Below, in pieces: positions 1 through 30,209 of a stretch of DNA of 30,209 nt. Positions within the stretch are counted from its first letter, which is position 1. The number at the start of each line of letters is the position of its first letter. The notes under the pieces were generated by a model. That model saw only the letters and a program-made list of their open reading frames with translations, did not search any database and had not been told where the DNA came from. The position numbers and the translations under genes were made by a program. The DNA is from a virus: IMG/VR virus record IMGVR_UViG_3300021368_000405, positions 1 through 30,209 of that record; one strand, 5' to 3'.

Positions 1-1
1 T

Positions 2-994
2 CACGAACTCCCTTGGGTTAAACGATGCATCAACATCACTCCCGAATGGTGGGAGAAGTGCACGTTTAAGGAGGTACTACTACAGGGTATCCGGTCAGGT
101 GACATCTGGCTCAACAAAGTAAAGTATGACAATGAAGGAAAACGAATCCGAGGGAATGTCTGCCTTGAAGTTTATTTGCCCTCACGAGGCACTTGCTTGC
201 TACAGCATGTCTCTCTCGGTGCCTGTGAGTTCGACGAGATACCGAAGGCTTTCACTGAAGGCATGTCCCAGCTGTGCCAGCTACATGGTAAAACAGGTGT
301 TGGAGACACTGGTGAATACCTCCCCTCAGAAACAGACCGACAAGTTGGACTTGGAATGCTCGGACTTGCCAATCTCCTACGGCGGTACGGAGTAACCTAT
401 GAGCAGTTCGGGGTTGCTTTGGACGACTTCAATGCAGGCCGCGTGGTACGCACACCAGCCTATGAACTGGTATCCCAGTTTGACGCTGGTATTAAAGCTG
501 CCGCCGAAATTGCTAGGGCTAATAATATGGTACGAGCCTTTGCTATCGCGCCCACTGCCTCCTGCAGTTATCGAAGCAAAGATCTGGATGGCTTTACTAG
601 CGCACCAGAAATCGCTCCGCCTATCAGCCGGACGGTAGACCGTGACAGCGGTACGTTCGGTGTCGAAACATATAATTATGGCGACGTTGAGATCGCCAGC
701 GAAGTCGGTTGGGAAAACTACAAGCGTGTTGCTGATGGCATCATGACTTTACTCGACCGCACGGGACTTCTTCACGGGTATAGCTTCAACAGTTGGAGTG
801 ACGTCGTTACATACAACGAGGCCTTTATCGAAGAGTGGTTGGAATCTCCTCAGACCTCCCTATACTATAGCCTGCAGGTCATGGGCGATGTTCAAGATAA
901 GTCAAGTGCATATGCTGCTATTGATGAAACGGAAGTCGATGACTATTTGGCAGGTATCCTAAATGAAGAACTTACTTGCGACTGTCAAGAATGA
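2..994 (+). CDS. nrdA: Class I ribonucleotide reductase alpha subunit, 3' part (5' end outside window)
   Basis: Reduces ribonucleotides to deoxyribonucleotides for phage DNA synthesis. The reading frame is open from base 2, so only the C-terminal 330 residues are present. The active-site pattern Asn-x-Cys-x-Glu is visible (NVCLEV, codons at 155-172), followed by LPSRGTCLLQHVSLG, the usual family continuation. A GLGMLGLANLL segment and an APTAS segment lie further on. The protein ends LTCDCQE, the C-terminal Cys pair that re-reduces the active site in class I enzymes. The stop overlaps the beta-subunit start in an ATGA arrangement, supporting class I with translational coupling. Cyanopodovirus reductases were long labelled class II; the Cys tail and adjacent beta gene argue against that here. 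Confidence 0.9.
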   Translation, partial: HELPWVKRCINITPEWWEKCTFKEVLLQGIRSGDIWLNKVKYDNEGKRIRGNVCLEVYLPSRGTCLLQHVSLGACEFDEIPKAFTEGMSQLCQLHGKTGVGDTGEYLPSETDRQVGLGMLGLANLLRRYGVTYEQFGVALDDFNAGRVVRTPAYELVSQFDAGIKAAAEIARANNMVRAFAIAPTASCSYRSKDLDGFTSAPEIAPPISRTVDRDSGTFGVETYNYGDVEIASEVGWENYKRVADGIMTLLDRTGLLHGYSFNSWSDVVTYNEAFIEEWLESPQTSLYYSLQVMGDVQDKSSAYAAIDETEVDDYLAGILNEELTCDCQE

Positions 995-1704
995 ACCCGT
1001 ACGAGAAACTACTGAATCGAAAAAGAAAATGGACTCCTGTACAAACGACAGCAGGAGCGTGCAAAGAAGGTGCAGAGCAGGCGATCTACCGCGCACTCGC
1101 CATGCGTCATATGGAACTTCCCGTTGGAGACTTCATCAATGACGCTCTCGCCTCTGACGTACCGAAGAATGCACGGGACGTCCTACTGTCCAATGTCAAG
1201 GACGAGGAGAATCACGACCTCGCACTTGGTTACATCGCCAATGCTTACGGTGTTGATGAACAAGCTGAAGCGGAAGCCCTACGGCTTAAAGCCGCTTGGG
1301 AAGCACATCCAGATCACACGATTACCAAAGCACTTGTTGCCGAGCGTGCGATCTTCTTCGTTCTTCTACCATTCTTTCGCTTTAATGGTGACGCTGGTAT
1401 GAGGACCGTTTCAGCCGATATCAGCCGAGACGAACAAATCCATGTGGCGGTGAACTCACTGGCACATACCGAGCTGGGTTACAACATAAGCCCGTCTCTG
1501 GACAAGCTACGTAAAGCTACTATCAACTGGGTGATGCAACCTCTAGGTGATCACGCCGATAAGTATTTGAACAAAAAATTTTGGTTGGATTCTAGCGACC
1601 GCTTGATGTACGAAGGCAAAGCTCCACAGCTTGCCGAGACTAAAGCTGCTCGGATGCCAGCCTTCTTTGAACACAGCAATGTCAACCTCCCCCAATACGC
1701 TTAA
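991..1704 (+). CDS. nrdB: Class I ribonucleotide reductase beta subunit, short form without the usual radical tyrosine
   Basis: Ferritin-like radical/metal subunit partnering the upstream alpha subunit. ATG at 991 overlaps the alpha stop (ATGA); an in-frame TTG at 976 is less likely. At 237 residues it is much shorter than typical NrdB (about 320-380). Metal-site motifs are visible: E72-x-x-H75 in DEENHDLALGY, E118 in VAERAIFF, and E148-x-x-H151 in RDEQIHV. The first carboxylate ligand is unclear (E29, E42 or D48). In E. coli NrdB the radical Tyr lies four residues after the first ligand His; here that position is Leu79, and the nearest Tyr is Y81. Either the radical is stored elsewhere or the cofactor is unusual. 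The family assignment is firm; the cofactor type is inference. Confidence 0.82.
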   Translation: MNPYEKLLNRKRKWTPVQTTAGACKEGAEQAIYRALAMRHMELPVGDFINDALASDVPKNARDVLLSNVKDEENHDLALGYIANAYGVDEQAEAEALRLKAAWEAHPDHTITKALVAERAIFFVLLPFFRFNGDAGMRTVSADISRDEQIHVAVNSLAHTELGYNISPSLDKLRKATINWVMQPLGDHADKYLNKKFWLDSSDRLMYEGKAPQLAETKAARMPAFFEHSNVNLPQYA

Positions 1705-1867
1705 CTTTGGTCTTACAGTTGAGCGTTTACTTGAAGAGTTAGAAGACCGATTCCCTCTGACCAACCCCAGTCCTGATACAAGCATCAATGCGATCATGTA
1801 TCAGTCAGGTCAGAGGAGTGTTGTTGACTGGATTCAATCACGTATCACTAACGACGAGGAACCTTAA
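1679..1867 (+). CDS. Small acidic hypothetical protein (62 aa)
   Basis: The start chosen is the ATG at 1679, which overlaps the end of the beta-subunit gene by 26 bases. An in-frame ATG at 1631 would overlap far more. The product begins MSTSPNTLNFGLTVERLLEELEDRF, containing a probable amphipathic helix (LTVERLLEELEDRF), and later has SVVDWIQSRI. It is acidic, with no signal peptide, membrane segment or cysteines. A GACGAGGAA stretch at its 3' end can serve as ribosome binding site for the next gene at 1870. I do not recognise a family. It sits where T7 carries small genes just before the portal. Confidence 0.6.
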   Translation: MSTSPNTLNFGLTVERLLEELEDRFPLTNPSPDTSINAIMYQSGQRSVVDWIQSRITNDEEP

Positions 1868-1869
1868 CA

Positions 1870-2184
1870 ATGTGTGGCGGACCTGATCCTAAAAAAGCAG
1901 CCCGTAAAGCTGAGAAGCGTGCACGCGAACAAGCACGTCGTCATGCCGAAGCTATGCGTAAGCAGGACGAGCAAAACCAAAAGATGATTGCTAACATGGA
2001 GAAGCAAGCAGCCGCGAACGTTCGCCGGCAAGAGCTTGCTACCTCTAACATGATGAAGAAGAACGAAAAAGGCCAGACGGTTCAGACCTCAAAGTCTAAG
2101 AAGCGTGCAACTGGAACCAAGCTTCGTATCCCCCTTGCTAACACTGGCGTCGCTAGCGGCGGTAGTGGACAGAACACTCCTTGA
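1870..2184 (+). CDS. Lys/Ala/Gln-rich small protein upstream of the portal, possible virion or assembly protein
   Basis: A 104-residue basic protein starting MCGGPDPKKAARKAEKRARE. Residues about 8-70 form a highly charged, Gln/Lys/Arg-rich helix typical of a coiled coil. The end is low-complexity (LRIPLANTGVASGGSGQNTP). A short protein beginning Met-Cys-Gly with a central helix and a Gly/Ser/Ile-Pro tail just before the portal is a recurring phage layout; such proteins are often found in virions. By position it could correspond to T7 gp7.3 (tail assembly/adsorption), but I see no sequence identity that proves it. The upstream GAGGAA supports the ATG at 1870. Confidence 0.55.
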   Translation: MCGGPDPKKAARKAEKRAREQARRHAEAMRKQDEQNQKMIANMEKQAAANVRRQELATSNMMKKNEKGQTVQTSKSKKRATGTKLRIPLANTGVASGGSGQNTP

Positions 2185-2195
2185 GAAACTAAACC

Positions 2196-3779
2196 ATGAC
2201 AGCTCGTACTAGATACGATCATCTAGTCGGTGGCCGCCATCAATATCTTGACATGGCGGTTCAGTGCTCTGAGCTTACTCTACCTTACCTAATTACAAGA
2301 GACGAAAGTCGTACGACTCACCGCACCTTGAGGCAACCCTGGCAATCAGTGGGAGCCAAAGGTGTCGTGACTCTTACTGCTAAGCTGATGCTTAGCCTCT
2401 TGCCTCCTAGCACCAGCTTCTTCAAGCTTCAGATTCGTGATGACAAGCTAGGCACTGAGATGCCTGCTGACATCCGTTCTGAACTTGACTTGTCTTTTGC
2501 GAAGATGGAACGCATGATCATGGATTCTATTGCAGCATCCACTGATCGTGTCCAAGTCTTCCAGGCAATCAAGCACCTGGTGGTGGGCGGTAACGCTCTC
2601 CTGTATATGGGTAAGGATGGTATTAAGCATTACCCACTGAACCGTTACGTTGTAGAACGTGATGGTAATGGCAACGTAATTGAGATCGTAACTAAAGAAC
2701 TTGTCAGCAAGCACCTCTTGCCTGCTGAGATCCAAGACAAACACGCACAAGACGTTAACAACAACATCAATCGAACTACCGATGATGTAGAGATCTACAC
2801 TCACGTTCGGCTCGACAACAACCGTTGGGTCTGGCATCAAGAGTGCTACGACATGCTGATCCCTGAGTCTCGGGGTAAGGCTCCCAAGGAAGCAAGTCCA
2901 TGGATCGTACTTAGATTCAATTCAGTTGACGGAGAGAACTACGGGCGAGGCCGAGTCGAAGAGTTTATCGGAGACCTGCGTTCGCTTGATTCGTTGTCTC
3001 AAAGCATCACAGAAGGCTCTGCTGCAGCGGCTAAGGTCGTCTTTGTGGTATCACCTTCCAGTACTACCAAGCCGCAGACTATTGCAAAGGCTGGTAATGG
3101 TGCTATCGTTCAAGGACGACCAGACGACATTGGTGTTATCCAAGTCGGAAAGACTGCTGACTTTGGTACTGCCATGTCGCTCATGACTACCCTAGAGAAA
3201 AGGATTAGCGAAGCTTTCCTTATCCTTAGCGTACGTCAGTCTGAGCGTACTACGGCTGAAGAAGTTCGGATGACACAGATGGAACTAGAGCAGCAACTGG
3301 GTGGCTTGTTCTCCCTGCTAACTGTTGAGTTCCTTGTCCCTTATCTGAACCGTAAGCTACTGACACTGCAACGTAGTGGACAGTTGCCTAAGATCCCACG
3401 TAACATGGTCAGCCCGACTATCGTTGCTGGTATCAATGCACTTGGCCGAGGCCAGGATCGCGAGTCCTTGACTCAGTTCCTTGGCACACTGGCACAGACG
3501 ATCGGTGCCGAGCAGATGATGCAGTTCATCAACCCAGAAGAAGCTGTCAAGCGTCTTGCTGCAGCACAGGGTATTGACGTACTGAATCTTGTACGTTCTA
3601 TGGAAGATCGTCAAGAAGATGCTGAGGCTGCACAAGATGCACAACAGCAACAGATGCAGATGCAGATGATTCCACAACTGCTGAACGCACCTATTGCTGA
3701 TCCTTCTAAAAACCCACAGGCCGGCCAAATGATTAACCAAGCGGTTGGTCAAGAAGTCGTTCCTCCCCCTGAACAATAA
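2196..3779 (+). CDS. Portal (head-tail connector) protein, T7 gp8 family
   Basis: Forms the dodecameric ring at one capsid vertex through which DNA is packaged and ejected. Length is 527 residues, close to T7 gp8 (536). The N-terminal region carries RTTHRTLRQPWQSVGAKGVV and LMLSLLPPSTSFFKL, characteristic of podoviral portals; later come EASPWIVLRFN, a GENYGRGRVEEFIGDLRSLDSL block and SERTTAEEVRMTQMELEQQLG. The C-terminus is Gln/Met-rich (QQQQMQMQM), as expected for the crown/barrel end. It is followed after five bases by the scaffold gene, the T7 8-9 order. Confidence 0.95.
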   Translation: MTARTRYDHLVGGRHQYLDMAVQCSELTLPYLITRDESRTTHRTLRQPWQSVGAKGVVTLTAKLMLSLLPPSTSFFKLQIRDDKLGTEMPADIRSELDLSFAKMERMIMDSIAASTDRVQVFQAIKHLVVGGNALLYMGKDGIKHYPLNRYVVERDGNGNVIEIVTKELVSKHLLPAEIQDKHAQDVNNNINRTTDDVEIYTHVRLDNNRWVWHQECYDMLIPESRGKAPKEASPWIVLRFNSVDGENYGRGRVEEFIGDLRSLDSLSQSITEGSAAAAKVVFVVSPSSTTKPQTIAKAGNGAIVQGRPDDIGVIQVGKTADFGTAMSLMTTLEKRISEAFLILSVRQSERTTAEEVRMTQMELEQQLGGLFSLLTVEFLVPYLNRKLLTLQRSGQLPKIPRNMVSPTIVAGINALGRGQDRESLTQFLGTLAQTIGAEQMMQFINPEEAVKRLAAAQGIDVLNLVRSMEDRQEDAEAAQDAQQQQMQMQMIPQLLNAPIADPSKNPQAGQMINQAVGQEVVPPPEQ

Positions 3780-3784
3780 CAACT

Positions 3785-4588
3785 ATGGCTGAAGTAATTA
3801 CGTACGATCCCAGTAATGATCCTCAAGCTGTAGAGGCTGCAGAAGCACGTGATGCCGAGACTCTTGCAAAGCATGAAGAGTACGAGGAGCAGCGTCAAAG
3901 CCCCTACGCTAATAAGTTTGATTCTCCTGAGCAACTGGAGCAAGCCTATCTAGAGCTGCAAAAGAAGCTGGGTGAGAACTCAGATGAGCAAGGTGATGAA
4001 GGCGAGCTTAGCGACGAAGAGGTGCCTAATGAACCTTCCGATGAGTTGGAGGATGAGGTCCTTGAGATGTTCGACCTTCTGGATGATGAGTACAATGAAA
4101 ACGGACAGCTCAGTGAGGAAAGCCTAGAAGCCCTCTCTGAGTTGCCTACTGATGAGCTGCTACAAGCTTACATTCAGTACCAAGAAAGAGTCGCACAATT
4201 TGAAGAAAGCGCAGAAGAAGGACGTGAGCTGTCTGATGCCGAGGTCCAGGCTGTGTATGAACAGGTTGGCGGTGAACAGCAGTACAACGCAATGGTTAAC
4301 TGGGCTGCACAGAACTTCTCTGCTGAGGAGGTCCAGGCTTTCGATAATGTAATTGAAAGTGGTGACCCTGCTACTATTAACCTTGCGTTGCGTGCATTGA
4401 GCAGCAGCTATAATGATGCCGTCGGTATCGATGGTACTATGCTGCAAGGCAAGGCATCGACATCACGTAGCGTCTACCGCAGTCAAGCTGAGGTAGTCCG
4501 TGAAATGAACGACCCTCGTTACGACAGGGATCCCGCATTCCGTGAGGCAGTCATGCAAAAGCTGGCTCGTTCAGGAGACCTGCTGTGA
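3785..4588 (+). CDS. Capsid assembly scaffolding protein, T7 gp9 family
   Basis: Acts as internal scaffold during procapsid assembly and is absent from mature heads. The 267-residue product is strongly acidic and helical, especially residues 60-160 (runs such as DEEVPNEPSDELEDEVLEMFDLLDDE). The C-terminal segment has SQAEVVREMNDPRYDRDPAFREAVMQKLARS, matching the conserved C-terminus of T7-like scaffolds that contacts the capsid protein. T7 gp9 is 307 residues. The stop overlaps the GTG start of hli (GTGA), so the photosynthesis cassette is translationally joined to the scaffold gene. In T7 the capsid gene would follow directly; here about 3.3 kb of accessory genes intervene. Confidence 0.92.
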   Translation: MAEVITYDPSNDPQAVEAAEARDAETLAKHEEYEEQRQSPYANKFDSPEQLEQAYLELQKKLGENSDEQGDEGELSDEEVPNEPSDELEDEVLEMFDLLDDEYNENGQLSEESLEALSELPTDELLQAYIQYQERVAQFEESAEEGRELSDAEVQAVYEQVGGEQQYNAMVNWAAQNFSAEEVQAFDNVIESGDPATINLALRALSSSYNDAVGIDGTMLQGKASTSRSVYRSQAEVVREMNDPRYDRDPAFREAVMQKLARSGDLL

Positions 4589-4776
4589 CCTTTGTTAAAG
4601 AAGACGGAGGTCGTTACAACCTCTATGCACAAGAACCACCTATGACAATTATGGACGTAACTGAAACCCACAACGAAAAGGCTGAGAAGCTGAACGGTCG
4701 CCTGGCTATGCTGGGCATCATGGCTGCGCTCGGTGCGTATGCTATCACTGGTCAAATCATTCCCGGAGTCTGGTAA
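4585..4776 (+). CDS. hli: High-light-inducible protein (single-helix chlorophyll-binding-like protein)
   Basis: Hli proteins are single-helix relatives of the LHC family that protect photosystems under stress; phage copies are thought to protect photosystem II during infection. The 63-residue product carries the diagnostic block EKLNGRLAMLGIMAALGAYAITGQ followed by IIPGVW: Glu and Asn/Arg chlorophyll-ligand residues, one membrane helix, and the TGQIIPG ending typical of cyanophage copies. GTG at 4585 overlaps the scaffold stop. An ATG at 4639 would remove the conserved-looking EDGGRYNLYAQEPP leader, so I prefer the GTG. It lies 0.9 kb upstream of psbA. Confidence 0.95.
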   Translation: MTFVKEDGGRYNLYAQEPPMTIMDVTETHNEKAEKLNGRLAMLGIMAALGAYAITGQIIPGVW

Positions 4777-4838
4777 TGCCGCAAGGTAAAGGAACATACG
4801 GTACTAAGAAAGGCCGTCCCCCTAAGAAAGGTAAGTAA
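4776..4838 (+). CDS. Twenty-residue basic Gly/Lys peptide
   Basis: A tiny reading frame encoding MPQGKGTYGTKKGRPPKKGK. Its ATG shares a base with the hli stop (TAATG) and its stop shares a base with the next ATG (TAATG), so it sits exactly in a coupled chain. GGAG lies upstream within hli. The GKGTYG...GRPPKK pattern recurs, to my recollection, as a very small protein of cyanophages and other marine phages. The product is strongly basic and likely unstructured, perhaps nucleic-acid binding. Function unknown. Because of its size an automatic caller would probably miss it. Confidence 0.6.
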   Translation: MPQGKGTYGTKKGRPPKKGK

Positions 4839-5080
4839 TGTCTAGCAATGTCAGCCTCAAGATCGGCAAGCACAAGTCACGAACTGGAGGCTTGACAAAA
4901 GCTGGCCGAGACAAGTACAATCGAGAAACGGGGTCAAACCTCAAGGCTCCTCAGCCTGGTGGTGGTTCCCGTAAACGTTCCTTCTGTGCCAGGATGTCTG
5001 GTGTGAAAGGTCCAATGAAAGACAGCAAGGGTCGTCCTACACGGAAGGCTCTTGCACTACGCAAATGGAAATGTAACTAA
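4838..5080 (+). CDS. Small basic conserved phage protein (DUF6321-like)
   Basis: An 80-residue basic protein with the blocks GGLTKAGRDKYNRETGSNLK, KRSFCARMSGVKGP and a C-terminal RKALALRKWKC. This pattern matches a family I associate with DUF6321, common in marine phages. The two conserved cysteines (FCARM and WKC) could bind metal or pair. The start overlaps the preceding 20-aa gene by one base, and the stop overlaps the following ATG (TAATG). Function is unknown; basic charge and small size suggest nucleic-acid or virion association, which is inference. Confidence 0.75.
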   Translation: MSSNVSLKIGKHKSRTGGLTKAGRDKYNRETGSNLKAPQPGGGSRKRSFCARMSGVKGPMKDSKGRPTRKALALRKWKCN

Positions 5081-5247
5081 TGGCACGTCCTGGACTTTGG
5101 GCTAACATCCATGCAAAACGAGATCGCATCGCTAAGGGTAGTGGTGAGAGAATGAGAAAGCCAGGTTCGCCTGGTGCTCCCACTGCCAAAGCTTTGCGAG
5201 ATTCTAAAACTTCTAAATCTAAAAAAAACAAACTTAAAATTACATGA
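5080..5247 (+). CDS. Small basic conserved phage protein (55 aa, GLWANIHAKR family)
   Basis: Encodes MARPGLWANIHAKRDRIAKG, then SGERMRKPGSPGAPTAKALR and a Lys/Ser tail. The GL(W/Y)ANIxAKRxRI...GSGE(R/K)MRKPG..GAPT pattern is one I recognise from many marine phages as an uncharacterised small protein, often next to the preceding family. It is highly basic, with no membrane segment. Start and stop overlap both neighbours (TAATG at 5078-5082; ATGA at 5244-5247), making it part of the coupled chain from scaffold to the secreted protein. Function unknown; it is too short for most gene callers. Confidence 0.72.
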   Translation: MARPGLWANIHAKRDRIAKGSGERMRKPGSPGAPTAKALRDSKTSKSKKNKLKIT

Positions 5248-5588
5248 AATCTATTATCGCTTCCGGTATCCTCCTCGGCATGGCACACGGTGCTGCCATC
5301 GCTGGTCCCTACGTGAACGTGGAATCCAACTCTTCTTACACCGGCTCTGACTACACCGGTACTGCTACTGATGTCCACTATGGATATGAAGGTGACAACT
5401 GGTATGTCCAGGGAGGTACTACTCTCCTGGCTCCTGATGCTGAAGATGGTTCTGTGGAACTGTCCGGTAAGGCTGGTGGTTCCTACTCTTTGAGTGAAGC
5501 ACTGTCTCTCTACGGTGAAGTGTCCTTCATGGGTGGTGATCCTGACAACTCCTATGGCACCAAAGTTGGTGCTAAGTATAACTTCTGA
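5244..5588 (+). CDS. Small secreted outer-membrane beta-barrel-like (porin-like) protein
   Basis: A 114-residue protein with a signal peptide (MKSIIASGILLGMAHGAAIAG; cleavage probably after Ala20). The mature part alternates polar and aromatic residues (YVNVESNSSYTG, DVHYGYEGDNWYVQGGTTLL, LSLYGEVSFMGG) and ends KVGAKYNF. A terminal Phe after alternating residues is the classical signal for outer-membrane insertion by the BAM machinery. About 95 mature residues could form only six to eight strands, so a full porin is unlikely. I recall similar small proteins in cyanophages and picocyanobacteria. It may remodel the host outer membrane, but that is inference. It ends just before a terminator-like hairpin and psbA. 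Confidence 0.7.
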   Translation: MKSIIASGILLGMAHGAAIAGPYVNVESNSSYTGSDYTGTATDVHYGYEGDNWYVQGGTTLLAPDAEDGSVELSGKAGGSYSLSEALSLYGEVSFMGGDPDNSYGTKVGAKYNF

Positions 5589-5599
5589 TTTACACAGAT

Positions 5600-5636
5600 A
5601 GCCCGCCACTGGACGTGAGCCTTGGGCGGGCTTCAT
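5600..5636 (+). terminator. Terminator-like GC hairpin between the secreted protein gene and psbA
   Basis: A perfect 8-bp inverted repeat, AGCCCGCC (5600-5607) with GGCGGGCT (5625-5632), spans a 17-base loop and is followed by TCATTAAA rather than a clean T run. It separates the small-gene chain from psbA. It could be a weak intrinsic terminator, an RNA processing site, or an mRNA 3' stabiliser. The stem is certain; the function is inference. Confidence 0.55.
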
Positions 5637-5684
5637 TAAAGTGCTCAAATACATACCCTCGTAAACAACAACTCCGCACTTTTA

Positions 5685-6761
5685 ATGACCGCTGTACTTC
5701 AAAGACAACAGAGGTCTACCTGGGATGAGTTCTGCTCCTGGGTAACCTCTACTAACAATCGACTTTATGTTGGCTGGTTTGGTATCCTCATGATCCCAAC
5801 CCTGCTGGCTGCTACTATTTGTTTCGTAACTGCATTTATTGCAGCACCCCCTGTAGACATTGATGGAATTCGAGAACCAGTCGCAGGCTCCCTCCTCTAT
5901 GGAAACAACATCATATCGGGAGCCGTCGTTCCGAGCAGCAATGCCATCGGACTACACTTCTACCCAATTTGGGAAGCTGCTACACTTGATGAATGGCTCT
6001 ACAACGGGGGACCGTTCCAGCTCGTCGTGTTCCACTTCCTCATTGGTATCTATTCTTACATGGGACGAGAGTGGGAACTTAGCTATCGACTAGGTATGCG
6101 CCCCTGGATCTTCGTTGCTTACTCTGCACCTGTTGCAGCAGCGAGTGCCGTCTTTCTGGTGTATCCCTTCGGACAAGGATCCTTCTCTGATGCAATGCCA
6201 CTCGGCATTTCAGGTACCTTTAATTATATGTTTGTCTTTCAGGCAGAACATAATATCCTTATGCATCCATTCCATATGCTGGGGGTTGCTGGAGTCTTCG
6301 GTGGCTCTCTATTCTCTGCTATGCATGGTAGTCTGGTTACCTCCAGCCTTATCCGTGAGACTACTGAAGAGGTAAGTCAAAACTATGGTTACAAATTCGG
6401 ACAAGAGGAAGAGACTTACAACATTGTTGCCGCTCATGGTTATTTTGGTCGTCTTATCTTCCAGTACGCCAGCTTCAACAATAGTCGTAGTCTGCATTTC
6501 TTCCTGGCTGCTTGGCCTGTGGTTGGCATCTGGTTCACTGCGCTAGGTGTTAGCACCATGGCCTTCAACCTTAATGGATTTAACTTCAACCAATCCATCC
6601 AAGACCGTGAAGGTCACGTTATCAACACGTGGGCTGACATCCTGAACCGAGCTGGTCTCGGCATGGAGGTCATGCATGAACGTAACGCCCACAACTTCCC
6701 ACTGGACTTGGCTGCTGCCGAGACTACCCCAGTGGCACTGATCGCCCCTACTATTGGTTAA
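5685..6761 (+). CDS. psbA: Photosystem II D1 reaction-centre protein
   Basis: Encodes the full 358-residue D1 with five membrane helices. It replaces rapidly photodamaged host D1 so electron flow continues during infection. Recognisable blocks include [75 protein letters not shown] and [18 protein letters not shown]. Mn-cluster ligands are present: Asp in SFSDAMP, and the C-terminal [14 protein letters not shown] ending at the processing Ala. The residue equivalent to position 130 is Glu (MGREWELS; E129 in this protein's own numbering), the high-light type. No intron or frameshift is present. The start ATG lacks an obvious Shine-Dalgarno sequence. Confidence 0.98.
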
Positions 6762-6766
6762 TCATC

Positions 6767-6904
6767 ATGCCCGCTAGCCACGTTGGCCTTGCTCAAAAGA
6801 TTCGTCTTACTCGCGCCATCCAGGCAGCGGCTATGAAAGGCGACTCAGCTAAAGAAAAGAAACTCAGGAAACAGCTTGCTGACCTGAAACAAAAAACAAA
6901 GTAA
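6767..6904 (+). CDS. Small basic hypothetical protein downstream of psbA (45 aa)
   Basis: ATG at 6767, five bases after the psbA stop, opens a 45-codon frame: MPASHVGLAQKIRLTRAIQA followed by AAMKGDSAKEKKLRKQLADLKQKTK. The product is basic and almost entirely helical in character, with a Lys-rich C-terminal half. No membrane or export signal is visible. It was probably transcribed with psbA. I do not recognise a family. The tight spacing and absence of other frames here favour a real gene. Confidence 0.5.
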   Translation: MPASHVGLAQKIRLTRAIQAAAMKGDSAKEKKLRKQLADLKQKTK

Positions 6905-6915
6905 TTGATTCGCAC

Positions 6916-7395
6916 GTGAAATTTATTGACACCTGGGATTTCCAACCAACAACTGATTTGGAAACTTACTTAAAAGTTTTCTTCGATACAACTCCTATCT
7001 TATATCCTCCTGGTAATAACCTAACTTTTATGGAAGGATATGTAGGATACACTGTCCACAGACATAAGCAGTTTCAAACTCAGTTGTTTATTGGACAGCC
7101 TAATGCTGTTGTTCCAGACCACACCCATCCAAACGTAGATAGTTTTGAAGTGTACATTTCCGGAATGACGTTTAGACATTCTGGAGAAACAGTCGCTACT
7201 CCAGAAACTATGGTACCTGGTAAAGCTATTTATGTAGCACATGATGATTGGCACGGTGGGGTGGCTGGTCCCAATGGTGGGTGTTTTCTTTCAGTGCAGA
7301 AGTGGTTGAACAACACCAAACCCACTAGCGTAGAACGTGATTGGGATGGTGAAACTATGGGAACCATCCATCAGAATTTAATTATTAAGCAGTAA
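6916..7395 (+). CDS. Cupin-like metal-binding protein
   Basis: A 159-residue protein starting at GTG 6916 (no ATG is available upstream). Residues about 68-80 read DHTHPNVDSFEVY, the His-x-His...Glu pattern of cupin motif 1. About 35 residues later VAHDDWHGG gives the motif-2 His, so a His3/Glu metal site in a small beta-barrel is likely. A Gly-rich PGKAIYV turn precedes motif 2. Cupins include dioxygenases, isomerases and sugar- or metabolite-binding proteins, so the substrate cannot be stated. The gene appears more AT-rich than psbA upstream, hinting at separate acquisition. It is probably an auxiliary metabolic gene in the photosynthesis island. Confidence 0.65.
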   Translation: MKFIDTWDFQPTTDLETYLKVFFDTTPILYPPGNNLTFMEGYVGYTVHRHKQFQTQLFIGQPNAVVPDHTHPNVDSFEVYISGMTFRHSGETVATPETMVPGKAIYVAHDDWHGGVAGPNGGCFLSVQKWLNNTKPTSVERDWDGETMGTIHQNLIIKQ

Positions 7396-7413
7396 ACTTC
7401 GTACGTTCATCCT

Positions 7414-7578
7414 ATGTTTGACATTCGAGTAGACGATGGTGGTGCACGTATCATTCGTGACGCCCTAAGAGAATATAGAAAAAACTGGTCTGGTGGTCAT
7501 CCACAAGAACAGATTGATATTGAGTTCTTAGAAACACAGTTTACCAAAATGGTACTCGAAGCAACACTGGACGCATGA
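7414..7578 (+). CDS. Small acidic hypothetical protein (54 aa)
   Basis: ATG at 7414, 18 bases after the cupin-like gene, encodes MFDIRVDDGGARIIRDALRE and a C-terminal helix-rich half containing NWSGGHPQEQIDIEFLETQF. It is acidic with no cysteines or membrane segment. The DDGGARIIRDAL...YRKxWSGG arrangement is vaguely familiar from cyanophages, but I cannot name a family. It fills what would otherwise be a gap between the cupin-like gene and the next small gene. Confidence 0.5.
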   Translation: MFDIRVDDGGARIIRDALREYRKNWSGGHPQEQIDIEFLETQFTKMVLEATLDA

Positions 7579-7623
7579 CTGCCTAAGCATGGAACGGGGC
7601 TTGGGTTTATTCCTGTACGAACT

Positions 7624-7734
7624 ATGTCCAACATCGTTATCCGCTACATCGCAAACGCTAAGAAGAAAGCAGAAAACTACAAAGTTGATGCTCTTCGTTA
7701 CCGTGGTGTAGTTTACAAGCAACTGGTTAAGTAA
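7624..7734 (+). CDS. Very small basic protein with a YRGVVY motif (36 aa)
   Basis: ATG at 7624 encodes MSNIVIRYIANAKKKAENYK followed by VDALRYRGVVYKQLVK. The C-terminal LRYRGVVY resembles the Leu-x-Tyr-Arg-Gly-Val-x-Tyr signature of cyanobacterial DUF4278 proteins, a weak match because the motif is short. The stop lies inside a 10-bp palindrome (GTAAGCTTAC, 7731-7740) that begins the capsid leader. An ATG at 7591 opens a different frame without recognisable features. Function unknown. Confidence 0.45.
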   Translation: MSNIVIRYIANAKKKAENYKVDALRYRGVVYKQLVK

Positions 7735-7897
7735 GCTTACAGGGGGGTGCAAGTCCCCCCACCAGTCTTGGCTATTGGCCGGTACGTCCGATACCCTTTA
7801 GCCGTCTAGACGGTGGGAAAGACCACATTAAAAACTAAAAAAATTTTTCTCAAACGTTTGGGAGTATCGTAACGCTAATTAACCTTACTCCAATATA
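7731..7897 (+). promoter_or_regulatory. Palindrome-rich leader upstream of the major capsid gene
   Basis: This 167-base stretch holds no gene but an unusual density of inverted repeats. They are GTAAGCTTAC (7731-7740), a hairpin with six G (7742-7747) and six C (7755-7760) around TGCAAGT, the 12-bp palindrome CCGTCTAGACGG (7802-7813), CAAACGTTTG (7851-7860), and GGAGTA (7861-7866) facing TACTCC (7886-7891). CCCACC (7758-7763) could alternatively pair with GGTGGG (7812-7817). An A/T block (about 7829-7849) separates the two halves. The capsid ATG has no Shine-Dalgarno sequence. A structured 5' leader, RNase processing site, promoter or translational control element are all possible. I recognise no named RNA family. 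Confidence 0.5.
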
Positions 7898-9058
7898 ATG
7901 GCTCAACAGTCCTCTACCAACCCCACTTCTCTTACGAATCTGGGTGCGGCTAACTTTGGCGCGGATAACCGTGCCCTATACTTAAAGCTCTTCTCTGGGG
8001 AGATGATCAAAGGCTTCGAGTATAACGCGATCGCTCGTGATCTCGTTATGAAGCGTACCCTGAAGAACGGTAAATCTCTTCAGTTCATCTACACCGGTCG
8101 CATGAATGCTGAGTACCACACCCGTGGTAACAGCATCCTCGGTAACTCCGAAGGAGCACCTCCGGTGAACGAGAAGACCATCACCGTTGACGACCTGCTG
8201 ATCTCCAGCGCTTTCGTCTACGAGCTTGATGAGACCCTCGCTCACTACGACCTGCGTTCCGAAATCTCTAAGAAGATCGGCTACGCTCTCGCACAAAAAT
8301 ATGACCGTCTGATCTTCCGTGCCATCACTCGTGGTGCACGTAAGGCTTCTCCTGTCCAAGGCTCCACTGCCAACAGCATGGAAGAGCCTGGCGGAACTCA
8401 GATCCGCGTTGGTACCGGTAACGCTGCCGATGCTTATAACGCTGGTAATCTGGTCAACGCTTTCTACGATGCTGCTGCTGCTCTCGACGAGAAAGGCGTC
8501 GGCACCGACGGACGTGTTGCCGTTCTTAACCCCCGTCAGTACTATGCCCTGATCCAGGACATCGGTTCTAACGGTTTGGTGAACCGTGATGTCCAAGGTT
8601 CTGCACTGCAGAGCGGCCAGGGCATCATCGAGATTGCAGGCATTAAAGTCTACAAGTCTATGAACATTCCGTTCTTCAGCCAGTATGGCACGAAGTACGG
8701 TACTGCCTCTACTACTAACCCTGGCGAAACTGATCCCGGCAACACCGGTGATTTCGTGGCCGAGGGTGTTGAGGATGCCCGTGGTCCTAGTGCCGGTACT
8801 AACGCTGTTGCCGGTATCAAGAACGAGTACGGTCAAGCCTCTAACTTCGCTAACAGCTGTGGCCTCATCTTCCAGAAGGAAGCCGCTGCTTGTGTCGAAG
8901 CCATTGGTCCTCAGGTCCAAGTCACCAACGGTGACGTGTCTGTGGTGTACCAGGGCGACGTGATCCTTGGCCGTCTGGCTATGGGCGCTGACTACCTGAA
9001 CCCTGCAGCTTGTGTGGAACTGTTCGCTGGTGTGGCTACCAAGCCTGCCGCTTTCTGA
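7898..9058 (+). CDS. Major capsid protein, T7 gp10 family
   Basis: Builds the icosahedral head (HK97 fold). Length is 386 residues, slightly longer than T7 gp10A (345). Diagnostic segments include ALYLKLFSGEMIKGFEYNAI near residue 27, DDLLISSAFVYELDETLAHYD, GRVAVLNPRQYYALI and a RDVQGSALQSGQGIIEIAGI block. The C-terminal part has FQKEAAACVEAIGPQVQV and ends ATKPAAF. Codon choice is strongly biased, as expected for a highly expressed gene. It is preceded by a palindrome-rich leader and followed 19 bases later by a strong terminator hairpin, the position of the T7 major terminator. Confidence 0.96.
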   Translation: MAQQSSTNPTSLTNLGAANFGADNRALYLKLFSGEMIKGFEYNAIARDLVMKRTLKNGKSLQFIYTGRMNAEYHTRGNSILGNSEGAPPVNEKTITVDDLLISSAFVYELDETLAHYDLRSEISKKIGYALAQKYDRLIFRAITRGARKASPVQGSTANSMEEPGGTQIRVGTGNAADAYNAGNLVNAFYDAAAALDEKGVGTDGRVAVLNPRQYYALIQDIGSNGLVNRDVQGSALQSGQGIIEIAGIKVYKSMNIPFFSQYGTKYGTASTTNPGETDPGNTGDFVAEGVEDARGPSAGTNAVAGIKNEYGQASNFANSCGLIFQKEAAACVEAIGPQVQVTNGDVSVVYQGDVILGRLAMGADYLNPAACVELFAGVATKPAAF

Positions 9059-9077
9059 TCCATATCTATTCTATCAC

Positions 9078-9104
9078 GGGGGAACTTCGGTTCCCCTTTT
9101 TTTT
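9078..9104 (+). terminator. Strong intrinsic terminator with UUCG loop after the capsid gene
   Basis: Stem GGGGAAC (9079-9085) pairs perfectly with GTTCCCC (9090-9096) around TTCG, an especially stable tetraloop, followed by eight T (9097-9104). It ends the capsid transcript 19 bases past the stop and occupies the place of the T7 late terminator between genes 10 and 11. Partial read-through would set a high capsid to tail ratio. Confidence 0.95.
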
Positions 9105-9113
9105 AATTTAACT

Positions 9114-9728
9114 ATGTCTGCACCATTTGCTGTGTCCACCGAACTGGACGCTGTTAACCAAATACTAAGCTCAGTGGGACAGGCACCTGTTACCACTCTA
9201 GACCAGCAGAACCCTGAAGTCGCTATTGCTTTGCAAACTGTACGTGAAGTAAATAAACAGGTGCAAAGTGAAGGCTGGGCTTTCAACACTGAATACCATT
9301 ACGGCTTCACGCCAAACACTGCTAACAAACAAATCACTTATCCTGATAACATTCTGCAACTTGACACGAACCGTTATCATCACATGGATGACTACGATCC
9401 TATCAGGCGTCAGGGTAAGTTCTATGATAAGTACAATCATACTTATGAGTGGTCAGGGACAATCTACGCAGACGTGCTATGGTTGTTTGACTTTGAAGAC
9501 GTTCCTCCTCCGATTCAATACTACATAACTGCTCGTGCTGCTCGCCTTGCTGCTACTAAGATGCTAGGTGACGGCACTACGGTTGACCTTCTTGGTGATC
9601 AGGAACAGCAGACCCGTGCTGCTGCTATTGAATATGACTGCAATCAGACCGATACCAGCTTCTTCGGCTGGCGAGATACTGAGAACACATACACTCCATA
9701 CCAACCTTTCCATACGTTGATCCGATGA
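9114..9728 (+). CDS. Tail tubular protein A, T7 gp11 family
   Basis: The gatekeeper ring linking portal to the tail nozzle. ATG at 9114 gives 204 residues (T7 gp11 is 196); an upstream in-frame ATG at 9012 lies inside the capsid gene and terminator and is rejected. The N-terminus ELDAVNQILSSVGQAPV is the conserved family opening, followed by EVNKQVQSEGWAFNTE. A later AARAARLAATKMLGD-type helix (TARAARLAATKML) is also typical. The stop overlaps the tail tubular B start (ATGA), so the two tail proteins are translationally coupled. Confidence 0.94.
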   Translation: MSAPFAVSTELDAVNQILSSVGQAPVTTLDQQNPEVAIALQTVREVNKQVQSEGWAFNTEYHYGFTPNTANKQITYPDNILQLDTNRYHHMDDYDPIRRQGKFYDKYNHTYEWSGTIYADVLWLFDFEDVPPPIQYYITARAARLAATKMLGDGTTVDLLGDQEQQTRAAAIEYDCNQTDTSFFGWRDTENTYTPYQPFHTLIR

Positions 9729-12700
9729 GTTCTATTTCCCAAAGAATACCTACTTTTCTGGGTGGGATTTCACAACAGGCCGATGTCCTTAAGCGGCCTG
9801 GTCAGCTAAAAGATGCTGTAAACGTCCTACCAGACTATGCTTTGGGAACACTCAAGCGGCCTGGTGGTAAGTTCGAAGCAGAGCTTATGAATGCCACAAC
9901 CAGTGGCAAATGGTTCTCTATTCTACGTGACCAAAACGAAAAGTATGTAGCGCAATATGATGGCACACAGTTCAAAGCCTGGGACCTTCTAAATGACGGT
10001 CGCCCTATGGCTGTTGATATGGGTACCAACTCTGGTGTCCCAACTGCCTGTAACATCGCTACTTTAAAAACTAATGTCGATGCTCTGAAAGCTGCAGATG
10101 CAGATGTAGACGTTAAAAAGGCAGATGTTCTAGCTAAAGAAGCTGTCTATGCACAGGCATTCACTGGTCAGACTCCTACTAAAACTTCTACACTCGACGT
10201 ACGTAACAACTATAAGAATGGTTACTACATTCCAGTTGTGGATACTGGCATTGTGGAAAACACTACAACTGGTAGTACCAACATTTTTGAAGACGGCAGT
10301 CTTATTGCAACTGTCGCCTCAGGCGGTACTTACCCTACTAATTACGTTAAAGGTACTGATCGTACCACTGACTATCCGCTCCTTAAGAGAGATGGAAACA
10401 AGATCTACGAATTAGTTAAGGTTGTTGCAGCTACTCATACACCAGCCCAGCTAGCCACAGCTACCACCAACCTGACTGCTGCTACTACAGCCTACAACAC
10501 CTCTGTAACCGCCTACAACACGGCTAAAACAGCTTACGATACTGCACAGACAGCATGTAATGTAACGACGCTTCCAAGCGATTCTATCACTATTACAACT
10601 GCTGGCAGCGGATTTACAGATGGCAGCTTTACTGCAGTAGCTCAAGATGGCAGCTCCACAAGTGGAGTCACTGGTGCTACGTTTGACATCACTGTTTCTG
10701 GTGGTGTTATCACTGCAGCAACTTTAAATAACGATCCCGGTACTTTTAAAGGAAACGATAAGATCAAGCTTACCGGTTATACTGGAGCAGAGCTGACTTA
10801 CAAACGTGGTGCTTATCTGCACGGAGCTACAGCCGATGACATTGAGCTGCTGACTCTTAATGACTATACATTTGTTCTTAATAAAAAGAAGAACACGCAG
10901 ATGTTAGCCGACAGAAGCCCTGATAACGGTAATGAAGGCTTTGTCATCATTAGTGTGGTGGCATTCAATGCTAACTATAATGTTGAAATCAACGGTGTTG
11001 ACCACAGTTTTACGACTGCTTCAGCCACTTCAAGCGCTGCCGTCGATACTAACGCTATTGTTACTGGTTTGGTTACTGCCATCAACAGTGGTACTACAGG
11101 TGCAACTGCTACAGCAGTCGGTGCCGGTTTACACGTTTCACACCCTAGCCCCCTGACTTCCTTTGGTGCGTCTGGTGGTGGTTCTGAGACAGGTGTGTAC
11201 AGTTTCCAGACTACCATTGCTACTCAGACTCTTCTGCCTAATCAGTGTAAAAACGGTTACATTCTTAAAATTGTAAACAACTCTGATATATCTCTTGATG
11301 ATCAGTACGTTAGTTTTGAAACTGAAAGTGGTACTACCTTTGGACAAGGTGTTTGGGTTGAGACTATTGCACCTGATCTAGAGTTCAAGTTAGATCCAGA
11401 CACGATGCCTCAACAGCTTGTACGTCAAGCTAATGGAGTCTTCAAACTTTCTAATGTAGACTGGACAGACAGGCTGGTAGGTGATGATCGTACTAACCCT
11501 GTACCCAGTTTTATCGGATTCCCGATTTCTAACATCTTTTTCCATAGAAACAGGTTCGGAGCCATCTCACGAGATACTGTTTTCTTGGGACGTGCTGGTG
11601 ATTTCTTTAACTTCTTTGTAACGACATCTGCTGCTGTAACGCCAGATGATCCTATTGACTTGACTGCTGTTACTCAGCAGCCTGTTAACCTGCACCACGT
11701 TCAAGAGACTAGCATCGGCCTGGTGCTGTTTTCTGAGACCGAGCAGTTCCTGTTGAGCACAGCTTCTGACTTGCTCAGCCCTACTGCTGTTAAGCTGAAT
11801 ACCCTATCTAAGTACGAATGTGACCCGGACATTCCTGTTGTTAACATGGGTCCAACGCTTGCATTCGTGTCTAAGACACCTTTGTGGACAAGGCTGTTTG
11901 AGATTACGGACATCCGTGATGACCAGCCACCTAAGTTCTTTGAAACATCTAGTTACGTTTCCGAACTTATCCCTTCTGCTGTAAACAGCCTGATTGCGTC
12001 ACCAGCCTTGTCGCTGGTTTCATTCGGTTGTGTAGGTAAAAAAACGTTATATCAATATAGATTCTACCAGACTAACCAAGAACGTCTAAGCTCTTGGTAC
12101 AAGTGGGAGCTGAGTGGCAAGCTATTGCACCAGTTCTTTGATGTTAGTACTATGTATGTCATTACATACACAGCTAACAACTTGGTGCACGTTGAGTCTA
12201 TTGACATGACTCAAGAAAGGGAAGAGGGATTCTTGACACTCCAAACTGGAGAAAAGACTGACACCTGCCTTGACTTGTTTACTGTCAATCCCAGGCGTGA
12301 ATATATTGCAGCTACTGATAAAACTAGGATTTTCTTACCATATCACCACGATAGTACAAGCAGTCCAAAACTAGCTTTAGTTAATATCGGTACATATATT
12401 GGAAGTGTTCAGACCGGTGCGTCATCTCAGACTGTCGGATCCGTTGAATACCCTACTGTCAATACTTCAGGCACAGATCACTTCGTGGAAACCCAAGGTG
12501 ACCAGCGTGGTCGTAACCTGATTCTAGGCTATGTCTATGACATGACAGTAACTATGCCTACTTTCTATGTTGGACAATCTGATGGTGGTTCTTACCGTAC
12601 AGATACAACAGCAGAACTTATTATTCACCGAATAAAAGTTGATGTTACCCTGAGCGGACCTGTTACTTACAGTGTTGGAATCCAAGGTAGGGATACTTTT

Positions 12701-12907
12701 ACAGAGGTTGTCAACGTTACACTGCCGGCTCAGTACCTGCTTAACAGTGTGAACATGACCCCTTCTGGTACCCACGAGATACCTGTGTATCAGCGTAACA
12801 AAAACCTGACATTTAAAATTGTTGGAGACACCCCTTTCCCTGTATCCCTGTTGGGTATGTCATGGGAAGGTAAGTATGTCCAGCGTAATTACCAGCGTAT
12901 GAACTAA
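9725..12907 (+). CDS. Tail tubular protein B (tail nozzle), T7 gp12 family, enlarged
   Basis: Forms the hexameric nozzle through which DNA exits. The N-terminus ISQRIPTFLGGISQQADVLKRPGQL is the family signature, with PDYALGTLKRPGG next. At 1060 residues it is about 270 longer than T7 gp12. The surplus lies mainly between residues about 100 and 360. It includes an Ala/Asp/Lys helix (ALKAADADVDVKKADVLAKE), a Thr/Ala/Tyr-rich stretch with AYNTA-type repeats at about 241-277, and a Gly-rich fibre-like beta segment (GATFDITVSGGVITAA). The conserved platform resumes later with SFIGFPISNIFFHRNRFGAIS. It ends one base into the next gene (TAATG). Confidence 0.93.
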   Translation: MSSISQRIPTFLGGISQQADVLKRPGQLKDAVNVLPDYALGTLKRPGGKFEAELMNATTSGKWFSILRDQNEKYVAQYDGTQFKAWDLLNDGRPMAVDMGTNSGVPTACNIATLKTNVDALKAADADVDVKKADVLAKEAVYAQAFTGQTPTKTSTLDVRNNYKNGYYIPVVDTGIVENTTTGSTNIFEDGSLIATVASGGTYPTNYVKGTDRTTDYPLLKRDGNKIYELVKVVAATHTPAQLATATTNLTAATTAYNTSVTAYNTAKTAYDTAQTACNVTTLPSDSITITTAGSGFTDGSFTAVAQDGSSTSGVTGATFDITVSGGVITAATLNNDPGTFKGNDKIKLTGYTGAELTYKRGAYLHGATADDIELLTLNDYTFVLNKKKNTQMLADRSPDNGNEGFVIISVVAFNANYNVEINGVDHSFTTASATSSAAVDTNAIVTGLVTAINSGTTGATATAVGAGLHVSHPSPLTSFGASGGGSETGVYSFQTTIATQTLLPNQCKNGYILKIVNNSDISLDDQYVSFETESGTTFGQGVWVETIAPDLEFKLDPDTMPQQLVRQANGVFKLSNVDWTDRLVGDDRTNPVPSFIGFPISNIFFHRNRFGAISRDTVFLGRAGDFFNFFVTTSAAVTPDDPIDLTAVTQQPVNLHHVQETSIGLVLFSETEQFLLSTASDLLSPTAVKLNTLSKYECDPDIPVVNMGPTLAFVSKTPLWTRLFEITDIRDDQPPKFFETSSYVSELIPSAVNSLIASPALSLVSFGCVGKKTLYQYRFYQTNQERLSSWYKWELSGKLLHQFFDVSTMYVITYTANNLVHVESIDMTQEREEGFLTLQTGEKTDTCLDLFTVNPRREYIAATDKTRIFLPYHHDSTSSPKLALVNIGTYIGSVQTGASSQTVGSVEYPTVNTSGTDHFVETQGDQRGRNLILGYVYDMTVTMPTFYVGQSDGGSYRTDTTAELIIHRIKVDVTLSGPVTYSVGIQGRDTFTEVVNVTLPAQYLLNSVNMTPSGTHEIPVYQRNKNLTFKIVGDTPFPVSLLGMSWEGKYVQRNYQRMN
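10444..10560 (+). repeat. Imperfect Thr/Ala/Tyr-coding repeats in the tail nozzle insertion
   Basis: Within the tail tubular B gene, short imperfect repeats encode successive TAYNTxxTAYNTAKTAYDTA units. The DNA units (such as acagcctacaacac) recur at about 21-24-base spacing with synonymous drift. The protein has heptad-like spacing of Tyr, suggesting a helical hairpin inserted in the nozzle. The repeats look like internal duplication rather than a mobile element. Confidence 0.55.
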
Positions 12908-13371
12908 TGCCTGATTCCACCCCTTCGATGTACGACCGTCCTGCTACTCTTGACGACGTTCCAGAGATAGTAAACAACATGCTATCTTCTGGAATGGAAG
13001 AGTATCACAGGAAGGGTCGACATCCTTTGCTCAGCATATCTGCCGATGTCTTAACCAGCACATGTCATGTGTGCATCAACTCAGATGGTAAGATTGTTGC
13101 TCTAGTTGGTTTTACTGATTTCTTCGGATCTCACCACTACTGGATGCATATGACAAATGAAATTGAAAAGAATCCAATTCAATTTCTTAAATATGCTAGA
13201 CGTTGGTTTAAAGACCACGCAAAGCAACAGATTCTATTCTGCACCTTCGATGCCCGTAACAAAGGTCTTCTGAAGATGTGTAAATCATTTGGATTTAAGG
13301 TACTTAACACCCGGTTCGGGAACAACACACTTTTACTAGAAACCGTTAGATTATGGCAATCGCAGCAATAG
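12907..13371 (+). CDS. Internal virion protein A-like protein, T7 gp13 position, GNAT-like
   Basis: A 154-residue protein immediately after tail tubular B, the gp13 place in T7 (138 residues). The sequence has an acetyltransferase-like layout: RPATLDDVPEIVNNML, a GKIVALVGFTDF strand pair, and a C-terminal DARNKGLLKMCKSFGFKV resembling the GNAT ending in which a helix follows N-(K/R)-x-x. T7-like gp13 proteins are known to resemble the GNAT fold without an established enzymatic role. It probably assists assembly or is a minor virion component. It begins inside the preceding stop codon and overlaps the next gene by 19 bases. Confidence 0.8.
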   Translation: MPDSTPSMYDRPATLDDVPEIVNNMLSSGMEEYHRKGRHPLLSISADVLTSTCHVCINSDGKIVALVGFTDFFGSHHYWMHMTNEIEKNPIQFLKYARRWFKDHAKQQILFCTFDARNKGLLKMCKSFGFKVLNTRFGNNTLLLETVRLWQSQQ

Positions 13372-14054
13372 GATTGGGTATTGCACAAGGTGTTATGGGA
13401 TTTATGGGCAACAAAGCCCAAGCTGCTAAGGCAGCAGCCGATACCGCTTTCCAAAACACAATCAATGAAGAACGTGCGAAGCTCAGTCTGGAGATGCAGA
13501 GGAAGAGCTTCAAGCGTCGTGGCGAACAAGTTAAGAAACAGTACCAAGTCAACGCTGACGAAATGTCCCGTCAGTACGAGCAGACCCAAGCTGTCTTCAA
13601 CGAACAGATGGCTCAGTTTGCTTACAAAAGTCAGGGCATGATTAACCAGCTCGCCCAGGTCGAGGGCAGCATCCGTGCTAGAGGTGGTGCTCAAGGCCGA
13701 AGCTCTGAACGTGTTGCGGCTGTTCGGGCTCTAGGTGAGTATGGCCGTCAGTCTAGAAAACTGTTGGACAACATGCAAAGTGCTGACCGCCAGCTAGAAC
13801 GCAACATGGGAGACATTAAGGCTACGTGGGCTAAAGCAGACCGTGCCGCATGGCAGACCCTGCTTACTAACCAGCCACTTCCTCAGTTTGTTGCTAAGGT
13901 TCCTGTACCTAAGTTTAACTCTGGCCTTGCTATTGGTAATGCAGTTCTTAGCGGTATGTCTACTGCTAACAGCCTGACATCCGATGGACTGTTTAGTGCG
14001 GACTCTTACAGAAACACAGCTTTGGGTGACCTCTTCGGTATTCAGAGAGGGTAA
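13353..14054 (+). CDS. Internal virion protein B, T7 gp14 family
   Basis: Core protein ejected into the host envelope, where gp14 forms an outer-membrane channel for DNA. The product is 233 residues (T7: 196). The N-terminal hydrophobic Gly/Ala segment (AIAAIGLGIAQGVMGFMG) is the likely membrane-inserting part. It is followed by a long Gln/Arg-rich helix (residues about 45-150) and a SIRARGGAQGRSSERVAAV block. The gene starts inside the 3' end of the preceding frame and stops two bases before the next start. Order and composition, rather than identity, support the assignment. Confidence 0.87.
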   Translation: MAIAAIGLGIAQGVMGFMGNKAQAAKAAADTAFQNTINEERAKLSLEMQRKSFKRRGEQVKKQYQVNADEMSRQYEQTQAVFNEQMAQFAYKSQGMINQLAQVEGSIRARGGAQGRSSERVAAVRALGEYGRQSRKLLDNMQSADRQLERNMGDIKATWAKADRAAWQTLLTNQPLPQFVAKVPVPKFNSGLAIGNAVLSGMSTANSLTSDGLFSADSYRNTALGDLFGIQRG

Positions 14055-14056
14055 TT

Positions 14057-16678
14057 ATGGCACAACAACAACCTGAAATTCAAGAAGTAAAACTAGAGAG
14101 TTACGGTAAGGTCAGCAGGTTTGACCCAGAACAACTTGAGCTGCAAGATCCTGATCTTGGCCGTAGGCTAGCTAATGTTGATCGAGCCTTCGGTCAAATG
14201 GCTGATGCTGGTAGACAGTTTTATCGGCAAGAGCAGGAGAACCTAAAAGATCTAGTAGGGTTCTCTAATTCGTTACTTAACTTTGCGATTGAACGTCAAG
14301 AAGAAGAGAACGAAGATGCTGAGGCCCGTGGTGCTTTGTTATTCGCTCAGGACAAGATGGCTAGAGAAGCGGCTGCTGCTCAATATGATGCTCAGTCAGC
14401 AGAGCTTGATGAACGTGGTGCGGTGACCCGTGAGGCCGCTATGACAGCCCAGAAAGCTGACGCACCTTTTGAAGTTGTCGAAGGACTGAGTAAGCTGTCA
14501 GGATTCGAGCGTAAAGGTTACGCCATTGCTATGGCTAAATCTGCCGGTCAGGCTTGGACTTCCTTTGCTATGCAGCAGCTCAAAGAAAACGATGAAGAGA
14601 TCACACTTCCTGATGGTTCTGTGATTGCAATAAATGCGTTGCAGAAAGACCCTGCACAACATGCTGCTGTACTAGGTCATCTGAAAACAAAATGGATGAA
14701 GACATCAGGCATGACTCAGCTTAGTCATGGTATCATGGCTAAGCACGCTTTGCCAGGAATCGATTCTGCTGACGAGTCTTTGATGAAAGCTGCTAGAAGG
14801 CAGTACGCTGTTAACCAAAGTTTTCACGACATTCAAGAAGCTACAAACGCTTTTGACGAAAGCGATCCATCTACTTTTCATCACCTACTTCACACGATTG
14901 CACGTAGTGTAGATGTCAACGGCACACCTCTTGGGTATGCTGGAGCCTGGAAAAAGCTAGAAACTATTCTAGTTGAGCGTGAAAGTGCTGGTCATGAAAT
15001 TGATGTAGATTTCATCCGTGGAATGCAAGTTCCTGGTGAAAAGAAAGGTGTGACATATGGTACCAAGTTTAAAAGCAAGCTTGAAGGTCTAGAACGTAGG
15101 TTGCGTGAAGAACGTCACCGTCTCGTTACTTATCAAAACAACGAAGACCTGACCTATGCATACAGCACTGAACAGCAGATCCTATCTCAACTGACTGCTG
15201 ACAGTAGCATGGAAGACATCCAGAATGCTCAAAGAGCATATATGGCTGCTCACCCAACTGGTGCACGGTCCGCTCGTATCGACGCTTTCTACGCTAACCG
15301 TACTGTAGAAGGTAAGGAGCTGCAGAATAGAATGGAGCATTACCAACGTATGCAAGATATGGGTCTTTTGGATCCTGAAACTATTGCTCGTGAGCCGATT
15401 GCTGTTCAAGAAAAATTCATGCAAGCAGCAACGAACCAGCAGGAAATACGTGAGGCTACTGGTAACTTTAAGGACATTGACAAAGAGGTTGAAGGTTTAG
15501 TAAAAGCTAAGGCCAAGGATTTGTCACTTCCTGGTGAGCACTACGGTACCGGTACGTTCCTTGTTATTGGTGAGCTAAAAAGCAGGATCCGTATGGAAAC
15601 GCAACGGTTGTTGGCAGGCGATCCTAACATGTCTGCATCAGAAGCTGCAATAACAGCAAGTAATCGTGTTATGTCTGAGTTCAGAGAAGCACAAAACATC
15701 GATGGTCATAGGTACAAGCTAGGTATCGACGGTTTCGATAACTTCTTCAGTACTTCGGTTGATCGAGACAAGGCTGCTGCATCTGCTGATCAGACCAGAA
15801 CTATGCTGACGCAGATCAAAAACGATGTGAACGTTGTTGATAAAGAAGGTTTCTTGGGTGACGCAACGTTCTTCCAAAACCTTGAAAAAGATATGAAGAC
15901 TCCTGGGTTTGCAATGCCTACCCGGTTGACCTATCTTTCTCAGAAGACTGGTATCCACGTTCTTGAGTTGATTGACCGTGGTCGGAGAGCAAACGGCTTA
16001 CCGTCGCTGCCTGGCTACAACCAAGCTCTTGACACTATTAAACAGGCTGATCCTGAGTTCCAACGGTTTACAAACGGATTGATAGCACGATCTGAAACAC
16101 GTAACCGTACTCAACGTATGTTGAGAGCAGGTAACATTCCTGTACGCGAATCTATGATAAACTTAATGCCACCACCACCGGTTGAAGCACCACCGCAAGT
16201 GTCGCTTGTGCCTGGTGATAAAGCCCGTGCTCTTAACCTTATTGCTAAATTTGAATCATCTAGTTCCGGTGGATACGATGCTGTAAACCAGTACGGAGAA
16301 GCAGGCGGCACTAAAACTGGTGCTGACAAAGGGTTCTATTCAGGACCGTTTAGCCTTATGAAACAGCACGGTGGGCGGAAACTTACCGACCTTACTGTGG
16401 CTGAAGTATTAGAACTGCAATATGATGATAAGTCCATGACTAACGACGAATGGCGTGATGCAGGTAAACTGCACGCTGTTGGACGTTACCAAATTGTTGG
16501 CAATACGTTGCCTGGGCTTGTAGAACGTACTGGCATTGATCTTAATGCAAAATTTAATTCTGAGACACAAGACAAGCTAGCACTTCAACTCCTTAGGGAG
16601 CGCGGCTGGAAGCCGTGGGTTGGTGCTACTAAACTGTCACCTCAGGAAAAACTGTTCCTTGAAACCTTTATGAGGTAA
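14057..16678 (+). CDS. Internal virion protein C (T7 gp15 position) with C-terminal lysozyme-like domain
   Basis: Core stack protein ejected to build the periplasmic DNA conduit. Residues 1 to about 700 are helical and charged, as in T7 gp15 (747 residues), but the protein has 873. From about residue 722 a distinct domain follows a Pro-rich linker (PPPPVEAPP). It has LNLIAKFESSS with a candidate catalytic Glu733, then AVNQYGEAGG, HAVGRYQIVGNTLPGLVERTG near residue 805, and TQDKLALQLLRERGW. This is the pattern of phage muramidase/transglycosylase domains. In T7 the equivalent wall-degrading domain is at the N-terminus of gp16. The domain call is by motif only. Confidence 0.85.
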   Translation: MAQQQPEIQEVKLESYGKVSRFDPEQLELQDPDLGRRLANVDRAFGQMADAGRQFYRQEQENLKDLVGFSNSLLNFAIERQEEENEDAEARGALLFAQDKMAREAAAAQYDAQSAELDERGAVTREAAMTAQKADAPFEVVEGLSKLSGFERKGYAIAMAKSAGQAWTSFAMQQLKENDEEITLPDGSVIAINALQKDPAQHAAVLGHLKTKWMKTSGMTQLSHGIMAKHALPGIDSADESLMKAARRQYAVNQSFHDIQEATNAFDESDPSTFHHLLHTIARSVDVNGTPLGYAGAWKKLETILVERESAGHEIDVDFIRGMQVPGEKKGVTYGTKFKSKLEGLERRLREERHRLVTYQNNEDLTYAYSTEQQILSQLTADSSMEDIQNAQRAYMAAHPTGARSARIDAFYANRTVEGKELQNRMEHYQRMQDMGLLDPETIAREPIAVQEKFMQAATNQQEIREATGNFKDIDKEVEGLVKAKAKDLSLPGEHYGTGTFLVIGELKSRIRMETQRLLAGDPNMSASEAAITASNRVMSEFREAQNIDGHRYKLGIDGFDNFFSTSVDRDKAAASADQTRTMLTQIKNDVNVVDKEGFLGDATFFQNLEKDMKTPGFAMPTRLTYLSQKTGIHVLELIDRGRRANGLPSLPGYNQALDTIKQADPEFQRFTNGLIARSETRNRTQRMLRAGNIPVRESMINLMPPPPVEAPPQVSLVPGDKARALNLIAKFESSSSGGYDAVNQYGEAGGTKTGADKGFYSGPFSLMKQHGGRKLTDLTVAEVLELQYDDKSMTNDEWRDAGKLHAVGRYQIVGNTLPGLVERTGIDLNAKFNSETQDKLALQLLRERGWKPWVGATKLSPQEKLFLETFMR

Positions 16679-16682
16679 TTAA

Positions 16683-19600
16683 ATGGATGATCCAATTCAG
16701 GAACTTGGGAACGTTACAACAGAACTTACCGATGAAGCAAAAGCACGTCTTGAAGCTGAGATAAGTTCATTAGATGTTTCCAAGAACTTCTACGGAGAAG
16801 AGTCCGAAGAACCTGAAACACCAGAACAACCTCAGGTAAGCCCTGAGCCTACTGGTACCGAACAAGCTGAGCAGCCAGTTGAGCAATCAACTGAGCAGCC
16901 ACAAGCTGAGCAACCGGCTGAGCCGGAAGAACAACAGTGGATGTGGGATAAGGGATACGATGCGGGCGATTCTCTCCGTCAAATTGGAGAGTCAGCCCTC
17001 TTCCTTCCTACTGGTGCTATCGACTTTGCAACTGATCTTATCAATCTAGTTCCAGGTGTCGGTATCCCTAAGCTTCCTAAATTTAAAACAGACGTTTTAC
17101 AGTCTGCACGGGAGCTTTCTTCCTTTATTGTACCTAACGTTGTAGGTATCGGCGTAGCCGGTAACGCAGCACGTGGTCTAGCTGCTGCTTCTAAATGGAA
17201 AGCAGCTAGCGGTACTGTTGCTCGATTCTTTGGTAATACCAGTTTGGCTGCTGGTGTCGGTGCTTTTGTTGACTCGACAAACAAACTAAACGAAAAAGAT
17301 GACAACCTTCAGGGTTCTTTGAAAAAGATGTTCCCTGAAACCTTTCAATGGATTAGCGACGACTGGGCTACTTTAGATAGTGACACTCCAGACGTTAAGA
17401 GATTGAAGAATGTCTACGAAGGTATTGGATTAGGTATCTTTACTGACTTGCTGTTAGGCAGTGCTAAGCTTCTTAGTGCTGTTCGGGGTACTAAAAAGAT
17501 AACTCGTATTATTCCAGATAGCGAAAAGTCTACAGCTTATTTTGCTAAGAATACTGACGCTGCACCGGTTGACGCTGAAGATGCATTTGTCCAGTCCGCT
17601 GCTTCTCGTGAAGAAGCTTTGGATAATCTGGGTGAATGGAACATTACCAACTCGGCTGGTGATCTAGATACTCCAATGAAAGGTGTTCATGATGTATTTG
17701 ACTACGATGAGATCGGAACTCGTTCTCAAGACCCTCTTGGTGTTCACGGTGCTGCAATCGACGCTGCCCGTATTCAAGGAAACCGTTCTACTACTTATGG
17801 CCGCCTTGGCAGTCTCATAACGGATGCCGCTTTGAAGTATGGTATCAAAGCGGAGAATTTGACAAAAAGGATGATTGTGAAGTATATTGCCAATGAGATT
17901 AAACAAGGTGGTAAGTATTCTGTGGAACTGGCCCAGGGCGGTAAGCTGTCATGGGATGAAATTGATAAAGCAGGTACAAACCTGGCTGCCTATATTACCG
18001 ATCCTTCTATGGATCCTAGTATGGTTCGTGGTATCTTGGACGAGTTTAAAAACTCCTACAAGGACCTTAACGTACAGGCACTAGGTAACGTCGGCTATAA
18101 CGCTGCTATGAAGTCGATCCGTCAGTACCTTGACGAGTATATGAATATCGATACTTTGAAGGCACAGGCGTATCTGACTACTTCTATGGGCGGACAGATC
18201 TCTGACATTGCTGAAGGTGCTCGTATTATGGAAGGCACTAACGCTGTTGCTGCTGCCCGAGAGATGATCCGTGACAGGATCAAGTACCTTATGGTAGAGA
18301 AAGGTCTGGCTTCTTACCAGCTAGCTGCAGGCACCGCTTTGTTAAAGGTCTGGAAAGAACAGCCTACCAGTAAAGCGCTCAAGGCTGCGGCTCAAAATGC
18401 TAAAGAGGGTACAGATGCACAGCTTAAGGAGATTATCAGCCGTGCTGAACGTCTGGACAATACCCTTAAAACTCTTGGTGAAGAGCGTCCTGAGTTCCTG
18501 GACCCATTCATCATGGCTTATGAGTACTCTGACGGTAACGTCGATACACTGTCTAAGCTTAACCGTTACTTTGAAGAGAGTCTCCCTAACTTTGCTTCCA
18601 AAGCTTTGTTTGACTCTAACCCAGAGATTCCTAACCAACTGGTTCAAGGTGCTTGGTCTAACATCTACAACTCTGTACTTACTTCTATTTCCACTCCGCT
18701 TAAAGCTGGATTTGGTAACACCGCCTTGATGCTGGCTAAACCGTTGTCTGTCATCGGTGGTGCTGCACTTAGTGGAGACATCAAAGCCATTAAGCGTGGT
18801 TGGTACCAGTACAGCGCTTTTGCTGACACCTTCAAGCGTGGCCTGTCTCACATGAGCATGGTTTACCGTAAGGCTGCTCAAGACCCTACTTCTGTTGGCT
18901 ACATTGTCCGTGATGATATTGCGGTGAAGAATGAAAAGACAATGGATGTTCTGCGTAGCTTTGCTGAATCTGCAGAAAAGGCTGGAGAATCTGGACCGAT
19001 GGTCTTGTACAACCAGGCAGAAGCTCTAAATGATTTGTCTAACCATCCTTGGTTCCGGTTCGGTGCTAACGCTATGACGGCGTTTGACGGATTTACCCGT
19101 GCTGTTCTTGGTGCTGCTGAAGCCCGTGGACGAGCCTGGGACAAATTCGTTGATGGTGGCCGTACTCTTGACGCTAAATCATTGAAAGATGCAGAGCAAG
19201 AGATATACGAAGAGATGTTTGACAAGTCTGGTATGATCACTGATTCTGCAGTTGACCATGCTAGCCGTGAGATTGCTCTTAACCTAGACAACCCTGCTGT
19301 TAAGAATATCAGTGCTTTTGTCGATCGTAATAAGTTCATGAAGCCGTTCTTGATGTTCCCACGGACATCGGCTAACATGATCTCGATGATGAATAAGTTC
19401 AGTCCTGTGTCCCTCTTTATGAAGGATTACAACCGACTGGCTATGCCTGGTGTTAACTTTACAGGCGAAGAGATTGCAGAGATCCTACAATCTAAGGGTA
19501 TTAAAGTCACTGGTGTACCTGAAGTTGACGGTCAAGCGTTCCAGCGTTTGCGTCATGAGATCCGTGGACGTAAGGCTATCGGTACCGTCTCTGTGATGGG

Positions 19601-20612
19601 AGCCGCAGGTTTGTTCATGAATGACAGCCTCCATGGTAACGGTCACTTTGACAAAGAACGTCAAAAGGTACGTCGCGATCTGAACTGGAAGCCTAAGTCC
19701 TATAAAGCTTGGGACGGAAAGTGGTACAGCTATGAATGGCTTGGCCCCCTGGGCGACTGGTTGGCTCTGACTGCTGACGTTATGGATAACTTTGATTCCA
19801 TTACCGAAGCTGATCTAGAAACTAACATAAACAAAATGGGCTTTATCCTTGCCGCTAACTTGACTGATAAGTCAATGCTGGCTGGTTTGGAACCTATGAA
19901 CGATGTGTTGCGTGGTAACCCTGCAGCCATGAATCGTTGGGCAGCTTCGTTCGTCAGCTCTTTGGCACCTTTCTCTGGTGCACGTAATGAGTTCGGACGT
20001 CTTATCTCTCCACAGTTACGTGAAGTAGATATGGAGCTGGGTCAGCTTCTGAGGAACCGTAACAAGTACTTGGATGAACTTGATCCTCAAAATGCTCTGC
20101 CTAACAAATATGATTGGATTGATGGTAAACTTATTGGTTACACCGATAACTTCTTTGTTCGCGGCTGGAATGCTTTCTTCCCTATGAAAGTATCCGACGA
20201 AATTTCCGAAGAACGTCAGTTCTTGCTAGACATCGAGTATGACTCACGTCCTCTGTTTAACAGCAACGGTAAAGGTGTGAAGTACACCCCATCCGAACGT
20301 TCAGAACTTTATAGTCTGATGGGTCAGGATCAATTCTTCAAACGCGATCTAAAGCGTATTATGAAGAGTACAGAGGCTTCCCAGTGGCGTGCTGCTATTA
20401 AAGAAGCTCGCAGATCTGGACGTCAAGTTGATCCTAAACTTTGGGATGCTTTGTATCTAAGGATTGACCGTTCTTTGTTGAAAGCAAAACGGGCGGCAGA
20501 AATCAAGCTGTCTAACCGTGAAGAAATTAAAGTACGTCAATACGAAGCACAGATTAACAAATATGATCAACAAAGAGGCAACGCTCCTCGTTTCCCTCTT
20601 ACTAACAAATGA
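16683..20612 (+). CDS. Internal virion protein D (T7 gp16 position), without the N-terminal transglycosylase
   Basis: The largest ejected core protein, 1309 residues (T7 gp16 is 1318). The first 95 residues are acidic and rich in Glu, Pro and Gln (repeats like EQPVEQSTEQPQAEQPAEP) and carry no lysozyme motif. Hydrophobic, Gly/Ala-rich stretches follow (LVPGVGIPKLP; FIVPNVVGIGVAGNAARGLAAA; YEGIGLGIFTDLLLGSAKLL), suited to crossing the inner membrane. Later regions include KPFLMFPRTSANMISMMNKF, typical of cyanopodoviral gp16, and YSYEWLGPLGDWLAL. It lies directly after the gp15 equivalent, as expected. Position, length and these blocks make the assignment firm. Confidence 0.9.
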   Translation: MDDPIQELGNVTTELTDEAKARLEAEISSLDVSKNFYGEESEEPETPEQPQVSPEPTGTEQAEQPVEQSTEQPQAEQPAEPEEQQWMWDKGYDAGDSLRQIGESALFLPTGAIDFATDLINLVPGVGIPKLPKFKTDVLQSARELSSFIVPNVVGIGVAGNAARGLAAASKWKAASGTVARFFGNTSLAAGVGAFVDSTNKLNEKDDNLQGSLKKMFPETFQWISDDWATLDSDTPDVKRLKNVYEGIGLGIFTDLLLGSAKLLSAVRGTKKITRIIPDSEKSTAYFAKNTDAAPVDAEDAFVQSAASREEALDNLGEWNITNSAGDLDTPMKGVHDVFDYDEIGTRSQDPLGVHGAAIDAARIQGNRSTTYGRLGSLITDAALKYGIKAENLTKRMIVKYIANEIKQGGKYSVELAQGGKLSWDEIDKAGTNLAAYITDPSMDPSMVRGILDEFKNSYKDLNVQALGNVGYNAAMKSIRQYLDEYMNIDTLKAQAYLTTSMGGQISDIAEGARIMEGTNAVAAAREMIRDRIKYLMVEKGLASYQLAAGTALLKVWKEQPTSKALKAAAQNAKEGTDAQLKEIISRAERLDNTLKTLGEERPEFLDPFIMAYEYSDGNVDTLSKLNRYFEESLPNFASKALFDSNPEIPNQLVQGAWSNIYNSVLTSISTPLKAGFGNTALMLAKPLSVIGGAALSGDIKAIKRGWYQYSAFADTFKRGLSHMSMVYRKAAQDPTSVGYIVRDDIAVKNEKTMDVLRSFAESAEKAGESGPMVLYNQAEALNDLSNHPWFRFGANAMTAFDGFTRAVLGAAEARGRAWDKFVDGGRTLDAKSLKDAEQEIYEEMFDKSGMITDSAVDHASREIALNLDNPAVKNISAFVDRNKFMKPFLMFPRTSANMISMMNKFSPVSLFMKDYNRLAMPGVNFTGEEIAEILQSKGIKVTGVPEVDGQAFQRLRHEIRGRKAIGTVSVMGAAGLFMNDSLHGNGHFDKERQKVRRDLNWKPKSYKAWDGKWYSYEWLGPLGDWLALTADVMDNFDSITEADLETNINKMGFILAANLTDKSMLAGLEPMNDVLRGNPAAMNRWAASFVSSLAPFSGARNEFGRLISPQLREVDMELGQLLRNRNKYLDELDPQNALPNKYDWIDGKLIGYTDNFFVRGWNAFFPMKVSDEISEERQFLLDIEYDSRPLFNSNGKGVKYTPSERSELYSLMGQDQFFKRDLKRIMKSTEASQWRAAIKEARRSGRQVDPKLWDALYLRIDRSLLKAKRAAEIKLSNREEIKVRQYEAQINKYDQQRGNAPRFPLTNK

Positions 20613-20639
20613 TCCGCCCGTCATTCTACTTGAGGTGTA

Positions 20640-21566
20640 ATGGCCTACACAACTGAAAACGTCTACAGTACGCTCAACGGTAACCCGCCAAGTGCGGGTC
20701 AATCGACGTACTCTTTTACTTTCCCATATATTGAAAGAGAGGATGTCAAGGTTTCCCTTAACGGCACCACTCTCGCTACAACTGCATATTCTTTTGCCAA
20801 TGACACCACCATCCAGCTAGACTCGACGACAGCCGGTACTGTTACTACTACTACTAAAGTACGTATATTCCGTGATACGAGTCTAGATGGTTTGAATGCA
20901 GAATTCTTTTCTGGATCTGCCATCCGTGCCACAGACTTGAATGATAACTTCAACCAAACGTTGTTCGTTACTCAAGAAGTTAGTGACCGCTTTGTTGACG
21001 TTAATAACGCTGCGTTTTCAAACGACATCAGCATGGCTGGTAACAAGATTACTAATCTTGGACCAGGTGTTGCCGGTACTGATGCTGTAAACAAGGATCA
21101 GCTAGATGCATCGCAGAACTTTAACAGCACGCAGCTAACATCAGCAGTAACTAATGCCACAACGCAGGCTACTGCTTCGGCAACCTCAGCAACCGCATCA
21201 GCAGCCTCAGCGACATCTGCTCTTGGCTATGCTAATCAAGCCGCTGCTTCAGCAACCGCAGCAGGAAACTCAGCAACCGCATCAGCAACCTCAGCAACCG
21301 CAGCCGCTGCTTCTGCATCGCTAGCAGCTACTTTTTCCGCGGAAACTATTTTCTATGGATTTAAGCGTGATGCTAACGCTATGCTAGAGTTGTATTACAG
21401 CAACCCTCAGTCTAGCACTGTATATCCAGTCAAAGACTACGAATACAAAGGCGGTAGTCAGTGGATTATTGGTAACGACGACTTGCTTTACTCAAGTGGA
21501 GCTAACGTTGGCAAACCTAAGTTCTTTTTCAACTCTAACGGACATCTTATTCTCGAAGCGATTTAA
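20640..21566 (+). CDS. Tail fibre anchor protein with T7 gp17-type N-terminal domain
   Basis: Attaches the fibre to the tail. The first 120 residues match the T7 tail fibre N-terminal domain: YTTENVYSTLNGNPPSAGQS, FTFPYIEREDVKVSLNG, and ATDLNDNFNQTLFVTQEVSDRF. Then comes an Ala/Ser/Thr-rich segment (about 160-235) that should form a trimeric coiled coil. A compact C-terminal part of about 70 residues ends KPKFFFNSNGHLILEAI. At 308 residues it is much shorter than T7 gp17 (553) and lacks a receptor tip, so the following 907-aa protein probably supplies that role. GAGGTG just upstream supports the ATG. Confidence 0.9.
   Translation: MAYTTENVYSTLNGNPPSAGQSTYSFTFPYIEREDVKVSLNGTTLATTAYSFANDTTIQLDSTTAGTVTTTTKVRIFRDTSLDGLNAEFFSGSAIRATDLNDNFNQTLFVTQEVSDRFVDVNNAAFSNDISMAGNKITNLGPGVAGTDAVNKDQLDASQNFNSTQLTSAVTNATTQATASATSATASAASATSALGYANQAAASATAAGNSATASATSATAAAASASLAATFSAETIFYGFKRDANAMLELYYSNPQSSTVYPVKDYEYKGGSQWIIGNDDLLYSSGANVGKPKFFFNSNGHLILEAI
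21171..21325 (+). repeat. Degenerate short repeats coding the Ala/Ser/Thr fibre stalk
   Basis: Units related to tcagcaaccgca recur at least four times, for example near 21187, 21247, 21273 and 21291, encoding alternating SATA, TSAT and AASAT peptides. Such repeats allow stalk length to change by slippage or recombination. Codon choice here (gca, tca) differs from the gct/tct preference of neighbouring segments. Confidence 0.65.
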
Positions 21567-21569
21567 ACA

Positions 21570-24293
21570 ATGGCACAAATTGATCTCGGAAAACTTAAAT
21601 TCCAATGGAAGGGTCTTTGGACTACTTCCACTGCATACGAAGTAGATGACGTAGTGCACTACGACGGCAGCACTTATGTTGTCGTTACCGACGTTCCCGC
21701 AACTAACACCACTAACCCTGGTAGCAGCAGCCTGTTTGAGCTGATGGCTCGTGGTCTGAAGTTCCGTGGAGCCTACGTTGCATCTAACACATATCTCCAT
21801 AACGAAATCGTTACTTTTAACGGTGCTTCATGGATCTCTATTCAAAGCAACGCTTTCACAGGACAGACCCCTGCTAGTGGTTCGTCTTACTGGGAAGTTA
21901 TTACCCCAGCTCCTGCATCTAATGTTCTGACTCAATCCGGTGATCTTGTTTACCTGGACAACGAGCTGAACACTCAACGTCTGCCTATCGGCGCTAAAAA
22001 CACCACACTGACTGTGGTAGACAAGCCGTTCCACAGCATTCCTCGTGCTGCAACTTATAGCGTCAACGGTTCTGGTACAGCTGCTAAAGCAGTGCTGACT
22101 GATGACGACGACGCTACCAATGTGTACGGCAGCTCTACGCAGCAAGCTGCAATCACTGTTAGCCGTGGTACATCTTATGAGATCACGTTCCCTGCTAATG
22201 GTCTAACCTATTCGATCAAAGATCCCGCAGCTTCTGGTTACTCAACTGCTGGTTCTAACGGTCGTTTGACTAGCGGTACTAGCCCAGCGTTTGTTAACAA
22301 CGGTGGTGTAATTACATTTACACCTGACTCAACTACCCCTAACACGGTTAAGATCCGTGACGAAGCGAACGGTGTTGACGAAGTAACTGTTACTGTTGTT
22401 GACCTGCGGAAGGAGCCGGCCTGGTCCGACGAAACACTTGTTAGCTACAAAGCAGACAAGGTTGCTGGTGGACTCCAGCGGAACACCTATACCAGCTCAG
22501 TGCAAGCCTTACCGCCGCACCTCGTTGGTTACGGCCGTGGCCGCCTGATGAACAGCGGAAGCCAGTACCGCGCTGGCGATTATCTGACCAAATCAGGTGA
22601 TTTGATGTCGTGGGGCAACATGTATTACAACGGCACGCAAGGCCTTTATTACGATTCACACGGAACTGGCTCAGCCAACACGGCGACTTGGGACCCTGCT
22701 CAAGGAAATCTGAACATGCCTGGTTTTTACCAGGACGCAATTTCAGGCGTTGCAACTGAAGCGAAATGGCTAAATGATCTCGCTGGCAACAGCCTTGGAC
22801 ACACGCAATGGAATCAACTCAAGATTATTCAATATGACAAAGGTGCTTATCACACCTATGTCTTGCTGGAAAACGGCATCATGATGATGGCTGGTTATAC
22901 CGGCTACGGTCAAAGGTCGGCCGGTGATACGACCAACCACCAGAACACATTTGTCAATGTCCCGTTCTACAACTCTTCTGGAACGCTGCTAGAAGGTGCA
23001 GCTCGCCCAAGAATCAAGTTTTTCCAGTCCACAGATTTTGACGACGGCTACAGCTACAGCTACAACAAATCTTTTGCAATCGACGAAGATGGCAAGCTGT
23101 ACAGTTGGGGTTACAACGGCTATGGCAACCTTGCGGACGGAACTGCAGTCAGCAATTACTATGCTCGTGAAGTCCCTCTGTCGAAGTTTGGCAACGAAAA
23201 AATTCTTTGCATGTCTTCGTCAACTGGGCAATACAGCCATCACGCTGCAATTACTGAAAGCGGCAAAGTATGGGCTTGGGGCTACAACGGATACGGACAG
23301 CTTGGCGATGGCTCCACAAGTTACCAAACAAACCCTGTAGAAATCACCGCAGTATCCGGTTCAGCTCTTAACGGCAAAACTGTCACGCACGTCATGTGTG
23401 TTGACGCCACTCAAAGCACAGGCCTTACTTACTACTTAACTACCGAAGGCAAGGTTTATGTCTCCGGCTATAGCGAAGACTACGGAGTTTACTCAGGGGT
23501 TTACAACGCTTCTACTCCTGTAAACATCACAACGCCTCTTGAGCTGACTAACGCTTCCACGACAATCAATGCCAACGGCGGCAAAGCGATCATGTTTGCT
23601 CGCAGCAACAGCCGTTACGGAACATTGTTTGTGCAAACCGATGGTGGCACAACTAACCAGCCCAAGATTTTTGCATGGGGTGGCAACAGCTACGGCAACC
23701 ATGGCGCAGGTGCAAACAACTCCTCTGGCGCAAGCGCAACAGCGCAAGGCAACTGGTTCGGTAATGAAATCAAATTCATGACCCGAGGCAATCCTCACGA
23801 CGTAGCAGTCGGCACTGCTGGAAACCCTGGTGGAGCTTCTGGTTATACCAGCAGGCTAAAGGATCAAATTGTTGGCACTCAATACGACACCAACATCGCT
23901 TCCAGGATGAAGATTGGCAAGATCGTCATGATCTGGTCTCAAAGTATTACCAACAGCTCGTACACGTCGACCATGTTGATGGACGAATACGGATCACTGT
24001 TTATGGCCGGCTCAGTGGGAGATGGCAATACTTGGTTCAGCGGTTTTGATGTTGATCATCCATACGATATTTTTGGAACGGAAAACATCAGCCACTACTT
24101 TATGCAAGTTCACGGTCAGCCTGAACAAGCAAAAGACTGGAAGTGGATGCACCAGAACAGCCTGGGAACCGCCGGCATGATGATTGGCAAGTCTGGCACC
24201 GCGTATACAATCGGATCATCTTCAAGTTGGTATATGCTGGGAGCCAGAAACACCCAGACCACCTGGCATCCTGTTATTGGAACTACGAACTGA
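21570..24293 (+). CDS. Distal tail fibre / receptor-binding protein with RCC1-like beta-propeller
   Basis: A 907-residue protein directly after the fibre anchor. Residues 10-95 hold two related modules of carbohydrate-binding type (KGLWTTSTAYEVDDVVHYDGSTYV and RGAYVASNTYLHNEIVTFNGASW). A beta-rich linker follows to about 275. From about 340 onward, repeated Gly-(K/S)-x-(Y/W)-x-W/A-Gly motifs recur: DLMSWG (about 343), MMMAGYTGYGQ (about 434), KLYSWGYNGYGNLADG (about 507), KVWAWGYNGYGQLGDG (about 564), KVYVSGYSEDYG (about 626), KIFAWGGNSYGNHG (about 698), SLFMAGSVGDG (about 807), TAYTIGSSSS (about 876). This is the RCC1 repeat pattern, implying a seven-bladed propeller. It likely determines host receptor choice. 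Glycine codon use changes sharply near 22395. Confidence 0.78.
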   Translation: MAQIDLGKLKFQWKGLWTTSTAYEVDDVVHYDGSTYVVVTDVPATNTTNPGSSSLFELMARGLKFRGAYVASNTYLHNEIVTFNGASWISIQSNAFTGQTPASGSSYWEVITPAPASNVLTQSGDLVYLDNELNTQRLPIGAKNTTLTVVDKPFHSIPRAATYSVNGSGTAAKAVLTDDDDATNVYGSSTQQAAITVSRGTSYEITFPANGLTYSIKDPAASGYSTAGSNGRLTSGTSPAFVNNGGVITFTPDSTTPNTVKIRDEANGVDEVTVTVVDLRKEPAWSDETLVSYKADKVAGGLQRNTYTSSVQALPPHLVGYGRGRLMNSGSQYRAGDYLTKSGDLMSWGNMYYNGTQGLYYDSHGTGSANTATWDPAQGNLNMPGFYQDAISGVATEAKWLNDLAGNSLGHTQWNQLKIIQYDKGAYHTYVLLENGIMMMAGYTGYGQRSAGDTTNHQNTFVNVPFYNSSGTLLEGAARPRIKFFQSTDFDDGYSYSYNKSFAIDEDGKLYSWGYNGYGNLADGTAVSNYYAREVPLSKFGNEKILCMSSSTGQYSHHAAITESGKVWAWGYNGYGQLGDGSTSYQTNPVEITAVSGSALNGKTVTHVMCVDATQSTGLTYYLTTEGKVYVSGYSEDYGVYSGVYNASTPVNITTPLELTNASTTINANGGKAIMFARSNSRYGTLFVQTDGGTTNQPKIFAWGGNSYGNHGAGANNSSGASATAQGNWFGNEIKFMTRGNPHDVAVGTAGNPGGASGYTSRLKDQIVGTQYDTNIASRMKIGKIVMIWSQSITNSSYTSTMLMDEYGSLFMAGSVGDGNTWFSGFDVDHPYDIFGTENISHYFMQVHGQPEQAKDWKWMHQNSLGTAGMMIGKSGTAYTIGSSSSWYMLGARNTQTTWHPVIGTTN

Positions 24294-24296
24294 CCT

Positions 24297-24521
24297 ATGT
24301 CTATCTACACTTTTGACTATACCGGTAACGTTGAGCCTTGGGGTTATGGTTTCTATGACCCCGAAAAGGTTGACGTTTATCGTGGAAGAATTGCGGTACT
24401 GAAAGGTGATGCAACTCTTGCTGATATTGAAAACCCTACTGTGACTATTACTGAAGTTACAGATGCAGACCAACTCGCACGGATCAGGGAAAAGTATTCC
24501 ATTCCTGCTCCTACAGAGTAA
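24297..24521 (+). CDS. Small acidic hypothetical protein after the fibre gene (74 aa)
   Basis: ATG at 24297, three bases past the fibre stop, encodes an acidic, beta-rich 74-residue protein: MSIYTFDYTGNVEPWGYGFY at the start, IAVLKGDATLADIENPTVTI in the middle, and a helical EVTDADQLARIREKYSIPAP end. The gene follows the fibre gene so closely that a fibre chaperone or fibre-tip accessory role is possible, but no family is recognised. Codon use (ggt, gct) returns to the phage norm after the propeller region. Confidence 0.6.
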   Translation: MSIYTFDYTGNVEPWGYGFYDPEKVDVYRGRIAVLKGDATLADIENPTVTITEVTDADQLARIREKYSIPAPTE

Positions 24522-24543
24522 TTAACCACTAACTTTTATTATC

Positions 24544-24702
24544 ATGTTTGCACTTATCCGTCCTTTGCTGTTCTCTTTTCTTAACAGCGACAAAACTAAG
24601 CGTCTGATTGTGGACCTGCTCCGCAAACTGGCAGAACAGTCTGACAACAAAGTAGATGATCAGGCTGTTGATTTCATTGAACGCGGTCTTTTTAACAAGT
24701 AA
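24544..24702 (+). CDS. Small protein with hydrophobic N-terminus (52 aa)
   Basis: Encodes MFALIRPLLFSFLNSDKTKR followed by a charged helix (LIVDLLRKLAEQSDN) and DDQAVDFIERGLF. The first 13 residues are hydrophobic with one Arg, giving an amphipathic membrane-surface helix rather than a clear transmembrane span. I recall closely similar short proteins in other cyanophages. Its location after the tail fibre matches the T7 holin gene 17.5, but a proper membrane span is lacking, so I prefer the 25100 gene as holin. The stop overlaps the next start (TAATG). Confidence 0.6.
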   Translation: MFALIRPLLFSFLNSDKTKRLIVDLLRKLAEQSDNKVDDQAVDFIERGLFNK

Positions 24703-25169
24703 TGGATTTAGGAGAGCCGCCGGTATTACCGTCTCTGCGGCTCCCTGAGCCCCTTGTTTTACCCCGTCCGGTACTAGATGTCCCACGAGCGGATTTGCCC
24801 TCATACAAGCCGCTTGTGGTGCCTCCTAGTGACCTTCGGCCACCTCCGGGAGTCAAAGGAACGACACAATCCGACAAACCTAAGCCGGAGCCTAAACCAC
24901 CTCCAGTCAAACCTCCGGCTGTACCACCAGATACAAGGCAAGTTGATGTTCCGTTTACGGATTTAACTGTGCCTCTACCCTCTAATGAAATACTTGTCAC
25001 GGCTGGTACTACTGCAACCGTGTCTGTTGCGGCCACCCTTACAGCAACAGCAGTATTTAAGCATACTGTAACTGTAATGAAGCCCATTCTTAAACAAGCA
25101 TGGACAAAGATAACAAAAAGGAAGGGTTCATCAAGTTCGTCGTCCTCGTCTGGTCAGCAGGACTCCTGA
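24702..25169 (+). CDS. Proline-rich protein with one membrane-like segment (155 aa)
   Basis: The first 90 residues are extremely Pro-rich (PEPLVLPRPVLDVPRADLPS, KPKPEPKPPPVKPPAVPP), giving an extended, periplasm-spanning style segment. A hydrophobic Thr/Ala/Val stretch follows at about 104-130 (ILVTAGTTATVSVAATLTATAV), then a basic region (KPILKQAWTKITKRKG) and a Ser run. By the positive-inside rule the C-terminus would be cytoplasmic and the Pro-rich arm outside. An extended Pro-rich arm with one membrane helix in the lysis region is reminiscent of spanin or TonB-like linkers, but this is inference; it could equally be a virion component. It overlaps the next gene by 70 bases. Confidence 0.65.
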   Translation: MDLGEPPVLPSLRLPEPLVLPRPVLDVPRADLPSYKPLVVPPSDLRPPPGVKGTTQSDKPKPEPKPPPVKPPAVPPDTRQVDVPFTDLTVPLPSNEILVTAGTTATVSVAATLTATAVFKHTVTVMKPILKQAWTKITKRKGSSSSSSSSGQQDS

Positions 25170-25276
25170 CTGCCAGCTACGCAGGATGGATGGAGAAGAT
25201 GGATCCCACTTATGTCGCATCAATTCTTAGTGGCACTCTAGCAACTTTCTCTATTACCCGCGAAAAAAAGGAATGA
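25100..25276 (+). CDS. Putative holin (58 aa, two membrane segments)
   Basis: ATG at 25100 opens a frame encoding MDKDNKKEGFIKFVVLVWSA, continuing GLLTASYAGWMEKMDPTYVA and SILSGTLATFSITREKKE. A charged N-terminus, a first membrane span (FIKFVVLVWSAGLLTASYAGW), a short loop (MEKMD), a second, weaker span (YVASILSGTLATFSI) and a charged C-terminus form a class II holin layout. The location after the fibre genes matches T7 gene 17.5. The start overlaps the proline-rich gene by 70 bases, and the stop overlaps the next start (ATGA). The frame is short but coherent. Function is inferred from topology and context only. Confidence 0.62.
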   Translation: MDKDNKKEGFIKFVVLVWSAGLLTASYAGWMEKMDPTYVASILSGTLATFSITREKKE

Positions 25277-25623
25277 AAAAGCTACTTCTGTTGCTGCTGT
25301 TGGCTGCGCCTGCATCAGCTCAGACTGTTACCCCACAGTTTACCCAGGGGTCAATGCAATCGACTACCACCACCACGATTGACATTGAGCGTACTATCGA
25401 GACTGAAGTCTATGGTGGTGATTACTCATCATGGAGTGGTTCAAACGTTACGCCAAGCGCAGACATCGCTGGCTCCTCAACAACATTTGCTGTAACTACC
25501 GCTGGCGATCCTTGGTCTCTAGAGATCACGACTCGCGACGCAGGCATTGTAGAAACGATCGACATCACAGAAACAATCGACTCCACTTCTCCCACTACCT
25601 CGCTCTCTATCTTCTCGCAGTAA
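25273..25623 (+). CDS. Secreted Thr-rich small protein (116 aa)
   Basis: Begins with a clear signal peptide (MKKLLLLLLLAAPASAQ; cleavage after ASA). The mature part is Thr/Ser-rich and beta-prone: VTPQFTQGSMQSTTTTTIDI, then WSGSNVTPSADIAG, WSLEITTRDAGIVETIDITE, ending TTSLSIFSQ. No cysteine or lipobox is seen. AAGGA lies just before the ATG, which overlaps the holin stop. I recall similar proteins with the TPQFTQGSM opening in other cyanophages. Export during late infection suggests a periplasmic or virion-surface role. The last 193 bases overlap an ORF in another frame. Confidence 0.68.
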   Translation: MKKLLLLLLLAAPASAQTVTPQFTQGSMQSTTTTTIDIERTIETEVYGGDYSSWSGSNVTPSADIAGSSTTFAVTTAGDPWSLEITTRDAGIVETIDITETIDSTSPTTSLSIFSQ

Positions 25624-26156
25624 CACCTGCTTACGCAGAAGACCCTAAAGTACAGAACACTTCTAACCCTGTAGCGGCTGCAACTGGTAATGTTACCAAC
25701 CAAGCCGTACAATTTCAGAACAACGGTGCACCGAGTAGACAGATATTCGGTCCCAACAGCTCGTGCAACGGTGCTACTATGACGTTTAGCCCGTTTTATA
25801 TGGGCAACGACACTATACCGTACGAATCTGATGGTTATGTCCGTTCTAATAACTATGGTATGCAGCTTAATTTTATGGTGCCGCTTGACGGTGGCATGAT
25901 TGAGCTGTGTAAACAAATAGCTGGCCGTCATGAACAGAAAATGCGGCTTGAATATGAACTGGCAAGAGCACTGAAGTGCACAGAAATCATGAAAGCAGGG
26001 TTTACCTTTCGTCCTGGTAGCCGGGTAGAAGTGTTATGTCACGACATTATCCCTATCGTATCGTTAAACAATGATCGAAGCTCTAGTCAGTCTGTCGATA
26101 GCAGCGATCGCCGGGGGAGCAGCGCTGAACAGCAGACTACACAACAGAATAAATAG
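25431..26156 (+). CDS. Secreted Cys-containing protein with uncertain start
   Basis: The conserved-looking part begins with a signal-peptide-like segment (HYLALYLLAVTPAYAEDP, about 25590-25640). It continues PVAAATGNVTNQAVQFQNNG, NSSCNGATMTFSPFYMGNDT, a predicted helix with EYELARALKC, and RPGSRVEVLCHDIIPI. Three to four cysteines could pair in the periplasm. No in-frame ATG, GTG or TTG lies close before the signal segment. The only ATG in frame (25431) adds an Arg/His-rich leader encoded within the preceding gene, and a TTG lies at 25512. The coordinates are those of the ATG frame; the true start probably lies nearer 25575-25600. Overlaps neighbours on both sides. Role unknown. Confidence 0.55.
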   Translation: MEWFKRYAKRRHRWLLNNICCNYRWRSLVSRDHDSRRRHCRNDRHHRNNRLHFSHYLALYLLAVTPAYAEDPKVQNTSNPVAAATGNVTNQAVQFQNNGAPSRQIFGPNSSCNGATMTFSPFYMGNDTIPYESDGYVRSNNYGMQLNFMVPLDGGMIELCKQIAGRHEQKMRLEYELARALKCTEIMKAGFTFRPGSRVEVLCHDIIPIVSLNNDRSSSQSVDSSDRRGSSAEQQTTQQNK

Positions 26157-26325
26157 CGTGCATGAACGCATTAGCGCCCTGGACCGCCGCCTAGATGGAA
26201 TCGAATTGACTGTGGCTTCTGATTATGTCAAGAAGTCTGAGTTATCTGATCTTATCAGCCGGATGGAAGACCATATGGTGCGTATTGAAAACAAACTTGA
26301 CCAAATAGTTCTCCGAAATGGCTAA
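26071..26325 (+). CDS. Small membrane-anchored coiled-coil protein (84 aa)
   Basis: Starts MIEALVSLSIAAIAGGAALN, a short N-terminal membrane anchor, followed by a continuous heptad-like helix (NRINSVHERISALDRRLDGI, then DLISRMEDHMVRIENKLDQI). An N-terminal anchor plus coiled coil is seen in inner-membrane spanin-like proteins and in other phage membrane scaffolds; topology alone cannot decide. It starts 86 bases inside the previous frame and overlaps the terminase small subunit by eight bases. Cyanophages commonly carry such a gene just before TerS, to my recollection. Confidence 0.68.
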   Translation: MIEALVSLSIAAIAGGAALNSRLHNRINSVHERISALDRRLDGIELTVASDYVKKSELSDLISRMEDHMVRIENKLDQIVLRNG

Positions 26326-26563
26326 CAAAAAAGCTACAGAGGACCAGTTCAATGAACTCCACAACCTCGTCACAACAGAGTTTTTAGCTCGCATTAAGTC
26401 TGGCGAGGCTACAACTCAAGATTTAAAAGCAGCCTGCGACTGGCTGAAAACAAATGACATCAGTGGTGTCGCTTATGACGGCAACCCTTTGTCTAAACTC
26501 GCTTCTATTATGCCAGAAGTCGATCCTGAATTAGTACAAAGCAGACTCTATGGCAAACGCTAA
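26318..26563 (+). CDS. Terminase small subunit (DNA maturase A), T7 gp18 position
   Basis: Recognises concatemeric DNA and regulates the large terminase. The product is 81 residues (T7 gp18: 89). It has a helical N-terminal half with QFNELHNLVTTEFLARIKSG, then EATTQDLKAACDWLKTNDIS, and a C-terminal NPLSKLASIMPEVDPELVQSR. The LVT..FL.RIKSGEATT.DL.AA..WL pattern is, to my knowledge, annotated as small terminase in several podoviruses. The companion large subunit is 2.3 kb downstream, separated by four other genes, unlike the tight 18-18.5-19 block in T7. It overlaps the next gene by 14 bases. Confidence 0.75.
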   Translation: MANKKATEDQFNELHNLVTTEFLARIKSGEATTQDLKAACDWLKTNDISGVAYDGNPLSKLASIMPEVDPELVQSRLYGKR

Positions 26564-26807
26564 CACCTCTGAATACTACAAACACAACATGCCTGCCAGG
26601 CTGAAGCGTAACCGCCAGCAAGCCCGGTACAATAAAACACAAAAAGGCAAGGATCTTCGGATCAAAGCAAATGCACTTAATCGACAGTTAGGTACTTACG
26701 GTAATAACGACGGTTTGGATGCTTCTCATACCGGTCCTAAAACAGGACGGAAAGAATCTCCAAGCAAGAATCGCCGTAGACCTAGACTAAAGATTAAGTA
26801 CGCATGA
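26550..26807 (+). CDS. Small basic conserved phage protein (85 aa, SPSKNRRR motif)
   Basis: A strongly basic protein: NTSEYYKHNMPARLKRNRQQ, a helical Lys/Arg/Gln middle, then YGNNDGLDASHTGP and ESPSKNRRRPRLKIKYA. The EYY..N..AR...R..Y and SPSKNRGR-type motifs recur in a family of small phage proteins of unknown function, often beside HNH or terminase genes, to my recollection. Composition suggests nucleic-acid binding. It overlaps TerS by 14 bases and the HNH gene by four (ATGA), so it belongs to the packaging-region chain. Confidence 0.7.
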   Translation: MANANTSEYYKHNMPARLKRNRQQARYNKTQKGKDLRIKANALNRQLGTYGNNDGLDASHTGPKTGRKESPSKNRRRPRLKIKYA

Positions 26808-27133
26808 CCCCATTACTTCCCACACCTGACGACTACCTCTACAACCTTATAACCATGACGTCCCCTGAAGCTAAGCGCCTCTGGAGGCGTGCTATCAAAG
26901 AACATTTTGGTTGTACCTGTGTATACTGTGGACAAACCTATGATTTACATGACCTTACTATTGATCACGTTCATCCTCGCAGCCTTGGCGGCCAGGATTT
27001 ATCCTTCAACGTCGTACCGGCTTGCTCCTGCTGTAATCAGGCCAAAGGAAGTAACAACTGGCTCTCTTGGATGAGAGAAACATTCGGTGTAAACCGTCTT
27101 AGAGAAACACTAATTCTTTCACATATTCGATAA
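26804..27133 (+). CDS. HNH endonuclease (109 aa)
   Basis: The HNH (beta-beta-alpha-metal) motif is complete. C39-x2-C42 (CVYC) starts the zinc site, D54-H55 in LTIDHVHPRSLGG supplies the general base His, Asn69 follows in FNVVPAC, and C74-x2-C77 then N78 close it with CNQAKGSNNW. It cleaves or nicks DNA. In many phages an HNH protein next to the terminase takes part in packaging cleavage; in T7-like phages HNH proteins are more often homing endonucleases. The gene is free-standing, not inside an intron, and overlaps both neighbours (ATGA and TAATG), favouring a settled functional gene over a recent homing insertion. Confidence 0.9.
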   Translation: MTPLLPTPDDYLYNLITMTSPEAKRLWRRAIKEHFGCTCVYCGQTYDLHDLTIDHVHPRSLGGQDLSFNVVPACSCCNQAKGSNNWLSWMRETFGVNRLRETLILSHIR

Positions 27134-27774
27134 TGGCGTATCCCGCACGTAATTTTGAAAAAGACCCTTCTAAACGTACGAAGGGTTGGTACATGGTACC
27201 AGGCAAAGGCCGTCGCTACTGGGACGGTAAGACGTTTAAGTACCGCTCTCCTGACGGCACTACTAACGTCAAGGATATGGTTGGAGACCGTCTTAAAGGT
27301 CTTGTTAAGCGCATTAGCAAAGGATCTGAAAAAGGTAGAGCTATCAATGCAAGGAGACGAGGTCGTAACCGTGGCCGTGGGGCTGCTGTTCAGTCTGAAG
27401 GCAAAAGCTCAGCGCCTAATCCTGAGTCTAAGTCTGGGCAGAACAATCCTACTACCCAGCAAAAGCCTGAGGTTAAGAAACCACCTGTAACTAAACCTGA
27501 GGTTAAAAAACCCGATACTAGCAAGGCGTCTACTCCCAAAAAGACTGCTTATCAAGCAGCACGGGACAAGATTAAAACTGCTAAAGATAAAAAAGGTGCT
27601 ACCCTTGCTGCCGATATTCAGGGACTCAAGTCTTTTATTAAAGCACACGGCGACAAACCGGGCATGGCAAAGGCAGTCGCAAAAGCCAAAGCTTCTCTTG
27701 AAAGGAAGAAGGAGCAAAAAAAACCTAAGTCTGCTGCTGTTAAAAAAGGTTGGCCCGGTAACAAAAACTATTAA
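27133..27774 (+). CDS. Lys/Pro-rich histone-like basic protein (213 aa)
   Basis: The N-terminal 45 residues look ordered (GWYMVPGKGRRYWDGKTFKY), resembling a small WYxxPGxGxxRYWDG-type domain. An Arg/Gly-rich patch follows (ARRRGRNRGRG). The centre is Lys/Pro-rich with a repeated PEVKKP unit, and the C-terminal third is Lys/Ala-rich (AKAVAKAKASLERKKEQKK), like the tail of histone H1. No export signal. It probably binds DNA or the virion non-specifically. I recognise no family. It sits between the HNH and the His-rich nuclease-like gene, starting in the HNH stop codon. Confidence 0.6.
   Translation: MAYPARNFEKDPSKRTKGWYMVPGKGRRYWDGKTFKYRSPDGTTNVKDMVGDRLKGLVKRISKGSEKGRAINARRRGRNRGRGAAVQSEGKSSAPNPESKSGQNNPTTQQKPEVKKPPVTKPEVKKPDTSKASTPKKTAYQAARDKIKTAKDKKGATLAADIQGLKSFIKAHGDKPGMAKAVAKAKASLERKKEQKKPKSAAVKKGWPGNKNY
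27465..27512 (+). repeat. Short direct repeat coding PEVKKP
   Basis: The unit cctgaggttaaRaaacc occurs at 27466 and again at 27496, 30 bases apart, encoding PEVKKP twice within the Lys/Pro-rich gene. It reflects local duplication in a low-complexity coding segment. Confidence 0.6.
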
Positions 27775-27776
27775 CT

Positions 27777-28880
27777 ATGGCTAAGCAACTATCTTACTCG
27801 GAGTGGATAGAAAAAGCTAACAAAGCTTACGTAAAAGGTGTGTACACTGCGGAAGATATGGTGCGAGATTGGGGTTACCCTAAGGGGATAGACCCTGCTA
27901 AGTGGCGCATGGGGTTTCGCAACGGCATAGCTGGAAAAAAAAGCCGTGCCGCTATTCAGAGAGGCAAAACTAAATCTGAACTAGAACGAAAGTTCCAAGG
28001 AAAAGCCCAGACTTATGGTGAGCCTGATTTTCCAAAAGGAACTCCAGAGACTCAACAGCACCATATTCGTAAGAAATCTCAATACGCTCCTTTTTTTGAA
28101 GGGGCTTCCCCAGCTGATCAACAAGAACTGGCAAGATACGCTGCTGAAGATTTAGGCACACCTTTGGGTAATAAAGACCTCAATGCTATTGCGGTAAACG
28201 ACGCTGCTCACACGATGCATCACAATGTAGAACGTCAGCAGGGGTTTACTAAACGTGATTTTCCTAAATTGACAGCAGAGGGTCCACACCCTAGTAGTTT
28301 TAAAAACGCTACATTAGATCAACGTAAGTATGCGTTGTATCAGTTTGTCAACCAAGAGCAGCCTAAAATTGATGACATCTTAATTGATGCTATGAGACAG
28401 GCTGATCCTGAAGGCCTGAAAGCTGCTCAGCAATCAGGTACTTTAGTCAGCACTAGAGGCGGACTTAAGTTCGGCAGAAATCTCGCTAGGTTTGCTGCTC
28501 CTGCGGCTTTCGGCGGTTTAGCGCTCAGTGTACTGAACCAGCAAAGCGTACGTGCTGAAACGAAAGATGATGATAGCATGTTAGCTAATACTCGCCGTAC
28601 TTTAGCAGACGCTGGTGTTGCAGGCGACTCCTTAGCTGCCGCAGGCATGGGCTTGAGCGCAACGGGAGTGGGTGCTGTTGTCGGTGTGCCTATGGCAGCA
28701 GTTGGTGAAGCTGTTAGCATGGGTGCTGGTCTTGCTGAACTGGCTACCGACGCCTTTGTTACTAACGACGCTAAAGCAAAAGAAGCGGTTAAACGCGGAG
28801 GTCAGTTCCAAGCGAACATTGGGGGTCTTAAATTTAGGATGCCTGAACTTGGCATCTCAGAGCGTCTAGGACTCAACTAA
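27777..28880 (+). CDS. Unknown 367-aa protein with His-rich nuclease-like motif and hydrophobic C-terminal half
   Basis: Residues 1-55 form a module (LSYSEWIEKANKAYVKGVYT, RDWGYPKGIDPAKW). Residues 92-155 carry TQQHHIRKKSQYAPFFEGAS, then YAAEDLGTPLGNKDLNAIAV and AAHTMHHN. The His-His-Ile ... Asn ... His-x-x-His-His spacing resembles the HNH/endonuclease VII-fold nucleases found in polymorphic toxins (HHI near the start, H..HH near the end). The C-terminal half has an NLARFAAPAAFGGLALSVL segment (about 235-253), which with the following VRAETKDDD looks like an internal export signal, and a Gly/Ala/Val-rich hydrophobic stretch (about 281-322). A nuclease linked to membrane-active segments could be an ejected effector or virion protein. 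Family not recognised; nuclease role is inference. Confidence 0.55.
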   Translation: MAKQLSYSEWIEKANKAYVKGVYTAEDMVRDWGYPKGIDPAKWRMGFRNGIAGKKSRAAIQRGKTKSELERKFQGKAQTYGEPDFPKGTPETQQHHIRKKSQYAPFFEGASPADQQELARYAAEDLGTPLGNKDLNAIAVNDAAHTMHHNVERQQGFTKRDFPKLTAEGPHPSSFKNATLDQRKYALYQFVNQEQPKIDDILIDAMRQADPEGLKAAQQSGTLVSTRGGLKFGRNLARFAAPAAFGGLALSVLNQQSVRAETKDDDSMLANTRRTLADAGVAGDSLAAAGMGLSATGVGAVVGVPMAAVGEAVSMGAGLAELATDAFVTNDAKAKEAVKRGGQFQANIGGLKFRMPELGISERLGLN

Positions 28881-28904
28881 ATCCACCTACATACCCAACC
28901 ATAC

Positions 28905-30209
28905 ATGACCGATGTTTTAACGGCCTTACAGGGCGATTTCAGGCTGTTTCTGCAAGCTTTGTGGAAGCAGCTTGACTTGCCTGAACCAACCAGAGCACAG
29001 TATGCAATCGCAGAGTATCTTCAGCATGGACCTAAGCGTCTTCAAATACAGGCTTTCCGTGGAGTTGGAAAGTCCTGGATTACTGGAGCCTTTGTTCTGT
29101 GGACGCTTTTCAATAACCCTGAAAAAAAGATCATGATCATTTCGGCCTCTAAAGAGCGGGCCGACAACATGTCTATTTTCTTACAAAAACTAATCATTGA
29201 AACACCATGGCTTTCTCATTTACAGCCCAAGTCAGACGATGCAAGGTGGTCGCGGATAAGCTTCGATGTGAACTGCTCCCCGAGCCAGGCACCCAGCGTA
29301 AAAAGCGTGGGCATCACTGGACAGCTCACCGGAAGCCGCGCAGATTTAATGATTCTCGACGACGTTGAAGTTCCTGGTAACTCAATGACTGAAATGATGC
29401 GTGAAAAGTTGCTACAGTTATGTACTGAAGCGGAGTCAATCTTGACACCTAAAGACGATTCACGTATCATGTACTTAGGTACGCCACAAACTACGTTTAC
29501 CATCTACCGTAAACTAGCAGAACGTAACTACAGACCCTTTGTTTGGCCTGCTAGGGTGCCTAGAAAGCTCGCTAACTACGAGGGCTTGCTAGCTCCACAG
29601 CTACAGGAAGACATTGACCAGGGTGCCGATCCCTGGGAAGTAACTGACCCTGACCGATTTGCTAATGATGATCTACTCGAACGCGAAGCGTCCATGGGAC
29701 GCAGCAACTTCATGTTGCAATTCATGCTTGACACCAGCCTTAGCGATGCTGAAAAGTTCCCGCTTAAAATGGCTGACCTCATCGTTACTAGCGTCAATCC
29801 TACCACTGCTCCTGATTCAGTCATCTGGTGCTCAGACCCCAAAAACTGCATCAAAGATGCTCCGACTGTCGGACTACCTGGAGATTATTTCTACAGTCCA
29901 ATGCAGTTACAAGGAGAATGGGAGCCTTACCAAGAGTCAATCTGCTCGGTTGACCCGTCGGGTCGTGGTTCGGATGAAACAGCAGCAGCTTATATCTCCC
30001 AACGCAACGGTTTTCTGTACTTGCACGAAATGCGTGCTTACCGAGATGGATACTCAGACAACACACTCTTGGACATTCTAAGGGGTTGTAAGAAATATAA
30101 AGTAACTAAACTGGTTGTGGAAACAAACTTTGGTGACGGTATCGTTGCTGAGTTGTTTAAAAAGCACTTGCAGCAGACAAAACAGGGTATAGACGTTGAA
30201 GAGGTGCGT
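28905..30209 (+). CDS. Terminase large subunit (DNA maturase B), T7 gp19 family, 3' end outside window
   Basis: Packages DNA by ATP hydrolysis and cuts the concatemer. The first 435 codons are present (T7 gp19 has 586) and the frame runs to the window end. ATPase motifs: Walker A FRGVGKSW (residues 51-58), Walker B DLMILDDVE (147-155), and coupling motif YLGTPQT (about 190). The nuclease domain begins at SVDPSGRGSDE with the metal-binding Asp350, followed by VVETNFGDG. The DPSGRGxDET pattern is typical of T7-like large terminases. No Shine-Dalgarno sequence is evident before the ATG. A single gene block in the T7 18-19 region confirms the late end of the genome. Confidence 0.96.
   Translation, partial: MTDVLTALQGDFRLFLQALWKQLDLPEPTRAQYAIAEYLQHGPKRLQIQAFRGVGKSWITGAFVLWTLFNNPEKKIMIISASKERADNMSIFLQKLIIETPWLSHLQPKSDDARWSRISFDVNCSPSQAPSVKSVGITGQLTGSRADLMILDDVEVPGNSMTEMMREKLLQLCTEAESILTPKDDSRIMYLGTPQTTFTIYRKLAERNYRPFVWPARVPRKLANYEGLLAPQLQEDIDQGADPWEVTDPDRFANDDLLEREASMGRSNFMLQFMLDTSLSDAEKFPLKMADLIVTSVNPTTAPDSVIWCSDPKNCIKDAPTVGLPGDYFYSPMQLQGEWEPYQESICSVDPSGRGSDETAAAYISQRNGFLYLHEMRAYRDGYSDNTLLDILRGCKKYKVTKLVVETNFGDGIVAELFKKHLQQTKQGIDVEEVR

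Follow-up and report, generated by a model that had tools for sequence, protein, structure and literature searches.

What is a protein with RCC1-type repeats doing at the tail fibre locus of a podovirus? Host recognition by cyanophages and other marine podoviruses is poorly known. In this study, we analysed a virus record of 30,209 bases, referred to here as the window (the whole stretch of DNA). The window encodes a ribonucleotide reductase fragment, portal, scaffold, PsbA (photosystem II D1), the major head protein, tail tube proteins and the terminase large subunit, which is cut off by the window end. The nearest isolated relatives of tail tube protein B were found in the Synechococcus podoviruses S-SBP1 and S-RIP2 (approximately 49% identity). 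Because of these relatives and the presence of psbA, the window is, as judged from its genes, a T7-like cyanophage, and its hosts appear to be marine cyanobacteria. A 1309-aa ORF (16683-20612) precedes the fibre locus at the place of the S-SBP1 internal core protein. As in a T7-type fibre system, the internal virion protein gene is followed at this locus by a gene with a T7-type N-terminal anchor. The features of the locus are listed in Table 1. Shortly downstream of the DNA packaging protein gene lies a small HNH endonuclease gene (26804-27133, 109 aa), and ORFs of equal size with a similar start (MTPLLPTP...) occur in four other contigs (L002-L005).

Table 1. Features of the fibre locus, with residue numbers of the 907-aa protein
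Feature	Position	Strand	Evidence or remark
Short T7-gp17-like fibre, 308 aa	20640..21566	+	Phage_T7_tail PF03906, PHROG tail fibre matches
Propeller fibre protein, 907 aa	21570..24293	+	Separate gene
N-terminal module MAQIDLGKLKFxWKG	21582..21914	+	Two tandem CBM_5_12-like repeats, residues ~5-60 and ~56-115
Middle all-beta region, residues ~160-285, stalk side of head	22047..22424	+	AlphaFold2 strands
RCC1-type beta-propeller head, residues ~292-886	22443..24227	+	Pfam RCC1/RCC1_2, structural matches, model
Blade 1 hairpin, 335-350	22572..22619	+	Profile match to blade 4, 62-65%; AlphaFold2 strands
Blade 2 hairpin, 419-443	22824..22898	+	Profile match to blade 3, 97-98%
Blade 3 hairpin, 500-514	23067..23111	+	Pfam, profile comparison
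Blade 4 hairpin, 557-571	23238..23282	+	Pfam, profile comparison
Blade 5 hairpin, 619-635	23424..23474	+	Profile match to blade 4, 95-96%
Blade 6 hairpin, 685-704	23622..23681	+	Profile match to blade 4, 98%
Blade 7 hairpin, 799-815	23964..24014	+	Profile match to blade 5, 95%
Blade 8 hairpin, 866-882	24165..24215	+	Profile match to blade 3, 63-79%

The 907-aa protein contains eight degenerate RCC1 repeats

The original prediction had described about eight recurrences of the motif G-x-[LVI]-[YWF]-x-[WA]-G in an interval that corresponds to residues 341-907 of the 907-aa protein. The exact motif was found there only three times (GKLYSWG at 508, GKVWAWG at 565 and GSLFMAG at 808), where shuffled copies would be expected to give 0.02. 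The count of eight held for a relaxed form of the motif, with 1.5 occurrences expected in shuffled copies (p ~2e-4), and for the eight homologous blades described below. An RCC1 profile search, proposed in the same prediction, bore it out: Pfam detected RCC1_2 (8.2e-21, 73.6 bits, cutoff 22) and RCC1 (7.5e-15, 55.7 bits, cutoff 21.7), both over the curated cutoffs that mark members of the RCC1/RCC1-like repeat superfamily. The whole-domain model WD40_RLD gave 105.4 bits (5.2e-30), short of its 150-bit gathering threshold. In sequence, the best-matching proteins of solved structure were the RCC1-like domains of UVR8 and HERC proteins (E ~1e-26 to 1e-17). These results confirm that the eight degenerate RCC1 repeats in the 907-aa protein are real. 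A cellular donor was sought in bacterial genomes and none stood out; RCC1 proteins of many phyla matched weakly, mostly at 24-37% identity.

The repeats are predicted to fold into a propeller, probably with eight blades

AlphaFold2 was run with 36 family members as input, and the models are monomers. The whole 907-aa protein was modelled with a pLDDT of 77.8, residues 284-907 alone gave a pTM of 0.82, and confidence was low at residues 740-779 and 825-838. The model is an RCC1-type beta-propeller, as had been predicted. Its top structural matches were RCC1-like domains, with VIA Z values of 23.7 for HERC2 RLD2, 22.8 for UVR8 and 19.2 for RCC1, and HERC1 and RPGR were matched as well. A second comparison with PDB structures covered the chains ranked by Foldseek only. 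A beta-helix or a triple-stranded fibre, named beforehand as the outcomes that would speak against a propeller, was not what structure prediction gave. The solved RCC1-like domains align over residues ~292-875 of the model, and the domain is predicted to start near residue 290 instead of residue 330, where it had originally been placed.

Canonical RCC1 propellers have seven blades, as the original prediction had noted. We cut eight segments around the conserved hairpins from the 36-relative family alignment and compared them profile against profile. The family profiles gave eight homologous repeats and not seven, with all eight hairpins conserved across the 36 relatives. Each of blades 2-7 had a match of 95% or higher to one or more of the others. 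Blades 1 and 8 were the weakest, with best scores of 25 and 27; when propeller segments were compared with N-terminal control segments, scores reached at most 17. By comparison, UVR8 has seven such hairpins, as read from its repeats in the sequence matches. The RCC1-like templates fitted the model at 3.8-5.1 A. Of the WD40 propellers that also appeared in the structure match lists, many (for example Cdc4, ODA16, WDR41 and FBXW8) are eight-bladed, and so is the designed Ika8.

A ring of seven blades plus one hairpin placed outside it as an accessory element would agree with the low scores of blades 1 and 8 and with the alignment of solved RCC1-like domains along nearly the whole head (292-875). 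We regard it as rather unlikely, given that all eight hairpins are kept in the relatives, that the RCC1-like structures fit loosely and that the match lists include many eight-bladed propellers. Because of the eight homologous hairpins, the loose template fit and these match-list propellers, the propeller is likely eight-bladed.

The propeller gene is paired with a short putative adaptor gene

In the 308-aa protein, a Phage_T7_tail N-terminal domain (PF03906, 1.1e-13, above the Pfam cutoff) is followed by a coiled stalk and then by a small C-terminal domain, whose last residues are FNSNGHLILEA. The Pfam search found the Phage_T7_tail domain in this preceding gene and not in the 907-aa chain, so the propeller protein is not a single-chain fibre of the gp17 type. 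The start codon of the propeller gene lies 3 nt past the stop of the 308-aa gene, and we propose that the 308-aa protein is an adaptor carrying the propeller fibre.

A scan found the fibre N-terminus MAQIDLGKLKF in ~80 marine virus contigs, a figure in which some entries are two stretches of one contig. The upstream ORF ended just before the fibre gene in all 84 family sequences, usually by no more than 4 nt (usual gap 1-4). In most family loci this ORF matched the window adaptor by phmmer; among the 84 sequences, no phmmer match to the adaptor was obtained for L021 and for the loci of other phages (L087-L094), in six of which the gap was 10-68 nt. The partner proteins usually end in a sequence resembling FNSNGHLIL. 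A strict motif, GHL[IVLT] near the C-terminus, was present in 63 of the 84 partners and in none of 235 control ORFs, and a loose form was present in 81 of 84 versus 10 of 235. As read from these sequences, the adaptor C-terminal domain and the fibre N-terminus would most simply form a docking pair. Between the adaptor C-terminal domain and the protein preceding the fibre of a T4-like cyanophage, no firm link was found (14% for S-BM3).

The N-terminal module of the 907-aa protein, which we propose docks to the adaptor, scored barely above the Pfam cutoff for CBM_5_12 (26.7 bits against 26.2), and its two CBM_5_12-like segments matched each other with 98% profile probability. The module is common to the fibres of T4-like cyanophages and pelagiphages (99% profile probability). 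The strands of the middle region that follows were modelled mostly with high confidence.

At the fibre N-terminus, residues ~41-117 were exchanged independently of the rest in relatives (L023 versus L077, L033 versus L085). A C-x2-H-x2-M motif that looks like a type-1 copper (cupredoxin) site was present in 54 of 69 family sequences of at least 450 aa. It lies in an insert near residue 290 that is missing from the window protein and occurs in L022, L053 (residues ~200-300), L085 and other longer relatives; in L078, Copper-bind scored 0.004, under the cutoff. Finally, L241 and L247 carry successive genes that open with variants of the N-terminal module (MATLDFGKVQLTWKG..., MATTKTRIGNLFFNYQG..., MAKINLGRIKLQFQG...), which suggests that fibre proteins are docked serially in chains.

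Gene fusions and head exchange point to a probable host-recognition head

In two uncultivated contigs, L188 and L226, the T7-fibre N-terminal domain (5.5e-20 and 2.9e-10, respectively) and the RCC1 repeats were found in one chain. The L188 protein was 35% identical to the window head over 586 aa and, in a separate alignment, matched the window adaptor with an E-value of 1e-26. Its alignment to the 907-aa chain runs through to its own last residues, and its neighbour gene encodes a cyanopodovirus internal core protein. Since the T7-fibre N-terminal domain and a homologous propeller form one chain in these contigs, the comparison supports the assignment of the propeller to a podoviral fibre, as proposed earlier. 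The propeller of the window does not, however, form the distal end of the T7-like chain itself, being encoded by a separate gene after the 308-aa adaptor.

The same fusions bear on a role in DNA binding, in which the RCC1 protein would act like eukaryotic RCC1 and, as an internal protein, organise the packaged genome or bind host chromatin. Ordering of DNA by RCC1-like proteins has been proposed in jumbo phages, where phAPEC6 has eleven of them (PMC7247149), and PHROGs places RCC1 phage families in DNA metabolism. Here the domain is attached to a tail-fibre N-terminal module common to other fibres, its gene stands after the fibre adaptor gene, and in L188 and L226 its homologue is joined to a T7 fibre N-terminus. 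We therefore consider a DNA role very improbable.

Two pairs of relatives (L043/L053 and L034/L055) had heads that were 83-88% identical, while the stalk and N-terminal part was only ~40% identical. The identity switched at residues ~285-335, which coincides with the predicted domain boundary. In L078, L087 and L092, the N-terminus was kept and a Gly-rich tip replaced the RCC1 head. Such mosaicism of head and stalk is what one would expect if the head were exchangeable and served in recognition. In other virus contigs (L008-L011), RCC1 repeats were present in a fibre-like protein that begins with a different N-terminus and, in L008 and L010, matches the tail fibre family phrog_693. This suggests that RCC1 heads have been used independently.

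RCC1-type propellers are general protein-binding platforms, and the propeller might instead be a structural spacer or branching hub, with the receptor-binding tip carried by another protein such as that of a small downstream gene. Further ORFs do lie 3' of the propeller gene, starting at 24702, and in related phages the first fibre gene is followed by several others. This reading seems improbable to us, as the 907-aa chain stops within ~20 residues of the propeller, L188 aligns to its own end, and the head is the very part that is exchanged between otherwise different stalks. A receptor-binding role is preferred, and the propeller probably grips the host cell.

Proposed assembly of the fibre

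We consider it highly probable that the 308-aa and 907-aa genes together encode a two-gene tail fibre of a T7-like cyanophage, with an eight-bladed RCC1-type propeller as its exchangeable host-recognition head. In this model, the short 308-aa protein would dock on the tail via its T7-type N-terminal domain, and its C-terminal domain would hold the N-terminus (MAQIDLGKLKF...) of the 907-aa protein. The C-terminal ~600 residues of the latter would fold as the eight-bladed propeller and bind a receptor on the cell surface, for which lipopolysaccharide or an outer-membrane protein would be candidates. The T7-type fibre is a trimer; the assembly here would presumably be trimeric too, which would place three large propellers on each fibre, whereas our models are monomeric.

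In a broader reading, which we favour only slightly, marine podoviruses would share one family of eight-bladed RCC1-type propellers as exchangeable receptor-binding heads, each shifted as a whole between one-chain T7-type fibres and two-gene fibres with a common adaptor-docking code. If this were true, host-recognition heads could be swapped without change to tail attachment. The presence of the propeller head on dozens of marine virus contigs, with conserved gene pairing, provides a defined domain of ~600 residues to express and test.

Comparison with known systems

The closest isolated cyanopodoviruses (S-SBP1, S-RIP2 and MedDCM-S45-C4) have long single-chain fibres at the same locus, and were absent among the tblastn matches listed for the window propeller protein. 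In the structure of cyanophage P-SCSP1u, the fibre N-termini were resolved and the distal parts were not (PMC10575957). The fibres of T4-like cyanophages and pelagiphages (S-BM3, Mosig) have the same N-terminal module as the window protein, but other distal parts (only the N-terminus aligns) and myovirus tails. Gp1 of jumbo phage GAP32 is also an RCC1-fold protein in a phage, and was seen in the virion by mass spectrometry (PMC5259590); unlike the window protein, it is a stand-alone protein of 385 aa without a fibre module. The RCC1-like domains of UVR8, HERC1/2 and RCC1 share RCC1 repeats and the propeller fold with the window protein, whereas the latter has eight repeats and large insertions, is on a phage fibre and is without signs of a Ran or ubiquitin-ligase context.

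L188 and L226 are uncultivated podoviruses, L188 being cyanopodovirus-like. They share the homologous propeller and the T7-type N-terminus with the window; they differ in that adaptor and head form one continuous chain, in which the CBM-like docking module was not found.

Searches of open-licence papers turned up no account of a podoviral fibre with an RCC1 head. Among known phages, Pseudomonas phage PollyC (gp12) and Ppr_SeaP1-4 (Autographiviridae) have, like the window, a T7-fibre N-terminal domain and distal RCC1 repeats. In PollyC gp12, PF03906 scored 6.7e-5 (23.1 bits, slightly under the cutoff of 25.2) and RCC1 1.1e-24. PollyC gp16 had been considered as the fibre and was rejected, gp16 being the nozzle and gp12 the fibre. 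In contrast to the window, these phages infect Pseudomonas and have the fibre in one chain instead of two genes, without the MAQIDLG module. Their fibres were absent among the sequence-search matches listed for the window protein; therefore, the likeness lies in repeat type and fold. For the near relatives of PollyC (SeaD1, SeaD2 and IPa-2), the alignment was limited to the first 128 aa, a pattern that would be consistent with head exchange. Littlefix gp88 has RCC1 repeats too. The finding of a propeller head suggests that phage proteins annotated 'regulator of chromosome condensation' include tail fibres. We agree with the original prediction that the architecture is uncommon for T7-like fibres, though with PollyC and Ppr_SeaP1-4 as precedents an RCC1-headed fibre is not unprecedented.
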